A DNA stretch of 64,000 bases from Clostridiaceae bacterium. Its GTDB lineage: Bacteria; Bacillota; Clostridia; CAYPLH01; DUMO01. Shown one piece after another: positions 1-64,000 of the stretch. Under the pieces are notes generated by a model. It saw nothing but the letters and a program-made list of their open reading frames with translations. It was not told the origin of the DNA and did no database searches. Numbering within the stretch: the stretch's first letter is position 1; every line of letters starts with the position of its first letter. Location: NCBI GenBank assembly GCA_012839865.1, contig DUMO01000063.1, positions 1-64,000 on the forward strand. The letters run 5' to 3'. Position numbers and translations under genes: made by a program.

Positions 1-772
1 AATCCATCAATATGGGCTGGTTAAAGCTTGCGTTTCTTTTTCTTTTTTCTGAAAAATCAGTACTATAATAATACACGCCTACTTTTTGACCTACGTTAAG
101 CAATACTTCTCCTGACGGGTTTATAATCATGGATTGTCCGCCATACTTGCTGTCTTCTCCCATACTGTATGACGAGCGAACATAAAAAGCATTGGCATCT
201 ATAGCACGTGCGATTCCCTGCTTTATGATAACATCGGACAACTCCCCTCTCTGGTATGAGGAGTGTATGATAACATTAACATTCTCTGCTGCTATTCTCT
301 CGTAAAACTCCGAAAAATAGATATCAAAGCATGTAGTGAAGGCAAATTTAATGCCATCAATTTCATAAACGCTTATCGAGTCCCCGTTTTCAATGCCAAG
401 TACTTTCCTTTCATTTGCGGTCAAGTGTACCTTTTCATAAACATTTACAAGGTTGCCTTTTCTGTCATAAAGTAATGTAGAATTCTTGATTTTCTTATTT
501 TCTGTCCTTATGACACATGCAGAAATATACGTATTTTTTATTGCTGCATAATAGGATATCTTCTCAAGGAATTCATCAGCATTCCTTTGAATGAATTCCC
601 AGTCTTCAGATTTTAATGAAAGACCGGCAACATTTATGGATTCAGGAAGAACTACCAGGTCAGTACTCTTTTCAAGCTTATCCAATTTGTCAAAAACATA
701 TTTGATTGTTGCGTAAGATTCCTCAACCTTTCCGGTTTTAGGATATGCAGGCTGAACAATAGCTATCTTCAT
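1..772 (-). CDS. Carbon-nitrogen hydrolase (nitrilase superfamily), 3' end outside window
   Basis: The frame is open from the ATG at 772 to the window edge with no stop, giving about 257 residues of a protein that continues past base 1. The nitrilase catalytic triad is visible: Glu44 in LPESINVAG, a Lys in VYEKVHL and the nucleophile Cys in FTTCFDIYF. The family hydrolyses amides or carbamoyl compounds in the cytoplasm; the substrate cannot be told from sequence. GGGAG sits 7 nt before the ATG. The gene lies 103 nt downstream of the broken solute-binding protein gene on the same strand, so a link to uptake of its substrate is possible but unproven. Confidence 0.85.
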   Translation of the reverse strand, partial: MKIAIVQPAYPKTGKVEESYATIKYVFDKLDKLEKSTDLVVLPESINVAGLSLKSEDWEFIQRNADEFLEKISYYAAIKNTYISACVIRTENKKIKNSTLLYDRKGNLVNVYEKVHLTANERKVLGIENGDSISVYEIDGIKFAFTTCFDIYFSEFYERIAAENVNVIIHSSYQRGELSDVIIKQGIARAIDANAFYVRSSYSMGEDSKYGGQSMIINPSGEVLLNVGQKVGVYYYSTDFSEKRKRNASFNQPILMD

Positions 773-806
773 TATCAATCTCCCTTTTCTTAAAAAGGAT
801 TTATTT

Positions 807-845
807 CCAATACTCCCCGGGATACAACCTCCCGGGAAGTGTTGG
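807..845 (-). terminator. Hairpin downstream of solute-binding protein gene
   Basis: Imperfect inverted repeat with 16-nt arms around CCCGGGA cores (CCCGGGA at 817-822 region and TCCCGGG at 830-836) and a short loop. It lies 31 nt after the stop of the minus-strand solute-binding protein gene. On the minus strand the stem is followed after several bases by a short T run, so it may be a weak terminator or an attenuating structure before the nitrilase gene. Confidence 0.5.
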
Positions 846-875
846 AATTTTGCGTTTACTGCTTCATCTTTGCTT

Positions 876-2559
876 CTACTTCTTTGATTTGGCCATTACC
901 TCCAAATAAGATTTGTACATATTGTTCTTAACAGTTTCGTATTCTTTTAGACCCAATGCTTCCAATTCCTTGATGTATAAATCCCATTCGACATCAATAT
1001 CACTTACACCGGTTACCCATTCTGCCAGTTTCTGGTTTGCATAGCTGCTAAGATCTGGATAGTAATTATTGATTGTTTCAATTTCATCTGCGCTGAGAGC
1101 CATGGCTGCCGGGAATGTTTCTTTCGGGAAATAATCCTTTACCGCCCTGTAGCCATCAAATCGGGCTTTTTGGTAGGGAGTTTCAAAGTAATCGGGAGTC
1201 AGCCAGTTCATCATATCAATGTAATGGGGTTCAAGACAGATTGTATTTGCTCGTCTGAATTCGCTGTCCGTCATACCTTCCGGAGGCGGGATGATCCTAT
1301 ATTGTTTTTCGCCCACCTTTTCTACTACTACACCAAAAGATCCCCAGTAGACCTGAATTGAGTGGTCCGGGATATACAGTAAATCCAGCCAGCGTGCGCA
1401 AAGTTCAGGGTCCTTTGCATTGTCTGTAATGTTTCCTGCGTTGGTGGTATAGTCAGCACGGTCTTCGTTCCACAGTTGTATGCCTTCAGGTCCTTTAAGG
1501 GGAGGAAAAGGCGTATAATGCTCATCAAATCTTTCCTGTCCTACAATATTCGCTCCGGAAAAATCACAAAAAGCTCCGAGAAGCATATCCGGATTTTTAC
1601 CCTTTGCGATAAAGGCATTGCTGCTGATAGTAAATGCTTCCTGGTCCAGAAGCTTTTCCTGGTAAAGCTTTCTCAGCCATTTTACTGCATCCTTGTATTC
1701 AGGCAGGGCAGGTGAAAAATATACCACTCCGTCTCTGACACAGACAAATTGATTCCTTGGAGAAGCATCAACATTAAAGGGTGTCATCCAATGCCTGATA
1801 TCAGTGTAAATATACGGTTGGCATACACCTAAAGGTATTTCATCATTCGGGTCTCCGTTATTATTGAGGTCATTATCTCTGAAAAGTCTGAGAACCTCAA
1901 CAAATTCGTCAATGGTAGTGGGAATATCCTTTCCTACAGCCTTCAGCCATGTTTTGTTGATAATGGGAGCTGCATCATTTGTTCCACTTTTAATAATACG
2001 AGGTAAGCCATAGATGTGTCCGTCGGAGTTTGTGCATATAGCTCTCAATTCAGGGATTTCCTTGAGTACTATCTGGAAATTGGGCATTACAGTGTCAACA
2101 TAATCCTCCAGGGGCAGGAGATTTCCTGCAGCACCGTACTGTGCTACCTGGTTGACGCTGAAAACATTGGCCAATATATCCGGATAGTTGCCTGATGCCA
2201 TCATGGTGGCTTTAAATTGATTGTCACTGTAATCAACTAATGTCCATTCAATATGTACATTAGTCTGTTCCTCCAACCAAGCCCAAAAAGGTATTGTATT
2301 GGGGTCCTCGGGTGTCAGTGCATCACTCCAGGCAGCAACTCTGATTGTTACTTTTTCTTCAATCTCAACGGATTGATTGGCTCTAATTCGCCCGTCGTAA
2401 ACATTAGACTGATATGGCTCAAAAATACATCGATGATTACTTGTTTGCCTGCCGATTCAGCAACATTGCAGGTCTTTTGCACTGTGTTCTTTCAAAATAA
2501 CAAGACGATAAAAAACATAAATTTTGCTTTTGTTCCTGAATTTTTTTGGGAAATGACAT
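876..2559 (-). pseudogene. Extracellular solute-binding protein (ABC sugar-type), 5' end disrupted
   Basis: The long frame (876 to 2456) encodes a family-1-like solute-binding protein, with typical stretches such as ASGNYPDILANVF and a conserved C-terminal half. It contains no ATG or GTG start: the first possible start is a TTG at 2276 inside the mature domain. Upstream, a good ribosome site (AGGAGG) precedes an ATG at 2559, but that frame stops at 2437. A third frame carries a basic-hydrophobic signal-like segment (KFMFFIVLLF) ending in a stop, then a possible lipoprotein cysteine (KTCNVAESAGKQ). The signal peptide and mature domain are therefore in different frames, implying at least one stop and one frameshift. 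It is either a decaying gene or a sequencing error. Intact, it would deliver a sugar-like ligand to a membrane ABC permease not seen here. Confidence 0.7.
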
Positions 2560-2709
2560 TAACCTCCTTTTTCCGGGATCGTTTTCATAAATAAACTGAT
2601 TTACCGTTATTTATAGAGGTTATTAATATGAAAAATCTGCATAAATGATTTTGTTACGTATTAATTATAAAACCAAATTTTTTAAAGTGCAAGTCTTTTT
2701 TTAAATTTC

Positions 2710-2726
2710 TTTTGCATTTTGCAAAA
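2710..2726. promoter_or_regulatory. Palindrome 1, candidate operator
   Basis: Perfect palindrome TTTTGCA-TTT-TGCAAAA. A near copy lies at 3156-3172. The pair brackets the region between the solute-binding protein gene and the DeoR-type regulator, as expected for operator sites of a local regulator. The link to the DeoR protein is inference. Confidence 0.45.
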
Positions 2727-3155
2727 TTTATTTTATTTATTGGGATTTTTCTTTGATATCTTGTTATGATTTTTAGTTTTTCACATATAATTTGTAACTT
2801 ACCAGATGTTTTTAACAATTTCAAAATAATTTTTTACATTATATATATTGCGATTTATATAACGCAAAAATTTTAAATGTGACTATTACTTTTTCCGAGT
2901 ACAGTCCCCGAAGTCTCGCTTGCAAACATCATGCAACCTGTTCATGCCCGATCCCGCGCCCTGGTCCAGGACATAAAGCCTCATACCAAACGCCACAGGA
3001 GTATCTTAGGTCTTGAACTTTTGCTTTATTTTCAGATGTCTTCATCATGCATGCAAATATGAATATTGAAGGACATACAACAGAATACTCAGTGGGAAAA
3101 ACAAATTTTTTATTTTTCGATATATTTTTGGCTTTTTATTAATTTTTAATATTTT

Positions 3156-3172
3156 TTTTGTAAAATGCAAAA
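3156..3172. promoter_or_regulatory. Palindrome 2, candidate operator
   Basis: TTTTGTA-AAA-TGCAAAA, a palindrome with one arm mismatch, same length and core as the one at 2710-2726. It lies 172 bases before the DeoR start codon, upstream of the possible -10 at 3293-3298. Confidence 0.4.
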
Positions 3173-3344
3173 TTCTATGATATATTATACTTAGCTAAAG
3201 ATGTAATAATTATATTTTTCAGGCTGAAATCCGACTTGCGGCATTAAGATACCAAAGTCATAAACTTTTATTTCATATATTTATAATTGTGTTATAATAT
3301 TTTCGATATTTTATATCTGTATAAAAATAATTTTGGAGGCTTAT

Positions 3345-4151
3345 ATGAGAGCAACACAAAGGCATGAGAAAATTTTAAAGATTTTGAAATTTCAAGACAG
3401 TGTTCGTACTTCTGAATTGGCACAAATCCTAGGGAAATCCACAGAAACAATCCGGAACGATCTGGAAGTCCTTGAAAAACGCGGATATCTCAGCAGGGTT
3501 CATGGAGGCGCTGTTTTGAAAAATAAAGATAATTATATTGGTGTTAATAATAATATTAATAATTTCCCTACATATATTTCATTTAATGAACGCTTTAAGC
3601 AAAATATCAGCAATAAGCATGCCATAGCCCTTGCTGCTGCCAATTTGGTTCAGGAAGGGCAAAGCATAGCTCTGGACTCCGGTACCACTTCCTTCGAGAC
3701 AGTGCTTGTACTACTGGAAAAATTCAATAACCTTACAATAGTCACCAACTCATTAAAAATTGCCTGTGAAGTATCAAAAAAACCCAGCCACACACTAATA
3801 ATGACAGGCGGTGTTTTTTCACAGAGTGAGTATTCATTTGTTTCAGATTTTGCATCTTTGATACTTGAAAAAATTAATGTTGACATAATGTTTCTGTCTC
3901 CCCATGCACTTTCAATTGAACATGGGGCAACCACCCAGCTGTTTAATGAAGCGGTTGTCAATAATAAAATGAGAAAAATTGCAAAAAAGCTAATTGTTCT
4001 TGCCGACAGTTCAAAATTTGAAAAAACTTCACTTATCAGATTATGCAACCTGTCGGATATTGACATTGTCGTTACCGATAGTAATCTTGACCAATCCATA
4101 ATCGAGAAATACCGCGATAACGGCTGCAATTTAATAGTATCTGAATTTTAA
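3345..4151 (+). CDS. DeoR/GlpR family transcriptional regulator
   Basis: A 268-residue protein with the usual DeoR layout: an N-terminal winged helix-turn-helix at about residues 5-57 (SVRTSELAQILGKSTETIRNDL, ending in the family hallmark HGGAV) and a C-terminal sugar-phosphate-sensing domain with the SGTTSFE phosphate-binding loop. The ATG at 3345 is preceded by GGAGG at 3335-3339; an in-frame TTG at 3333 overlaps that site and is unlikely to be used. Members usually repress sugar uptake and catabolism genes and are released by a phosphorylated sugar. The divergent solute-binding protein gene and the two palindromes suggest local control. Its last seven codons form one arm of a hairpin. Confidence 0.9.
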   Translation: MRATQRHEKILKILKFQDSVRTSELAQILGKSTETIRNDLEVLEKRGYLSRVHGGAVLKNKDNYIGVNNNINNFPTYISFNERFKQNISNKHAIALAAANLVQEGQSIALDSGTTSFETVLVLLEKFNNLTIVTNSLKIACEVSKKPSHTLIMTGGVFSQSEYSFVSDFASLILEKINVDIMFLSPHALSIEHGATTQLFNEAVVNNKMRKIAKKLIVLADSSKFEKTSLIRLCNLSDIDIVVTDSNLDQSIIEKYRDNGCNLIVSEF

Positions 4152-4172
4152 CAAATTCAGATACTATTAAAT
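4129..4172. terminator. Perfect 20-bp hairpin spanning the DeoR stop codon
   Basis: Bases 4129-4148 and 4153-4172 are exact reverse complements (20 bp) with a 4-nt loop that contains most of the DeoR stop codon. It sits between convergent genes (DeoR on plus, murD on minus) and probably ends transcription in both directions, although there is no long T run. Confidence 0.6.
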
Positions 4173-4186
4173 CAATATACCTTGAA

Positions 4187-5584
4187 TTATTGCAATTCAT
4201 TTACCACCTTTTTGAAAATATTGCCCCGCTCTTCAAAATTCTTAAACATATCAAAGCTTGAACTGGCTGGTGAAAGTATGACAATATCAGATTCTTCAGC
4301 CTTTGAAGCAGCCATATGTACAGCCTCATGCAGGGTTTCACACTTTATTACAGGCATTTCTCTTCCCTTTCCTGTGTTTCCGACAGCCTGAAGAACAGCC
4401 TGTTCAATTTTTGTTGCAGTCTGGCCGATTAATACAAGGCACTTCACCTTTTCCACTATCAGCTCTCCAAGTTCAGTATAATCCAGGTTCTTATCCTTTC
4501 CGCCTGCTATCAGTATTACCTTTTTATCAAAGGATTTCAATCCAGCCATTGTTCTAGTGGGACTTGAGCCTATGGAGTCGTTGAAGTACCTGATACCTTT
4601 GTGCTCCCTTACAAGTTCCATACGATGTTCAACACCGCTGAATTTCGAAGCAACCTCAAGAATCGGGGCAGGGGTTGCATATTCCATCACCGCTGCTGTC
4701 GCAGCAAGATAATTTTCGTGGTTGTGAACACCAGGAAGCAAAATATCGTGAGTATCCATTATTTCAGTTTCTTTTCCATCTTTCCTGAAAATCACCTTAT
4801 TGCCTCTTAAAAATGCACCTTCATCAACTTCCTTCAGCCTGCTGAAGAACAACACTTTTCCTTTTGCCTCACTAGCACATTTCCTTGAAATATCATTTTC
4901 ATGGTTGAGCACCAGCAAATCTTTGTCAGTCTGAAACTTAAAAATGTTCTTTTTTGCATCAACATATTCATCCATGCTTTTATGCATATCCAGGTGGTTG
5001 GGTGCTATGTTTGTTATTACCGCAATGTGCGGGCTGGCGGTCATTGTATGCAGCTGAAAACTGCTAAGTTCAAGAACAACCTTGTCCGATGATTCTATTT
5101 CATCTATACTGCTTAAAAGAGGCATGCCTATATTTCCTCCAAGCCAGCAGTTATAACCGGATGTCTTGAGTATGTTATATATAATTGTCGTAGTGGTTGT
5201 TTTCCCGTCGCTGCCAGTAACGGCAATTATCTCAGCAGGGCAAAGATCAAAAAACACTTCCATTTCAGAGGTAACTTCCGCCCCTTCCTCCCTGGCTCGT
5301 ACCAGTTCAGGAACATCATATCTCATCCCGGGTGTTTTGAAAATAATGTCGAAACCTGTTAGTTTGCTTAAGTAGCTCTCCCCAAGGCTGTACTTGATAT
5401 CAAGACCTTTAAGCTTGTAAAGCACATCCTCAAGCTTACTTTTATCAGCCTTGTCAAAGGCAGTCACATCAACCCCCAGCTCCGTAAGATATCTTATAAG
5501 CGGAGTATTGCTTATACCCATGCCTATAACTGCAACTTTCTTGTTTTTTATTCCTCTTTTAAAACGCTCCAGCTTTTTATTCAA
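4187..5584 (-). CDS. murD: UDP-N-acetylmuramoyl-L-alanine--D-glutamate ligase
   Basis: This cytoplasmic Mur ligase adds D-glutamate to UDP-MurNAc-L-Ala with ATP during peptidoglycan precursor synthesis. The 465-residue product has the N-terminal Rossmann-like nucleotide domain (VAVIGMGISN), the ATP-binding P-loop GSDGKTTT near residue 124, the Mur signature HRME, and NDSIGSSPTRT in the C-terminal half. The chosen start is TTG 5584 (protein MNKKLERF), which has AGGGGG at proper spacing; the frame continues open upstream to 5626 without a better site. The gene stands alone instead of in a dcw cluster, next to a divergent tRNA-Leu. Confidence 0.93.
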   Translation of the reverse strand: MNKKLERFKRGIKNKKVAVIGMGISNTPLIRYLTELGVDVTAFDKADKSKLEDVLYKLKGLDIKYSLGESYLSKLTGFDIIFKTPGMRYDVPELVRAREEGAEVTSEMEVFFDLCPAEIIAVTGSDGKTTTTTIIYNILKTSGYNCWLGGNIGMPLLSSIDEIESSDKVVLELSSFQLHTMTASPHIAVITNIAPNHLDMHKSMDEYVDAKKNIFKFQTDKDLLVLNHENDISRKCASEAKGKVLFFSRLKEVDEGAFLRGNKVIFRKDGKETEIMDTHDILLPGVHNHENYLAATAAVMEYATPAPILEVASKFSGVEHRMELVREHKGIRYFNDSIGSSPTRTMAGLKSFDKKVILIAGGKDKNLDYTELGELIVEKVKCLVLIGQTATKIEQAVLQAVGNTGKGREMPVIKCETLHEAVHMAASKAEESDIVILSPASSSFDMFKNFEERGNIFKKVVNELQ

Positions 5585-5668
5585 ATTTATGCCCCCTTGA
5601 ATGATATATGCCTGCAGGCTTTGCAAACATGATTTAAAATTACTGATAATTAATTTATAATTTTCCTC

Positions 5669-5697
5669 TTGAATTTATTATATCTATGCTGTAAAAT
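5669..5697 (+). promoter_or_regulatory. Putative upstream promoter of tRNA-Leu
   Basis: TTGAAT (5669-5674), a 17-nt spacer and TAAAAT (5692-5697) fit a sigma-A promoter reading toward the tRNA gene. Confidence 0.45.
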
Positions 5698-5707
5698 AGT
5701 TAATGCG

Positions 5708-5735
5708 TTTGATGAATTTGTTTCGGGTGTATAAT
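5708..5735 (+). promoter_or_regulatory. Putative proximal promoter of tRNA-Leu
   Basis: TTTGAT (5708-5713), a 16-nt spacer and TATAAT (5730-5735), placed 19 nt before the mature tRNA 5' end. The -10 lies in the loop of an imperfect inverted repeat (TTTCGGGTG / CACCTGAAA). Confidence 0.5.
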
Positions 5736-5754
5736 CAGCACCTGAAATATTTTT

Positions 5755-5841
5755 GCGAGAATGGCGGAATTGGCAGACGCGCTAGATTCAGGTTCTAGTG
5801 GCCGCAAGGTTGTGCAGGTTCAAGTCCTGTTTCTCGCACCA
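5755..5841 (+). tRNA. tRNA-Leu (anticodon CAG)
   Basis: An 87-nt class II tRNA with encoded CCA. The acceptor stem is GCGAGAA / TTCTCGC, the anticodon stem CTAGA / TCTAG encloses TTCAGGT with anticodon CAG, a short variable arm follows, and the T arm contains GGTTCAAGTCC. The long variable region and anticodon identify leucine. It is followed at once by a strong terminator, so it is transcribed singly. Confidence 0.95.
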
Positions 5842-5843
5842 GG

Positions 5844-5873
5844 GGTTTTCGGTTTATACCGAAAACCTTTTTT
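5844..5873 (+). terminator. Rho-independent terminator of tRNA-Leu
   Basis: A perfect 10-bp stem GGTTTTCGGT / ACCGAAAACC with loop TTAT, followed by a run of six T. Confidence 0.92.
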
Positions 5874-6007
5874 ATCTAAAAACTGATAGTTTCCATCATC
5901 ATCCAAAAAAATCTTCTTTATTTTCCCGGTGCACTCATATTATTTATATTTCCCTTGCCTTATGCCATTCCTTGTACAACACAGAGTTCCTTGTTCCCTG
6001 TTTTATG

Positions 6008-6682
6008 CTATTCTCTTATTTCAACTATTTCACCATTGTTCTTGACTATTCTTTTTTCAGGTATAACTCCCCTTACCGAAGTCAAAGGATATATTCTGCT
6101 TCCTCGTCCTATAATGGTACCTGGATTCACAACTGAATTGCAGCCTATTTCAACGCAGTCGCCTATCATTGCGCCAAACTTTCTCAAGCCGGTTTCCAGG
6201 CATAAGTCTTCCCTTACCCTTACCTTTACCGGTGTTTTGTCAGATTTTACATTTGAAAGTATTACTCCGGCACCAAAATGCGCTTTATATCCCAGAATGG
6301 AATCCCCTACATAGTTAAAATGAGGAACCTGAACTTTGTTGAATAGAATAGAGTTTTTAATTTCTGTGGAATTGCCTACGACAGAGTTGTTTCCAATAAT
6401 TACATTCCCTCTTAAATAAGCTGCATGTCTTATTTCACACTCAAAACCGATAATTGCAGGACCCTTTATAAATGCTGTCCTTTCCACAAAAGTTCCACGG
6501 CCGATCCAGATATCTTCTTCAACTCTGTCAAAATCCCTGCCCAAATTTTGTCCCAACTCAAGTATGAATTTCTGTATATCCCTAAGTGCTTCCCACGGGT
6601 ATTCTTTTCCATCAAAAATAGATCCGGCAATTGTTTCATTCAAATCAAAGAGATTGGTTACATTGATTTTTATTCCTTTCAT
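6008..6682 (-). CDS. Left-handed beta-helix (hexapeptide) nucleotidyl/acyltransferase-like protein
   Basis: A 224-residue protein dominated by hexapeptide repeats ([LIV]-G-x4 turns such as IIGFECEIRHAAYLRGNVIIGNNSVVGNSTEI), the left-handed beta-helix found in the GlmU C-terminal domain. It lacks the N-terminal pyrophosphorylase domain of GlmU, so it resembles the short proteins annotated as UDP-N-acetylglucosamine pyrophosphorylase-related or sugar acyltransferase. A cytoplasmic role in sugar nucleotide or cell-wall precursor chemistry is plausible but the substrate is unknown. The ATG at 6682 follows GGGGGCG. It is a single gene between the tRNA terminator and a palindromic gap. Confidence 0.75.
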   Translation of the reverse strand: MKGIKINVTNLFDLNETIAGSIFDGKEYPWEALRDIQKFILELGQNLGRDFDRVEEDIWIGRGTFVERTAFIKGPAIIGFECEIRHAAYLRGNVIIGNNSVVGNSTEIKNSILFNKVQVPHFNYVGDSILGYKAHFGAGVILSNVKSDKTPVKVRVREDLCLETGLRKFGAMIGDCVEIGCNSVVNPGTIIGRGSRIYPLTSVRGVIPEKRIVKNNGEIVEIRE

Positions 6683-7050
6683 CTGCCTTCGCCCCCTGAA
6701 AATTACTTAGAAAAGTATATCACAAAACAGTTATTTCTCACAAGATGATTATATTTCATAACTGAAATGAGCTATCGGCCGTAAAATTCCTTATAGGAAC
6801 AATCTTTAAAACAACAACACCGGCAGGAATGGAGATTCTCAAACAAAATGAAATGTGTGCAAAACACAAATTGCTATGTTTATGCACACATTTCATTTGC
6901 ACAGCTCAAAATACCCCCAGCTGAATTATTTGCTTTTGCTTTCATGCAAGTCAATGCCTAAGTTGAATATCATAAATAGTAGCATCAAAACCAAATTACA
7001 GTATACTTCCCGCAATTCATGATTTTAGACCTCTGCCAAAGGCAATTCAA
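6683..7050. other. Intergenic region with a long inverted repeat
   Basis: 368 bases without an ORF of coding character. The only notable structure is the 16-bp inverted repeat at 6847-6899. Confidence 0.6.
6847..6899 (-). repeat. Perfect 16-bp inverted repeat, possible terminator
   Basis: Arms AAATGAAATGTGTGCA (6847-6862) and its exact complement (6884-6899) enclose 21 nt. Read on the minus strand the stem is followed by TTTTGTTTG, which would suit a terminator about 150 nt downstream of the HEAT-repeat gene; a protein-binding site is an alternative. Confidence 0.5.
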
Positions 7051-7395
7051 TCAGCCTAATCCATTTCTTATGGAATTCAGTGCATTTAAAGCTACTTCCT
7101 TAATTTTAGGATCGTTTTCGCTGTTGTAGATTCTTCTGATATGCTCTTCCGCATTTTTGGCTCTAAGCTTTCCCAAAGACTCTATAATATTAGCACGGAC
7201 TTCTGCATCCGGATCCCTCAGATAAGTAATTAAAATGTTTGCTACATCCAGATTTTTTACATTCCCCAATGCTTTTGCCGCTTCCGCACGGTATTTTGGA
7301 TTTCCTCCATTGGTCAGAATCTTTATTAATTTATCTTTCTTGCCCTTTTCTCCCCACTTTTTGATTTTTTCAGTTTTATCTCCGAAAAACAACAT
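7051..7395 (-). CDS. Small HEAT-repeat protein
   Basis: A 114-residue soluble protein. After a charged N-terminus (MLFFGDKTEKIKKWGEKGKK) it shows about two and a half HEAT/PBS-lyase-like helical repeats: YRAEAAKALGNVKNLDVANILITYL, DPDAEVRANIIESLGKL and DPKIKEVALNALNSI. Such short alpha-solenoids are usually protein-binding scaffolds; no catalytic motif is present. An AGAAGGAG site precedes the ATG at 7395. It lies 220 nt downstream of the Mrr-like gene on the same strand and may or may not belong to that cassette. Confidence 0.75.
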   Translation of the reverse strand: MLFFGDKTEKIKKWGEKGKKDKLIKILTNGGNPKYRAEAAKALGNVKNLDVANILITYLRDPDAEVRANIIESLGKLRAKNAEEHIRRIYNSENDPKIKEVALNALNSIRNGLG

Positions 7396-7615
7396 AATTA
7401 CTTCACTCCTTCTGCTTTTTTATTGCTTTGTTTTTGCGAAAAGTACGTTGAACAAAAAATCTTCAAAATATAATTCATACAGAGAACAACTGATGCTATA
7501 TATATTTTGCCTGAAGTTCAACCTATATACTTTCTTGTGCATTATATCTAAACCGCTTTACGGGGGTGCTGTCTCTTTCTTATACAAGTTTTACTGTCAA
7601 TATCAAACCTTGCAT

Positions 7616-8641
7616 TTATCGCTTGGCATATATGTTTTTGTATTCCAGCTTGATTTCGTACCGGCAAAGATTCTTCCAATCCTCTTGCGGTATTTCATCA
7701 AAGTATATACTAAATGGGCACTTTTCTTTGCTTTCCAGTTTTTGTGCAGCCTCCACACTCTTTTCATATTGGCACATTCCTGCCCTGTCAAATATTCTGA
7801 TGTTTATTGAAAGGTTTTCTACAGGTCTTTTCCCGGTGTTTAAAAGTTTCCCCTCAAAAACAATAATTTCTTTTTCATTAACCTCCTGAACCACATATTT
7901 TACATTAACTATCTGAACTTTTGTCTTGGGTGTCTTTATTATGCAATCCAGGAAAATTTTATTATTCTCGTCGTTATTATCCTCAACCAGCAACTCTCTT
8001 TCAGTTTTTTTCAACTCATTAATAAAATCATGCACCATTGGCAGAAACTTTTCAAATCCAATAAGTGTTACTCCTATTTCCCCTGATTCTTCAACAGCGT
8101 CCTTATCAAAGGATGTGCTGGAAAATAAAATAGCCTTCTCACAATGAAAATCGTTGGCAATATATCTGGCCTGCCTTACAAACTTAACTCCGACATTGCA
8201 TCCCTTGTCGGCTTTAACAGCAAAAACCGCCACCTTTATATTGCTGCGGTGCACTATAAAGTCTACTGCATCTTTTTTAATCAGGGGTACATATAATTCT
8301 TCATAACCAAAGTGCAACACCACTTTTTTCACCAGGGATTTGAATTCCAACTCTTCAAGTTCGTCTATGTTAAATTCCCTTGAATTTTTATATGCATCCC
8401 GGATTCTTCCAATAATTATGGAATCAATGTATTTGGACAGGTTCTCCCTGGACCTGGCCTGCCTGACCTCTTTGTCTATATCAAACCGGCTTCTTAAGTC
8501 ATTCAATATCCTTTCCGACTTTCTTTCAGAACAGGGCTTGCGCAGATATCTTTCAATACTTCGTTTAATGCTTCTTTCGTCCGGGTTTTCTTTTTTTAAA
8601 TACACTTCAAGCACTTTGTCTTTCAGCGTTAAAGTTTTCAT
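7616..8641 (-). CDS. Mrr-like restriction-endonuclease-fold protein
   Basis: A 341-residue protein. Residues about 95-205 follow the Mrr_cat pattern: an entry helix (LEFKSLVKKVVLHFGY), a catalytic-type Asp127 in AVDFIVHR, then a core strand ending in Lys143 (VAVFAVKADKG), and the closing block ILFSSTSFDKDAVEESGEIGV. In Mrr enzymes the Lys is usually preceded by E/Q-x; here it is A-V-K, so the active site is incomplete or unusual. The N-terminal 90 residues are helical and charged; the C-terminal 100 form a beta-rich domain (FEGKLLNTGKRPVENLSI) like FxLYD modules. Its ATG directly follows the stop of the cysteine-rich gene (TAAATG), implying translational coupling. Role: probably DNA binding or cleavage; specificity unknown. 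Confidence 0.65.
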   Translation of the reverse strand: MKTLTLKDKVLEVYLKKENPDERSIKRSIERYLRKPCSERKSERILNDLRSRFDIDKEVRQARSRENLSKYIDSIIIGRIRDAYKNSREFNIDELEELEFKSLVKKVVLHFGYEELYVPLIKKDAVDFIVHRSNIKVAVFAVKADKGCNVGVKFVRQARYIANDFHCEKAILFSSTSFDKDAVEESGEIGVTLIGFEKFLPMVHDFINELKKTERELLVEDNNDENNKIFLDCIIKTPKTKVQIVNVKYVVQEVNEKEIIVFEGKLLNTGKRPVENLSINIRIFDRAGMCQYEKSVEAAQKLESKEKCPFSIYFDEIPQEDWKNLCRYEIKLEYKNIYAKR

Positions 8642-10642
8642 TTAAATTTTACCCCTTTTAGTTATCCTGTTTTTCCTCTTAAGGTTTTCCAAAAACGATA
8701 CTTCCCGGGTGCTTAGAACAGCCCCTGAGTTATTATATACCACAAGAAGGTTTCTGAAAAAGCCTTTTGCATATAAAACTCTTATTTCCTCTGATTTGCC
8801 AAGATAAAATTTCTTATAATTTCCTAGTTCAGGTACATATTTAAAGATTGAATCAAGTTCCGGATCCTTGCCGGTTACTGGCTCAAGTTCGGAACATGTT
8901 TTACAGTAACCGTTTTTGTCTATGCAGTTGTCGCAGTAATCCTCCCCGCAAAACTTGCATTTTACAAAGGATGTACATTCACAATATTCTTTGCCGCAGC
9001 TTCGGCAATAGTTCACATGAGAGCTGCAATATACCCTTGAACATTTATTGCATGTCTTGATATGATTCGGGCAAAGCTTTTCCTTGCATACAGTACACTC
9101 TTTAATCTCATCTTCGGCAAAATTATCTTCACATACTTCACACTTCACAAGATGCCGCCCGCAAACAGCCCTGCCGCTGTAAGCCGAGTAGTTCGTATCC
9201 TCGTCACAGATAAATTCATTGCACACCTGGCACTTCTCTGTATGCTCATGGCAGAACAGCCTGCCGCAAATGCTGCACTTGCTTGCATGTTCAAGACATA
9301 CAGGATCACCACAGTTTCCGCAGTAAACAAAATGGTCCTTGCATAAACTCTCGTCACACTCTTTGCAAATTTCATAACAGTCCACACAAAGTTTTTCCCC
9401 GCAAACGGCACACTCATATATATGTGATTTACACTGCAGGGAATCGCACTTTGAGCACTTTACATAACAATCTTCGCATACTATTTCCCCACAGGTTGAG
9501 CAAACATAACTTTCACCTTCACATACATCACAAATCACTTTATTGCAGATTGAACACACTTCCATGCAGTTTCTGCAAAGAACATGCCCGTTCTCGCATA
9601 TAACAGCCCTGTCAATCTCCATTCCGCATTGGGAGCATTTGATATCAACTTTTGACAATAAAACGTCGGCTTCAACCAAAAGCTCCTTTCCGGTATGATT
9701 ATGCCTGACAATTATATCCCGGATATCCCTTTTTGCATGAAGGATATTCACACTTTTCAGGTGATAGTCGCAATTTATGGTATAGCCTCTTATTTCTCTT
9801 TCACACAGTTTAAGGGCTTCCTCCTGCATTTCCTGAAGCTGCTCCAGTGTGCTGGTGGTGTAAGTATCAACATATTCCTCTTCAAATTTGCTAATAATCG
9901 AAGTTATCTTGCCCCCAAGGACATCCTCGATGTTCTTTCTGAATACTTCCAGATGCCTGCTTACAATTTTTGAGGCAACCTTTCTCGCATTGTTGAGAAT
10001 TTTCACATAATTGCCGTTGTCAATCATTATACTTTCTTCACAATTTGCCAAATCAAGGGAGTCTATATCATTTACAAGAAGATCGTCTATGACTTCCCCG
10101 GTTTCCAAATCAATCAGAACAGGTACCGTTTTGGAAACCTTCTGACTTAAACTGTAGTCGTTGGAAATTTCGACCAGGAACATGAATAGAATCAGGTTAG
10201 CCTCTTCAGTTTTCTTAATGGTTTTTGTGCCTATAAATTCGGCATTCTCAATATTTGTATTGCAATTTTTATAGTAATGGCAATAATAGCAGCATTCATC
10301 ATGGTTCTCACATACTGTGGAGAAAGGGCATAAATCGCAGCAGCATTTTTTTTCAAGGGCGCTTTTTATGCTTCTTTCGGTGTTTTTCACCGCAACTTCC
10401 GAAAAGGCGGATTTTAAGCTGCACTCTCTGATCATTTTCTGCAGCAGCTTGCTTCCCTTGGCTATCAGGGTCATCTCTTTATTTTCAGCAGCTATGCGGG
10501 GAGAATAGGTATAAAAGACCTTTGTCCCGTCCGCAAGCAAAACTACAAAGAAATCATCATTAATTTCAAGAATCTTTCCGCCTGTTAATTTCAAATAAAT
10601 CTCAACAAACTTGTGAAGTGTGCTGTTATATATTGAATTCAT
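8642..10642 (-). CDS. Multi-CxxC zinc-module protein of unknown function
   Basis: A 666-residue soluble protein. Residues 1-330 are mostly helical/unknown and contain one compact Cys cluster at 100-127 (CCCDLC...CENHDECCYYC). Residues about 336-583 hold some 13 tandem units of roughly 20 residues with the pattern C-x2-C-x4-6-C-x2-[CH], for example ECAVCGEKLCVDCY and KCSICGRLFCHEH, resembling zinc-ribbon or B-box knuckles. The last 80 residues carry no Cys. Such arrays bind many zinc ions and usually mediate protein or nucleic-acid contacts. GGGG TTAAA precedes the ATG at 10642. It lies 45 nt downstream of the helicase gene and abuts the Mrr-like gene. No known family name was recognised. Confidence 0.7.
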   Translation of the reverse strand: MNSIYNSTLHKFVEIYLKLTGGKILEINDDFFVVLLADGTKVFYTYSPRIAAENKEMTLIAKGSKLLQKMIRECSLKSAFSEVAVKNTERSIKSALEKKCCCDLCPFSTVCENHDECCYYCHYYKNCNTNIENAEFIGTKTIKKTEEANLILFMFLVEISNDYSLSQKVSKTVPVLIDLETGEVIDDLLVNDIDSLDLANCEESIMIDNGNYVKILNNARKVASKIVSRHLEVFRKNIEDVLGGKITSIISKFEEEYVDTYTTSTLEQLQEMQEEALKLCEREIRGYTINCDYHLKSVNILHAKRDIRDIIVRHNHTGKELLVEADVLLSKVDIKCSQCGMEIDRAVICENGHVLCRNCMEVCSICNKVICDVCEGESYVCSTCGEIVCEDCYVKCSKCDSLQCKSHIYECAVCGEKLCVDCYEICKECDESLCKDHFVYCGNCGDPVCLEHASKCSICGRLFCHEHTEKCQVCNEFICDEDTNYSAYSGRAVCGRHLVKCEVCEDNFAEDEIKECTVCKEKLCPNHIKTCNKCSRVYCSSHVNYCRSCGKEYCECTSFVKCKFCGEDYCDNCIDKNGYCKTCSELEPVTGKDPELDSIFKYVPELGNYKKFYLGKSEEIRVLYAKGFFRNLLVVYNNSGAVLSTREVSFLENLKRKNRITKRGKI

Positions 10643-10687
10643 TTTAACCCCATCTCTACAAATTTCAAAATAAACAAATCTATGTCG

Positions 10688-12541
10688 CTAATCCAGAACA
10701 AGCCTGGAAAACTCCTCTCTGAGCATGCTTTGCTGTTTTTTATATTCCAGGTCTTCCCGCAACTTTTCAAATTCTTTTTCAATATCCCGTTTGTTTGTTG
10801 AACGTATTAAAATATCCATAATTGTTTCTTCTATATCGAAATCGCCGTCTTTAATTTCAGATAGAATAGCTTCAATCCCACCTATTGTCATTTTAAACAA
10901 CTCAATTTTTTCATACAGGACCTTAAGTACATAGTCATCAATAGTATCCTTCATGACAAGATTAAACACGGTGACGTCTTTCTCCTGTCCCCTTCTGTGT
11001 ACACGCCCGATTCTTTGCTCAATCTTCATAGGGTTCCAGTGAAGATCATAGTTTACTACTATACTGGCGTTTTGCAAATTCAAACCTTCCGCAGCTGAAT
11101 CGGTGGCAACTATGTATTGTATTTTGCCTTTTCTAAAATCCTCAATAAGCGCCTGCCTTTCATGACCTGTAAGCCTTCCCTCATATACACGGGCGGACAT
11201 GTAGTTTTCATTAAGGCTGTTGCAAAGCATATGTGCGGTTTCCAGCCTTAAGGTGAAGATTACCGCCTTCTCACCTGGTATGTTGTTTAAAGACTTGATA
11301 AGGTTCTCCGCTTTTGAATAGTTTCCAACCTGTTCTGCAAGTTCAATAATCGGGTCAATAAGCTCACTTTCTCCCGGATTTTTCAGCTTTCTGTTCTCAA
11401 GGCTCCTGATCAGCGCCCTTGGGCTGCTGGACAAGGACTGCTGCAAGATTATAAGTTCCTTCATCAAAAAGTAATTGCTTTTATATCCGTTTTGACCAGA
11501 ATAACCATAACCGCTCAAACTGTTAAAGTATGTTTTTTTCATATAGTTTATAACAGCATCGTATAGCTGCTTTTCAATGCTTGAGCCTTCAACCCTCAGC
11601 GAATAAATAAATCTTTCGGTAAAGGGAATTCCGCTTTCACTTCGTAAAGTCCTTACCATTACGTTTGATATTACCTTCTTGAGTTCATCCTTCATTTCCG
11701 GTTTGCACACTCTTCCGGCTTTATCCTCAAAATACTTTTTTCTAAAACTCTTCAATGTGCCAAGAAGCCCCGGATATAAAAGATCCACAAGGCTGTATAT
11801 ATCTGTAAGCCGGTTGCAGAGCGGAGTTGCCGTACTTAAGAGCATGTACCTTCTGTCAATGGAAGCTACCGCCTGTCTTCTTTTGGAGCTTGTATTAATC
11901 AAAAGATGGGCTTCATCCACTACAACCATATCCCATTGTCTTGTTGTAAACTTCTCGACATTTCTGGCAAGCTTGCTTAACGAAGTAATAATCCTGTTTT
12001 TATCAAAGTCAAAGTCATCATCTTCAGTGGTGACGAATTCTTCTCCAAACTTTTCATACATTTCATCTTTCCATTGGTTAACCAGGGCTTTAGGAGTAAT
12101 AATAAGTATGGAATGAATGTTTCCCCTTATAATGTGTTCCTTCAGTATCAGTCCTACCTCAATTGTCTTGCCAAGCCCCACCTCATCCGCAAGCAAGGCA
12201 TTGCTTGATTTGTCCTTCAATACGTTCAGGGCCACTTTCATCTGATACGGATAAGGCTCAAGCCTACCCTCCAAAAGATCCAAAGTTGATAGCTGGTCTA
12301 TTTTACCAGATTTCATCAATTCTCCTGCAAGGAAGCCTAATCTTAGCCACTCACCGTCAAGATTGACATCTTTTTCTGAAATTCTCTGATTTATGTTGTA
12401 TTCGTCAAAAAACGACTCGTGGACCGGCACAAGATCAATAAGCAATCTTGAATCGCTGCACCTTTGTTTTATTTTTATTAATTTTTCATTAGTAAACTGT
12501 GGCAGTGCATCCTGCATATATTCTGCCAGTCCTGTATTCAT
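10688..12541 (-). CDS. SNF2-family (RapA-like) DEAD/DEAH-box ATPase
   Basis: A 617-residue two-lobe superfamily 2 motor. Motif I is ADEVGLGKTIE (residues 118-128), motif Ia LIITPKALVNQW, motif II DEAH (209-212), motif III LLSTATP, motif V ATDSAAEGLNLQ and motif VI QRIGRVHRRGQ. The DEVGLGKT form is typical of the RapA/HepA branch, but the protein lacks the long extra domains of RapA (about 970 residues). Such enzymes translocate on double-stranded DNA and displace bound protein, without strand separation. GGAGG precedes ATG 12541. As the first gene of a three-gene run with a zinc-module protein and an Mrr-like protein, it probably supplies ATP-driven DNA tracking to that set. Confidence 0.88.
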   Translation of the reverse strand: MNTGLAEYMQDALPQFTNEKLIKIKQRCSDSRLLIDLVPVHESFFDEYNINQRISEKDVNLDGEWLRLGFLAGELMKSGKIDQLSTLDLLEGRLEPYPYQMKVALNVLKDKSSNALLADEVGLGKTIEVGLILKEHIIRGNIHSILIITPKALVNQWKDEMYEKFGEEFVTTEDDDFDFDKNRIITSLSKLARNVEKFTTRQWDMVVVDEAHLLINTSSKRRQAVASIDRRYMLLSTATPLCNRLTDIYSLVDLLYPGLLGTLKSFRKKYFEDKAGRVCKPEMKDELKKVISNVMVRTLRSESGIPFTERFIYSLRVEGSSIEKQLYDAVINYMKKTYFNSLSGYGYSGQNGYKSNYFLMKELIILQQSLSSSPRALIRSLENRKLKNPGESELIDPIIELAEQVGNYSKAENLIKSLNNIPGEKAVIFTLRLETAHMLCNSLNENYMSARVYEGRLTGHERQALIEDFRKGKIQYIVATDSAAEGLNLQNASIVVNYDLHWNPMKIEQRIGRVHRRGQEKDVTVFNLVMKDTIDDYVLKVLYEKIELFKMTIGGIEAILSEIKDGDFDIEETIMDILIRSTNKRDIEKEFEKLREDLEYKKQQSMLREEFSRLVLD

Positions 12542-12874
12542 TTTTATCCTCCGTTTTTGACATTATTAAAATATGATTATATTTTAACTTAAATAAATTT
12601 CTATCAAAATTGTATAATTTAACGATAAGTTTAGATGTTTTTGTACAAACTAAACAATGGCATATTTGATATACAACCTCCAAGAAGCCTGTATGCTGGA
12701 TTTTGACTATTTGTTAAGCAAATGTGAATATTTGGTGAACATTTGCAAGACCGGCCAAAAGTCTCTGAAAAAGCAATTATTAATCGTTTTCAGATTGGAA
12801 AAAACAGAGGATTTTATAATTCTATTTTAAAGCGTAAATATCAAAATTATATAACATTTATTCAATCTATTAAT
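12542..12874. other. Promoter-bearing gap upstream of the helicase cassette
   Basis: 333 AT-rich bases between cheR and the helicase gene. It holds an 8-bp inverted repeat GCAAATGT / ACATTTGC (about 12718-12747) and several A/T-rich -10-like strings, but no promoter with both boxes could be assigned. The gap suggests the helicase cassette has its own promoter. Confidence 0.45.
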
Positions 12875-13681
12875 TTATTGCAGCTCTTCTTCCGGTTTTT
12901 CTGGTAATTCTTCGTCCTTGGTATAATAAAATGTTTTTAAAGACTTAAGCTTGTATTTATCCGGTTTTATTATCTGCTCTGTATTGCCCAGGTATAAAAT
13001 GCCATTGGGCTTCAGAGATTTGTTGAACCGCTTGTAAATCATGTCTTTTGCAGTTTCCGTGAAGTAAATCAATACATTTCTGCATACAATAATATCGCAA
13101 TCCATTGGGTAGTCATCCTTCAAAAGGTCCAGATGCCTGAATTCAACACATCTTTTAATTAAACACTTTAATTCAAACTTATCATCTTCAGAATGCCTGA
13201 AATATTTGCTTTTAAATTCATTGGGCAGACTTTCAACACTCTTGAAACTGTATTTTGCTTCTTTGGCCTTTGCAATTGCAGCATCGTCTATGTCCGAAGC
13301 AAGAATTTTTATTTTATCCGGGGTTAAATACTTTGCCAGAATCATGGCAATTGTATAGGGCTCTTCCCCTGTTGAACATGCGCAACTCCAAATTTTAGGG
13401 GTACTGCTTCTTTGGAGAACCATTGGCAGTATTTCTTTTTCAAATGTATCCCACTGTCCCGGATTTCTGTAAAACTCGGTTACATTTATGGTTATATAGC
13501 TTAAAAAGGCCTCATACAAGCTGTCCTTTTTCCTTAAAGCTGCAAGAAAATCACTGTATGATTCAAAACCGCTTCTTTTTATTTGCGACTCTATACGCCT
13601 TTTCATTTGCTTTTCCTTGTAATAATTAAGGTCAATACCGCTCAATTTGTGGAATTCATATTTGAAAAGATTATAATCCAT
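12875..13681 (-). CDS. cheR: Chemotaxis protein-glutamate O-methyltransferase CheR
   Basis: CheR transfers methyl groups from S-adenosylmethionine to glutamates of chemoreceptors, setting adaptation against CheB. The 268-residue protein has the N-terminal helical receptor-binding domain (about 1-75), the conserved ITINVTEFYRNP block, the SAM-binding loop CACSTGEEPYT and the later IIVCRNVLIYF motif. The length matches the family. A GAGGG site lies before ATG 13681. It stands outside the fla/che operon, about 12 kb from cheB, just after the ispH-S1 terminator. The C-terminus has an acidic proline-rich tail (EELPEKPEEELQ) that is not part of the core fold. Confidence 0.93.
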   Translation of the reverse strand: MDYNLFKYEFHKLSGIDLNYYKEKQMKRRIESQIKRSGFESYSDFLAALRKKDSLYEAFLSYITINVTEFYRNPGQWDTFEKEILPMVLQRSSTPKIWSCACSTGEEPYTIAMILAKYLTPDKIKILASDIDDAAIAKAKEAKYSFKSVESLPNEFKSKYFRHSEDDKFELKCLIKRCVEFRHLDLLKDDYPMDCDIIVCRNVLIYFTETAKDMIYKRFNKSLKPNGILYLGNTEQIIKPDKYKLKSLKTFYYTKDEELPEKPEEELQ

Positions 13682-13710
13682 TTTTGACCCTCAAAAATCA
13701 GATTTTATAA

Positions 13711-13744
13711 AACTGACCAGCCCAACAAATCAGGCCGGTCAGTT
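13711..13744 (-). terminator. Terminator of the ispH-S1 gene run
   Basis: Arms AACTGACC / GGTCAGTT with an inner GGC / GCC pairing, followed on the minus strand by TTTTAT. It lies 110 nt downstream of the ispH-S1 stop codon and just before cheR. Confidence 0.7.
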
Positions 13745-13853
13745 GTTTAAGGTTGCGCCAGATTATTAATTCACTTTTTCACGCTGTTCCTGCTTGAATA
13801 TTGTTCTTTTATATTTTTAAAGCAATCAAAGGTAATTTCCACGCTTCTCCCTT

Positions 13854-15941
13854 TTATTCGTCCTCGGAAGCATTGGAAGCATCATTCATAATTTCGGCAT
13901 TGTTTAGAAAATCACCTAGCGTAATGTTCAGTTCCTCTTTATGACCTGTTTCATGCTCCTCTTTTTTCTTGTTTTCTTTTTTCGGCTTTTCAGGAGCAAC
14001 CGGCTTTTTCTCTGCTGCCGGCGGGTCAATGGGGTTTACTTCTTTTATTGAAAGGCCTATCTTTTTCTTCTCAAGGTCCAGTTCAATAACCTTTGCTTCA
14101 ACTTCCTGTCCGACCTTCAATACATCTGAAGGTTTGGCAATCCGGACATTGGAAATCTGAGAAATATGAACAAGCCCGTCAATATTCTCTTCAAGATTGA
14201 TAAAGGCTCCGAAAGGCACCAGACGTACAACCCTGCCTTTGACAATTGTGTTCACTTTATATTTCTCTTCTGCGTTATACCACGGATTATCCTCCAGTTT
14301 TCTGTAGCCTAATGAAATCTTGCCTTTCTCTTTGTCAAATTCAAGAACCCTGACCTTTATCCTGTCATTTAACTTGACAACTTCTGACGGATGCTTAATT
14401 TTAGACCATGAAAGTTCAGAAATATGAATAAGCCCGTCAACTCCGCCAATATCCACAAAAACGCCAAAATCCGTTATGCTTTTTACAACGCCTTCGTATT
14501 CCTTGCCAACTTCAATATTATCCCATGTTTCCTTAGCTTTTTTCTCTTTTTCCTCTTCAAGAATTACTCTCTGGGAACCGACCAGTCTCTTTTTCTTCTT
14601 GTTGTATTCAATGATTCTTACTGTAATAGTCTCATTGAGATACTTGTTCAAGTCATTTACAAAATTGTCACTCACCTGGGAGGCAGGAATAAAGATTCTG
14701 ATTCCCTCAAGTTTGCCAATTAATCCTCCTTTAACGACCTCAACTATCTTAACTTCTATTGGAGTCTTGTTTTCAAAGGCACTTTCAACTTTTTTCCAAT
14801 TCCTGTTTCTGTCTACTTTTTTCTTAGACAGGTAAACATTTCCTTCCTTGTCGTCAACCCTATTTATATAAACATCGATTTCTTCTCCAATTTTAATATC
14901 CTTCTGTGGATCGAAATCCGGGTCGTCTGAAAATTGATCCATACTTATAATGCCATCGGATTTATAGCCAAGATCAACAAAAACCTCTGTATTATTAAAT
15001 CCAATGATTTTTCCTTTTACAACCTGTCCGGATTGCAGGGTGACAAGTGAATTCTCAAATTCTTCTTCAAAATTCACTTCTTTTTCCTGTTTAGTTAACT
15101 CTTCCATTTTGTTAGTAACCTCCTTGATTAACCAGTCGGGAGTTGATGCACCAGCAGTAATCCCTATTTTTTTTATATTTTTTATATTTTTTATATCAAC
15201 AGTTGATAAATCATCAACTGTTTCTATCCAATAAGTATTCGAACAATTTTTTGAACATATTTCAAACAGTTTGCTTGTATTTGAGCTTTTTTTGCTGCCG
15301 ATTACCAGCATCATATCAACTTTTGAGGATATTTCCTCCGCTTCCTTTTGCCTCGTACCGGTAGCATTGCATATTGTATTCCTGAACTCTATGTTTGCAA
15401 ACCTGTTGCTTATTTGCTTGGTCAATTCATCCCATTTCTCTTTTGTAATAGTGGTCTGTGCAACAACAAATACCGGTTTGCCGCTATCGGGCAGTTTGTC
15501 CACATCATCTTTGTCATTTACTATATAGGCGTCCTCTCCGCACCATCCGTTAACGCCTTCAACCTCAGGATGATTTTTATCACCGATAATTATTATTTGC
15601 ATTCCTTTCGCTTTCATTTCAGCAACAAGCCTGTGGATTTTTTTAACATATGGGCAGGTTGCATCGCTGAAAGTCAGCCTTTTGTTGTTTGCAATATCCT
15701 CGTATTGTGTTGGTGTAATACCATGTGTCCTTATTACAATATGTCCTGATTCTATATCTGATATGTTTTCTGCCATCATCAGGCCCTTTTCCTTTAATTT
15801 TTCAATAACCTGTTCATTATGAATTATCGGGCCCATGGTGTAAATTTGCCTGTCTTTATCCTCAAGTAACTTTTCTGTCAATTCAATAGCTTTACTGACA
15901 CCGAAACAAAATCCTGCGCTCTTTGCTAAAATGATTTCCAA
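13854..15941 (-). CDS. ispH: IspH (HMBPP reductase) fused to ribosomal protein S1-type domains
   Basis: A 695-residue bifunctional fusion known from Clostridia. Residues 1 to about 285 are 4-hydroxy-3-methylbut-2-enyl diphosphate reductase, the last enzyme of the MEP isoprenoid pathway, with the three Fe-S cysteines in SAGFCFG, DATCPYVK and NTICNATG. Residues about 305-640 contain four S1 RNA-binding repeats, the third and fourth most canonical (GVFVDIGGVDGLIHISELS; GAFINLEENIDGLVHISQIS). A charged Lys/Glu/Pro tail follows. TTG 15941 is the start, with GGAGG 6 nt away. A 9-bp repeat encodes IKNIKNIKK near the domain junction. It is the last gene of the aroH-cmk-plsC run. Confidence 0.95.
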   Translation of the reverse strand: MEIILAKSAGFCFGVSKAIELTEKLLEDKDRQIYTMGPIIHNEQVIEKLKEKGLMMAENISDIESGHIVIRTHGITPTQYEDIANNKRLTFSDATCPYVKKIHRLVAEMKAKGMQIIIIGDKNHPEVEGVNGWCGEDAYIVNDKDDVDKLPDSGKPVFVVAQTTITKEKWDELTKQISNRFANIEFRNTICNATGTRQKEAEEISSKVDMMLVIGSKKSSNTSKLFEICSKNCSNTYWIETVDDLSTVDIKNIKNIKKIGITAGASTPDWLIKEVTNKMEELTKQEKEVNFEEEFENSLVTLQSGQVVKGKIIGFNNTEVFVDLGYKSDGIISMDQFSDDPDFDPQKDIKIGEEIDVYINRVDDKEGNVYLSKKKVDRNRNWKKVESAFENKTPIEVKIVEVVKGGLIGKLEGIRIFIPASQVSDNFVNDLNKYLNETITVRIIEYNKKKKRLVGSQRVILEEEKEKKAKETWDNIEVGKEYEGVVKSITDFGVFVDIGGVDGLIHISELSWSKIKHPSEVVKLNDRIKVRVLEFDKEKGKISLGYRKLEDNPWYNAEEKYKVNTIVKGRVVRLVPFGAFINLEENIDGLVHISQISNVRIAKPSDVLKVGQEVEAKVIELDLEKKKIGLSIKEVNPIDPPAAEKKPVAPEKPKKENKKKEEHETGHKEELNITLGDFLNNAEIMNDASNASEDE

Positions 15942-15959
15942 GCAAAACCTCCGAAAATC

Positions 15960-16529
15960 TTAATCCAGGGCAAAAACCCTGTCCATTATTTCGTTGCTCT
16001 TTTGTTTTAAATAACTGCTGGGATATATTGCATCCTTATCCCCTTCTATATAAAAAGGTTCTCCAAATATAACCTTTATTTTGCCAAACAGCTTGTATTC
16101 TCCTTTTATTCTTACAGGAACAACCGGCGCCCCGGAACGGATAGCCATTAATGCAGCACCACCGCCTGCACTTATTCTCTTGTCTCTTGTTCTTGTGCCT
16201 TCCGGAAAAACTGCAACTATATGACCTTCTTTTAAAAGATTTATCGCAGTCTTCATTGATTCAACATCTGCTTTGCCTCTTTTTACAGGGAAAGCTCCAA
16301 CTCTTGTCAGAACAAACTTAAGAATTGGATTTTTAAACAACTCTTCCTTTGCCATATACCTTGTTAATCTTTTGAGTTTGTATCCTATCAGGAACATATC
16401 CCATGTGCCTGGGTGGTTGGAACAGACAAGGGCGGAACCCTTTTCCGGAACGTATTCTTTATTTACAAGTTCTACTCTCAGCAGCAAACCGAATATTATT
16501 TTACACAGTGATTTAACGAGCCAAACCAT
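15960..16529 (-). CDS. plsC: 1-acyl-sn-glycerol-3-phosphate acyltransferase (PlsC family)
   Basis: A 189-residue membrane-associated acyltransferase that makes phosphatidic acid from lysophosphatidic acid. It shows the HX4D catalytic motif in CSNHPGTWD and the glycerolipid-binding FPEGTR motif. An N-terminal hydrophobic stretch (LCKIIFGLLLRV) should anchor it to the membrane. The gene starts 3 nt after the cmk stop codon, whose AAAGGGATAG forms the ribosome site, and ends 18 nt before the ispH start, so cmk, plsC and ispH are co-transcribed. Several paralogues exist in most genomes, so the exact acyl step is not certain. Confidence 0.88.
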   Translation of the reverse strand: MVWLVKSLCKIIFGLLLRVELVNKEYVPEKGSALVCSNHPGTWDMFLIGYKLKRLTRYMAKEELFKNPILKFVLTRVGAFPVKRGKADVESMKTAINLLKEGHIVAVFPEGTRTRDKRISAGGGAALMAIRSGAPVVPVRIKGEYKLFGKIKVIFGEPFYIEGDKDAIYPSSYLKQKSNEIMDRVFALD

Positions 16530-16532
16530 TCG

Positions 16533-17195
16533 CTATCCCTTTATCATTGAAATTATTTTTTCCGCTACTTCCAAAGCTGACATATTTGTGGTATCAATTT
16601 CTACAGCATCATCGGCTTTTTTAAGTGGTGCCATTTTCCTTGTGCTGTCATTTTTATCTCTATATTCAATATCATTTTTTACTGCTTCCAAAGAAATATC
16701 CTTAACTCCTTTGGAAATCATTTCATTATATCTTCGTTTTGCTCTTTCTTCAGGTGTCGCAGTCAGAAAAATTTTATACTCGGCATCAGGAAGTACATAA
16801 GTGCCTATATCCCTTCCGTCCATAACTATACCGTTTTCTCTGGCTATCTCCCTCTGAAGCTCTACCAGCTTCAGTCTTACCTCGAGTATGACAGCTACAT
16901 CGGAAGCTCCCACAGACACTTCCTTGCTCCTGATAAGGTCTGTAACATCCTCTCCATCAAGATACATCCTTTGCGTATCTTTGTCAAACAAAACTTTTAA
17001 ATTAATGTTTTCCATTAATTGAGAAATTTTACTTCTGTCCCGGGTATCAATGCCGCTTCTGATAGCTTTAAGAGCTACAGTCCTGTACATGGCACCTGTA
17101 TCCAGATACCTTATGTTCAGCCTTTCTGAAATTATCTTTGCGATTGTGCTTTTGCCGGCACCTGCCGGTCCGTCGATGGCAATTCTGATCTTCAT
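16533..17195 (-). CDS. cmk: Cytidylate (CMP/dCMP) kinase
   Basis: A 220-residue cytoplasmic enzyme phosphorylating CMP and dCMP with ATP. The Walker A loop GPAGAGKST is at about residues 8-16, followed by the YLDTGAMYR block, the CMP-binding MDGRDIGTYV segment and the RRYNEM lid. ATG 17195 is chosen; a TTG one codon upstream (17198) has slightly better spacing from GGAGG and cannot be excluded. It begins a few bases after the aroH stop and is followed closely by plsC. Confidence 0.94.
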   Translation of the reverse strand: MKIRIAIDGPAGAGKSTIAKIISERLNIRYLDTGAMYRTVALKAIRSGIDTRDRSKISQLMENINLKVLFDKDTQRMYLDGEDVTDLIRSKEVSVGASDVAVILEVRLKLVELQREIARENGIVMDGRDIGTYVLPDAEYKIFLTATPEERAKRRYNEMISKGVKDISLEAVKNDIEYRDKNDSTRKMAPLKKADDAVEIDTTNMSALEVAEKIISMIKG

Positions 17196-17200
17196 CAAGC

Positions 17201-17566
17201 TTATTCCTCCGTAATGTCAGGCCGCAAACACTTTGCACCTTCAAGATAAACGTGGCGCATATCTGTTTTTGCCTTCATGGTATTTATATGTATCAACACT
17301 CTTATACATTTTTCGAGGCTTCCCGGCACTTTCATTTCACGCATGCACATGAGGGGCACGTCCACAATACCCATCTGCCTTACTGCTGCAGCAGGGTAAG
17401 CTGCGGTTATATCATCGGTGACAGTAAAAATTATACTAATAATATCTTCATGTTTCAATGAGTTTTTTGTGATAATTTGACTAATGAGTTTTTGTGTTTG
17501 GGAAAAAATATCAGATTCTGTATTGCTGTCAACTGTAATTGCACCTCTTATAGCTCTTACATACAT
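17201..17566 (-). CDS. aroH: Monofunctional chorismate mutase, AroH class
   Basis: A 121-residue enzyme converting chorismate to prephenate for phenylalanine and tyrosine synthesis. The start MYVRAIRGAITV, the central TVTDDITAAYPAAAVRQMG and the VPLMCMREM strand are characteristic of the trimeric Bacillus AroH fold, with the conserved active-site Arg in IRGA and RQMG. GGAGG lies 8 nt before ATG 17566. It lies upstream of cmk with a 5-nt gap and 16 nt downstream of the hutP-like gene. Confidence 0.93.
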   Translation of the reverse strand: MYVRAIRGAITVDSNTESDIFSQTQKLISQIITKNSLKHEDIISIIFTVTDDITAAYPAAAVRQMGIVDVPLMCMREMKVPGSLEKCIRVLIHINTMKAKTDMRHVYLEGAKCLRPDITEE

Positions 17567-17582
17567 ACAAGCAGCCTCCTGT

Positions 17583-18023
17583 TTATACGACCCTGTGGCC
17601 TAATCCTACAGATACTTCGTTTAAATGCAGAAGGCCGATGCCAAAAAATATGGCAACCGAAACATGATCATTATGACGTGCTATGCCTATTTTCCCTCCA
17701 ACATTCAGTCCGAGGGCTTTCGGCATTATCTGCGTCAGAGCTTCCCTGGTGGCACCCGCAACAGCACCTTCTTCTGCATGGCTGCCTTCTATGACACCTT
17801 CTCTTTTGGCAGACACAACAGAGCGCTCAATTATTTTCATAATGGAAGAAATGAACTCTCCGCCGCAATCTACTGCAGCCGTTCTGATGCCCTTAGCCAA
17901 AAACTCCGCCTGAAGTCTTTTTTCTTCAGCCCGGCTGGCGGTAAGAACCATTTTTATTGCTGCAGCTGCAATATCCTTGCTTCCCAAAGGATCTTTATTT
18001 TCCAAATAATTATACTCGTCCAT
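17583..18023 (-). CDS. hutP: HutP family RNA-binding antiterminator
   Basis: A 146-residue protein matching HutP over its length, with the conserved HAEEGAVAGATREAL helix and the core GLNVGGKIGIAR followed by VAIFFGIGLLHLNEVSVGLGHR, which carries metal- and histidine-linked residues. In Bacillus HutP binds the hut leader RNA with L-histidine and Mg2+ to prevent termination. No hut genes are in this window; the gene sits before aroH and cmk, so its RNA target here is unknown. GGGGTAGAAT precedes ATG 18023. Confidence 0.9.
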   Translation of the reverse strand: MDEYNYLENKDPLGSKDIAAAAIKMVLTASRAEEKRLQAEFLAKGIRTAAVDCGGEFISSIMKIIERSVVSAKREGVIEGSHAEEGAVAGATREALTQIMPKALGLNVGGKIGIARHNDHVSVAIFFGIGLLHLNEVSVGLGHRVV

Positions 18024-18096
18024 ATTCTACCCCTTATTATAACTACCTGCACTTTATTAATTATATAGTAATATTTGCAATAAAACAATATTTCAT

Positions 18097-18585
18097 TTAT
18101 TTCATCCTGACCTTTGCGAGGATGCTGACTCCCTTTTTTGTCGCAACCTGTTTGCTTAGCAAAGCACTGTCCAGGTTTTCAGAGACTTTCCTTATTGCAA
18201 CAATTTTCCCCTCTCCTGAGGAACTTGCATCAATCTCGACTATATCGCCGTTTTTAACCTTTAGGACTACAAATTTGTTGTCAAAGGAACCGGCAAAACT
18301 TCCATTCAGCAAAACATGAATGTCTTCCCTGCTTTCCTCCCCCAAAATCTCAACAACCAGTTCTCCTTCCTCATAAAGGTATTCCTCTACACCCAGTAAA
18401 GCGCCTTCCATATCCCTGTTTTTTAAAAAAACAGAACTCAGACCGGGAAAGTGAAATACAATTTGGACAAGCATCAAAATTAAAAAAAATACAATAAAAA
18501 ACCCAGTTAGGCTTCTTTCAATCTTTTCTTCAGAAAATACCGGTTTTAAGTTCCTTAAAGCAATATTTTCAAACAGAAACTTCAC
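18097..18585 (-). CDS. Small single-pass membrane protein of unknown function
   Basis: About 162 residues with one N-terminal transmembrane segment (LTGFFIVFFLILMLVQIVF) and a beta-rich domain of about 100 residues expected outside the membrane (EGELVVEILGEES, VVLKVKNGDIVEIDASS). GTG 18585 is chosen because GGAGG lies 7 nt before it; ATG 18606 overlaps the stop of the upstream oxidoreductase gene and gives a product seven residues longer. Tight coupling to that gene implies shared transcription. No family was recognised. Confidence 0.65.
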   Translation of the reverse strand: MKFLFENIALRNLKPVFSEEKIERSLTGFFIVFFLILMLVQIVFHFPGLSSVFLKNRDMEGALLGVEEYLYEEGELVVEILGEESREDIHVLLNGSFAGSFDNKFVVLKVKNGDIVEIDASSSGEGKIVAIRKVSENLDSALLSKQVATKKGVSILAKVRMK

Positions 18586-18605
18586 AATCATTCCTCCATG
18601 GAACA

Positions 18606-19841
18606 TCAGTCTTTGGCATTGATGCCTGCCATATATCCCGTCGAAAAGGCTATGGTCAAGTTGAACCCACCGGTATAGCCATCCAGATCAAGGACTTCCC
18701 CGGCTACATAAAGCCCTTTGACGAGTTTTGATTCCATTGTTCCCGGGTTTATTTCATCAACCGACACTCCCCCTGCGGTAACAATTGCTTCTTTCAAGGA
18801 ACGGGAGTTACTGACGGTCAGAGTCAGTTCTTTCATCAATCTGATCATATTCCGCCTTTCTTCTTTTGTTATCTGATTGACGGGCTTATCTTCCGGTATC
18901 CCTGACAATTGTATAAACACCAGTATCATTTTTTTAGGCAGCAAATCATCTAGGGAGTTTTTAAACTGTTTTCTTGAATACTTTTCAAAATCCCTTTGTA
19001 TTCTTTTGTCAAGGGTTTCTTCATTAAGGGCAGGCTTTAAGTCTATTATCAGTTTTATATCTCTGTAACCGTAATCCAGAAGATGCCTGCTTCCGCTTAA
19101 AATTACCGGTCCCGAGACTCCGAAGTGGGTAAACAGCATTTCACCGAAATCAGAATATATATTTTTATTTAGGGAATTACGGAATACAACCTTTACGTTT
19201 TTTAATGAAAGCCCCTGCAAATCTCTGACCCATCCCTCGGAAGTTTCCAGCGGTACCAGGGAAGGTCTCGGGGGTATTATTGTATGGCCCAGCCGGGAAA
19301 GTATTTTATAACCGTCTCCCGTTGATCCGGTTCCCGGGTAACTTGCACCTCCTGTAGTAAGAATAATCCTGTCACAATTAATTATTTCCTCTTTTTCAGT
19401 CTTTACACCCCATACCCTGCCATCACGGCACAATATTTCAGATATGGCCGTGTTATACAATACCTTTACTCCTGCCTGGTGTACAAAATTTTTCAGTACA
19501 GCCACCACATCACTTGACTTGTCGGATTCAGGAAAAACTCTTCCGCCTCTTTCAATCTTGGTCTTAAGACCACGGCTTTCAAAAAAGTCAATAATGTCCT
19601 TGTTGGAAAATGTGTAGAAAGACGAATATAAAAAATTCCCATTGCCGGGAATATTATTAATCAAATCATCAATATCACAGTTGTTTGTAATGTTGCATCT
19701 GCCTTTTCCGGTTATCAGCAGCTTTTTTCCAAGAATATTGTTTTTTTCGCAAATTATCACTTCATTATCAGGTCCGGAAGCGCTGCCTGCCGCCATAAGC
19801 CCTGCAGCACCCCCTCCTATGACCACTATACGTTTTGTCAT
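18606..19841 (-). CDS. NAD(P)/FAD-dependent oxidoreductase, HI0933/BaiN-like family
   Basis: A 411-residue flavoprotein of the HI0933 family. The N-terminal FAD-binding loop is VIGGGAAGLMAAG (about 6-18), GRCNITNN follows near residue 50, TGGASYPGTGSTGDGY lies near 165, and the C-terminal FAD contact is GLYVAGEVLDLDGYTGGFNLTIAFSTG. The reaction of most members is not established; BaiN reduces bile-acid intermediates, which should not be assumed here. GGAGG precedes ATG 19841. Its stop overlaps the possible start of the downstream membrane protein gene. Confidence 0.85.
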   Translation of the reverse strand: MTKRIVVIGGGAAGLMAAGSASGPDNEVIICEKNNILGKKLLITGKGRCNITNNCDIDDLINNIPGNGNFLYSSFYTFSNKDIIDFFESRGLKTKIERGGRVFPESDKSSDVVAVLKNFVHQAGVKVLYNTAISEILCRDGRVWGVKTEKEEIINCDRIILTTGGASYPGTGSTGDGYKILSRLGHTIIPPRPSLVPLETSEGWVRDLQGLSLKNVKVVFRNSLNKNIYSDFGEMLFTHFGVSGPVILSGSRHLLDYGYRDIKLIIDLKPALNEETLDKRIQRDFEKYSRKQFKNSLDDLLPKKMILVFIQLSGIPEDKPVNQITKEERRNMIRLMKELTLTVSNSRSLKEAIVTAGGVSVDEINPGTMESKLVKGLYVAGEVLDLDGYTGGFNLTIAFSTGYMAGINAKD

Positions 19842-19908
19842 TTATTACCTCCGGTAAAAGTGAATTATATTGCTTGGAAATACGGGTCTTATAAAAAAAG
19901 TGGCTGCT

Positions 19909-19978
19909 GTACCGGCCCCCTTCCTGGCAATACAAATCATGTGGCATAAGTCAACTTTAATAATCGCTTTGCCGGTAC
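19909..19978 (-). repeat. Inverted repeat downstream of the RpiR-type gene
   Basis: TGTACCGGC and GCCGGTACA (9-bp arms) with a loop of about 54 nt. On the minus strand the second arm is followed within about 8 nt by a T7 run. It may act as a terminator for the RpiR-type gene, though the loop is long. Confidence 0.3.
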
Positions 19979-20057
19979 ACCTTCAGGGTTATCCAAACCT
20001 CCACTGCCTTGTTGTTCCATTTTAAATCAATATATGGAACTGCTTTCATGTTTTGGA

Positions 20058-20927
20058 TTAATCATTACTTATATTATCTGTCTTTTCATAAACATTGTAT
20101 TCATCCCATATGGCTTCCAGGTTTGTAAGGGTTTCATACAACTGTTCCTTCCTGCTCATGCCAACTGCCACAATTAACGCATTTATTACACTTAAGGGTG
20201 CCACCAGGGAATCTGCAAATGAAGCCATATCGCTTCTGGCAAACAAAACCAGGTCTGCAAAAGGTACTATGGGTGATTTGCCGCTATCGGTTATGGCAAT
20301 ACATACAGCACCTTTATTTTTTGCAAACTGCATTGCTTTAACTGTTCTTTTCGAGTACCTTGGGAATGTAATACCTAACAGTACATCATCCGAAGACGCT
20401 CTTAATATTTGCTCAAGCATTTCGCTTTCACTTGCTGCATGCAAAAGCTTGACATTGTCAAAAATCAGGTTGAAGTAAAAACTCAAAAAAACGGCAAGTG
20501 AAGCCGAACTTCTTACTCCTATAATATAAATTCTTTTTGCGTTCAAAATTGCCTTAACCACATTTTTGAAGTTTTCCTGGTCAATACTTTGCAAAGTCTC
20601 TTTAATTTTTATTATGTCTGATTGCAAAATGCTTTTAAGAACATTGCTTTCATCAATAATATTGGTGGATACTTCCATTCTCTGTACTGAAGTTAATTTA
20701 CTTTTTATAAGTTCCTGCAGCATTTTTTGCAGTTCCGGGTACCCGTCAAATCCCAGGGCCGTTGCAAACCTGACTACAGTCGATTCACTAACTCCCGCAG
20801 CTTCTCCAAGTTTGGATGCAGTCATAAACGCTGCTTTATCATAATGATCTATTAAGTACTGGGCAATGCGTTTTTGCCTTTTGCTTAATTCCGGCATTTT
20901 TCTTTCGACTATTTTCAATAAATTCAT
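20058..20927 (-). CDS. MurR/RpiR family transcriptional regulator
   Basis: A 289-residue regulator. The N-terminal helix-turn-helix of the RpiR family spans about residues 1-77 (ASKLGEAAGVSESTVVRFATALGF) and the C-terminal SIS phosphosugar-binding domain spans about 125-255 (IYIIGVRSSASLAVFL, ITFPRYSKRTVKAM, AITDSGKSPI). These proteins sense phosphorylated sugars, often amino sugars, and control their catabolism. GGGAG is 7 nt before ATG 20927. No sugar catabolic gene is adjacent, so its target is unknown. Confidence 0.9.
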   Translation of the reverse strand: MNLLKIVERKMPELSKRQKRIAQYLIDHYDKAAFMTASKLGEAAGVSESTVVRFATALGFDGYPELQKMLQELIKSKLTSVQRMEVSTNIIDESNVLKSILQSDIIKIKETLQSIDQENFKNVVKAILNAKRIYIIGVRSSASLAVFLSFYFNLIFDNVKLLHAASESEMLEQILRASSDDVLLGITFPRYSKRTVKAMQFAKNKGAVCIAITDSGKSPIVPFADLVLFARSDMASFADSLVAPLSVINALIVAVGMSRKEQLYETLTNLEAIWDEYNVYEKTDNISND

Positions 20928-21043
20928 GAAAGCACTCCCTTAGAGCCAGGATGTAAAAAAACACCCAAAAATTTAAAAATCAAACTTTGTTAATTTGTTC
21001 CATGATACTTTTCAGGGTCTACCTTTAACTCTCTTTTAAAACT

Positions 21044-21136
21044 TTATTTTGAGAAAAATATCATACCTATAATAGATATAACCACCATACCAATTCCAAT
21101 TCCAAGTATAACACTTTTTAAGTCAAAATTCTTCAT
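21044..21136 (-). CDS. 30-residue membrane microprotein
   Basis: A 30-codon frame from ATG 21136: a short charged head (MKNFDLKS) and one hydrophobic helix (VILGIGIGMVVISIIGMIFF) ending SK. GGGGAGG lies 12 nt before the ATG, slightly far. It sits 146 nt after the SwrB-like gene at the end of the fla/che operon. The glycine-rich helix and clean ribosome site support a real small protein, but there is no homology evidence. Confidence 0.55.
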   Translation of the reverse strand: MKNFDLKSVILGIGIGMVVISIIGMIFFSK

Positions 21137-21282
21137 TGTCTTTTTAAACCTCCCCTGTAAAAGCGACGGTTTTTACATATCCCGGAATAAACCATTGAAT
21201 GAAAAAAGCGGCAGAAACCTGAAAACACAAGCCTACATTAACTTTCCACCTTTTGCAAAAGAATGATGCAGAATAGTCTTTC

Positions 21283-21990
21283 CTACCTGTGTAAATCAAG
21301 TATGAGTTGAATTTCTCCTCTGCCCATATTGAGATTTCTGGCAATTTCAATTTCACTCATGCCTTTTTCTGAAAGGGCTAAAACTTTCTTATATGTTGGG
21401 TTTGTTATTTTGCTGGCTGATTTCTTATTCTTTTCTTTATGTGTATCTTTAGCTTGTGGATTTTTTGCTTTTTCATACAGCTTTTGTGCTTGCTGATAGG
21501 CAGCCACAGGACTGTTTGAAGCAAACTTTTCCGTATTGCTCAAAGCAGCTTCGATTGATTCAGTATCAATGGAACGCTTAATAACAGTATTGTTTAAAAT
21601 CACCGCATCCTCGTCATGAAGATTCCCGGAAGTATCTCCATAATCCATATTGGCTGATTGCCCGGGGGTATTCGGATTTTTCAAATCTCCTGCTGAATTT
21701 CCGTTTTCCAGCTCTGCCTGAATCTTTGAATACTTGCTGTTGAATACTTCCAGTGTTTGATTAAGCAAAGTATTTTTCTGGTCTGCCTTTGAAAATATGT
21801 ATTCAGATAATTTGTTGAGCTCTTCAATCATTAGGTCCGCATCTTCTATTAAATCCATAAGCTCTTGTTTCTTTTCATCAAAAACCGTAGAGCTTACCTT
21901 TAATTTTTTCCAGTCTGCCAAGACCATGAAAAATGCTGCAAATATCATTGCTGAGCCTATAAGTATGGTTACTGCATAAAACTGATTCAT
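21283..21990 (-). CDS. SwrB-like membrane-anchored protein (DUF6115-like)
   Basis: A 235-residue protein with an N-terminal transmembrane helix (YAVTILIGSAMIFAAFFMVLA), a coiled-coil at about 35-95, a low-complexity Asn/Asp-rich linker, and a C-terminal helix-turn-helix-like segment (YKKVLALSEKGMSEIEIARNLNMGRGEIQLILDL). This architecture and its place just downstream of sigD match SwrB/YlxL, which in Bacillus promotes flagellar type III export activation. GAGGTG precedes ATG 21990. The assignment to SwrB is by layout and position; sequence identity could not be measured. Confidence 0.6.
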   Translation of the reverse strand: MNQFYAVTILIGSAMIFAAFFMVLADWKKLKVSSTVFDEKKQELMDLIEDADLMIEELNKLSEYIFSKADQKNTLLNQTLEVFNSKYSKIQAELENGNSAGDLKNPNTPGQSANMDYGDTSGNLHDEDAVILNNTVIKRSIDTESIEAALSNTEKFASNSPVAAYQQAQKLYEKAKNPQAKDTHKEKNKKSASKITNPTYKKVLALSEKGMSEIEIARNLNMGRGEIQLILDLHR

Positions 21991-22052
21991 GAAAAATCAC
22001 CTCTTCACTATGTTGCCGTATGCACCAGGAATGCTGTTCATCTTGTGAATAT

Positions 22053-22385
22053 TTACAGCCTTATATCCAATCTGGCTCCACTTTCACCTTGTACTTTTTT
22101 ATCCTGCCTATACATTTCAGATTGCTTTTTATTCCGGTTTCCTTTTTGCTTCCCGTTGTCTTTTGAATATTTATTCCTTTCATTTTCTTTTTCTGAATGA
22201 ATAATCATTTTTTCAATATTTTTGGGGTTATATACCTGCTTCATTTCATTTTCAGCCTTCTTTTGTACACTAATCGCCTGATTCTGCCGTATGGCCATGG
22301 TTCTTGAAAGCTCCTCACTATTTACCTTTGAGGCTTCCAGAGACCTTGGAACTGCAACCTGCATGTCAATAGGTTTTATGGGCAT
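22053..22385 (-). CDS. Conserved-looking 110-residue hydrophilic protein, unknown
   Basis: A 110-residue protein very rich in Lys, Asn, Gln and Glu, without hydrophobic segments; it starts MPIKPIDMQVAVPRS and ends GESGARLDIRL. The middle (about 60-100) looks disordered. AAGGATG precedes ATG 22385. It lies between fapA and the swrB-like gene in the same direction, so a flagellar or export-related role is likely by position only. Confidence 0.6.
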   Translation of the reverse strand: MPIKPIDMQVAVPRSLEASKVNSEELSRTMAIRQNQAISVQKKAENEMKQVYNPKNIEKMIIHSEKENERNKYSKDNGKQKGNRNKKQSEMYRQDKKVQGESGARLDIRL

Positions 22386-22460
22386 AAAACCACATCCTTG
22401 TTACTTTTTTTAAAACAGGATTCTTCCCGGCTTGAACCTTGATTAGCCAATCTAAAACCG

Positions 22461-24092
22461 TTACTTTCTATAAGGTCCAATCCTTATATCGGCACCATCC
22501 CGGTACAGGGTGCAAAACTGCAGGTTTTCCTTTACAAACATCTTGCAGGAGCCTATGGTCACGCTGGTTCCCGGGTATAAGAAGTTGTAAACACTGATGG
22601 TGCCCCGTGCTTCTTCCTGCATTTTCTCTTCTATCTCAGCAATTTCAGATTTTATCACATTTAGCCGGCTATTTAGAAAAATTCTTGTTCTTATACTTTT
22701 TGAAAGCATTTCAGACTTTTCCGGAGGTAGCGGGCCTATACCTTGCAATTTTTGCAGCAGTTCAATAACCTGTGAAGTCTTCTTTAAGTCACTCTGTATC
22801 TGGGCTGATTCGTCACGCAAAGCTTTGTACCTTTCTTTAAGATTTGGATCCATGCCTACCTCAATTTCAGTAGCAGTTGCCATAATGGACCCAATAACCT
22901 TGGCAGATATTGCTTTTCCTGCTTTTGCAGATCCACCGACTAAAAGGCCTTTCCTTCCGGAAAGTTCAATCCTGTTCCCGCACCGGACCTGACTGTGCAT
23001 TATAGCATCAGCCTTTATATTGTTTCTTGCATTAACAGTGCTGTTTTCTATATAGGTTGATACAACATCCCCGCCGGCTTCAAGGTATCCTTTGCCCAAT
23101 CCGTGCACACCTCTTCTGATAATTATATCAGCCCCGGCCTTAATTACAGCTCCTTCCACAACACCCCATACTTCCACAAAACCGCCGGCTTCAATTTCAA
23201 AACCGGATAATACATTGCCCCGGACCACAACATTTCCGATAAATTTGATGTTGCCTGTAGAATTATCCACATCCGCCGGTACCTCATAGGTTGCAAAAAC
23301 ACTTACCTTCCCGTCAAGGTATTGTACCTGTCCGTCTATTGAAGCAATAAGCGACAGTTCATCTTCACTTAATTCGACATTTTTACCTTTTGGTATCTTA
23401 ACCTTTTTACCGTTTAAAGCTTTAAGAGTATTACCGGTGACTGTTTTGCCCGGTATCCCTTCTGTCGGAGGAACAATCGTGCATAATTTTTGGCCTTTGG
23501 TTACAGTTTCAATTATGTTTAGATTTCTGAAATCAACATTGCCGTCTTCCAGGATTATAGGCGTGTAATTCCTGTTTAAGTCAAAATGGAATATTACTTT
23601 GCCATCCCTGCCGTTGACCGGCGGATCACCTTCAGCAACCAAAACATTTGTGTCATATACCGGGTTTTGGCCTAAGTCCTGGATGACTTCTTTTTTGATT
23701 CCATGGACAACCCCCTCTGATGAAAGAAGTTTTAAGAGGTCATCCTCTCCCAGGGGTTTTCCTCCTTCAGGTCTTGAAAGTACTACGAATGCCTGCATTT
23801 TATCAAGGCTGAGAATTATTTTTGCTGTCGCGTCTCTAATAATTCCCGGCTTTTCATATGTAACAATCTTTACCGGCTTGGAATTTGAACTTTTTATTGC
23901 ATCAATAATAACTTCTCTTTCATAATTTTTAATCCCTTTATATAACAGCTTGCTTATTATTTCATTAACTTCGGCGCTTAATTCACTTTTTTGAGAATTA
24001 AATACAGTAAGGTATACTCCGTCATCTTTGAAATCCAAACTATAAGTAGCCTTGTTATCCGAAAAAAAATTGTTGCTTGTGTGTTCTGGCAT
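22461..24092 (-). CDS. FapA family (DUF342) protein
   Basis: A 543-residue soluble protein of the FapA/DUF342 family, named after Vibrio FapA, a flagellar polar assembly protein. The N-terminal 170 residues are mixed alpha/beta, the centre (about 200-390) is a right-handed beta-helix with turns such as VVRGNVLSGFEIEAGGFVEVWGVVEGA, followed by a coiled coil (about 420-505). GGGGAG precedes ATG 24092. It follows sigD in the fla/che operon, as is common in Clostridia. The molecular role in Gram-positives is not established. Confidence 0.8.
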   Translation of the reverse strand: MPEHTSNNFFSDNKATYSLDFKDDGVYLTVFNSQKSELSAEVNEIISKLLYKGIKNYEREVIIDAIKSSNSKPVKIVTYEKPGIIRDATAKIILSLDKMQAFVVLSRPEGGKPLGEDDLLKLLSSEGVVHGIKKEVIQDLGQNPVYDTNVLVAEGDPPVNGRDGKVIFHFDLNRNYTPIILEDGNVDFRNLNIIETVTKGQKLCTIVPPTEGIPGKTVTGNTLKALNGKKVKIPKGKNVELSEDELSLIASIDGQVQYLDGKVSVFATYEVPADVDNSTGNIKFIGNVVVRGNVLSGFEIEAGGFVEVWGVVEGAVIKAGADIIIRRGVHGLGKGYLEAGGDVVSTYIENSTVNARNNIKADAIMHSQVRCGNRIELSGRKGLLVGGSAKAGKAISAKVIGSIMATATEIEVGMDPNLKERYKALRDESAQIQSDLKKTSQVIELLQKLQGIGPLPPEKSEMLSKSIRTRIFLNSRLNVIKSEIAEIEEKMQEEARGTISVYNFLYPGTSVTIGSCKMFVKENLQFCTLYRDGADIRIGPYRK

Positions 24093-24265
24093 CGTTATCT
24101 CCCCTCACATTTTTTGCGGGTGCTTTGCTTTCCATATACAGCTTTGGTTATTCAGGAAATCATAAGCATTTTTGGTTTGGACATGCTCGCATTCTCTTTG
24201 TTACTATACATCATGGTATAGGGCAATGAAAATCCACCGAAGTTTAAAAGTGCTTAGTTAATATT

Positions 24266-25033
24266 TCAGCCATTCAGCAATGTCCTGTGCCTGTTTATTT
24301 TCCCTTTCAGCCTAAATAACGCCTTTGTATGCAACTGCGAAATTCTTGATTCGGATACCTTCATTACTTCACTTATCTCTTTAAGTGTCAATTCTTCAAA
24401 ATAATAAAGCGAAATTACCACTTTTTCCTTCTCTGGGAGATTATCAATCGCTTCACTTAGAATATCTCTCATTTCTACAATCTCAATATAGCTGTCCGGT
24501 TGGGTTTCCCAATCTATGCTATCAGATTTTACTCCCGATTCATTGCATTGCTCCAGGTATTCTTCCAGAGATATGGGATTTGATGAGTTAACACTGTTTA
24601 GTATTTTATAATACTCTTTTAGAGAAACACCCATTCTCTTTGCCACCTCAATGTCGGTAGCAGGCCTTCCGGTTTCAATTTCTATCATGGTGAAAGCGCT
24701 TTCCAGTTCTTTGCCTTTTTGCCGGATTGATCTTGGGGCCCAGTCCATTTCCCTGATGCTGTCCAATATTGCGCCTCTGATTCTGAGGGAAGCATAAGTT
24801 TCAAATTTGACCCCCTTATTTATATCGAACTTGTCTATGGCATCTATTAATCCAAAAACTCCAAAACCAATAAGGTCATCATATTCTACGTTGGAGCCAA
24901 AGTATATGCTAAGTCTTCCGGCGACATATTTTATAAGATAGGAATATTCTATGATTAATCTATCTCTTATGGATTGATCCCTGCATTTTGCATATTGCTT
25001 CCACAGCTCAATTTTTTCTTCGGTGGATAACAT
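24266..25033 (-). CDS. sigD: RNA polymerase sigma factor for flagellar genes (SigD/FliA)
   Basis: A 255-residue sigma-70 family protein of the FliA/WhiG group. Region 2 includes YDDLIGFGVFGLIDAIDKFD and the -10 recognition segment FETYASLRIRGAILDSIREMDW; region 4 contains LPEKEKVVISLYYFEELTLKEISEVM with the helix-turn-helix VSESRISQLHTKAL. It directs transcription of late flagellar, motility and chemotaxis genes. ATG 25033 is chosen (GGGGTG nearby); GTG 25045 would add four residues. As in Bacillus it closes the fla/che operon, so its level depends on read-through of a very long transcript. Confidence 0.93.
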   Translation of the reverse strand: MLSTEEKIELWKQYAKCRDQSIRDRLIIEYSYLIKYVAGRLSIYFGSNVEYDDLIGFGVFGLIDAIDKFDINKGVKFETYASLRIRGAILDSIREMDWAPRSIRQKGKELESAFTMIEIETGRPATDIEVAKRMGVSLKEYYKILNSVNSSNPISLEEYLEQCNESGVKSDSIDWETQPDSYIEIVEMRDILSEAIDNLPEKEKVVISLYYFEELTLKEISEVMKVSESRISQLHTKALFRLKGKINRHRTLLNG

Positions 25034-25048
25034 AATACACCCCACACA

Positions 25049-25474
25049 TTATTTCTTTTGTACTTTGTAGTTAATTATATCATTTAAATCCCATGGGGAA
25101 AATTCATCCTTCATATTAATCTCAGGCTTCTCAGTATCTGTTTCTTCCTGAACTTTGATATTACTGCCTGCAACAGGTTCATCGTTGTCATCCATCCTGG
25201 GCCTGTAAAAAACCGGTGGCACTTTGCTGCCTGATTCCCCGCTGACAGTTTGACCAGATAGTTTTTCAACACTTTTCTTTTTTTCCGCTATTTCTTTTTC
25301 CAGTTGTTCTACAATTTTTGTATAAAAGATGCCTGCTACGAAAAATACGGCCAGACTTACCGTCATTCTCACATATACTGTCTGTACATCAACCCCTTTA
25401 TAATAACTAACCAATCCGACCAACATAGCAACTATAAAAGCTATTATAAAAGGCAGTTTTTTTATGTATGCCAT
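25049..25474 (-). CDS. Two-helix membrane protein in the che-sigD interval, unknown
   Basis: A 141-residue protein with two N-terminal transmembrane helices (LPFIIAFIVAMLVGLVSYY and MTVSLAVFFVAGIFYTKIV) and an acidic, probably cytoplasmic tail (about 60-141) that ends SPWDLNDIINYKVQKK. GGAGG precedes ATG 25474. It is placed between cheD and sigD, 33 and 15 nt from them, so it is part of the operon. No family was recognised. Confidence 0.7.
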   Translation of the reverse strand: MAYIKKLPFIIAFIVAMLVGLVSYYKGVDVQTVYVRMTVSLAVFFVAGIFYTKIVEQLEKEIAEKKKSVEKLSGQTVSGESGSKVPPVFYRPRMDDNDEPVAGSNIKVQEETDTEKPEINMKDEFSPWDLNDIINYKVQKK

Positions 25475-25507
25475 TTATGTCTCCTCCAATGGTTGGGTTA
25501 TATTCAA

Positions 25508-25993
25508 TCATATTTTCTTTACACCGTGTCCTATGGTTTTTATGAGCAGAGAACCGTCATTTGAATAAAACTCAATTGTCCGTCCATAGTTGCCGCCGGT
25601 ATCCTCCGAAATTATCGGTATATTCAACTCATTGAGCTTTTCCTTGGCAGATGCAACATTTCTCTCCCCAACATTTAGAATGGAGGAGAGTTTTGAAAAG
25701 GCAAACATTTGAGCTCCCCCTGCAAGTTTTGCAACAATATTCCTAAGCCTTGCACCGTTTCTTTCCATGTCCTCCAAAAGATTTATTATTGCCGTATCAG
25801 CAAATTTTGCAGGGTTTTCGATGCTTCTGGCCTGGCTGCTTGAGGGCAGCATTATATGCGCTAATCCTATCACCTTTCTTTGCGTGTCGAAAAGGGCAAT
25901 TCCAACACAGGAACCAAGCCCAAGTGTAGTCAAAATACCCGGGTACTCAACACATTTCAGATCCGCCATACCAACTCTTAAAATATTCTGCAT
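25508..25993 (-). CDS. cheD: Chemoreceptor glutamine deamidase CheD
   Basis: CheD deamidates glutamines of chemoreceptors and forms a complex with CheC. The 161-residue product has the catalytic Cys in LGLGSCVGIALFD and the His in GLAHIMLPSS, with the later GGAQMF and ISEDTGGNYGRTIEF blocks. ATG 25993 overlaps the cheC stop (TAATG), showing translational coupling; TTG 25999 is an alternative with close spacing to AGGAG. Confidence 0.93.
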   Translation of the reverse strand: MQNILRVGMADLKCVEYPGILTTLGLGSCVGIALFDTQRKVIGLAHIMLPSSSQARSIENPAKFADTAIINLLEDMERNGARLRNIVAKLAGGAQMFAFSKLSSILNVGERNVASAKEKLNELNIPIISEDTGGNYGRTIEFYSNDGSLLIKTIGHGVKKI

Positions 25994-26631
25994 TACCAAA
26001 TAACTCCTAAAGCTCTCATTAGTACACCATATGACTCAATATCTGGCACAAGGAAAAAATCACCGACCACCCTGGTACAACCTTCAGAAAACTCTGTCTC
26101 AATATAAAGCACAGTCTCCCCCAGTTTCCCAAACTCAATGGCAGGAACGCTTAAAATGGCTCCAGCCATATCAATGGAGATGTCGGGCACCGATGGATAC
26201 ACTTTTATGCCTGTCAGTTCCGATAAGGCCGACAGGTAGGAGCTCGCCAGAATGTTGCCGGTTTCCTTCAATGCAGATACTTCTATTTCAGAAAATTCAG
26301 CATTGTCAGCCATTGCCTTGTTATCCATGCCCATAAGCATATTTACAAGAGCACGGGCTGCACTCAAGTCCAGCAAAAATAATATGCATCCTGTCATATC
26401 ACCTTCAATGGCAAGCATTACCCCGACAACCGGATTCTCTGCACAACCAAGAATTTCCGTCACTTCACTGAACTTGAGAATCTTCACCTTAGGTACTTCC
26501 ATATCGATTTTTTTGTTCAACATTTTAGCCAAAGCTGTTATTGCGTTCCCGGAGCCGATGTTGCCGATCTCTTTTAAGATATCCAGGTGCATATCGTTAA
26601 AATTACTAAAACTATTAAAATTACCGGACAT
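25993..26631 (-). CDS. cheC: CheY-P phosphatase CheC
   Basis: CheC dephosphorylates CheY-P and, with CheD, links adaptation to phosphorylation level. The 212-residue protein shows both E-x2-N active-site repeats: LDILKEIGNIGSGNA near the N-terminus and VSALKETGNILASSY in the middle, so both phosphatase centres appear intact. AGGAGG precedes ATG 26631 and overlaps the end of cheW. It is one of two CheC-related proteins here, the other being FliY. Confidence 0.93.
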   Translation of the reverse strand: MSGNFNSFSNFNDMHLDILKEIGNIGSGNAITALAKMLNKKIDMEVPKVKILKFSEVTEILGCAENPVVGVMLAIEGDMTGCILFLLDLSAARALVNMLMGMDNKAMADNAEFSEIEVSALKETGNILASSYLSALSELTGIKVYPSVPDISIDMAGAILSVPAIEFGKLGETVLYIETEFSEGCTRVVGDFFLVPDIESYGVLMRALGVIW

Positions 26632-26634
26632 GGT

Positions 26635-27081
26635 TTACCCTCCTGTTTTCAGGTTAATTATCCTTTCAACATCCAGAAGAGCAATTATTCTTTCTCCTAG
26701 TTTTCCAACGCCGTAAATACATTCATCACTCTGGTTTTCATCAGTGGCTGTAATGTTTTCGATGTTTTCCTCATTAATGCTAAGCACTTCTTTAACCGAA
26801 TCAACTACAACCCCGAACCTTATGTCATCATGTACAACAATAATAATTCTTGTGTCTTCAGTATAATTGTACTCACCCAACCCAAGTCTGTTCATAAGGC
26901 TGACCACGGGTACTACATCACTTCGCAGGTTGATTACTCCCATTATATATCCGGGCGTCTTAGGCACTATTGTTATGGGCATCATTACAGTAATTTCCAT
27001 AACTTCCTGTATATCAATCCCATATTCATTACCTGCCAGGTTAAAGGTAATGAATTGTTTCTCTCTAAGTTTTTGATCCAA
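26635..27081 (-). CDS. cheW: Chemotaxis coupling protein CheW
   Basis: CheW bridges CheA and the receptors. The 148-residue product starting MDQKLREKQFITFNLAGNEYGIDI has the SH3-like CheW fold with GVINLRSDVVPVVSL and FGVVVDSVKEVL. The start is judged to be TTG 27081, with AGGGGTG correctly spaced; the frame is open up to 27162, but the extra N-terminal 27 residues do not belong to the family. cheA ends 73 nt upstream. Confidence 0.92.
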   Translation of the reverse strand: MDQKLREKQFITFNLAGNEYGIDIQEVMEITVMMPITIVPKTPGYIMGVINLRSDVVPVVSLMNRLGLGEYNYTEDTRIIIVVHDDIRFGVVVDSVKEVLSINEENIENITATDENQSDECIYGVGKLGERIIALLDVERIINLKTGG

Positions 27082-27154
27082 AAAAAGCACCCCTTTCAAC
27101 ACATTAATAAGTTTGTCAAATTGGACAGGTTGTCTTTTTGCTATAATGTCAACA

Positions 27155-29173
27155 TCAGGCAAGTGAATTTATGTCCAGAATAAGGGCTACATTTCCATCT
27201 CCAAGAATCGTTGCACCAGCAATGCATTTTATGCCGGAGCACAGCTTTCCCAGGGATTTTATTACAATTTCCTGCTGTCCCAGTACTTTATCCACAATAA
27301 AACCTGAGAGTTTCTCGCCTTTTTTCACTGTAACAACCGTCAATTCTTTCTTTTCCGAAGTATTCTCTTCCGGAACCTCAAGAACAGAATCAAGCCTTAT
27401 TACCGGAATAACCTGATCACGAAGGAGAATTACTTCTCTTTTTTGTATGTTTCTTATTTCAGAAGGCTTGATTTTTACTATCTGGCTGGTTGAGTTAAGC
27501 GGAATCGCATACTTCTCATTGACCACCTGAACCAGCAAGGCCTGGATAATTGCAAGAGTCAGGGGAAGCCGGATGGTAAATTTCGTACCCCTGCCTTTTT
27601 CAGTTTCCATCTCAATGGAACCGCTCATGGATTCTATTTTTGTCTTGACAACGTCAAGCCCTACGCCTCTGCCGGAAAGGTCGGATACTTCTTTTGCGGT
27701 GCTGAATCCCGGAGTGAAAATCAACTCCATGACTTCTTCCCGGGATAGACTGAACGCATACTCTTCCTTGATAAGTCCTTTTTCTATTGCAGTCTTCCTT
27801 ATAGCGTCCATGTCAAGTCCCTGTCCGTCATCTTCAATTTCTATTACAACACTGTTCCCAACCTGATATGCACGAAGGTAAATATTGCCTTCTTCAGGTT
27901 TATTCATCTTTTTTCTGACTTCTGCCGGTTCAAGCCCGTGGTATGCAGCATTCCTTAAAATATGTATCAAAGGTTCTCCGATCTCATCAATTACCGTACG
28001 GTCAAGTTCCGTTTTTTCACCTGACATCACAAGGTTTATTTTTTTATTTAATTCACGGGCAATGTCCCTTATCATTCTTGGGAAACTGCTGAATACTTTT
28101 TCCAGAGTAACCATCCTGACTTTCATAACTGCGTTATGCAAATTTGTGGCTACTCTTTCAAGATATTCTATTGACTCAACAAATTCACCTGATGTTTGCA
28201 GTGAAGGAATCCCTCCAAGCCTTGTCTTCAAAATAATCAATTCGCTTACAAGATTCATCAGAACATCAAGTCTTTCTATATCGACCCTGACGGTTTTTGA
28301 TGTAATAAGCCTGTTTTTTGCAGTATCATCGGCTGATGCCTTTGTATCGGCATCGTGAGCCAATGACTGGTAAGAATCCTGTTTCTGTTGTGGACTGTAC
28401 CTGGGTGTATACAGTTCAACTTCAACTTTTTCAATTTCAGAAATTGAGTACAGGGCATCAATAAATACTTCTTTTGGCTTTGAAGTAACAACGATGACGG
28501 AAAACTCAAAGTCAAATTTTTCATCCTCAAGGTCCTCCACAGGAGGCTCGGCTTTGATAATTTCGGAATGTTTCTCAAGGGCTTGAAATACTATGAAGGT
28601 ACGTGCAGATTTGAGCAGGCATCCTTTATCCAGGGTGACATTTATCTGAAAAACATTCATTCCCATTTCACGGGCTTTCATAATTACCCCGTATTCATAC
28701 TCATCAGCTTTCAGAAATTCAAAACCAGTTTCACCGTTTTTGATTCTTGCATTTCCGGGTGCATGTCCTTTTGCAGCGCTGCTACCGCCGCTTTCGGAAA
28801 TCAATTTTTCCAGTAATTCAATAATTTTAATATACTTATTATCGCTTTCATTTCCCGTGCTGATAATACTTTCCAGGTGTTCTTCAAGAGAATCAAGGCA
28901 CTTGAAGAGCAAATCCACTATGTAAGGTTCAACCATAATTTTATCTGTTCTGATCAAATCAAGAACATCTTCCATTTTGTGTGTCAGTCCTGACATGGAT
29001 TCAAAGCCCATTGTGCCGGACATGCCTTTTAATGTATGGGCAGACCTGAAAATCTCATTGATTGTCTCTTTATCTTCAGGGTTTTTTTCCAATTGCAACA
29101 ACATCTGAGTCAGGTTCTGCAAATGTTCCCTTGTTTCTTCAATAAAAACTTCAATATACTGTTCTTTTCCCAT
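27155..29173 (-). CDS. cheA: Chemotaxis histidine kinase CheA
   Basis: A 672-residue multi-domain kinase that phosphorylates CheY and CheB. The P1 domain carries the phospho-acceptor His46 in FRSAHTLKGMSGTMGF; P2 (about 155-250) is a CheY-binding domain; the dimer domain begins near SKTVRVDIERLDVLMNLVSEL; the ATPase has the N box HILRNAAYHGLE, G1 IEDDGQGLD and G2 GRGVGLDVV; the C-terminal P5 is CheW-like. ATG 29173 is chosen because AGGGGTG lies 5 nt away and it begins 2 nt after the cheB stop; a start at 29191 would overlap cheB. Confidence 0.95.
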   Translation of the reverse strand: MGKEQYIEVFIEETREHLQNLTQMLLQLEKNPEDKETINEIFRSAHTLKGMSGTMGFESMSGLTHKMEDVLDLIRTDKIMVEPYIVDLLFKCLDSLEEHLESIISTGNESDNKYIKIIELLEKLISESGGSSAAKGHAPGNARIKNGETGFEFLKADEYEYGVIMKAREMGMNVFQINVTLDKGCLLKSARTFIVFQALEKHSEIIKAEPPVEDLEDEKFDFEFSVIVVTSKPKEVFIDALYSISEIEKVEVELYTPRYSPQQKQDSYQSLAHDADTKASADDTAKNRLITSKTVRVDIERLDVLMNLVSELIILKTRLGGIPSLQTSGEFVESIEYLERVATNLHNAVMKVRMVTLEKVFSSFPRMIRDIARELNKKINLVMSGEKTELDRTVIDEIGEPLIHILRNAAYHGLEPAEVRKKMNKPEEGNIYLRAYQVGNSVVIEIEDDGQGLDMDAIRKTAIEKGLIKEEYAFSLSREEVMELIFTPGFSTAKEVSDLSGRGVGLDVVKTKIESMSGSIEMETEKGRGTKFTIRLPLTLAIIQALLVQVVNEKYAIPLNSTSQIVKIKPSEIRNIQKREVILLRDQVIPVIRLDSVLEVPEENTSEKKELTVVTVKKGEKLSGFIVDKVLGQQEIVIKSLGKLCSGIKCIAGATILGDGNVALILDINSLA

Positions 29174-29175
29174 CT

Positions 29176-29841
29176 CTACACCCCTACACATTTGATAATT
29201 TCTGCCGATATATCGCCCAGTGGCAGTACAATGTCCACTACGCCCGCCTCAACGGCAGATTTTGGCATACCATAAATCACTGAAGTACTTTCGTTTTGAG
29301 CAATAGTATAAACCTTGCCACTCTTTTTCAATTCCAAAAGTCCGTCAGTGCCGTCTCTTCCCATCCCTGTCAAAATAACTGCAATTTTTTCAATAGCTTT
29401 AATCTCAGCCAAAGAACAAAACATCTTGTTTACAGAAGGTCTGTGCCCTTCCACCGGCTCCTCTTTTGAAAGCCTTATGCGCAAGCTGCTGTCTTTTTTT
29501 TCAATAACATTTAAATGATAATTACCCGGGGCAATATAAACATATCCGGGTCTTAATATATCATTTTCCTCTGCTTCCTTGACTGTTACCATGCTAAGTT
29601 TGTTGAGCCTCTCAGCAAGTATTTTTGTAAACCCCTGAGGCATATGCTGCACTACTAAAACAGGGGCTTTTATGCTTTCAGGCAGCACCGGAATTATTTC
29701 CTGGAGTGCTTTAGGTCCGCCTGTAGAAGCACCAATAGCAACAATCCTGCTTATTTGGACTTTAGCAGTATTAATTTTGTTTTCAAACATATCTGTATTC
29801 CCGCCGTATTTTTCATCATATTTATTCCTAAAAGAGTCCAT
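29176..29841 (-). CDS. cheB: CheB methylesterase domain protein lacking a receiver domain
   Basis: A 221-residue protein containing only the CheB catalytic domain, which removes methyl groups from receptors and deamidates glutamines. The catalytic triad is visible: Ser39 in GASTGG, His66 in VVQHMPQGF and Asp163 in TGMGRDGTDG. The usual N-terminal receiver (about 120 residues with a phospho-Asp) and linker are missing: the frame has a stop 12 codons upstream of ATG 29841, and no receiver-like sequence was seen in the other frames of the 218-base gap before flhG. Activity may therefore be constitutive or controlled by other means. Confidence 0.9.
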   Translation of the reverse strand: MDSFRNKYDEKYGGNTDMFENKINTAKVQISRIVAIGASTGGPKALQEIIPVLPESIKAPVLVVQHMPQGFTKILAERLNKLSMVTVKEAEENDILRPGYVYIAPGNYHLNVIEKKDSSLRIRLSKEEPVEGHRPSVNKMFCSLAEIKAIEKIAVILTGMGRDGTDGLLELKKSGKVYTIAQNESTSVIYGMPKSAVEAGVVDIVLPLGDISAEIIKCVGV

Positions 29842-30059
29842 CGCTACTTCCTTACGGTTAAGATAATTATTTTCTGGTTACTATCCTGAAATATCTTAAA
29901 AAATCAAAATAATAATCTGCTACTGCTAAATCATAAGTCTTATGATATATTCTGCGAACATTGTCCAAAATCCTCCAAAGGACAGCAATAAATACATAAA
30001 ATTATTATGATTGATGTATTATTTTGTCAAAATACAGTTTTTCTTCGTCAGCTTATTAC
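29842..30059. other. Gap between flhG and cheB without a gene
   Basis: 218 AT-rich bases inside an otherwise tightly packed operon, where a PilZ gene or the CheB receiver might be expected. No coding frame, strong promoter or terminator was recognised. Confidence 0.4.
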
Positions 30060-30971
30060 CTAATTTCCGACAAAACCTGCAAGTCTGCTGAAAAATCCCT
30101 TAACACCGCTGTAATTGCCGGCTTGCGCATTTTTCCCAACATTCAGCAGTTTCTTTGAGATTTCCTGAATATTCCTCGTTGCCTGACTTTTGGGGAAACT
30201 CATGTAAAAAGGCTGCTGTATTCGTACTGCTTTTGATACATTTTCGTCATTTAGTATATACCCAAGGGGTTCAAGCTTTACATTTAAAAACTTCAATGCC
30301 ACAGCGGAAAGTTTATTTAAAATGTCTGCCGCTTCACGCTGTGATTCCGCCCGGTTAACAATTAATTTAATCACAGGCAGTCTGCTTTGGTGGGAAAGTA
30401 TTTTTATAACCGCATATGCGTCTGTTATGGAAGTCGGTTCCGGAGTCGCCACAAGCAAAATTTCATCAGAGGCAGCCAAAAAGCCCATAACATTATCCGA
30501 CAGTCCTGCTCCCGTATCTATTATGATTATGTCTGCAAGTCTGTCCAAAAGCTTGATATGGTCTATAAAACTTATAAGCTTGTCCTTTGGAAGCCGGACA
30601 AGCTCCCTGGCGCCTGAACCGCCTGAAATAAATTTTGTGTTTTTCGGTCCGTTTGATAATACCTGAAGGATGTTTTTCCTTTTATACATTACATCAACAA
30701 GTGTGTTCTCAGGGGTTAAACCAAATAATATGTCAACGTTGGACAAGCCGAAATCGGCATCAAGTATTATTACTCTTTGCCCCAAATCACTCAAAGCAAT
30801 TGCCAGATTGACTGCAACATTTGATTTTCCCACCCCGCCTTTACCACTGGTAACCGCTATTACTCTTGCCTTATGGGCAGGATTACTGTTAAATTGTTCT
30901 GTTTGGCTTATTTCTTTTTTCAACTTCAAATTCTCAATAATTTGTCTCAGTCTTTCAGCCTGATCTGTCAT
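30060..30971 (-). CDS. flhG: Flagellar number/placement ATPase FlhG (MinD-like)
   Basis: A 303-residue ParA/MinD-type ATPase that works with the GTPase FlhF to set number and site of flagella. The deviant Walker A is TSGKGGVGKSNVAVNLA, Walker B ILDADFGLSNVDILFG, and IIIDTGAGLSDNV follows. The N-terminal DQAERLRQIIENLKLK helix resembles the FlhF-activating motif of FlhG. The ATG overlaps the flhF stop (TAATG). Confidence 0.93.
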   Translation of the reverse strand: MTDQAERLRQIIENLKLKKEISQTEQFNSNPAHKARVIAVTSGKGGVGKSNVAVNLAIALSDLGQRVIILDADFGLSNVDILFGLTPENTLVDVMYKRKNILQVLSNGPKNTKFISGGSGARELVRLPKDKLISFIDHIKLLDRLADIIIIDTGAGLSDNVMGFLAASDEILLVATPEPTSITDAYAVIKILSHQSRLPVIKLIVNRAESQREAADILNKLSAVALKFLNVKLEPLGYILNDENVSKAVRIQQPFYMSFPKSQATRNIQEISKKLLNVGKNAQAGNYSGVKGFFSRLAGFVGN

Positions 30972-32140
30972 TATAGCATTCTCCCTAATAAACTTCTTAT
31001 AACCTTATCTGTATCTACTCTCTCTATATCATCCGGAACATTCTGGCCGGTAGTAAAGTAAGAAAGTTTCTTTCCTGTACGTTTTACAGTATTCAGTACA
31101 ATACCGTAAAGCGGCGACTCATCCATTTTTGTAAATATAAGCTTATAGCTTTTCAAAAAACTGTAATTTGATAATATCTCCCGGCATACCTTTTCATTTG
31201 TAGCAGCACTTAAAAGCAAATATACTTCGTCCGCCTCCGCAAAGTTCACCAAAGTCTTCAATTCTTCAAACTGGGCTTTGTTCCTGTGGCTTCTGCCGGC
31301 AGTATCAATAAGTATCAGGTCTTTATCACGGTTTGCATTAATGGCATTCTTAATATCTGATGGAGTATAAACCACAGTCAGTGGGATCCCAAGGATTTCA
31401 GCATATGTTTTAAGCTGCTCTATTGCTGCGATCCTGTATGTATCGGCAGTTATAAGGGCAACATTCTTACTGCGGTTAAGGGCAAATTCGGCGGCAATTT
31501 TTGCTACTGTTGTAGTTTTGCCAACTCCGGTAGGTCCGACAAAAATTACAACTCTCCCTTTGCCGGTGTTATCTGCATTAATTCCCTCCGGTTCTCCCAG
31601 GATGCTTTTAATTTCGTTATATATCATATTTACAGCTTCGTTAATCCCGGCATTGGCATTTATTTTGCTTTTTACTTTAATTATTATTTCATTGGCAATG
31701 TCTGAATCTACGTCGTTTTTTACAAGGTTGTTCAAAAACAGTTGAAAAATTTTAGATTCCTCAGGGTTCTCCATCGAACCTGTATTTAAGGTTGATGCTG
31801 ACTGTTCCGGGTTTTGCATTTTTTCCATCATTTTTTTCAAAATTGACTCGATACCTTCAACCTTTTTTTCAAGTTCTGCAATATTGTTGCTATTTTTTGG
31901 CGCAGCGGTACTTTCCTTTATCTCGGTCTTTTCTTTTTGTTCGGTTTTTTCATGACCTCTTTTGTCGTAATCTTCATCTATTGCAGCCAATACTTCAATC
32001 AGCGGTTTTTTAAAAAAGTTTAAAATACCTTTTCGCTTTATTTTTCTGGTATTAAGTATGACAGCATCGTTTCCCAAATCCATTTTAAGCTTTAGGAGTG
32101 CCTCCTGAACGTCTTTTCCCATATAACGCTTGATTTTCAT
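30971..32140 (-). CDS. flhF: Flagellar SRP-like GTPase FlhF
   Basis: A 389-residue GTPase of the SRP54/FtsY type, recruiting early flagellar parts to the assembly site. The N-terminal B domain (about 1-115) is basic with a polar linker, the N domain is at about 120-185, and the G domain has VGPTGVGKTTTVAKIAAE, DTYRIAAIEQLKTYAE, DTAGRSHRN and TKMDES. ATG 32140 has GGGGG close upstream; a GTG at 32152 is a weaker alternative. It is followed by flhG with a 1-nt overlap. Confidence 0.94.
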   Translation of the reverse strand: MKIKRYMGKDVQEALLKLKMDLGNDAVILNTRKIKRKGILNFFKKPLIEVLAAIDEDYDKRGHEKTEQKEKTEIKESTAAPKNSNNIAELEKKVEGIESILKKMMEKMQNPEQSASTLNTGSMENPEESKIFQLFLNNLVKNDVDSDIANEIIIKVKSKINANAGINEAVNMIYNEIKSILGEPEGINADNTGKGRVVIFVGPTGVGKTTTVAKIAAEFALNRSKNVALITADTYRIAAIEQLKTYAEILGIPLTVVYTPSDIKNAINANRDKDLILIDTAGRSHRNKAQFEELKTLVNFAEADEVYLLLSAATNEKVCREILSNYSFLKSYKLIFTKMDESPLYGIVLNTVKRTGKKLSYFTTGQNVPDDIERVDTDKVIRSLLGRML

Positions 32141-32185
32141 CTTAACCCCCACACAACAACTGAATATATTATTTTATTCGCGAGC

Positions 32186-34210
32186 TTATATGCTGACTGT
32201 ACCGACCGACTGTATTTGAACGTTTGGATCCAATTCGTTGTAAGATAATACAATCAGGTCCGGAACAGCATGCTCTGTCATTCTTTTGAAATACAACCTT
32301 ACAACCGGAGATGAAAGCACTACCGGTGGTAATCCCAGATTAGTAAGCTTTTCCAATTGTTTGGACAACATTTTAGTTATTTTATTAATAGTCCCCGGCT
32401 CAATGGAGAAATAAGTGCCATGCTCGGTTTTTTGCACCGATTCCATTATTTTTTGCTCCAGATTGGGATCAAGGGTAACAACCTTGGGGCTTGCCTGATT
32501 CAGGAACTGCTTGAATATGGCTCTGCCAAGGGCTTGTCTGACATATTCGGTCAACATGTCAGTGTCTCTTGTCACCGTAATATAATCTGCAAGGGTTTCC
32601 AATATGGTAGGCAAATCCCTGATGGATACGCCTTCTTTCAGAAGATTGACCAGAACTTTCTGTATCTCTCCTATGGTCATTTGCTTTGGTACCAGTTCCT
32701 CGACCACAGCAGAATAGTTCTGGCGGACGTTCTCTATCAGTGTCTGGACTTCCTGTCTGCCGGTGAGCTCATGGGCATGTTTCTTTATTATTGCAGTTAG
32801 ATGGGTTGAAATAATGGATGGCGGATCAACGACAGTATAACCGAGCATTTCCGCCTTATCCCTCTGGGATTCATCAATCCATATTGCAGGCAGGCCAAAG
32901 GCCGGTTCGGTGGTTTTGATTCCCTCCAGTTCCCCTTCGGCGGTACCCGGATTCATTGCAAGGAAATGGTCGAACATTAGCTCCCCCCTGGCCACTTCCA
33001 CACCTTTTATTTTGAAAACATACTCGCTGGGAGACAGTTGTATATTGTCCCTCAGCCTTATTATCGGCACTATCATGCCAAGTTCCAGCGCAAGCTGGCG
33101 TCTTATCATTACAACCCTGTCCAATAGGTCACCGCCCTGATTTACATCCGCCATTGGAAGCAACGAATAACCCAGCTCGATTTCTATAGGGTCAATTTGA
33201 AGCAGGGAAACTACATTTTCAGGTTTTCTGATTTCTTCAGCCTCAGCCTTTTCCACCCGGACTTCATCAGTCTTTTGGGCATTTTTCGTAATCTGAAGCA
33301 TTTTGTAACCTATAACCCCTAAAGCTATGGAAAGAATCAAAAAGGGCAAAAACGTGAGAAATGTTCCAAGGATAATGCTCAAACCTGATGTTACAAACAA
33401 AACCCTGGGACTGAAAAACAACTGCTTGATTAAATCCTGTGTGAGGTTGGAGTCGGAGGCGGCTCTGGTTACTATAAAGCTTGTTGAAGCCGAGAGCATC
33501 AGTGCCGGTATCTGGCTTACAAGCCCATCACCGATGGTCAATAATGCGTACTTTTGCAAAGCATAATTGATATCCTCATTTCTGAACACCATACCGATGA
33601 TTATTCCGCCGATGATATTCAGGAATGTTATTATGATGCCTGCAATTGCATCATTTTTAACGAATTTGCTGGCACCGTCCATAGCCCCGTAAAAATCCGA
33701 TTCCCGCTGTACATTGCGGCGTCTTTCCTTTGCTTCCATGTCATTAATAAGTCCGGCATTAAGATCCGCATCAATAGCCATTTGCTTTCCGGGCATGGCA
33801 TCCAGGGTGAATCTTGCAGCAACTTCCGCTATTCTTTCAGCCCCCTTTGTAATAACCATGAAGTTTACAATTGTTATTACAAAAAAGACAATAAATCCAA
33901 CCACCAGATTATTCCGTCCCACAAACTTTCCGAAACCTTCGATCACCTTGCCTGCATTACCGTCTGCAAGTATAAGTTTTGTGGATGTTACATTCAATGA
34001 CAGCCTGAATAAAGTCGTAATCACCAGTATCGAAGGAAATATGGAAAGCTGAAGCGGGTTTTCAAGATATATGGTGTTTATTAGAATTACGGCTGTAATA
34101 ATAATGTTCAAAGCAAGCAAAAAGTCAAGCAAAAAGCTGGGTATTGGCAATATTATAGTAAGAATGATAGCCAATATTACTACCGGTACTGCATACTCAT
34201 TATACTTCAC
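32186..34210 (-). CDS. flhA: Flagellar export gate protein FlhA
   Basis: A 674-residue core component of the type III export gate. The first 300 residues contain about eight transmembrane helices and the FHIPEP-type cytoplasmic loop (RFTLDAMPGKQMAIDADLNAGLI, EAKERRRNVQRESDFYGAMDGASKFVK); the rest is the large cytoplasmic domain that docks chaperone-substrate complexes and forms a nonameric ring. The start is GTG 34210, with AGGGAGG 8 nt away; the ribosome site and start lie in the last codons of flhB (11-nt overlap), indicating coupling. Confidence 0.95.
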   Translation of the reverse strand: MKYNEYAVPVVILAIILTIILPIPSFLLDFLLALNIIITAVILINTIYLENPLQLSIFPSILVITTLFRLSLNVTSTKLILADGNAGKVIEGFGKFVGRNNLVVGFIVFFVITIVNFMVITKGAERIAEVAARFTLDAMPGKQMAIDADLNAGLINDMEAKERRRNVQRESDFYGAMDGASKFVKNDAIAGIIITFLNIIGGIIIGMVFRNEDINYALQKYALLTIGDGLVSQIPALMLSASTSFIVTRAASDSNLTQDLIKQLFFSPRVLFVTSGLSIILGTFLTFLPFLILSIALGVIGYKMLQITKNAQKTDEVRVEKAEAEEIRKPENVVSLLQIDPIEIELGYSLLPMADVNQGGDLLDRVVMIRRQLALELGMIVPIIRLRDNIQLSPSEYVFKIKGVEVARGELMFDHFLAMNPGTAEGELEGIKTTEPAFGLPAIWIDESQRDKAEMLGYTVVDPPSIISTHLTAIIKKHAHELTGRQEVQTLIENVRQNYSAVVEELVPKQMTIGEIQKVLVNLLKEGVSIRDLPTILETLADYITVTRDTDMLTEYVRQALGRAIFKQFLNQASPKVVTLDPNLEQKIMESVQKTEHGTYFSIEPGTINKITKMLSKQLEKLTNLGLPPVVLSSPVVRLYFKRMTEHAVPDLIVLSYNELDPNVQIQSVGTVSI

Positions 34211-35306
34211 TCAAGCTTCCTCCCTTCTTCATGCTGTAAACATATGCAAGCACTTCTGCTACTGCCTGATAGAGTTCTCTGGGAATTGCCTCACCAACTT
34301 CAACCGCACTGTAAAGTGCTCTGGCCAGCGGCTTGTTTTCCACCAGCTGTATGTCGTTCTCTCTTGCAACTTCCTTGATTCTTTGGGCTATAAAACCTTG
34401 CCCCTTTGCAATCACTACCGGTGCTTCATCAACTTTTTCATCATATTTTATCGCAACCGCATAGTGGTCAGGGTTGGTAATTACAACATCTGCTTTGGGC
34501 ACATCATGAATCATTCTTCTCATTGAAATTTGTCTTTGCTTTTGCTTTATCCTTGACTTGATTTCAGGATTCCCTTCAAGTTGCTTATACTCCTCCTTGA
34601 CCTCCTGCTTTGACATTTTCAGGCTTTTTTCAAACTCCCACCATTGATACAGGTAATCAACCAAAGACAGCAAAAGAAGCGCAATACACATTCTCACCGC
34701 TATATTTACAACGGTGGAACCAATATAAACTGCAATGGCAGTAATGTCCATGTCCATCAACTGCAAAATATTATGCTGCTCTTCAATCAAGTATGTATAT
34801 CCCAGATTCGAAACTATCACTACTTTTATTGCGGACTTTGTCAGCTGTATTGTCGATTGCATGGAGAAAATTCTCTTAAAACCTTTCAGGGGATTGATTT
34901 TATCCAATTTTAGCTTCAAAGTCTCGGTTGTAAAAAGAAAACCGACCTGGGCATAACTTGAGACAAGCACCGCCACCAACGCTATTGCCAAAACAGGCGC
35001 GACTGTTTTTAACAATACAAGGCCTGCATCAATCATTAAGTTGTACAATCCACTATAACTATAGAGTTCGTCCATTGGTATGTACTCGGTATAAATTCTT
35101 TCCATAAACAGGGAAATCTCACCGAATATATATCCGCTGAAAGCTTTAAGACCTAAAAACACAGCAAGCAGTCCTATTGAAGCAGTAATTTCCCTGCTTT
35201 GAAGAACCTGACCTTTCTTTCTTGCATCCTGTCTTTTCTTAGGCGTGGCTTTTTCAGTCCTGCCTTCATCATCTGCGGCAAACAATTGAAGGTTAATTTC
35301 CAACAA
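34200..35306 (-). CDS. flhB: Flagellar export switch protein FlhB
   Basis: FlhB switches export specificity from rod/hook to filament proteins by self-cleavage. The product of about 368 residues begins LEINLQLFAADDEGRTEKATPKKR, has four transmembrane segments, and ends in a cytoplasmic domain with the cleavage motif reading NPDH instead of the usual NPTH (AsnPro at about 278-279). The start is uncertain: TTG 35306 or 35303 fits family length, while the frame is open to TTG 35330 in a purine-rich repeat. The ribosome site may be supplied by GGTGG in that repeat. Confidence 0.9.
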   Translation of the reverse strand: MLEINLQLFAADDEGRTEKATPKKRQDARKKGQVLQSREITASIGLLAVFLGLKAFSGYIFGEISLFMERIYTEYIPMDELYSYSGLYNLMIDAGLVLLKTVAPVLAIALVAVLVSSYAQVGFLFTTETLKLKLDKINPLKGFKRIFSMQSTIQLTKSAIKVVIVSNLGYTYLIEEQHNILQLMDMDITAIAVYIGSTVVNIAVRMCIALLLLSLVDYLYQWWEFEKSLKMSKQEVKEEYKQLEGNPEIKSRIKQKQRQISMRRMIHDVPKADVVITNPDHYAVAIKYDEKVDEAPVVIAKGQGFIAQRIKEVARENDIQLVENKPLARALYSAVEVGEAIPRELYQAVAEVLAYVYSMKKGGSLSEV

Positions 35307-35335
35307 CTTACCGGGTGTCCACCTGTCCAACCCTC

Positions 35336-35430
35336 AGCTTCCCACCTTTCCATCTTTCCATCTTTCAGCTTCCGTGCTTTCCCCTTTCGCCTTCCGGCCT
35401 TTCCCCCTTTTAGCTCTCCGGTTTCCAATC
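35336..35430 (-). repeat. Purine-rich heptamer-like repeat block B
   Basis: On the minus strand the sequence is a string of degenerate 7-8-nt units of the type GGAAAGRT (for example GAAAGATGGAAAGATGGAAA), running up to the flhB start. It lies between fliR and flhB, 272 bases apart, where neighbouring genes of the operon are closely packed. Confidence 0.7.
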
Positions 35431-35516
35431 CTTCACAATCAGAGCTTCACAAAATTTTCACATATCAACTTACATTCTTCGGCTTCCAAACTATTATTTT
35501 AAGCTGACACGCATTT

Positions 35517-35575
35517 CGCCTTTTCTTTCTCTTCTGCAGCTTTCACCTTTCAACCTTTCGCCTTTCCGGTTTTTT
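35517..35575 (-). repeat. Purine-rich heptamer-like repeat block A
   Basis: The minus strand reads GGAAAGGCGAAAGGTTGAAA and further GAAAGGT-type units directly after the fliR stop codon. It is related in unit and composition to the block at 35336-35430; about 85 ordinary bases separate them. Confidence 0.65.
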
Positions 35576-35577
35576 GG

Positions 35578-36357
35578 CTACCTGATATGTTCCAGAAAAA
35601 TATTTGTCTCAGTTTTTACACCGCTTATCAGGGAGTTGGCCAAAGTCCTGAAAACAATCATGGTAGCAAAAATTACAACCAGTCCAAGCAATATTTTAAG
35701 AGGCATACCTACTGCAAAAATGTTAACCTGGGGAACTGTCCGCATAACAACCCCCATGGCGATATCTGCAATCAAAATTGCGGCTGTAACCGGTGCACTT
35801 ATTTTAAAGCTAATTATAAATATATTGCCAAGCATTCTTACCATATCCTGGATCAGCACCTGGCTATCAAAAGTTGCCGAACCGGGCGGGACAATAATGA
35901 AGCTGTCAAACAGTGCTTTTATTATCATGTGGTGCCCGTTTATGGCAAGGGTTATCAATATGCAGATAATAAAATAAAAATTAGATGTAATAGGAACCTG
36001 AATATTGCTCATGGGATCCAAAACATTCACCATGCTGAAGCCTATTTGCATGTCAATTTGCTGACCGGCCAGGTAGACGGCAGACAAAACCAGGTACGAA
36101 ATATATCCGATGACCAGTCCCACCATGAATTCCTTCAAAACCAGGATTGCATATGCAAACAGGTTTTCCTCAATTTGAACAACTGGCGTATTTAAGGTGG
36201 AAGTCATAATTATCGCAAGAAAAAATGCAAATCCGATTTTAAAGGGCGCCGGCAAATTTCTTCTGCCAAAAACAGGGGAAACAACAAACAGTCCTGTCAT
36301 CCTGACAAGAACAAGTATGAATGTTTCAGTTCCGGCTAAAATCAGGTCTCCAAGCAA
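35578..36357 (-). CDS. fliR: Flagellar export gate protein FliR
   Basis: A 259-residue membrane protein of the FliPQR export channel, with six hydrophobic segments (for example FILVLVRMTGLFVVSPVFG and VIGYISYLVLSAVYLAGQQIDMQIG). The start is taken as TTG 36357, because AGGAGG lies exactly 8 nt before it; the frame continues to 36384 but that start would leave the ribosome site inside the gene. It is preceded by fliQ and followed by the purine-rich repeats. Confidence 0.92.
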   Translation of the reverse strand: MLGDLILAGTETFILVLVRMTGLFVVSPVFGRRNLPAPFKIGFAFFLAIIMTSTLNTPVVQIEENLFAYAILVLKEFMVGLVIGYISYLVLSAVYLAGQQIDMQIGFSMVNVLDPMSNIQVPITSNFYFIICILITLAINGHHMIIKALFDSFIIVPPGSATFDSQVLIQDMVRMLGNIFIISFKISAPVTAAILIADIAMGVVMRTVPQVNIFAVGMPLKILLGLVVIFATMIVFRTLANSLISGVKTETNIFLEHIR

Positions 36358-36404
36358 TACATTTACCTCCTGTTTTTGACACAAAATTTATGCATTATAT
36401 AATA

Positions 36405-36674
36405 TTACCTGATATACAAATTGATATTTCCATATATGTCCAGTGTAAATTCGGAAAGCGTACGAAGCATCCATAATCCGAATAATAAAATCGCTGCAAA
36501 AACAGCCAGTATTTTAGGAATAAAGGTTAGCGTGCTTTCCTGTATTTGTGTCGTTGCCTGGAATATGCTAACGGCAAGACCCACAATAAGGCTTAGCAAA
36601 AGCATTGGCGCAGACACGGAAATTATAGTAAGCAAAGATTTTTGAGCTATGTCAACAATGGTTCCCTGATCCAA
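36405..36674 (-). CDS. fliQ: Flagellar export gate protein FliQ
   Basis: An 89-residue protein with two transmembrane hairpin helices (LLTIISVSAPMLLLSLIVGLAVSIF and IPKILAVFAAILLFGLWML) and the conserved QATTQIQESTLTFIPK loop between them, typical of FliQ. It is part of the FliP5Q4R1 pore. The start is TTG 36674 with GGGAGG 7 nt before it. Confidence 0.94.
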   Translation of the reverse strand: MDQGTIVDIAQKSLLTIISVSAPMLLLSLIVGLAVSIFQATTQIQESTLTFIPKILAVFAAILLFGLWMLRTLSEFTLDIYGNINLYIR

Positions 36675-36735
36675 TTTTTACCTCCCGATAGGTTTATCTG
36701 TAAAAACCTAAAATCATTATATTCAAACCTGCATA

Positions 36736-37512
36736 TTATGTAAAACTGCCGACAAGAGCCTGAACAACAAGATTCCAGCCATCCACCACAATAAAAAGAA
36801 GTATCTTGAAAGGCAGCGAAATCAATATTGGCGGCAGCATCATCATTCCCATGGACATCAATGTGCTGGCAATAATCATGTCAACAACCAAAAAGGGAAT
36901 ATAAATCAAAAACCCTATTTTAAATGCAATTGTCAACTCACTTATCAGAAAAGCCGGCACGATCGTACTGAGGGGCAGTTTAACCAGGTTTTCCATGCCG
37001 GCAGGAGTTTCAACTCCGGATAAATTAATGAAAAAGGCCAGGTCTTTATCACGCTTTTTATCCATAATTTGTCCAAGCATGAACTCCTTGATTGAATCCG
37101 AAGCATTCCCGAGAGCTTCCTCGTATGCTATCTCACCGTTTATGTAAGGTTGGTATGCGTTTTCATTAATATCCTGAAATACAGGAGTCATTACAAATAA
37201 TGATAAAAACAATGCCAGCCCGATTAAGACCTGATTAGGCGGCATTTGCTGTGTACCCAGTGCATTTCTTAAAAAAGAAAGCACTATGATTATTCTTGAA
37301 AATGACGTCATCATTATAAGTATTGACGGTGCAAGTGAAAGTACTGTCAACAATAGTAAAATCTGAATACTTGCTGCTACCTCATCAGGATTTTGGGCAT
37401 TCTGCATTTCTATGTTAATGCTTGGGAAAGGAACATTCTGTGCAGAGCAGCCGCATAGAAGCAAAATTACTATAAGTATTAACAGCAGTTTAATCAGATT
37501 TTTCAATTTCAT
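36736..37512 (-). CDS. fliP: Flagellar export gate protein FliP
   Basis: A 258-residue export channel protein with an N-terminal signal-like helix and four further transmembrane segments. Conserved blocks include LAPSILIMMTSFSRIIIVLSFLR and GTQQMPPNQVLIGLALFLSLFVM. The signal region ends LLLCGCSAQN, which resembles a lipobox; FliP signals are known to be cleaved, so lipidation is only a possibility. The gene starts at ATG 37512, overlapping the fliO end by 23 nt. Confidence 0.95.
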   Translation of the reverse strand: MKLKNLIKLLLILIVILLLCGCSAQNVPFPSINIEMQNAQNPDEVAASIQILLLLTVLSLAPSILIMMTSFSRIIIVLSFLRNALGTQQMPPNQVLIGLALFLSLFVMTPVFQDINENAYQPYINGEIAYEEALGNASDSIKEFMLGQIMDKKRDKDLAFFINLSGVETPAGMENLVKLPLSTIVPAFLISELTIAFKIGFLIYIPFLVVDMIIASTLMSMGMMMLPPILISLPFKILLFIVVDGWNLVVQALVGSFT

Positions 37513-37996
37513 TTTTTATATTTTCATCCCCGCTCAGTTCATTTTTATTTGTTAAGGATTGCAACTTGCGTAGATTATCCTTGAATATATTCTTTTTTTG
37601 AGTGCTTTCATCCGGCTTTTTAGCTTGACTTATATTCTCTTTGGATAAATTTATATATCTGTTCAAAATTGCATTAAAGCTAAAGGTGTTCTCCTTCTTT
37701 ACCTCTTCTTCTCCCTCTGCTGCTGCTAATTCATTGAGTTTTAAACCGGTCAGAAAATTCACATCTTTAGCAGTACTGGAAATCAGAAAGAACTCTTCTC
37801 CCACCTTGACAAGATGGATGCGTTTATCTCCTCCGAGGCTTATTGTTTCAACAATATTTATATATTTGCCCTGAAATAACCTGCCAGCTTTTTTTCCTAT
37901 ATATTTGGTGTACATATATGCTAAAAAAATTATTACACCTAATACAAGGATATATAAAAAAGCGGCAAGTATGTCACCCCAATCCAAAGGTGTCAT
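37490..37996 (-). CDS. fliO: Flagellar biosynthesis protein FliO/FliZ
   Basis: A 168-residue single-pass protein. The transmembrane segment is at about 7-30 (DILAAFLYILVLGVIIFLAYMY), followed by the FliO-type cytoplasmic domain (KYINIVETISLGGDKRIHLVKVGEEFFLISSTAKDVNFLT). It assists assembly of the FliP ring. The C-terminal 70 residues are charged and variable. GGGGGAG precedes ATG 37996. Confidence 0.88.
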   Translation of the reverse strand: MTPLDWGDILAAFLYILVLGVIIFLAYMYTKYIGKKAGRLFQGKYINIVETISLGGDKRIHLVKVGEEFFLISSTAKDVNFLTGLKLNELAAAEGEEEVKKENTFSFNAILNRYINLSKENISQAKKPDESTQKKNIFKDNLRKLQSLTNKNELSGDENIKNEIEKSD

Positions 37997-38068
37997 CTCC
38001 CCCTATATCAATCATATTGATTCATACAAATACAAAAGAAAACACAATGCAATTTAAAGCCGGAAACA

Positions 38069-38431
38069 TTACCTTATAACCTTTTTTACCGCTTCAATCA
38101 CCCTTTCGGAATTAAAAGGTTTGACAATAAAGTCTATAGCTCCAGCCTGGATTGACTCTATAACCATTGCCTGCTGTCCCATTGCAGAGCACATGATAAT
38201 CTTTGCATTTCTGTCAATTTTCTTGATTTCTTTTACGGCATCAATTCCGCTCAGTTCAGGCATTGTAATATCCATAATTACTAAATCAGGTGATACTTCC
38301 TTGTATTTTTCTATGGCACGAAGACCGTTTTCCGCCTCAGCCACCACCTCAAAACCATTCTTCAGTAAAATATCCCTGATCATCATTCTCATAAAAGCTG
38401 CATCATCAACTATTAGTATTCCATTAGCCAT
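38069..38431 (-). CDS. cheY: Chemotaxis response regulator CheY
   Basis: A 120-residue single receiver domain. The acidic pocket is DD at 9-10, the phospho-acceptor is Asp54 (VIMDITMP), with Ser82 and Lys104 (VKPF) completing the switch. Phosphorylated by CheA, it binds FliM and FliY to change motor rotation. AGGAG lies 8 nt before ATG 38431. Its site between fliY and fliO matches the Bacillus operon order. Confidence 0.95.
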   Translation of the reverse strand: MANGILIVDDAAFMRMMIRDILLKNGFEVVAEAENGLRAIEKYKEVSPDLVIMDITMPELSGIDAVKEIKKIDRNAKIIMCSAMGQQAMVIESIQAGAIDFIVKPFNSERVIEAVKKVIR

Positions 38432-38493
38432 TTTCTTCTCTCCTTACTTTTAATTCACCCTTAATGAAAATTTATAAACGCAATTATTAATAT

Positions 38494-39633
38494 TTATAAT
38501 CGCTTTGAGGGATCGACTATATCTGTAACCCGGACCCCAAAGCTCTCATCAATGACAACAACTTCACCTTTGGCAATGTTTTTGCCGTTAACAAGAATAT
38601 CCACAGGATCACCGGCAAGCTTGTCAAGCTCTATTACCGAGCCCGGACCGTATTCCAGAATATTTTTTATCAGTTTGTGGGTTCTGCCAAGTTCAACTGT
38701 TATTTGCAACGGTACATCCAGTATAAGATCCAGATTCTTTTTTTCCAAATTTAATTTTGCTTCCTCATCAAAAGACTGGAATTTTGCCGGTTGCACACTA
38801 ACCAGATCTTTGGGCGTTTGCAAATCGTTTGCCGTGTCTTTGCGGGTGGTATAGGCAGAATTACTTTCCGGTCCTTTATCTTGTGCAAAGGAAATATTGT
38901 TTGAAGCTTTTTCAATGCCTGCAGGTTTTTTTCCTCCGTTACCGGCTCCGGTGGCAGAAGAACTGCTTTCCTTCTGCTTTTCAAATTCCAAAAGTGTTCG
39001 TGCAAAAGATACTGGAGCCAGATGCAGCAAATAATCCTTGCATATATTATCAATTGCCATTTCACAGGAAATGACTATGAACTCATCGGAATCAATAAAA
39101 TCCTTTCCAGTTTCACTGTTTATGTAGCTTTCAACAACATTTGGAGGAGCAATGCTTACACTTTTATTTATTGATGAAGATAATGAGGTCACATAGGAAC
39201 CGGCTGCCTGGTTCATGATTTCACCTATTACTCCAAGATCAAATTCACTTAAAGCGTCACCCGAATCAAAGTCGTTTTCACCTGTCATTGACCTTATTAT
39301 CTGTCTGGCTGCCTCACTTCTGATAATGAAAACATTTCTGCAGGAAAAGCTTCCACCAAGGTCAAACACTATAACCGTATTGTTTGAGCCATATTTTTCA
39401 GACATTTCCTCCCAGGTTGATGCTTGAAGATTTTCAACAACCATTGAAACATTCTGTCCTAATATTGTTGTCAGGGCCGCTGCAAAAGACTGCATTCCCA
39501 TATTCTCTTTTGATATAAGAACTTCCGTTTCATGCTGATTAAAAATGCTCTGTTTAGTATCAGAATCTGCTTCATGAAGAGGTGCCCCGCTGAGCAAGGC
39601 ATCTATTTCCGCCTGCGACAACATGTCTCCCAT
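38494..39633 (-). CDS. fliY: Flagellar motor switch phosphatase FliY
   Basis: A 379-residue switch protein of Gram-positive bacteria, combining CheY-P phosphatase and C-ring functions. Residues 1-15 (MGDMLSQAEIDALLSG) form the CheY-P-binding motif, about 35-215 a CheC-like phosphatase domain with SEFDLGVIGEIMNQAAGS and SCEMAIDNI, about 220-290 a variable linker, and 290-379 the FliN/SpoA domain (LDVPLQITVELGRTHKLIKNILE, VDILVNGKNIAKGEVVVI). Its ATG directly follows the fliM stop. Confidence 0.94.
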   Translation of the reverse strand: MGDMLSQAEIDALLSGAPLHEADSDTKQSIFNQHETEVLISKENMGMQSFAAALTTILGQNVSMVVENLQASTWEEMSEKYGSNNTVIVFDLGGSFSCRNVFIIRSEAARQIIRSMTGENDFDSGDALSEFDLGVIGEIMNQAAGSYVTSLSSSINKSVSIAPPNVVESYINSETGKDFIDSDEFIVISCEMAIDNICKDYLLHLAPVSFARTLLEFEKQKESSSSATGAGNGGKKPAGIEKASNNISFAQDKGPESNSAYTTRKDTANDLQTPKDLVSVQPAKFQSFDEEAKLNLEKKNLDLILDVPLQITVELGRTHKLIKNILEYGPGSVIELDKLAGDPVDILVNGKNIAKGEVVVIDESFGVRVTDIVDPSKRL

Positions 39634-40626
39634 TTATGTTTCCTCCTCTCTTATTACATCGCTAATTTTTATTGCAACCCGGTTCTTCTTGATACCTGGT
39701 TTGCCATAAAATTTCAGTATATTTCCAACCATAACCTTTACATGTCCGTTTATCCCGGTATCCAAAGGTATCACATCTCCTTTTTGCAGAGACAGGAAAT
39801 CCCTGATTGTTATTTCATTCGACCCCAAAACAGCTTTAATTGCAACTTCGGTACTCTCAATTCTTTTTGCCAGTGTCTGTTTTGTTTCTTCTGTAATCTC
39901 CTTTTCAATAGCGGAAAACCAGATTTTTGTGCTAAGCTTTGGCACGATAGGTTCCAAAACCATATGGGGAAGGCAAAGATTCATCATGCCTTCGACATCA
40001 CCGATTTTTACACTCAATGTTACAATAGCAACCATTTCATTCGGGTTGATAAGCTGTGCAAATTGAGCATTGTTGTCAATCCTGTCCAATCTGGGTCGAA
40101 TGGTTATAATACTCTCCCATGGTTCCCTCAAGAGATTTGTCAACTGGACAATTACCCTCTCGATAATAGCCATCTCAATCTCAGAGAAACCACGCATTTT
40201 TTCAATAAGGGTGCCTTTACCTCCAAGTATCCTGTCAATAATTGTAAAAGCTAATGATGGCGAAATATCCAGCAAAATTGAGCCATTAAGTGGATTAAAG
40301 TCAATAACTCCCAGTATTACCGCAGAAGATACGGAAATGGAGTTTGTAAAATCAGAATACGGCAAGGATTCGACAGTTGCAATTTCGACCTGCACCGCTG
40401 TTCTTAAATATCCCGTTAGATAATTGGTAACAAGCCGGGCATAATTTTCATGTATGTAACTTAAGGTCCTTAAATGGTCTTTTGCAAACTTGGTGGGCCT
40501 TAGAAAATTATGTACTCTGATTTTCTTTTCTTCCTTGGCTGTTTTCATTTCTTCGATATTAAGTTCACCGGTGCCAAGGGCTTTTAAAAGTTCGTCAATT
40601 TCGCGTTGTGAGAGTATATCCCCCAA
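39634..40626 (-). CDS. fliM: Flagellar motor switch protein FliM
   Basis: A 330-residue C-ring protein. The N-terminal GDILSQREIDELL is the CheY-P-binding peptide; the middle domain (about 45-225) contains LSYIHENYARLVTNYLTGYLRT and GGKG; the C-terminal SpoA domain (about 255-325) pairs with FliY. The start is TTG 40626 with GGGAGG 7 nt away. It is followed by fliY with no gap. Confidence 0.95.
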   Translation of the reverse strand: MGDILSQREIDELLKALGTGELNIEEMKTAKEEKKIRVHNFLRPTKFAKDHLRTLSYIHENYARLVTNYLTGYLRTAVQVEIATVESLPYSDFTNSISVSSAVILGVIDFNPLNGSILLDISPSLAFTIIDRILGGKGTLIEKMRGFSEIEMAIIERVIVQLTNLLREPWESIITIRPRLDRIDNNAQFAQLINPNEMVAIVTLSVKIGDVEGMMNLCLPHMVLEPIVPKLSTKIWFSAIEKEITEETKQTLAKRIESTEVAIKAVLGSNEITIRDFLSLQKGDVIPLDTGINGHVKVMVGNILKFYGKPGIKKNRVAIKISDVIREEET

Positions 40627-40650
40627 CCTGCTTCCTCCCTTGCTAAGAAA

Positions 40651-41160
40651 TTATTGATAGAACCATTCTTCAAACACAATCGTGTAAACAATCTTCTTGT
40701 TTTCTTTTTCATTTAAAGAAAGAAGCTCGTTAATCTGAGTGGTCAACTCCTGTTTGGCTTTTTGCTTTGCGTCCTCAGCCATAACATCGTCCAGAGTCTT
40801 GTTTTGAAAATATGTACCTACCAATTCTTTAATAGTTCCTTTATGTAAATCCAGTTTTGCGTCGACATCCTTAATTCCTTTTACCTTTTTGAAATATTGA
40901 ATTTCAACGCCGACTTTGATAATATGCATACCTCCACTCTGTGCATTTTTTAAATTGAAAATCTGGTCTTCAAACAAGCTCATTTTTGAAAGTTCATTAT
41001 CTGAAGGAGGCGGAGTCTCCAAATTCACAGACTGTATATTATCTCCTGCTTTTGGATTATCGGCAATGGTAAAAATATATCCTATTGATATGGCTAATGC
41101 AATTGATAATATTGCAATAACAAGAACAAGTATTGTTATCAGGCTTCTCTTGTTTTCCAT
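40651..41160 (-). CDS. fliL: Flagellar basal-body-associated protein FliL
   Basis: A 169-residue single-pass membrane protein with an N-terminal helix (LITILVLVIAILSIALAISIGYIF) and an extracytoplasmic domain related to stomatin-like folds, ending VYTIVFEEWFYQ. FliL supports stator function around the motor. It normally follows motAB, which are absent here; 180 bases without a gene separate it from flbD. Confidence 0.9.
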   Translation of the reverse strand: MENKRSLITILVLVIAILSIALAISIGYIFTIADNPKAGDNIQSVNLETPPPSDNELSKMSLFEDQIFNLKNAQSGGMHIIKVGVEIQYFKKVKGIKDVDAKLDLHKGTIKELVGTYFQNKTLDDVMAEDAKQKAKQELTTQINELLSLNEKENKKIVYTIVFEEWFYQ

Positions 41161-41340
41161 CAGAATAACCCTTTCCTAAGTTACTAAAAAAATTTTCTAC
41201 TGCAGCCTGCGGGACATTTTTATAAAAAATTACGCATTGTGTATAATCTTAAGAAAGTGTACTAAAGTACTCTTGTACCCCTGCAGTTTAACGGGCAACT
41301 ACATATTCTTACAAGGTTACGAAAAATATGTAATTCTTTG

Positions 41341-41523
41341 TCATAGATAAATTTTCCTTTTATATTGTATCATTTTTTCTAATATTTCATCAATACTTTC
41401 CTTAACGACATACTTCCTGCCATTTAACAGAGATATAACCGTATCCGGCGTCTCTTCAACGGTTTCAATTAAATCGCAGTTTAAAACAAACTCTAAACCA
41501 TTCAACTTTGTTAATCTTATCAT
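41341..41523 (-). CDS. flbD: FlbD family protein
   Basis: A 60-residue protein beginning MIRLTKLNGLEFVLNCDLIETVEETPD, a full match in layout to the FlbD family, which contains no known catalytic motif. The family is found next to the hook gene in Gram-positives and spirochaetes. ATG 41523 is chosen; an upstream ATG at 41547 would add eight residues not seen in the family. Confidence 0.88.
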   Translation of the reverse strand: MIRLTKLNGLEFVLNCDLIETVEETPDTVISLLNGRKYVVKESIDEILEKMIQYKRKIYL

Positions 41524-41734
41524 AATATTAATACTCCAAAAATTCAATGTTTTCCTGCTATATTCTGCATTTTTTTACATGTTGGGAACTTTACAGGCAG
41601 AAATTAAGCCAGGTGCTTCATATAGCACGTTTCAGGAATCCAGCAATTTTTGTCGGAAAAAAATTAATTAATCGGATACCTTGTTCTTGCTTCGACTGAA
41701 TCTGCCATATCCAATTTATGTATCTGATTTGTTA

Positions 41735-41771
41735 ATTGGGGTGCATGGCAAAGCGGATGCCGCACCCCAAT
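41735..41771 (-). repeat. GC-rich inverted repeat between flgE and flbD
   Basis: ATTGGGGTGC and GCACCCCAAT (10-bp arms) with an inner GGCA / TGCC pairing. It lies in the 291-base gap after flgE. There is no T run on either strand, so it looks more like an RNA stabiliser or processing site than a terminator. Confidence 0.5.
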
Positions 41772-41814
41772 CCAAACCGGATAAGCGCAAAAGGACTCCC
41801 GGGTTCTTTAATCA

Positions 41815-43212
41815 TTATCTCCTTATGTTAACCATTTCCTGAAGCATTTCGTCTGTAGCCGTTACTATCCTGCTGTTGGCCTGGAATCCTCTCTGGGTGA
41901 CAATCATATCAATAAACTCCTGAGACAGGTCAACATTTGACATTTCCAAAGTGCCTGGATTTAAACGGCCTGCATCTTCCGTCCCCGGCTGTATGCCTCT
42001 TCTGAACTCACCAGAGTTTGCAGTCGGTTCAAACAGGTTGTTGCCTACCTTTGCCAGACCTGACGGGTTGTCAAAAACAGCCAGTCCGATCATGCCAAGG
42101 GGTTGCTGTTGGCCGTTACTGTAAATGCCCATGATTATTCCATCCTGGCTGATTGAATATGAAGTCATGGAACCTGCGGGATAGCCGTCCCTGCTAATGG
42201 GTTTTACAGAGCTTACCGTGGCAAACATGCTCAAAGATTTAAAATCCAGTTTTATTTCAAAAGGTTTGGAACCTGATGCCACTCCTGAATCAATTCGAAT
42301 GGTTGGAGTTACTGTGTAACCATCTATTGGTGTGCTTGTGGGATCCACGAATAAAATATTTCCTTCATCATCAAACAATAATTCACCTTCGGCTGACGGT
42401 AAATCCAGTACATCGGAGTTGTTTACATCCCCCACCGCTCTCCAGTGCCATTGAGTGGCTATTTTGTTTACTGTATTTCCTGATTCATCAGTAATTGTAT
42501 AACTCTCAGATGGGCCTCTCCAAAAACAGATGTTTACTTTGTACTCTTTGCCGATAGGACTGTAAACAGTCACAGGTGTAATATAATGGGCATTATCTAT
42601 GGTTCTGTCCGCTTCAGGAATCGGCAGGGAATTTGCACTTAAATTTCCTGCAAACGTTGCCTGGGTGGTTGCCTGAGCCCGAATCAAGCGTTTGTTTCCG
42701 TTTATGCTGTCGTTGTATATGTTTATTGATTCAAGCTGGTTAATGGTATTGAATATATATTCCCCCTTGTCGGAAATTGTGTATTCCAGCCATCCGCAAA
42801 CTGCCATTCCGTTTCCGGTTACAAGGTTGCCCAATTCGTCAACTCTGAAATTTCCTGCCCTTGTAAATTTGTATGGATCGGAGCTGGATTCCCTCACAAC
42901 GAAAAACCCTTCGCCTTCAATGGACAGGTCTGTAATAACGTCCGTTCTTTGTACAGTTCCTCTTGCCATGTTTGTATCTATGGAAGAGACCTCAATACCC
43001 AACCCGATCTGCATAGGGTTGGTACCACCTCTTCCGGTGTTTGCATCAGGCGCAGACGGGGCTTTTATAGTTTGGCTGAAAATTTCCCTGAAAGTTACAC
43101 GTCCTGCTTTGTATCCAATGGTATTTACATTTGCAATATTGTTACCTATTACGTCCATCTTTGTCTGGTGGGATCTTAATCCTGATACCACCGAAAACAT
43201 TGATCTCATCAT
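41815..43212 (-). CDS. flgE: Flagellar hook protein FlgE
   Basis: A 465-residue secreted structural protein of the hook. The N-terminal rod motif is SGLRSHQTKMDVIGNNIANVNTIGYKAG, followed by the GEGFFVVR block, variable outer domains (about 140-340) and the C-terminal heptad region SNVDLSQEFIDMIVTQRGFQANSRIVTATDEMLQ. GGAGG lies before the ATG pair at 43212/43209. No classical signal peptide is present, as expected for type III export. Confidence 0.94.
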   Translation of the reverse strand: MMRSMFSVVSGLRSHQTKMDVIGNNIANVNTIGYKAGRVTFREIFSQTIKAPSAPDANTGRGGTNPMQIGLGIEVSSIDTNMARGTVQRTDVITDLSIEGEGFFVVRESSSDPYKFTRAGNFRVDELGNLVTGNGMAVCGWLEYTISDKGEYIFNTINQLESINIYNDSINGNKRLIRAQATTQATFAGNLSANSLPIPEADRTIDNAHYITPVTVYSPIGKEYKVNICFWRGPSESYTITDESGNTVNKIATQWHWRAVGDVNNSDVLDLPSAEGELLFDDEGNILFVDPTSTPIDGYTVTPTIRIDSGVASGSKPFEIKLDFKSLSMFATVSSVKPISRDGYPAGSMTSYSISQDGIIMGIYSNGQQQPLGMIGLAVFDNPSGLAKVGNNLFEPTANSGEFRRGIQPGTEDAGRLNPGTLEMSNVDLSQEFIDMIVTQRGFQANSRIVTATDEMLQEMVNIRR

Positions 43213-43241
43213 AATAAATGACCTCCTTTGATAGCTTGTCT

Positions 43242-43269
43242 TCTGTTCCGTCCGTCATTCAGGAACAGA
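43242..43269 (-). repeat. Small hairpin upstream of flgE
   Basis: TCTGTTCC / GGAACAGA with a 12-nt loop in the 91-base gap between the TIGR02530 gene and flgE. It may affect mRNA processing or relative expression of flgE. Confidence 0.35.
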
Positions 43270-43303
43270 CAGCCTCCTTAAAAAGGTCCGGCTGCATATC
43301 TTA

Positions 43304-43705
43304 CTAAATTATTACTGCACCATCAATATTTGTAAAAACATTTTCCCTAAGCTCATTGCTGTCAACTGCCGTTATAACGGTTCTGTTGCTCACATTTACG
43401 ACAAATGCCATGTTGTTCATCAGTACCAGTGAATCTTTTACTCCCTTTTTTTCAGCTTTCAAAACTGCATTGTCAAGCTTTGCCCTGTCATCCTCCGTAA
43501 GCTTGATGTTTCTTGACTTAAGCCTCATTTCCGCGTGCTTTGAAAACTTTACCTGTCTTCCCTGTTGGAGCTTTTCGTCAAGAATCTGGGAAAATTCACT
43601 GTCCTTTACAACGCTGGCCGGTTGCCGGTATACCGGTTGTCCACCCTGCACCTTGCCTATTTGGGGATTGTGAAAAAATTTGTTATTGATAATCATAACC
43701 TTCAC
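43304..43705 (-). CDS. Flagellar operon protein of the TIGR02530 type
   Basis: A 133-residue soluble protein conserved in Gram-positive flagellar operons between flgD and flgE. The centre FSKHAEMRLKSRNIKLTEDDRAKLDNA and VLMNNMAFVVNVSNRTVITAVD are the family core; the function is unknown. The start is GTG 43705, which overlaps the flgD stop (GTGA), with GGAGG just upstream. Confidence 0.85.
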   Translation of the reverse strand: MKVMIINNKFFHNPQIGKVQGGQPVYRQPASVVKDSEFSQILDEKLQQGRQVKFSKHAEMRLKSRNIKLTEDDRAKLDNAVLKAEKKGVKDSLVLMNNMAFVVNVSNRTVITAVDSNELRENVFTNIDGAVII

Positions 43706-44538
43706 ATCTCCTCCGCAAGCTTTGTTATACTATCTACCGGAACACGGACGCCATCAAGGATGACTTTGAAAGCACCGTCCTCCCCTGCCTCATAAGAGTT
43801 TAAAACAGCATAGACTTCAACTGCAGTATCCTGTCCTGGTTTCCTAATCTTCAAAGCGACTTCATTATTGATGTTGTTCAGAAGATACGCTTCTATATCT
43901 TCAGAGGTTGTGTAGGGTATCCCTGAAATAATCTCGCAAAGCTCCGCATCAACCCCGTCTATTATTGCAAAATCCCCAAAATAATCTTTTTCAACTGACC
44001 TTACCGTACCTGTCACAGTTAACAGGGAATCACTTTCATCAGACCCCAGATAACCCGTTGCCAATAGACCTATCAGGCTGGCATAGGGCAATATGTTGCC
44101 TTTATTTTCCTTCAAAACAGCATCGCTTACACTTGTTACTTCATCTACCGAAACCATTACTCCGTTAACCTCCAGATAAGTGTTTCCGTTTATTATTCTG
44201 GCGTTGTCAACAATTCCTTCGATGAATTCTGTATCGGTAGATTCACTGCCCGGCTTGCTGGCTGTTATGTATTTCCCTACCATGCTTAATGCTTTCATTG
44301 TTGAAAAAGTTGAGTTCAGGTTCTGCATTTGCTCCAGGGCACTGAATTGAGCCATCTGGGCAATAAACTCCTTGTCATCCATGGGACTTAACGGATCCTG
44401 GTATTTAAGCTGGGTAACCAGCAGCTTTAAAAAATCGTCTTTCCCCAACTCACCGATGTTTCTGCTGCTGTTGGTTTTTGGTACGGCATCAGTTGCTTCA
44501 TTATTGTTTTGAATATTGACTACACTTCCGACGGACAT
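43702..44538 (-). CDS. flgD: Flagellar hook capping protein FlgD
   Basis: A 278-residue hook-cap scaffold. The conserved N-terminal part is LGKDDFLKLLVTQLKYQDPLSPMDDKEFIAQMAQFSALEQMQNL; the rest is longer than usual, with repeated short beta-rich blocks (VNGVMVSVDEVTSV and VILDGVRVPVDSI). AAAGGAGG precedes ATG 44538. It is translationally coupled to the next gene. Confidence 0.92.
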   Translation of the reverse strand: MSVGSVVNIQNNNEATDAVPKTNSSRNIGELGKDDFLKLLVTQLKYQDPLSPMDDKEFIAQMAQFSALEQMQNLNSTFSTMKALSMVGKYITASKPGSESTDTEFIEGIVDNARIINGNTYLEVNGVMVSVDEVTSVSDAVLKENKGNILPYASLIGLLATGYLGSDESDSLLTVTGTVRSVEKDYFGDFAIIDGVDAELCEIISGIPYTTSEDIEAYLLNNINNEVALKIRKPGQDTAVEVYAVLNSYEAGEDGAFKVILDGVRVPVDSITKLAEEM

Positions 44539-44561
44539 AACGCACCTCCTTTTTCATTAAA

Positions 44562-46175
44562 TTATACGGTAAGATTAATTCTGCTTCCGGTATAATCTTC
44601 ATATCCCATGCTTAAAGCTGCAATTGCATCCATGCTGTAACCAAAATCAAAATTGCTTTTTACTGCATGGGTGCCAATACGGCCAAACAGTTTCCGCTCC
44701 TCCGCATCATGCTTGCCGCTTTCGCCATCCCTTCCCTGACCTACCGAAACAGAACATTCCTGTACATTGAACCCCTGCTTTTGCAATGCGTCTTTCAAAA
44801 GCTGCATGTTTGATTCAAGAATGGATTTGACCTGTTCATTTTCAGCTACAAACTGGGCTGCAACAATTCCACGTTCTGTCACTACCTTCAGAGTCATTTT
44901 CCCAAGGTAATCCGGTTTTAAATCCATGACAATCTCCTGCTTGTCTCCATCAAGCAAAACCTTTGCCTTTTCGACAATTTGAAGTATAAACTCTTCCTTC
45001 TTTACTGCATTGTCATGGTTCAATGCAACCTCGGCAGGTTGAATCTCTGTTTTTAAAACTACTTCAGAAAAACTTATGCTATTGTCACCTTCAATGTTTT
45101 CTTCCGCGACAACACCCTTCTTAGCCAAAATATCATCATCCTTGAGAAATTCGAAAAAGCTGCCATCCTTTTTGGTTTCTTTTTCAACCTTGGGTAAGTC
45201 TTCCTTGAACATCGAAAAGACCGGTTTTTCAAAAAGGAGATCATCTTCGGTGATTTCCATGTCTCTGTCTTTATTTTCCATTTTCATGCCGGGAACCTTT
45301 TGAGCGGAAAGAATTACTTTTTCACTGAACTCACCGGTTTTTTGGACCTCCAGACCTATTAAATCCGTATTCTCATGTTCTTTTGCTGCGTCAAAGGTTT
45401 CCGGTTTTTCACCCAAAATGTCTGCCGGAACATCAGAAGGGATTTCTGCTTCTTCATTTTGCAAAAACTCAATGGCAAAAGCCTTCTCCTCATACACAGC
45501 ATTTTTTAAGTTCATTGCGGCATCAATTGTAAAATTTTCAGGTTTTATGAAGCTGTGCTCCGGAATAGTGTCAACCCGTTCTTTTACATAAGACTTAATG
45601 AATTCCATAAGTTCATCGGCTTTTGCAAATCCGGTATCTAAACCGGGAATTTCTTTGAGGGCTGTTTCTACTGCATTGTTCAGCAACTTGTCAAATTCTT
45701 CAGCATCAATACCCTCAAAAGCTTTCAGCGTATTTATGATGCTTGCCAGGAGTTCTTGCGGAAAATATGCCATTTCTCCGGCAGGAAGAATTTCATCTTC
45801 TTCAAAATCCTGCAGGGTTTCCTTTTTTTTGTTCTGACTCAAAACTTCAGTTTTTGCTGCTTTACTTTCTTTTTCCAAAACTTTCCCTTCAGCTTCCACA
45901 CTGCTTTTATTTGTCTTTGAAAGTTGTTTTTCCTCATTTTGAAGATTTTCAGGAACACTTTCGTTTTTGCATGAAAATCTTTGGGATGTGTCTTTTGCCT
46001 TAAGGACTTTTTTACTTTTTTCATTGACGTTGCTTTTATCTATTGAAGTGATTTCCCTTCGGAAAAAGCTTAAAAAATCCTCCCCTGTAGGGTTGTTGCC
46101 GGCCTTTTTGCTGCATACTCCCTCAAAAAGCCCGGGAAAACAGGTCTTGCCCACACTTTTCTCTATCGTCTGCAC
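44562..46175 (-). CDS. fliK: Flagellar hook-length control protein FliK
   Basis: A protein of about 537 residues that measures hook length and triggers the FlhB switch. The N-terminal and central parts (about 1-390) are acidic, low in complexity and variable, as in other FliK proteins. The C-terminal switch domain (about 400-500) has the family pattern MDLKPDYLGKMTLKVVTERG and SNMQLLKDALQKQGF. GTG 46175 is chosen for its 8-nt distance to GGAGG; GTG 46184 lies too close to that site. Confidence 0.88.
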   Translation of the reverse strand: MQTIEKSVGKTCFPGLFEGVCSKKAGNNPTGEDFLSFFRREITSIDKSNVNEKSKKVLKAKDTSQRFSCKNESVPENLQNEEKQLSKTNKSSVEAEGKVLEKESKAAKTEVLSQNKKKETLQDFEEDEILPAGEMAYFPQELLASIINTLKAFEGIDAEEFDKLLNNAVETALKEIPGLDTGFAKADELMEFIKSYVKERVDTIPEHSFIKPENFTIDAAMNLKNAVYEEKAFAIEFLQNEEAEIPSDVPADILGEKPETFDAAKEHENTDLIGLEVQKTGEFSEKVILSAQKVPGMKMENKDRDMEITEDDLLFEKPVFSMFKEDLPKVEKETKKDGSFFEFLKDDDILAKKGVVAEENIEGDNSISFSEVVLKTEIQPAEVALNHDNAVKKEEFILQIVEKAKVLLDGDKQEIVMDLKPDYLGKMTLKVVTERGIVAAQFVAENEQVKSILESNMQLLKDALQKQGFNVQECSVSVGQGRDGESGKHDAEERKLFGRIGTHAVKSNFDFGYSMDAIAALSMGYEDYTGSRINLTV

Positions 46176-46322
46176 TCTGTTCACCTCCCTCCATGAATAA
46201 TATTTATTATTAAATCAGTGGTATTTGACCACTGTTCGACCCGATGAATCATTATAATTCAAGCTTTACAATCTCGAGGAACTGTTGCCTTTAAAGTGTG
46301 TTCAACTAAGCATGTCCCGATA

Positions 46323-47102
46323 TTATTCCTGCACCACCGTATACATACTTTCCGTTATCAGGGACGCCAGATTCCTATCCAGCAGGGCAATAATCCCTGC
46401 AGCATCCTTTGTATCCATAAAGCTTAATATACTTACAATAAGGTCTATTTTTTCAGAACCCATTTCGTTAAGTATTGATGCAGCAGATCCTACATCCATC
46501 TCGGCATATATGCCCGCTATTTTTTCCAACTCTTTGGATGCTTCCTGCCTTTTCACAATGCCGGCATACAATTCTGCCGCCTTTTCAGGATTTATCTCTT
46601 CATAAAAATCCCTGAACCCGGTATCATCTTCCTGTGCAACCTTTGTTTGAAAATCCGCAATGTCCTTTTCAAGTTGGGCTTTTTTCTTTTCAAACTCAGA
46701 CATGCCGGCTTCTGCTTCATTTTTATAATTTTGAAGTTCCTCTACTTTTTTTTGGGATTCTTCCAATTGGGTTTTAAGATTTTGATTTTCTTTGACGAGC
46801 TCTTCATATTTTTTCCTTACCTCGTTGGCCGGCATGTACCATGGGTCTTCCGGGTTCAAAGGTGCAGGCAGCATCCATGCAAGGGCAGGTTTATCCTGCA
46901 GAACACTTCTGTACTTTTCCGCTAAATTGTTTATATTGTTATGTATCAGTATGTAAAAGGTGCCGCCAATAATAGCAAGGACAACCACCAATATTGAAAT
47001 AAGCGGCAGAATGATTCCAGGCATCTTTTTATCATTTGAGCTGTTTTTTTGCAAATTAACCTTGTTTGGGTTCTTCTGATCTGAGTTCCTGACTTTTGCC
47101 AT
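46323..47102 (-). CDS. YlxF/MotE-like flagellar operon protein
   Basis: A 259-residue protein with one N-terminal transmembrane helix (IILPLISILVVVLAIIGGTFYIL), a coiled coil at about 95-160, and a C-terminal MgtE-N-like helical domain (YAEMDVGSAASILNEMGSEKIDLIVSILSFMDTKDAAGIIALL). This is the layout of YlxF in Bacillus and MotE in alphaproteobacteria, thought to be chaperone-like for the motor. The gene overlaps fliJ by 47 nt. AGAGGG precedes ATG 47102. Confidence 0.85.
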   Translation of the reverse strand: MAKVRNSDQKNPNKVNLQKNSSNDKKMPGIILPLISILVVVLAIIGGTFYILIHNNINNLAEKYRSVLQDKPALAWMLPAPLNPEDPWYMPANEVRKKYEELVKENQNLKTQLEESQKKVEELQNYKNEAEAGMSEFEKKKAQLEKDIADFQTKVAQEDDTGFRDFYEEINPEKAAELYAGIVKRQEASKELEKIAGIYAEMDVGSAASILNEMGSEKIDLIVSILSFMDTKDAAGIIALLDRNLASLITESMYTVVQE

Positions 47103-47544
47103 TTTCCCTCTCTACTTGTCTGAAACTTATTATTTCATCAATAATTTTTTGTTCTTTTTTTTCCATCTCTTCGAGAAACTCATGTTGCTTATGCTCTTTA
47201 AGCTTATCATACTTTTTTCTTTCCTTTGTGCAGTCAACAAGCTTCTCTCTTTCTATATCGACATTTCGTGCAGCTTCATTAACTACTTCCTTTTGCATGT
47301 CGATTGAATTTTTGAGGTACTGGAAATAGTTATTAAATACTTTAAGCTCATTTATCGTAATAAGCCCTTTAACCGACTCATTGATTTTATTTGTTAATAA
47401 ATTTTTCTTTTTGAATAGCCCATCCAAAGTATGCTTTTCCAATTCATGAATTTTAATCGACTTGCCCAATTCATTTTTTTGATTGTTTTCCAACTGTATT
47501 TTAAGATTGAGCAACGGTTCGAATTCAAATTTAAAGCCTGACAT
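47056..47544 (-). CDS. fliJ: Flagellar export chaperone FliJ
   Basis: A 162-residue, almost fully helical protein predicted to form an antiparallel coiled coil (for example LGKSIKIHELEKHTLDGLFKKKN). FliJ sits in the FliI ring and couples it to FlhA. AGGAGG precedes ATG 47544. The assignment rests on position after fliI, length and coiled-coil nature, as sequence conservation of FliJ is low. Confidence 0.87.
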   Translation of the reverse strand: MSGFKFEFEPLLNLKIQLENNQKNELGKSIKIHELEKHTLDGLFKKKNLLTNKINESVKGLITINELKVFNNYFQYLKNSIDMQKEVVNEAARNVDIEREKLVDCTKERKKYDKLKEHKQHEFLEEMEKKEQKIIDEIISFRQVERENGKSQELRSEEPKQG

Positions 47545-47606
47545 GGAAGACCTCCTGAAATATGCTTCTAGTTAAATTCAATTCGGAATGGGAGAAGTAA
47601 AAAAAG

Positions 47607-48917
47607 TTACAATACATTTTTTATCTTCCCGATAACTTCCTCATATGTAAACTTTTCATAGACTCCCTGCTGTATAAAGTCTAAAATACTGTCAATAACT
47701 TTGATTGCCCTGTCCAACTTTTCATTGTTTCCCGGCACATATGCCCCTATATTGATAAGATCCTCGGATTCTCGATAAATTGCCATGTTTCTTTTTATTT
47801 CATTTGCTATTTTTCTATGTTCGGGTGTAATAATTTCGTTCATAAGCCTGCTTATACTGGCCAATACATCAATTGCAGGATACTGGTTCTTGTTTGCAAG
47901 ACTCCTGGAGAGGACAATATGTCCGTCCAATATACCTCTTGCAGTATCCGTTACCGGTTCGGTAAGATCATCTCCGTCCACCAGTACTGTATAAAGACCG
48001 GTGATTGAGCTTATCGAAGAGTTTCCGGTCCGTTCCAGCAATTTTGGCATGGTGGAAAAAACAGACGGTGTATAACCTCTCGATACCGGAGGTTCACCTA
48101 TAGCCAAACCGATTTCTCTTTGGGCCATGGCAAACCTTGTCAAAGAATCCATAAGGAAAAGAACGTCTTTGCCATTGTCCCTGAAATATTCGGCAATGGA
48201 AGTCGCAACAAAAGCTGCTTTCTGCCTTACCAGGGGGGGCTGATCCGAAGTTGCCACCACAACTACCGACCTTTGCAAGCCTTCCTCACAAAGGTCCCTC
48301 TCAATAAACTCTCTTACTTCCCTGCCCCGCTCACCAATAAGTGCTATTACGTTTATGTCAGCCTTTGTATTCCTTGCAATCATTCCTAAAAGAGTGCTTT
48401 TTCCAACACCGCTTCCTGCAAAAATTCCGACCCTCTGTCCCTTTCCAATGGTTAAAAGTCCATCTATGGCCTTTACACCAAGTGGTAAAGGTTCACTTAT
48501 TCTTTTTCTTGTTAATGGGTTTGGGGGGCTGTTATTAACTGAATAGAAAGTTTCCAGATGAAGAGGTCCCTTGCCGTCCATAGGTCTCCCTAATCCATCC
48601 AAAACCCTTCCCAGCAGGCTTTCGCCAACTCCAACCTTCAGGGTGGATCCTGTAGCTGTTACAACGCTGTCAGGTCCTACTCCCTCCATGTCTCCCAATG
48701 GCATAAGCAAAACTTTGCTATCCCTGAAACCAACAACTTCAGCTACAAGCTCTTCATTGGAACGATGTGTTTTGATATGGCAGATTTCTCCTATCTTTAC
48801 CTCAGGACCGCTGGATTCTATGGTAAGTCCCACCACCTTTGTCACCTTGCCTGAATATTCTGCCAATTCGGTGGTGCGGATAAGCTCTTTATATTTTGAT
48901 AAGCTTATATTAAGCAC
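47607..48917 (-). CDS. fliI: Flagellar export ATPase FliI
   Basis: A 436-residue ATPase related to the F1 beta subunit that energises unfolding and release of export substrates. The Walker A loop is FAGSGVGKSTLLGM, then GERGREVREFIERDL, Walker B VLFLMDSLTRFAMAQREIGLAIGEPP and SRGYTPSVFS. GTG 48917 follows GGAGG at 6 nt and is preferred over TTG 48923, which directly abuts that site. The gene starts 2 nt after the fliH stop. Confidence 0.95.
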   Translation of the reverse strand: MLNISLSKYKELIRTTELAEYSGKVTKVVGLTIESSGPEVKIGEICHIKTHRSNEELVAEVVGFRDSKVLLMPLGDMEGVGPDSVVTATGSTLKVGVGESLLGRVLDGLGRPMDGKGPLHLETFYSVNNSPPNPLTRKRISEPLPLGVKAIDGLLTIGKGQRVGIFAGSGVGKSTLLGMIARNTKADINVIALIGERGREVREFIERDLCEEGLQRSVVVVATSDQPPLVRQKAAFVATSIAEYFRDNGKDVLFLMDSLTRFAMAQREIGLAIGEPPVSRGYTPSVFSTMPKLLERTGNSSISSITGLYTVLVDGDDLTEPVTDTARGILDGHIVLSRSLANKNQYPAIDVLASISRLMNEIITPEHRKIANEIKRNMAIYRESEDLINIGAYVPGNNEKLDRAIKVIDSILDFIQQGVYEKFTYEEVIGKIKNVL

Positions 48918-48919
48918 AA

Positions 48920-49678
48920 TCAACCTCCGGAAAGAAGTTTTTTGAATTCCCTTTCAACAATTTCAAGCTTTTTGTTGATTCCTGCATTCAAGGAACCAAA
49001 GGACGTCTCAATAATGCAATCTCCCGGGGCCAGACTGCTGTCTTCAATTATCTCAAGCTTTCCAAGACCTTGAATTGAAGCTAAGAAGCTTTCCTTTGAC
49101 TTTTCGATAATTTCAAAATCCAAAGGTGAAGCCTTTAGAATAATGTTTTCCCTATTGCTGCATTTTTCAAGGGCATGCTTGAATATTTCAACAATGGATT
49201 CCCTGTTTGTTTTTATTTCACATTCAACAACAGACCGGACAACTTCAAGGACCAAATCCAAAATTTCAGCTTCCATTCCCTCAAGGACAGCATCATGGGT
49301 TGTTTTAGCCCTGGCTATTATCTCGTCTGCCTCCTTCAATTTGCTCTGGTACTCCTCTTTAGCCTCATTTAATCCCTGCTCGAAACCTTTTTTCCTGGCA
49401 TTTTCCTCAATCTGAATGCTTCTTTTTTGTGCTTCCCTTTCGGCTTCCTCAAGCTTTTTTTGGCATTCCAGTTCAGCTTTTTCCATTATCTTTTGCGCTT
49501 CCATCCGGGCCATTTCAATTATTTCCTCTGTGGAAATACTTATTTCACATGTGTCCTGGGTCTGTTCTTCCACTTCATTTTCAGGCTGGGATAATGGAGA
49601 TGGTGCTATATCAAATTCACATATTTCTTTAGGCTTTCCGAGGGTAATCTGGTCAAACTTGTAGACGCCCCTATACAA
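48920..49678 (-). CDS. fliH: Flagellar export regulator FliH
   Basis: A 252-residue stator-like protein that binds and restrains FliI. Residues about 50-130 form a long Ala/Glu/Lys coiled coil (MARMEAQKIMEKAELECQKK), and 130-245 the FliH C-terminal domain (ILDLVLEVVRSVVECEI, LAPGDCIIETSFGSLNAGI). The start is TTG 49678, located within the fliG end, using AGGGG in the fliG coding sequence (8-nt overlap of the genes). Confidence 0.9.
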   Translation of the reverse strand: MYRGVYKFDQITLGKPKEICEFDIAPSPLSQPENEVEEQTQDTCEISISTEEIIEMARMEAQKIMEKAELECQKKLEEAEREAQKRSIQIEENARKKGFEQGLNEAKEEYQSKLKEADEIIARAKTTHDAVLEGMEAEILDLVLEVVRSVVECEIKTNRESIVEIFKHALEKCSNRENIILKASPLDFEIIEKSKESFLASIQGLGKLEIIEDSSLAPGDCIIETSFGSLNAGINKKLEIVEREFKKLLSGG

Positions 49679-50693
49679 TTATCTCGTCCCCTCCTCCTCT
49701 GGAGATGATAATTTCTCCTGCATCCTCAAGTTTTCTTATTACATTGACAATTTTCTGCTGCGCTTCTTCTACATCCTTCAACCTTACGGGACCCAGGAAT
49801 TCAATATCTTCCTTGATCATTTCAACAAGGCGTTTGGACATATTGGAGAAAATAACATTCTGAACTTCTTCGGTGGCTCCCTTCAGTGCAACCGCCAGAT
49901 CCCTGTTGTCCACCTGCCGCAGGAACTTCTGTATCGAACGGTTGTCCATTGTAAGAATATCTTCAAAGACGAACATTCTCTTTCTGATATCTTCAGCAAG
50001 TTCCGCATCTTCAATTTCAAGGGTTTCCATTATATTTCTCTCAGTTCCCCGATCCACATTGTTCAAAATATCAACAATGGCCTGAACTCCACCGGTTACC
50101 GTATAATCTTCGGTTACAAAGGAAGCAAGCTTTCTTTCCAATACCCTTTCAACTTCCTTTATAACTTCAGGGGATGTCCTGTCCATTAACGCAATCCTTC
50201 TGGCTACATCCGCCTGCTTGTCCTGTGGAAGGGCGGAAAGGACAACCGCAGCCTGCTGAGGCCTCAGGTATGAAAGAATAAGAGAAATCGTCTGAGGGTG
50301 CTCATTTTGAATTGAATTAAGCAATTGGGCTGGATCTGCTTTTCTTACAAACTCAAAGGGCTTCACCTGCAAAGAAACCGTAAGCCTGTTGATTATTTCC
50401 ACAGCCTTTTGGGCACCCATTGCCTTCTCGAGAATTTCTTTCGCATAGCTGATTCCGCCTTCGGCAATGTATTGCTGGGCAAGACAAATCTGATAAAACT
50501 CTTCCATTACCCTTTCCTTTTCTTCGGCGGTTACAGACCTAATATTTGCAATTTCCAGTGTCAATTGCTCAATTTCTTCTTCCTTCAAATGCTTGAAAAT
50601 CTGAGCAGATTTTTCTGGACCAAGGGAAATCAATAGCATTGCAGCTTTTTCTTTTCCGGATCTTTCTTTTTTTAGTGATGATAACCTGGCCAA
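49671..50693 (-). CDS. fliG: Flagellar motor switch protein FliG
   Basis: A 340-residue C-ring protein that transmits torque from the stators. The N-terminal FliF-binding domain, middle domain (PQTISLILSYLRPQQAAVVLSAL) and C-terminal domain (TMDNRSIQKFLRQVDNRDLAVALKGA with charged residues for stator contact) are all present. The start is TTG 50693, 7 nt after GGGGGA. Length is standard. Confidence 0.95.
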   Translation of the reverse strand: MARLSSLKKERSGKEKAAMLLISLGPEKSAQIFKHLKEEEIEQLTLEIANIRSVTAEEKERVMEEFYQICLAQQYIAEGGISYAKEILEKAMGAQKAVEIINRLTVSLQVKPFEFVRKADPAQLLNSIQNEHPQTISLILSYLRPQQAAVVLSALPQDKQADVARRIALMDRTSPEVIKEVERVLERKLASFVTEDYTVTGGVQAIVDILNNVDRGTERNIMETLEIEDAELAEDIRKRMFVFEDILTMDNRSIQKFLRQVDNRDLAVALKGATEEVQNVIFSNMSKRLVEMIKEDIEFLGPVRLKDVEEAQQKIVNVIRKLEDAGEIIISRGGGDEIIV

Positions 50694-50714
50694 AATACAT
50701 CCCCCTTATATTTT

Positions 50715-52277
50715 CTAATCCCAATCATCTGAAAGCCAGTTTCTGAGCAACTGGGCCACTGCCTCAGGCTTTTGCTGAATAATCTTGTCAATCTGCCTCC
50801 TGATCTTAGACCTGTCTTCTACATCCAGTTCAGGTACTTCCTCGGGAGGTTCAGGCATTTTGAACCTTGTGCCTGCAGCAATTGCCGGCTCCAGTTCCAG
50901 ATCTTCCTTATGTCTTCTTCCTGACATAGCAACAATCAACATCCCTATAGCCATGGCGATTATCAACAGCGGCAGGCCATAAACTTCAATATATTCTTTA
51001 ATCTTGTCAACTGTGGTAATTTTTGCTTCTTCAGAAGGAGCAAGCTTATACTTTGCCACGGAAATGTTTTCTGCAGGTATGCCTGAGGCTTTGCTTACAT
51101 TAAGCAAAATTTGATCAATAAAATCCTGGCTTAGCTTTGATTCATCAATAACCTTGTGTCCCCACCACAGTGTTACAGACATGGTTGACTTTTCAGGAAC
51201 CATATTCCCGGGGGCTTTCTCCACTTCTGTCATAAGCTCGGAATATACCATGGTTTTTCTTTCTTCAACACGCTCAGTTGACGAGCCGTTATTCCCGGCC
51301 ATCGGATATGTCGGTATACCTGTTTCGCCGGGATTTGAATCGGTTCCGGGGACACCGCCGGTACCCGTATTTTTTGAAGTTTCTTCAATGGTTTCTATCT
51401 GGGTGACGGCTCCGCCCTCCATGCCTTTTGGATTCTGGTATTCGTGAGTTTGCGTTTTCTGAGTGTCAAAATCAATATATGGATTGGCTACAACCTGAAT
51501 AAAGTCAAAGTTGTCCGAAGGTGATCTGAAAAGGCTGTAGATATTGTTTTCGATCTCTTTTTTTCTCTTAAGACGAATTTCTTCTCTTGTGGTTGTCATG
51601 CTGCCCACCCCATTGGCAGCATCTGAATTGAGTATATTGAAATAGTTATCCACCACCGTAACATTCTCAGGCAACAGGTTTTCCACACTTCGTGAAACAA
51701 CCATTACTATACCCTGCACCTGCTCAGCTGTTAAAGGAATTTTAGAGTTTATCCTCACAAAGGCGGTTGTCTTAAGATCATTGTTGAACAGTGTCGGCTC
51801 CGGCTGTGCCAGTTCAACATCAGCTTCTATAACATTATCAAACATTAAAAGCTTCTGAATGATGTTTTTCTTCTTGTATTCCTTCCATATTTGCTGCTTG
51901 TCACTTTCGGTAGTGTTTATTTTTATGTAACTGTACGCATCTTCGAAGGTCATTCCTCCCTTGGGGTAACCTTCCAGAGCTATGGCAAGTTCTGCATTAT
52001 TCTTGTCCCTGATATCAACCATAATGCTTTTTTTATCAGGAGAAAGGACATGCTTGATATTATTTTCGCTGAGAATTCTTCTCATTTCAGTTATTTCCGT
52101 GGCATCGTTGCTTGATACAATAGACACCATTTCACTTCTTGTAAGCCAGAGAAGTGAAAAAATCAGACATACCGTTAATATCCCTGAAGTAATATAGATA
52201 CGGTTTTTCTGAGATTTGTCAAGATTTCCCCAAAATTCTTTAAATTGATTAATCCACTTATTGAAAACATCCGGCAT
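50715..52277 (-). CDS. fliF: Flagellar MS-ring protein FliF
   Basis: A 520-residue protein with two transmembrane helices (RIYITSGILTVCLIFSLLWL near 22 and YGLPLLIIAMAIGMLIVAM near 440) and ring-building motifs between; the C-terminus binds FliG. ATG 52277 (MPDVFNKWINQFKEFW) fits the family start; GTG 52289 would add four residues. A Gly/Pro/Ser-rich stretch lies in the beta-collar region at about 300-345. Confidence 0.94.
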   Translation of the reverse strand: MPDVFNKWINQFKEFWGNLDKSQKNRIYITSGILTVCLIFSLLWLTRSEMVSIVSSNDATEITEMRRILSENNIKHVLSPDKKSIMVDIRDKNNAELAIALEGYPKGGMTFEDAYSYIKINTTESDKQQIWKEYKKKNIIQKLLMFDNVIEADVELAQPEPTLFNNDLKTTAFVRINSKIPLTAEQVQGIVMVVSRSVENLLPENVTVVDNYFNILNSDAANGVGSMTTTREEIRLKRKKEIENNIYSLFRSPSDNFDFIQVVANPYIDFDTQKTQTHEYQNPKGMEGGAVTQIETIEETSKNTGTGGVPGTDSNPGETGIPTYPMAGNNGSSTERVEERKTMVYSELMTEVEKAPGNMVPEKSTMSVTLWWGHKVIDESKLSQDFIDQILLNVSKASGIPAENISVAKYKLAPSEEAKITTVDKIKEYIEVYGLPLLIIAMAIGMLIVAMSGRRHKEDLELEPAIAAGTRFKMPEPPEEVPELDVEDRSKIRRQIDKIIQQKPEAVAQLLRNWLSDDWD

Positions 52278-52320
52278 GTTTTTCACCACTCTTACTATAT
52301 TGTAATTCTCTTAAGCCGCA

Positions 52321-52620
52321 TTATATTTGCATCCGCATGATTTCATTATAAGCGTCAAGAATTTTATTTCTTATCTGCATTGTGAATTGAAGAGCAATAT
52401 CAGCTTTTTCACTTGCCAGTAAGACTTCGTGAATATTGTCGGTTTTTCCCAGAGCAAAGTCATTGGCAATACGTTCTGAATATATCTGTAAATCACTTAC
52501 ATTATCTATGGTATTTTTTAATATAGACTTAAAATCCGGGAATTCATTTTTTGTATTTATCTTTTTTATTTCATTGCCTGGATATAGTGTTGTGTTGATA
52601 GTGTTTATTTTATTTATCAA
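52321..52620 (-). CDS. fliE: Flagellar basal-body protein FliE
   Basis: A 99-residue export substrate joining the MS ring to the rod. The conserved C-terminus is present: VLLASEKADIALQFTMQIRNKILDAYNEIMRMQI. The start is TTG 52620 with GGGGGG 8 nt upstream. It lies 22 nt downstream of flgC. Confidence 0.93.
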   Translation of the reverse strand: MINKINTINTTLYPGNEIKKINTKNEFPDFKSILKNTIDNVSDLQIYSERIANDFALGKTDNIHEVLLASEKADIALQFTMQIRNKILDAYNEIMRMQI

Positions 52621-52642
52621 TCCGATAACCCCCCAAATAATC

Positions 52643-53086
52643 TTACTTTCCTATGTCAAGAGCTTTTAAAATCATGCTCTTTGTTGTATTTAATGCTGTT
52701 ATATTTGCCTCATAAGATCTTGAAGCCGATATCATGTTTACCATTTCAGTGACAATGTCCACATTCGGCATTTGTACATAACCATTTTCGTCAGCATCAG
52801 GATGTCCCGGGTCATATACCATCTTAAAAGGTGAATTGTCTTCAACAATGTGTGATACTTTTACACCATTTCCTTTTATCCTGGCCTTGCTTGCATCAGA
52901 TAAAAACTCGGAAAACGGAACATCGGATTTTCTTTCTTCCAGTACAACAACTTTTCTCCTGTATGGAGTACCGTTTTCGGTTCTTGTGGTTGAAGCATTG
53001 GCGATATTTTGTGATATGATATCCATTCTGAGTCTTTGTGCTGTCAAGGCAGAAGCACTTATATCCATTGAATTGAATATACCCAT
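52643..53086 (-). CDS. flgC: Flagellar proximal rod protein FlgC
   Basis: A 147-residue rod protein with the N-terminal motif SALTAQRLRMDIISQNIANASTTRT and the C-terminal NVDIVTEMVNMISASRSYEANITALN. GGGAGG is 9 nt before ATG 53086. It starts 3 nt after the flgB stop. Confidence 0.94.
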   Translation of the reverse strand: MGIFNSMDISASALTAQRLRMDIISQNIANASTTRTENGTPYRRKVVVLEERKSDVPFSEFLSDASKARIKGNGVKVSHIVEDNSPFKMVYDPGHPDADENGYVQMPNVDIVTEMVNMISASRSYEANITALNTTKSMILKALDIGK

Positions 53087-53089
53087 ACA

Positions 53090-53437
53090 TTAGCGCCTCC
53101 CTTCATTTATAACCGACCTGATACTTCTAAGCCTGCTTGAAATAGTTTGCAATAAAACACTGTACCTTAAAGAGTTTTTGGCCATCTCAGCCATTTCCCT
53201 TTCAATGTCAACATTATTGCCATCCAGACGATTGCTGGTTGCTTTATTATCATAAACAACTTTAATATTTTGTTTTCCCACTTCTTCTTTCAGGATATCA
53301 CCAAACTGAATATCTTTACGTTTATATCCCGGTGTGTCTGCATTTGAAATATTCTCTGAGATTACTTCATGTCGTGCTAAAGAAATATTGGCAGCCTTTT
53401 CAAGTAAATCCGTCCGGTTTATTAATTTACCTAACAA
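53090..53437 (-). CDS. flgB: Flagellar proximal rod protein FlgB
   Basis: A 115-residue rod protein with ISENISNADTPGYKRKDIQF and the C-terminal heptad MAEMAKNSLRYSVLLQTIS. It is the first gene of the fla/che operon here. The start is TTG 53437 with GGGGG 8 nt upstream. The 140 bases up to the Spo0E-like gene should carry the operon promoter; only weak -35/-10 candidates (such as TTGAAG with TATTGT) were seen. Confidence 0.93.
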   Translation of the reverse strand: MLGKLINRTDLLEKAANISLARHEVISENISNADTPGYKRKDIQFGDILKEEVGKQNIKVVYDNKATSNRLDGNNVDIEREMAEMAKNSLRYSVLLQTISSRLRSIRSVINEGRR

Positions 53438-53577
53438 AACAAATTCCCCCTCCGAAAAACAGGATTTTATTATCTAAAAAAAGGACTACGGATAAAAGAC
53501 AATAGCAGTTTCTCTCATGACTTCAAAAAGAAAACATCATTAAGAAGATAAGTGAGCTCAAATCAAATAAAAACCAT

Positions 53578-53733
53578 TTAGCCTGCATTGTAGTATTCAA
53601 CAATTAAGGCGTCAAGTTTCTTGCTAACGTTCAAAACCTCAACCGACAGGCATGATTTAGTTTTTAGCAGATTATCAAGCTCGTCTTTTAAACTATCGAT
53701 TTCCGCCTCAAGACTTTTTTTAAACTGTTCCAT
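53578..53733 (-). CDS. Spo0E-like aspartyl-phosphate phosphatase
   Basis: A 51-residue protein read from ATG 53733 with AAGGAAG just upstream. The sequence is helical and ends VSKKLDALIVEYYNAG, which matches the Spo0E family signature (S-x-x-L-D-x-L-I-x-x-Y). Family members remove phosphate from Spo0A-P and delay sporulation. It lies 140 nt upstream of flgB on the same strand, so it could be co-transcribed with or share control regions of the motility operon. Confidence 0.8.
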   Translation of the reverse strand: MEQFKKSLEAEIDSLKDELDNLLKTKSCLSVEVLNVSKKLDALIVEYYNAG

Positions 53734-54125
53734 ATTCTTCCTTTGTATATTTTTTATGGTTAATAACCAAATAAAATTTGAACTTTACTATATATCAATT
53801 ACCTGTTTAATCTCTATATAAACAACACTATATGCAAATATATTTCGACAAGCGTCGTCATATATTGTTTCTTATATTCAACAGTTAATATTTTACTATC
53901 TCATTTAATCAGTTCAAATATAAAGTTCAAGGAATTAACCAAACGCTAATCTTTAGTTAAAAATTACATATAATAAATTTTACATTTTATTCAAGCTTAT
54001 TGTAAAATTTTCTAATAAACTTGATACAAATAGCTATTAATGTCAACTATAAACTAATTTCATATTATAATTCTACAATAAGTTTCAAATTCCTTCAAAA
54101 ATCAAAAAACTTTTGCATAAATATT
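53734..54125. other. AT-rich intergenic region
   Basis: 392 bases between the Spo0E-like gene and the DksA-like gene, extremely AT-rich, without an ORF, clear hairpin or assignable promoter. Confidence 0.5.
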
Positions 54126-54764
54126 CTAGTGAGGAAGCTGGCGCTTGTAATCTTCATTGGATATTTGGTCAATAGGATCAACTATACCTTGTTTGTCGAC
54201 TTTGATCGTATAAAACTCTTCATAATCCTTATACCCCCCGAGGTCCTGAGGCGAATCTGCTGAACCGTATTTCATCAAATCGTTGAACTGATCAAGTCCC
54301 TCATGCTCATCGTCTTCCTGCTGATTTAAATATTTGCGTCCCATGGGGGCATCCAATACCAGTTCTTCATTAGGCCTGTTTTTTATAAGAAAATCTTTGT
54401 CAATTTCCTTATTATCTTCGCATGCTTTGCATAATCTTGCATAGGGAACTGCTTCCAGTCTTTCCCTATCTATTTCCCTGCCGCAAAATGCGCATTTTCC
54501 GTAAGTGTTCTTTTCAATCCTTTTCAAAGCTTCATCTATTTCATATATAATATGCTCTTCATGGGTTTTCAGCGCATTGTTCATTTCAAGCGTAAAAAGC
54601 TGTGTCCCCAATTCAGCAGGGTGATTGTCATAGTTTGAAAGCTCATTCGATGAATCCTGGCCTTGTTCTGACATACCATGCTTTTCCATACTTTCAACAA
54701 CATTTTCAATCTCATACTTTTTTTCAGTTAAAATTCTCTTGAAATATTCCTTGTCTATAGTCAT
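54126..54764 (-). CDS. TraR/DksA-type C4 zinc-finger protein (YteA-like)
   Basis: A 212-residue protein. Residues about 1-85 are helical, followed by a C4 zinc finger CAFCGREIDRERLEAVPYARLCKAC at about 92-116 in the DksA/TraR position, and an acidic C-terminal region (about 120-212). The size and extended tail match Bacillus YteA, a sporulation-associated DksA-like protein. DksA-type proteins act in the secondary channel of RNA polymerase; that role is unproven for this branch. GGAGG lies 7 nt before ATG 54764. Confidence 0.85.
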   Translation of the reverse strand: MTIDKEYFKRILTEKKYEIENVVESMEKHGMSEQGQDSSNELSNYDNHPAELGTQLFTLEMNNALKTHEEHIIYEIDEALKRIEKNTYGKCAFCGREIDRERLEAVPYARLCKACEDNKEIDKDFLIKNRPNEELVLDAPMGRKYLNQQEDDEHEGLDQFNDLMKYGSADSPQDLGGYKDYEEFYTIKVDKQGIVDPIDQISNEDYKRQLPH

Positions 54765-55148
54765 CTGTAATCCTCCATGCACAAATATACCACATTATTA
54801 TAATCTTATATCATGAACTTAGTTTTATATCGACATTTCAGCCATCTTTTTTAAATGCACTTAGCCTTAAGCATATAATTATATTTTCCTGTCAAAGAGT
54901 TTTTTACGCATGCAAGTATGTTGAAATTTTAAGAAAATGTGATTATAAAGCGATTTAAAATGAACATTCAGTTATAATCAGCTTTTTTTACAGCATTATG
55001 ATGGAGCAGGAATTTAATATTATGCTCCGAAATTTTTGAAAGTGTAATTTTATATAGTATAATAAGTGTAAATTGATTAAAACTTTATAAAAGCTCCAGT
55101 ATAGTCTTTGCCAATTTATAATATAATTTTTAAATCGGGGAGGTAGTT
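54765..55148. other. Divergent promoter region of the DksA-like gene and mtnP
   Basis: 384 AT-rich bases without an ORF. A strong plus-strand promoter lies at 55036-55063; the promoter of the minus-strand gene could not be assigned. Confidence 0.5.
55036..55063 (+). promoter_or_regulatory. Sigma-A promoter of mtnP
   Basis: TTGAAA (55036-55041), 16-nt spacer and consensus TATAAT (55058-55063). This would give an 80-nt untranslated leader before mtnP. Confidence 0.65.
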
Positions 55149-55937
55149 ATGAGTAGTTATCGAGCTGATATCGGCATCTTTGGCGGTTCCGGTTTCTATT
55201 CCCTTTTAAAGAACGCAAAGGAAGTAGAAATCGATACTCCATACGGAAAACCAAGTGATTTAATATCAATTGCAGAATATGAAGGTAAAACTGTAGCATT
55301 TCTGCCCCGGCACGGAAAAGACCACCGGTACCCTCCGCATCTTATTCCCTACAGGGCAAACCTATACGCAATGAAAGAACTCGGAGTCGGCAAGATTATA
55401 GCTCCTACGGCTTCAGGCAGTCTTCAGCCGCATATAAAACCCGGTGATTTTGTGGTGTGCGATCAATTTGTCGACCGTACAACAGGACGTCATGACACCT
55501 TTTTCGAAGGACCCGACGTTATTCATATCAGTGCAGCTTACCCTTATTGCCCGGCATTAAGAAAGGTTGCATATGAGACGGGAAGAAAAATGGGAATATC
55601 CATCCACAATAAGGGAACTGTAGTTGTTATTCAAGGTCCTCGTTTTTCCACCGTGGCGGAAAGCAGATGGTTCAGTCAAATGGGTTGGGATGTAATTAAT
55701 ATGACCCAGTACCCGGAGTGTTATCTTGCAAGGGAATTGGGCATCTGCTATGTAAATATTTCTCTGATAACAGACTACGATGCAGGACTTGAGGGAAACA
55801 AAGAAATAAAACCCGTTACCCAGGATGATGTATTAAGAGTGTTTAATGAGAATAATGAAAAAATAAAAGAGTTGATATTTGAAATGATAAAGAAAATAGA
55901 TTTGAATGAAAAATGCACATGCTGTGAAAATGTTTAG
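55149..55937 (+). CDS. mtnP: S-methyl-5'-thioadenosine phosphorylase
   Basis: A 262-residue enzyme of the PNP/MTAP family that splits methylthioadenosine with phosphate in methionine salvage. It has the N-terminal phosphate-binding IGIFGGSGFYSLL, the PRHGKDHRYPPHLIPYRANLYAM block and MTQYPECYLARELGICYVNISLITDYDAG with the substrate-contacting residues. Closely related enzymes act on methylthioinosine, so the exact purine is not certain. GGGGAGG precedes ATG 55149, and a terminator follows 34 nt after the stop, so it is monocistronic. Confidence 0.92.
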   Translation: MSSYRADIGIFGGSGFYSLLKNAKEVEIDTPYGKPSDLISIAEYEGKTVAFLPRHGKDHRYPPHLIPYRANLYAMKELGVGKIIAPTASGSLQPHIKPGDFVVCDQFVDRTTGRHDTFFEGPDVIHISAAYPYCPALRKVAYETGRKMGISIHNKGTVVVIQGPRFSTVAESRWFSQMGWDVINMTQYPECYLARELGICYVNISLITDYDAGLEGNKEIKPVTQDDVLRVFNENNEKIKELIFEMIKKIDLNEKCTCCENV

Positions 55938-55971
55938 GAGCAAGGACTTATTTTGTACTCGCCTGCAATGC

Positions 55972-56006
55972 AAAGAGGCTGCCTTTTCAGACAGCCTCTT
56001 TTTATA
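55972..56006. terminator. Bidirectional terminator between mtnP and pckG
   Basis: AAAGAGGCTG / CAGCCTCTTT stem with a 10-nt loop, flanked by T run on the plus strand and by T-rich bases on the minus strand, between convergent genes. Confidence 0.88.
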
Positions 56007-56056
56007 TTTTCAACAATATAATTCATTATTGACAGCAGCTTTACCAAAGTAAAGAA

Positions 56057-57853
56057 TTACATGTCCTCAAGGCGTTTTTCCAAAGATTTGAGCTGAGCTG
56101 CCATTTCTTCCGGAAGTTTGTCTCCAAATCCGGCATAGTATTCACGGATTGATTCGACTTCCTTCTTCCAATCCTCTTTGTCCACTTTAAGAAGCTCATC
56201 CAGGTCTTCTCCGCTGACTTTAAGACCGTTAAGATCCAAAGCGTCTTTATCAGGCATATAACCTATCGGAGTCTTTACAGCTTTTCCCGTACCTGAAACT
56301 CTTTCAAAAATCCATTTCAGAACACGGCTGTTTTCACCGAATCCAGGCCACAACCATTTTCCGTTTTCGTCTTTCCTGAACCAGTTTACATAAAAGAGCT
56401 TCGGCAACTTTTCAGGATCGGTTTTGGCTCCAATGTTAAGCCAATGCTGCAAGTAGTCACAAATATGATAACCGCAGAACGGAAGCATTGCAAATGGATC
56501 ACGGCGTACCTTTCCGATATTCTGTGAAATGATTGCCGCTGTAATCTCGGAACCCATAATGGACCCCATAAATACTCCGTGTTTCCAGTCAAAGCTCTCA
56601 TGTACCAAAGGTATGGTGGTGGAACGACGGCCGCCAAAGAGAATAGCTGAAATGGGCACTCCCTTCGGATCTTCCCACTCAGGAGCTATAACCGGGCACT
56701 GGGAAGCAGGAGCGGTAAAACGTGCATTGGGATGAGCAGCAAGTTTATCAGATCCTGAATACCAATCTTTTCCGTTCCAGTCAATAAGGTGGTTGGGTGC
56801 ATCATATCCAATTCCTTCCCACCAGACATCACCATCGTCAGTCAGGGCAACATTGGTGAAAATACTGTTTTTCTCAAAGGTTCTCATTGCATTTGGATTT
56901 GATTTCATTGATGTACCGGGAGCAACTCCAAAGAAACCTGCTTCCGGATTGATAGCGTACAGACGTCCGTCTTCTCCGAATTTCATCCATGCAATATCGT
57001 CTCCGATTGTTTCAACTTTCCAACCGGGAATAGTCGGTATCAACATGGCCAGGTTTGTTTTTCCGCATGCACTGGGGAATGCACCGCAAATATACTTCAC
57101 TTCGCCTTTCGGACTAGTAATTTTGAGAATAAGCATATGCTCTGCAAGCCATCCTTCATCACGGGCTTGAACTGAAGCTATACGCAATGCAAAACATTTT
57201 TTGCCCAATAGAGCATTTCCGCCATAACCAGAGCCATAGGACCATATTGTTCTTTCTTCAGGAAAATGGCTGATGTATTTCTGCTCGATTGGAGCACATG
57301 GCCAGGTAACATCTTTCTGGCCTTCCTTAAGAGGATATCCTACTGAATGCAGACAAGGCACGAATTCTCCGTCATCTCCAAGAGTCTCCAAAACTTTCCC
57401 GCCCATACGGGTCATAATCCTCATGTTAACCACAACATAAGGACTGTCTGTCAATTGAATACCGATTTTGGATATTGGTGAGCCAATCGGGCCCATGGAA
57501 AAAGGAATAACGTACATTGTTCTTCCCTTCATTGAACCGGTATATAATTCTTTCATGGTTTTTTTAAGTTCCGCAGGGTCAATCCAGTTATTGGTCGGTC
57601 CTGCATCTTCCTGTTTGCGAGAAGCAATAAAAGTTCTGTTCTCAACACGAGCCACGTCAGACGGATCACTTCTGAAAAGATAGCATCCAGGGCGCTTTTC
57701 AGGGTCTAAAGGAGTTGCGGCTCCGCTTTTAACCATTTCATCAAGCAGTCTATCATACTCCTCCTGAGAGCCATCACACCAGTAAATCCGGTCAGGCTGA
57801 CACATTTCAGCCATTTCTTTAACCCACTGATTCAGTCTTTTGTTTGATGTCAT
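56057..57853 (-). CDS. pckG: Phosphoenolpyruvate carboxykinase (GTP)
   Basis: A 598-residue enzyme interconverting oxaloacetate and PEP with GTP/GDP. The GTP-class signature is complete: the P-loop [12 protein letters not shown] with the hyper-reactive Cys, [27 protein letters not shown], and [12 protein letters not shown]. In anaerobic cellulolytic Clostridia this enzyme mainly works toward oxaloacetate to capture energy (family knowledge). AAGGAAG lies 7 nt before ATG 57853. It is monocistronic, with a 435-base upstream region. Confidence 0.96.
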
Positions 57854-58288
57854 AATAATACTTCCTTTCTAGATAGTTAGTGCTATATTTTTGCTATTGT
57901 ATAAATAATCATTGAGCTTTTTACTTGCTCTCCGAAAATCTCATAGAACAAATGTTGATTGTTTCATAACAGTAAATTTAATCCAGTTCCTAAATACAAT
58001 ATTTGCTGCTAACGACTTACTCAATAGCAATAAATTGTTTGTACCCATACATAGAAATAAAGTTGGATTATGAATATCCAACTTTATCCCCATTTTAATA
58101 TATCATATTTATTATATATTTTCAACTTAAATTTGAAATTAAAATTATAAAAATTTCAGTATAATTATTCTATATAAAAAACCAATAGCTATGAAAGCTT
58201 TTACTGACTGCAATAAGATAAGCTAACACCTTGATATGTCATAAAATTAACAAAAAATATGAAGTTTTGTTATGGAAAAATTTCATTT
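57854..58288. other. Upstream region of pckG with aroB terminator
   Basis: 435 AT-rich bases. The aroB-side hairpin lies at 58057-58087. Upstream of pckG, TATACAAT near 57896 could be a -10, without a convincing -35. No ORF was seen. Confidence 0.5.
58057..58087 (-). terminator. Terminator downstream of aroB
   Basis: Perfect 11-bp stem ATAAAGTTGGA / TCCAACTTTAT with a 9-nt loop, about 200 nt after the aroB stop; on the minus strand it ends in TTTATTTCT. Confidence 0.65.
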
Positions 58289-59362
58289 TTATAAAGTGTT
58301 TAATACTTTCATAACCAGGTTTTTATCATCTGTTTTGAATTTAATTACCTTGCCTATTTTTTCAGGCAAAATAAATGTAAGCTTGCCTCCTCTTGCTTTT
58401 TTATCCATTATCATGTTATTATACACTTTCTCTCTGTCCACATCGGGCAGCTTAACAGGCAAACCGGCTTTCTTTAAGAGGTTCTCAATTCTTTCGGTTT
58501 CCTTCTTATTGACCAGGTTAAGGATTTCTGCCATTTTAAATGCTCCTGACATGCCAATTGAGACGCATTCCCCGTGAAGCATTTCAAACTCCATGGCGCT
58601 TTCAATGGCATGACCGATTGTATGTCCAAAATTCAATACTTCCCTCAAGCCTTGTTCCTTTTCGTCCTTTTCCACAACCATGCCTTTAAGCTCGCAGTTT
58701 TTTTCAGATATATACTTTAATACTTCCACGTCAAATTCGAACATATTACTGATGTTGCGATTAATAAAATCAAAAAAGTCCTCATTGAAAATGACACCGT
58801 GTTTTATTACTTCCGCAAGTCCCGACCTTAATTCTCTTAAAGGCAATGTTCTTAAAGTGTTTACATTTATGTAAACTAATGAAGGCTGGTAAAAGGAACC
58901 GATAACATTCTTATATCCTTTAAAATCCACCCCCGTTTTTCCTCCTACGCTGCTGTCCGCCTGCGCAAGAAGGGATGTCGGAACCTGGACAAATTTTACC
59001 CCCCGTAAATAAGTTGCTGCAGCAAACCCTGCAATATCTCCCGTTACTCCTCCGCCTAATGCAGCCACAGCAGAGCTTCTGTCAAATTTATTTGTCAGGA
59101 GAAATTCGTAAATGCCTTGAACTGTTTCCAGGGTTTTATTTGTTTCGCCTGCTTCAATAACATGTTTTGATACACTGAACCCTGCTGACTCCAACACTTC
59201 GATACATTCTTTGGAATGAAATCTGTCCACATTGGTATCGGTAATAAGAGCCACTTTGCCATTAATGCCAGCTAGTTTTAGGCACTCACCAAGCCTGGTG
59301 AAGTTATCGGTTATATATATGGGATAGGTGTGTCCCGTAAGCTTAATATCGAGTTTAATCAT
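58289..59362 (-). CDS. aroB: 3-dehydroquinate synthase
   Basis: A 357-residue NAD- and metal-dependent enzyme forming dehydroquinate in the shikimate pathway. It shows ALITDTNVDRFH, the NAD-binding GGGVTGDIAGFAAATYLRG, the VGGKTGVDFKGYKNVIGSFYQP region, and metal ligands in EVIKHGVI, LNFGHTIGHAIE and LHGECVSIG. ATG 59362 has GGGCG 8 nt upstream; the frame is open to 59380 without a better start. ileS ends 122 nt upstream, so it may share that transcript. Confidence 0.94.
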   Translation of the reverse strand: MIKLDIKLTGHTYPIYITDNFTRLGECLKLAGINGKVALITDTNVDRFHSKECIEVLESAGFSVSKHVIEAGETNKTLETVQGIYEFLLTNKFDRSSAVAALGGGVTGDIAGFAAATYLRGVKFVQVPTSLLAQADSSVGGKTGVDFKGYKNVIGSFYQPSLVYINVNTLRTLPLRELRSGLAEVIKHGVIFNEDFFDFINRNISNMFEFDVEVLKYISEKNCELKGMVVEKDEKEQGLREVLNFGHTIGHAIESAMEFEMLHGECVSIGMSGAFKMAEILNLVNKKETERIENLLKKAGLPVKLPDVDREKVYNNMIMDKKARGGKLTFILPEKIGKVIKFKTDDKNLVMKVLNTL

Positions 59363-59484
59363 TTTATCTTCGCCCTTCACCCTTTAGTTTCCCAAGGGAT
59401 AATACTTTTCAATATGCGGCCTGCAAAACTTTACCTGTAAAGCTTGCAAGCCACATATTTAAAGGCCTGTATTGTTGACTCAGG

Positions 59485-62400
59485 TTAATTGGATACCCGG
59501 ACAACCGATAATGTAACATCTTCTCCGTTAATATTCCAATCCTTTGTATAACCTTCTGCCGTGTCTTCAAAAATGCCGTCCGCAAGAACTTCCTCGGAAA
59601 TAACAGATTTATTTTTTGCAATTATTTCAGCAATACGTTGATTTCCGCTTGTGTACAGCAAAATATGGTCCTGAACTTCAAAACCTGCTTCTTTTCTCAT
59701 GGTCTGAACCTTGCTGATTATTTCCCTGACAAAGCCTTCCTCTAAAAGTTCGGGAGTCAAGGCAGTATCAAGCACTACAGTAACACCCCTGTCTGCCTCG
59801 GTTATAAATCCTTCTTTTTGTGCTGTTTCAATTAAAAGGTCATCCCGGGTAAGTTCTACCGTTGTTCCATCAATTATGAAACCCAGCTTTCCGGTACTCT
59901 CAAGCTCATCCATAGCCTTGTTGCCGTCAACGCTCTTAAGCCATTCGGAAATTTTTGATACCAGTTTTCCATACCTGGGGCCCACTGTCCGCAGTTGAGG
60001 CTTGAAATTGTATGTGGTAAACTTCTGAGCATCCTCAACAAACTCAACATCCTTTATATTGAGCTCATCCCTGATAAGGTCAACATACATTTCATCCATT
60101 TCAAAATCCGCTTTGACATACATTTTCCCCAAAGGCTGGCGATTTTTTATACCTGCCGTATTTCTTGCAGCACGTCCGGCAACGACGATTTTAAGCACAA
60201 GATCCATGTTTTCCTCAAGTTTTTTATCAATAAATTTATGGTTCACTTCAGGGAAATCACACAGATGAACGCTTAAAGGCGCATTCCTGTCAATGTTTCT
60301 GACAAGGTTGTCATACATTTCATCTGCCATAAATGGCAGGAAAGGTGCGATAATATATGTCACAGTTTTAAGAACAGTGTACAAAGTCATGTAAGCATTT
60401 ATCTTGTCCTGAGGCATATCCTTCTGCCAGAAGCGTTCCCTGTTGCGGCGAACATACCAGTTGCTGAGTTCATCCACAAATTCTTCAAAAGCCCTGGCTG
60501 ATTCAGTTATTCTGTATTTTGAAAGATTATCGTCAACCTCAGCCACAAGGGAATTCAACCTTGAAAGTATCCACTTGTCAATTGTCGGCAGTTTATCATA
60601 TTCAAGCTTGTACTCTGCAGGATTGAACCGGTCTATATTGGCGTAAAGCACATAAAAGGCATAAGTGTTCCACAAAGTACCCATGAATTTTCTTTGAACT
60701 TCGCTTACTGCTTCTTCTGAGAATCTGCTGGGAAGCCACGGAGCGCTGTTTGTATAGAAATACCAGCGTACTGCATCAGCTCCCTGGTTATGAAGTACGG
60801 TCCACGGGTCAATTACATTGCCCTTGTGCTTGCTCATCTTCTGCCCTTCCTTGTCCTGTACGAGACCTAGAACAATACAATTTTCAAAACAGTTTCTGTC
60901 AAAAATCAAGGTCGAAATTGTATGGAGGGTATAAAACCATCCTCTTGTCTGGTCCAGGGCTTCGCTGATAAAATCAGCCGGGAAGTTGTCATTGAAAATT
61001 TCCTCGTTTTCAAAGGGATAATGCCATTGGGCAAAGGGCATTGAACCTGAATCAAACCAGCAATCTATTACTTCGCTTACCCTCTTCATTTTCCCGCCGC
61101 ATTTCGGGCAGTTTAAAAATACATTGTCAATATATGGTTTATGAAGCTCAATGTCATAAGGCACGTTATCTCCCATGCTTACAAGCTCTTCAATGCTTCC
61201 TACCGCATGTTTATAGCCGCAATCGCATTCCCATATCGGCAATGGGGTTCCCCAATACCTTTCACGGCTTAAAGCCCAGTCAATATTGTTTTCCAGGAAG
61301 TTTCCAAACCTTCCGTTTTTGATGTTGTCAGGATACCAATTGATTTTCTGGTTGTTTTCAATCAACCTGTCCTTTATTGCCGTGGTTTTTATATACCATG
61401 TATTCCTTGCATAATATAAAAGCGGTGTATCGCATCTCCAGCAATGAGGATAGGAGTGTTCAAAATCCAAAGCTTTATACATCAGGTTTCTTCCATCAAG
61501 ATTCTGAATTATTTGCGGGTCCGCATCCTTTACAAAAACACCCTTCCAGGGGTTGACTGCTTCTACAAACCTGCCCTGCTCGTCTACCAACTGCACAAAA
61601 GGCAAATCATATTTTCTGCCAACATTTGCGTCATCTTCACCAAAAGCAGGTGCAATATGAACTATACCGGTACCGTCGGTCAATGTTACGAAATCAGCTG
61701 TACATACATAGTAGGCCTTTTTATCAGGTTTCGCAAAATCAAACAACGGTTCATACTCCATTCCTGCAAGTTCAGCACCAGTCATTTTCTCCACAACTTC
61801 ATATTTTTCTTCCAGGACTTTTTCAGCCAATGCTTCTGCAAGTATATAGGTTTCATGTTCACATTTTGCTTTAATGTATGTTTCCTTTTCATTTACTGCA
61901 AGAGCCACATTGGATGGCAAAGTCCACGGAGTTGTCGTCCATGCCATCAAAAATAAATTATCCGTGCTTTTAACCTTAAATTTTACAAATACAGATGTTT
62001 CCTTAACATTCTTGTATCCCTGGGCTACTTCATGGCTTGACAGGGATGTACCACAGCGGGGACAATAGGGAACAACTTTGTGTCCCTTGTACATAAGGCC
62101 TTTTTCCCAAATCTTTTTCAGTGCCCACCATACGGATTCAATATAGCTGTTATGATAAGTAACATAGGGGTTTTCCATATCTGCCCAGAAGCCCACTCTT
62201 TTGCTCATCTTTTCCCATTCTTTTTCGTATTTCCAGACACTTTCCTTGCACAGCTTAACAAAGGGCTCAACCCCATACTTTTCAATTTCAGGCTTGCCAC
62301 TGATACCCAGTTCTTTTTCAACTTCCAGTTCCACCGGAAGCCCGTGAGTATCCCAGCCGGCTTTTCTAAGAACTTTATAGCCCTTCATTGTCTTATATCT

Positions 62401-62607
62401 TGGAATAATATCCTTGATAACTCTTGTAAGAATGTGACCGATATGCGGTTTCCCGTTTGCTGTGGGAGGTCCGTCATAAAATGTGAATACCGGGCAGTCT
62501 TCTCTAATTTCAATGCTCTTTTCGAATATGTTCTCTTCCTCCCAGCGCTTTAAAACCTCAAGCTCCCTGGAAGTGAAATCAAGATTTGTTGATACTTTTT
62601 TATACAT
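59485..62607 (-). CDS. ileS: Isoleucyl-tRNA synthetase, long eukaryote-like class
   Basis: A 1040-residue class I synthetase charging tRNA-Ile. The HIGH motif is PHIGHIL in GPPTANGKPHIGHIL, the editing domain contains LMAWTTTPWTLPSN, and the KMSKS loop reads KMSKHKGN. Length, the GWDTHGLPVE block and YCPRCGTSLSSHEVAQGY fit the IleS2 (eukaryote-like) class, which is typically poorly inhibited by mupirocin. GGAGG precedes ATG 62607. A T-box leader lies upstream. Confidence 0.95.
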   Translation of the reverse strand: MYKKVSTNLDFTSRELEVLKRWEEENIFEKSIEIREDCPVFTFYDGPPTANGKPHIGHILTRVIKDIIPRYKTMKGYKVLRKAGWDTHGLPVELEVEKELGISGKPEIEKYGVEPFVKLCKESVWKYEKEWEKMSKRVGFWADMENPYVTYHNSYIESVWWALKKIWEKGLMYKGHKVVPYCPRCGTSLSSHEVAQGYKNVKETSVFVKFKVKSTDNLFLMAWTTTPWTLPSNVALAVNEKETYIKAKCEHETYILAEALAEKVLEEKYEVVEKMTGAELAGMEYEPLFDFAKPDKKAYYVCTADFVTLTDGTGIVHIAPAFGEDDANVGRKYDLPFVQLVDEQGRFVEAVNPWKGVFVKDADPQIIQNLDGRNLMYKALDFEHSYPHCWRCDTPLLYYARNTWYIKTTAIKDRLIENNQKINWYPDNIKNGRFGNFLENNIDWALSRERYWGTPLPIWECDCGYKHAVGSIEELVSMGDNVPYDIELHKPYIDNVFLNCPKCGGKMKRVSEVIDCWFDSGSMPFAQWHYPFENEEIFNDNFPADFISEALDQTRGWFYTLHTISTLIFDRNCFENCIVLGLVQDKEGQKMSKHKGNVIDPWTVLHNQGADAVRWYFYTNSAPWLPSRFSEEAVSEVQRKFMGTLWNTYAFYVLYANIDRFNPAEYKLEYDKLPTIDKWILSRLNSLVAEVDDNLSKYRITESARAFEEFVDELSNWYVRRNRERFWQKDMPQDKINAYMTLYTVLKTVTYIIAPFLPFMADEMYDNLVRNIDRNAPLSVHLCDFPEVNHKFIDKKLEENMDLVLKIVVAGRAARNTAGIKNRQPLGKMYVKADFEMDEMYVDLIRDELNIKDVEFVEDAQKFTTYNFKPQLRTVGPRYGKLVSKISEWLKSVDGNKAMDELESTGKLGFIIDGTTVELTRDDLLIETAQKEGFITEADRGVTVVLDTALTPELLEEGFVREIISKVQTMRKEAGFEVQDHILLYTSGNQRIAEIIAKNKSVISEEVLADGIFEDTAEGYTKDWNINGEDVTLSVVRVSN

Positions 62608-62796
62608 AAACCAACCTCCATAATATATTCCAAATGCAATTGTTTTCTTTAAATATGTAAAAATCAGCTTTTAAAACCTTAAGAAAGCAAGTATGTCAAC
62701 TTTGCCTTTGCGGCGTTAATTCATTATCTTTATTAAAATCTTAATTCACTGCAGCCTTAACACCCTGTAAAGTGTAATCCAGGCCTGTATCCTAAT

Positions 62797-62836
62797 AAAA
62801 AACCCTTTCGCCTCACATAAAATGGGACGAAAGGGT
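62797..62836 (-). terminator. T-box conditional terminator
   Basis: ACCCTTTCG / CGAAAGGGT stem followed on the minus strand by a run of six T; the 5' arm is adjacent to the T-box sequence that can form the competing antiterminator. Confidence 0.88.
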
Positions 62837-63076
62837 AACTTTTCGCGGTACCACCCAAATTATTGCTTGAAAATGCAAACGCACAGGTTTTATTCTGTAT
62901 CAGAAAGCCTGAACATTAATTTTAAGCAATCACTTGACAAATATAACGGTTTTAACCGGCGTTCCTTACTTATATTTCAGTTGGCAACTCACGGATGATT
63001 TTCAAAAACCTGCTTTGCAGAATTTCCACCATGCATCTGCTCTCTCTAAAAGCCGGGGTTTTTTACTCCTTCCGGT
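62797..63076 (-). promoter_or_regulatory. T-box leader of ileS
   Basis: The T-box sequence GGGTGGTACCGCG is at 62844-62856 on the minus strand. Stem I appears to be closed by ACCGG (63072-63076) with CCGGT (62955-62959) and contains AGAGAG near its 5' side. Near the 3' side of stem I lies GAAATATAAG, where AUA is a possible isoleucine specifier. Uncharged tRNA-Ile would bind, form the antiterminator and allow ileS transcription. Confidence 0.88.
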
Positions 63077-63157
63077 CATTGTTTTTATCTTATTACTGTC
63101 ATTGGCAATTTTAAAGAAGATTATACAATACATTTTGCGACATTTCAACCTTTTTTA

Positions 63158-63616
63158 TTAAACAATGCCCTCATCCATTTTTTTCAGCAGCTCAAGCTGT
63201 GCAGTGAGTGCCAGCTCTGCCTTTGACTTAAAGGCGGCAATTTTCTTTTTAACATCTTCGTATTCCATTTTTACCCTGGCCAGTTCGCTTCTTGCGTTAA
63301 GAAGTATTTCCTGTGCCTGGTTTTCTGCCTCCTTGACAATGTTTTGCGCCTTTTCAAAAGCATTTGTTTTCATTTCTTCACAGGTTTGTCTTGCTATCAT
63401 TATTGTGTTTTCAAGGGACTGCTCCATTTTTTTATAGTATTGTATTCCCTCATTCAACAGGTTTATTCTATCTTTCAACTCTGCTATCTGGCTGATAAAT
63501 GAATTATAATCCTCTATTACCTTGTCCAGGGTTTCATTTACCTGGTCTTCGTCAAAGCCGCCCATGATGCTCTTTCTAAACACCATGTTCTGCAGGTCAT
63601 CCGGAGTAAAATTCAT
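63158..63616 (-). CDS. divIVA: DivIVA family coiled-coil protein
   Basis: A 152-residue protein. The N-terminal membrane-binding motif FTPDDLQNMVFRKSIMGGFDEDQVNETLDKV is typical of DivIVA (conserved FxxxxxGyxxxxVxxfl), followed by a continuous coiled coil with an Ala/Glu-rich middle (AFEKAQNIVKEAENQAQEIL). DivIVA binds curved membrane at division sites and poles and organises cell-wall and septum proteins. The gene is between the S4-domain gene and the T-box of ileS, as in many Firmicutes. Confidence 0.93.
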   Translation of the reverse strand: MNFTPDDLQNMVFRKSIMGGFDEDQVNETLDKVIEDYNSFISQIAELKDRINLLNEGIQYYKKMEQSLENTIMIARQTCEEMKTNAFEKAQNIVKEAENQAQEILLNARSELARVKMEYEDVKKKIAAFKSKAELALTAQLELLKKMDEGIV

Positions 63617-63630
63617 ATATTTTCACCCTC

Positions 63631-63933
63631 TTAAAAGTATTTCTTCAGCTCAATACTGATTCTGCCCTTTTTCGTGAGCCCTCCCACTTTTTCAAGAACA
63701 ACGCGGCCTTTTCCGTTTATGGAAATTTCATCTCCCTCATTGACCTTTTTTGAGATATTGTCAGTAAACTTCTGGTTTAAACTGACTCTCTCGCTTTTGA
63801 TGAATTCGGTAATCTTGCTTCTGGATATACCAAATCCCAGACTTGCTACACTATCCAGTCTCAGGGAAGCAACAGTTCCTTTTATTTCCTTAAACTTACC
63901 GGGTGAATTTTCAAACTCATTCGTTTCTATCAT
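63631..63933 (-). CDS. S4-domain RNA-binding protein, YlmH C-terminus-like
   Basis: A 100-residue protein with an S4 RNA-binding domain: GISRSKITEFIKSERVSLNQKFTDNISKKVNEGDEISINGKGRVVLEKVGG. The preceding KEIKGTVASLRLDSVASLGFG is the linker seen in YlmH, a ribosome-associated protein next to divIVA in Firmicutes. The N-terminal 150 or so residues of YlmH are absent: the frame stops at 63970, and GGAGG lies just before ATG 63933. It may be a genuine short form or a 5' truncated gene whose remainder is outside the window in another frame. Confidence 0.8.
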   Translation of the reverse strand: MIETNEFENSPGKFKEIKGTVASLRLDSVASLGFGISRSKITEFIKSERVSLNQKFTDNISKKVNEGDEISINGKGRVVLEKVGGLTKKGRISIELKKYF

Positions 63934-64000
63934 CTTTACCTCCGTATCAAAACCGTCAAAAGGAGCAAATCATAATAAATACATAAATAATTGAAACACC

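Follow-up and report, generated by a model that had tools for sequence, protein, structure and literature searches.

What do three adjacent genes encoding a SNF2-type ATPase, a cysteine-rich protein and an Mrr-like protein do together, and do they form one unit at all? The genes, here called hel, zn and mrr, lie on the minus strand of a 64,000-nucleotide stretch of Clostridiaceae DNA (contig DUMO01000063.1), the whole of which is referred to as the window. An open reading frame check found all three at the coordinates assigned beforehand and bore out what had been claimed of their arrangement: they are adjacent, point in one direction and form a tight cassette, with 45 nt between hel and zn and a stop-start contact, TAAATG, between zn and mrr. 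Their features are as follows.

10688-12541, minus strand: hel, a SNF2-family ATPase core of 617 aa that lacks the additional domains found in single-chain SNF2 helicases
11546..12214, minus strand: SNF2-rel_dom domain (hel residues 110-332)
10988..11314, minus strand: Helicase_C domain (hel residues 410-518)
8642-10642, minus strand: zn, 666 aa, a YqhG-like coiled-coil partner with a C-terminal zinc array
9653..10624, minus strand: N-terminal half of zn, YqhG-like and containing a coiled coil (about residues 7-330)
8873..9637, minus strand: zinc array (about residues 336-590 of zn; 15-residue period, unit C-x2-C-x4-C-x2-(H/C)-x3)
8663..8875, minus strand: small conserved C-terminal beta/alpha domain of zn, common to the haloarchaeal and L023 homologs
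7616-8641, minus strand: mrr, 341 aa, with a helical N-terminus, an Mrr PD-(D/E)XK fold and a C-terminal beta-sandwich
8036..8368, minus strand: Mrr_cat domain (mrr residues 92-202; D127 kept, (E/Q) of (E/Q)xK lost)
7640..7948, minus strand: C-terminal Ig-like beta-sandwich, FxLYD-like (mrr residues 232-334), seen in clostridial copies

The cassette has the same G+C content as its surroundings. Upstream lie a CheR gene and an open reading frame read by inspection as an IspH-RpsA fusion, and downstream lie genes for a HEAT-repeat protein, a hexapeptide protein and MurD. The further genes tested in the window serve housekeeping, as the initial annotation had supposed of the surroundings, or motility; among their products are cytidylate kinase, FapA, an SRP54-type GTPase, PEPCK and dehydroquinate synthase. 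The small HEAT-repeat protein (window 7051-7395, on the cassette strand) was not seen beside the cassette in related loci. The same genome encodes a second Mrr-domain protein elsewhere (G000:C11:6299-6616).

The SNF2 family has an established ATP-driven movement on duplex DNA. hel matches SNF2-rel_dom (E=5e-35) and Helicase_C (E=2e-26), and its DEVGLGKT, DEAH and QRIGR motifs are all intact. The top PDB match of the hel profile is E. coli RapA (E=2e-65); against the NCBIfam RapA equivalog, hel scores 143.8 bits, below the cut-off of 576. In a tree of hel sequences, the clostridial and bathyarchaeial copies form a single fully supported clade, with the haloarchaeal copies adjacent. Phage records contain no close hel, the best match having 31% identity.

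For zn, a confident family match is lacking in Pfam, NCBIfam and PADLOC, and a Foldseek search returned no significant fold. About 51 of its 64 cysteines fall within residues 330-590, and this Cys-rich half contains 32 Cys pairs spaced exactly 15 residues apart, compared with a mean of 7.1 (maximum 16) in shuffled sequences, which identifies it as a tandem zinc array rather than a chance pattern. The array weakly resembles RING and FYVE modules, a likeness that suggests a cross-brace mode of zinc binding. Its length varies: the arrays are long in clostridial and haloarchaeal zn (8 to 35 exact units counted), and short and less regular in bathyarchaeial zn.

The third protein, mrr, matches Mrr_cat with E=4e-9 and 37 bits, above the 21-bit cut-off. 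Its AlphaFold model (pLDDT 80) gives local matches to AF1548 (1y88), EcoT38I and MspJI, and many of the top Foldseek matches cover the C-terminal beta-sandwich alone. At the level of this predicted structure, the Mrr fold is confirmed. The domain matches, the 15-residue Cys period and the structure model together substantiate the original description of the trio as a SNF2 ATPase, a zinc-module protein and an Mrr-like fold. Of the nuclease implied by that description, the fold stands and the canonical active site does not: D127 and a nearby K are present, and the E/Q is missing. Among 35 cassette Mrr sequences (34 aligned ones plus L110), the D..(E/Q)xK site is incomplete in 32 and intact in three (L032, L092 and L110), and the K position is mostly R in the bathyarchaeial copies. 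Gene-wide dN/dS in four bathyarchaeial pairs, a rough measure because dS is high in some of them, is 0.04-0.07 for hel, 0.10-0.15 for zn and 0.16-0.19 for mrr; the last range indicates that the eroded nuclease is held by purifying selection and is not decaying. The N-terminal helical regions of the Mrr proteins have no sequence similarity detectable between clades, so a single origin of the third gene is unproven. A search of plasmids with mrr gave no match.

A contig scan with hel alone recovered 26 loci, in every one of which tblastn and gene calls place zn and Mrr directly after hel in constant order; because hel was the sole query, this co-occurrence is not circular. Best-segment identity is 57-69% for the three loci from clostridial MAGs and 45-47% for the 23 from Bathyarchaeota or closely related MAGs. 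Two clostridial copies are damaged, L005 stopping within Mrr and L015 being frame-broken. The hel-zn junctions of related loci are mostly 4-bp overlaps. A contig pattern scan with zn, using 8-residue words for which zn is too divergent, had no match; loci found with the zn profile also contain the trio, many of them in genomes already found with hel. The order is likewise kept on three haloarchaeal plasmids and in two genomes of another Thermoproteota class (L092 and L110). The cassette genes alone are shared throughout the 26 loci, the flanks being common to groups of five loci at most, with one ABC-type ATPase family as the exception; within clades, bathyarchaeial cassettes have the same ordinary neighbours. 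Three further genes were seen beside individual copies: one of about 297 aa and no known family after Mrr on two haloarchaeal plasmids (L031:10021-10917 and L033:9968-10861), a DUF2130 protein gene 6 nt upstream of hel (L092:10974-12269) and a guanylate-cyclase-like gene overlapping the end of the intact Mrr gene (L092:6036-6758).

Within taxa, the cassette is patchily distributed. Strong matches occur in 14 of 151 Bathyarchaeia genomes and, among 399 Bacillota genomes, in one besides that of the window (G402); the class to which G1085 belongs gives 2 among 200. The search of the window's own family and order found zn in the window genome, the sole genome there. The initial annotation had tied the idea of a common function to the three genes staying together in related genomes, and in this respect the idea survives, the trio being kept together across distant taxa. 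A spread across Clostridia is not seen: of the 391 genomes searched in the window's class, that of the window has zn and the other 390 are without it.

The G402 homolog of zn (L085, Bacillota) links the cassette to a pair of Bacillus proteins. It adjoins its SNF2 gene, aligns with the zn profile end to end and matches PF11079 (YqhG) with E=2e-11 over its N-terminal half; the N-terminal halves of zn and L085 align with an hhalign score of 44, compared with at most 19 for shuffles. At the Pfam gathering score, PF11079 has no match in the window zn or its own genome, and among the control genomes it matches in B. subtilis only. Since the window zn falls under the YqhG cut-off, the tie to YqhG is one of homology through L085, not of membership. 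By gene order and this profile link, hel and zn form a YqhH-YqhG-like pair, in which the gene for a short SNF2 core precedes that for a YqhG-type protein; judged by sequence, zn is such a protein with a zinc array added. In the G402 cassette, the third place is taken by a Helicase_C_3 protein instead of Mrr (L085:101-1708). In further Bacillota, two-gene SNF2/zn-like modules adjoin ordinary chromosomal genes (named by inspection). In B. subtilis, yqhG and yqhH lie in one chromosomal stretch (PMC6123443). YqhH has been termed HepA-like, with an RNA polymerase interaction of the group cited (PMC7385302), and ATPase and helicase activity has been reported for Bt yqhH (PMC10054049).

Arrays of the same kind occur outside the cassette. 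One protein (L093:7786-9384, from G919) combines a zinc ribbon, an Mrr domain with an intact D..ECK site and a zinc array, and another (L095:7409-10522, from G781) joins a HerA-like ATPase, a coiled coil and a zn-like zinc array in one chain. Both match the zn profile weakly and through their cysteines, but both have the 15-residue period. To judge from these fusions, the zinc array accompanies several DNA motors as well as Mrr. Separately, two-gene relatives consisting of a short SNF2 gene and a coiled-coil partner are found on cyanobacterial and haloarchaeal plasmids (L034-L043), and several haloarchaeal two-gene loci lie near DUF1156 methyltransferase and DUF499 genes.

As regards complex formation, DNA translocation, target and cellular role, we infer a DNA-translocase complex of the RapA/YqhH kind, in which zn would be the zinc-array adaptor and mrr a DNA-binding pseudo-nuclease, acting in genome maintenance or in clearing transcription roadblocks, and we give this reading a probability of about 0.48. 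The three products would form one multi-subunit complex in which hel, a SNF2 motor reduced to its ATPase core, moves on duplex DNA with ATP, and zn contributes in trans the parts that single-chain SNF2 proteins have built in. The YqhG-type N-terminal module of zn, with its coiled coil, would dock onto hel, and the array of variable length could grip a large partner, be it RNA polymerase, some other protein bound to DNA, or DNA itself. mrr would add a PD-(D/E)XK-fold DNA-binding module acting as a clamp or sensor, its catalysis presumably lost in most lineages, including that of the window; in a few archaeal cassettes, Mrr may still cut. The most likely job would be like that of RapA/HepA (YqhH), clearing DNA under stress of RNA polymerase that has stalled or of other roadblocks. 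We favour this maintenance reading over defence because of the YqhH/RapA kinship, the selected pseudo-nuclease, the ordinary chromosomal settings and neighbours poor in defence genes. Counting against it are the three cassettes with an intact nuclease site, the indirectness of the YqhG tie, which runs through L085, and the dissimilarity of zn to the RapA C-terminal region. The distribution is also patchy and some copies are plasmid-borne, a pattern not usual among core transcription factors.

Defence, the role to which the initial annotation had inclined, found no support in the ordinary chromosomal flanks, the YqhG/YqhH kinship or a nuclease that is mostly eroded yet kept by selection, and we regard it as less likely than maintenance, though a serious rival and ahead of the other alternatives. 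As an anti-phage or anti-plasmid system, the SNF2 motor would scan DNA, the zinc array would recognise a foreign signature, and Mrr would cut foreign DNA or, where inactive, block it. Such a role would suit the patchy distribution with plasmid copies, the intact sites of L032, L092 and L110, and the motor-Mrr pairing known from Zorya ZorD, whose C-terminus the cassette Mrr domains match. The fusions that join the array with an intact Mrr in L093 and with a HerA-like motor in L095 would then reflect the mix-and-match habit of conflict systems, and the related haloarchaeal two-gene loci do lie near DUF1156 methyltransferases and DUF499 proteins. Against this, PADLOC found one AbiE pair and otherwise generic matches among 107 neighbours of 21 cassettes, the bathyarchaeial copies retain their ordinary neighbours within clades, and the loss of the nuclease in most copies is joined by strong purifying selection with no gene-wide arms-race signal. 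Repair or remodelling, named as the alternative at the outset, fits at least as well as defence. In its specific form of a DNA repair machine, in which motor and zinc adaptor would remodel DNA at a lesion or a broken end and the Mrr fold would process or hold the ends on the model of archaeal HerA-NurA, we consider it improbable: the HerA-like motor of L095 is fused to the same kind of array and the Bt yqhH knockout is UV-sensitive (PMC10054049), but most Mrr copies have lost catalysis and no repair genes consistently adjoin the cassette. That the three are chance neighbours without a common function is hardly credible, for although the Mrr N-terminal regions differ between clades and the third gene was possibly acquired more than once, the order is constant in every locus found with hel, in two domains of life and amid changing flanks.

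The cassette ties the poorly understood Bacillus YqhH/YqhG pair to a three-gene unit common to Clostridia and several archaeal lineages, and it provides a concrete partner set for a SNF2 ATPase with no assigned role. A zinc array of regular 15-residue period is found beside or fused to several DNA motors, and a single gene order in which some Mrr subunits are intact and others eroded offers a testable case of a nuclease turned structural subunit. We tentatively propose a distinct cross-domain three-subunit machine. Its SNF2 motor would be split, its adaptor a zinc 'solenoid' whose 15-residue repeats number from a few to dozens and which also occurs in fusions with a HerA-like motor and with an intact Mrr nuclease, and its third subunit a nuclease that more than once became a pseudo-nuclease kept by selection.

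The trio is named in no family library searched, and no description of it was found in the open-licence literature; the view that the combination matches no catalogued system thus holds, both in the family libraries and in the cut-off tests. The DrmD, BrxH, DpdE and ZorD models align to hel through the SNF2 core only, well under their curated cut-offs. The likeness to DISARM noted earlier extends to this core, where hel matches DrmD models at E=1e-72, and to nothing beyond it. DISARM itself was rejected: hel scores 245 bits (cut-off 950) and 208.5 bits (cut-off 610) against DrmD-type models, the cassette contains no DrmA, DrmB, DrmC or methyltransferase, and zn and mrr match no PADLOC model. 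The neighbours checked for DISARM partners encode the HEAT protein, CheR, the hexapeptide protein and MurD. Dpd was rejected at 207 bits for DpdE (cut-off 500) with its partner genes absent from the cassette, as was BREX, whose BrxHI/BrxHII models match the SNF2 core only and whose partner genes are likewise absent from the cassette.

Zorya type I ZorD is like the cassette in joining a SNF2 motor to an Mrr-like domain, and archaeal cassette Mrr domains match its C-terminal part with E down to 1.6e-19. The cassette differs in having separate polypeptides and a zinc-array partner, and the identification was rejected at 98.7 bits against a cut-off of 1500, with SNF2 and Mrr on separate genes. The genes directly adjoining the window cassette encode the HEAT protein and CheR, with no ZorA or ZorB among them. 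In the haloarchaeal short SNF2 and coiled-coil pairs, the partner directly follows the SNF2 gene and aligns with the N-terminal half of zn; unlike zn, it ends after one zinc-site-like motif, there is no Mrr gene, and the pairs occupy a branch of the hel tree separate from the cassette.

The Bacillus YqhH-YqhG pair shares with the cassette a short SNF2 core encoded near a YqhG-type partner, but no third Mrr gene has been reported for it and the YqhG model is without a zinc array. RapA/HepA of E. coli is the closest structural-database relative of the hel profile, and zn has no sequence similarity to the RapA C-terminal region. RapA has a degenerate REase-like domain (PMC12839542) and is a single chain, whereas the cassette carries its Mrr fold as a separate gene.
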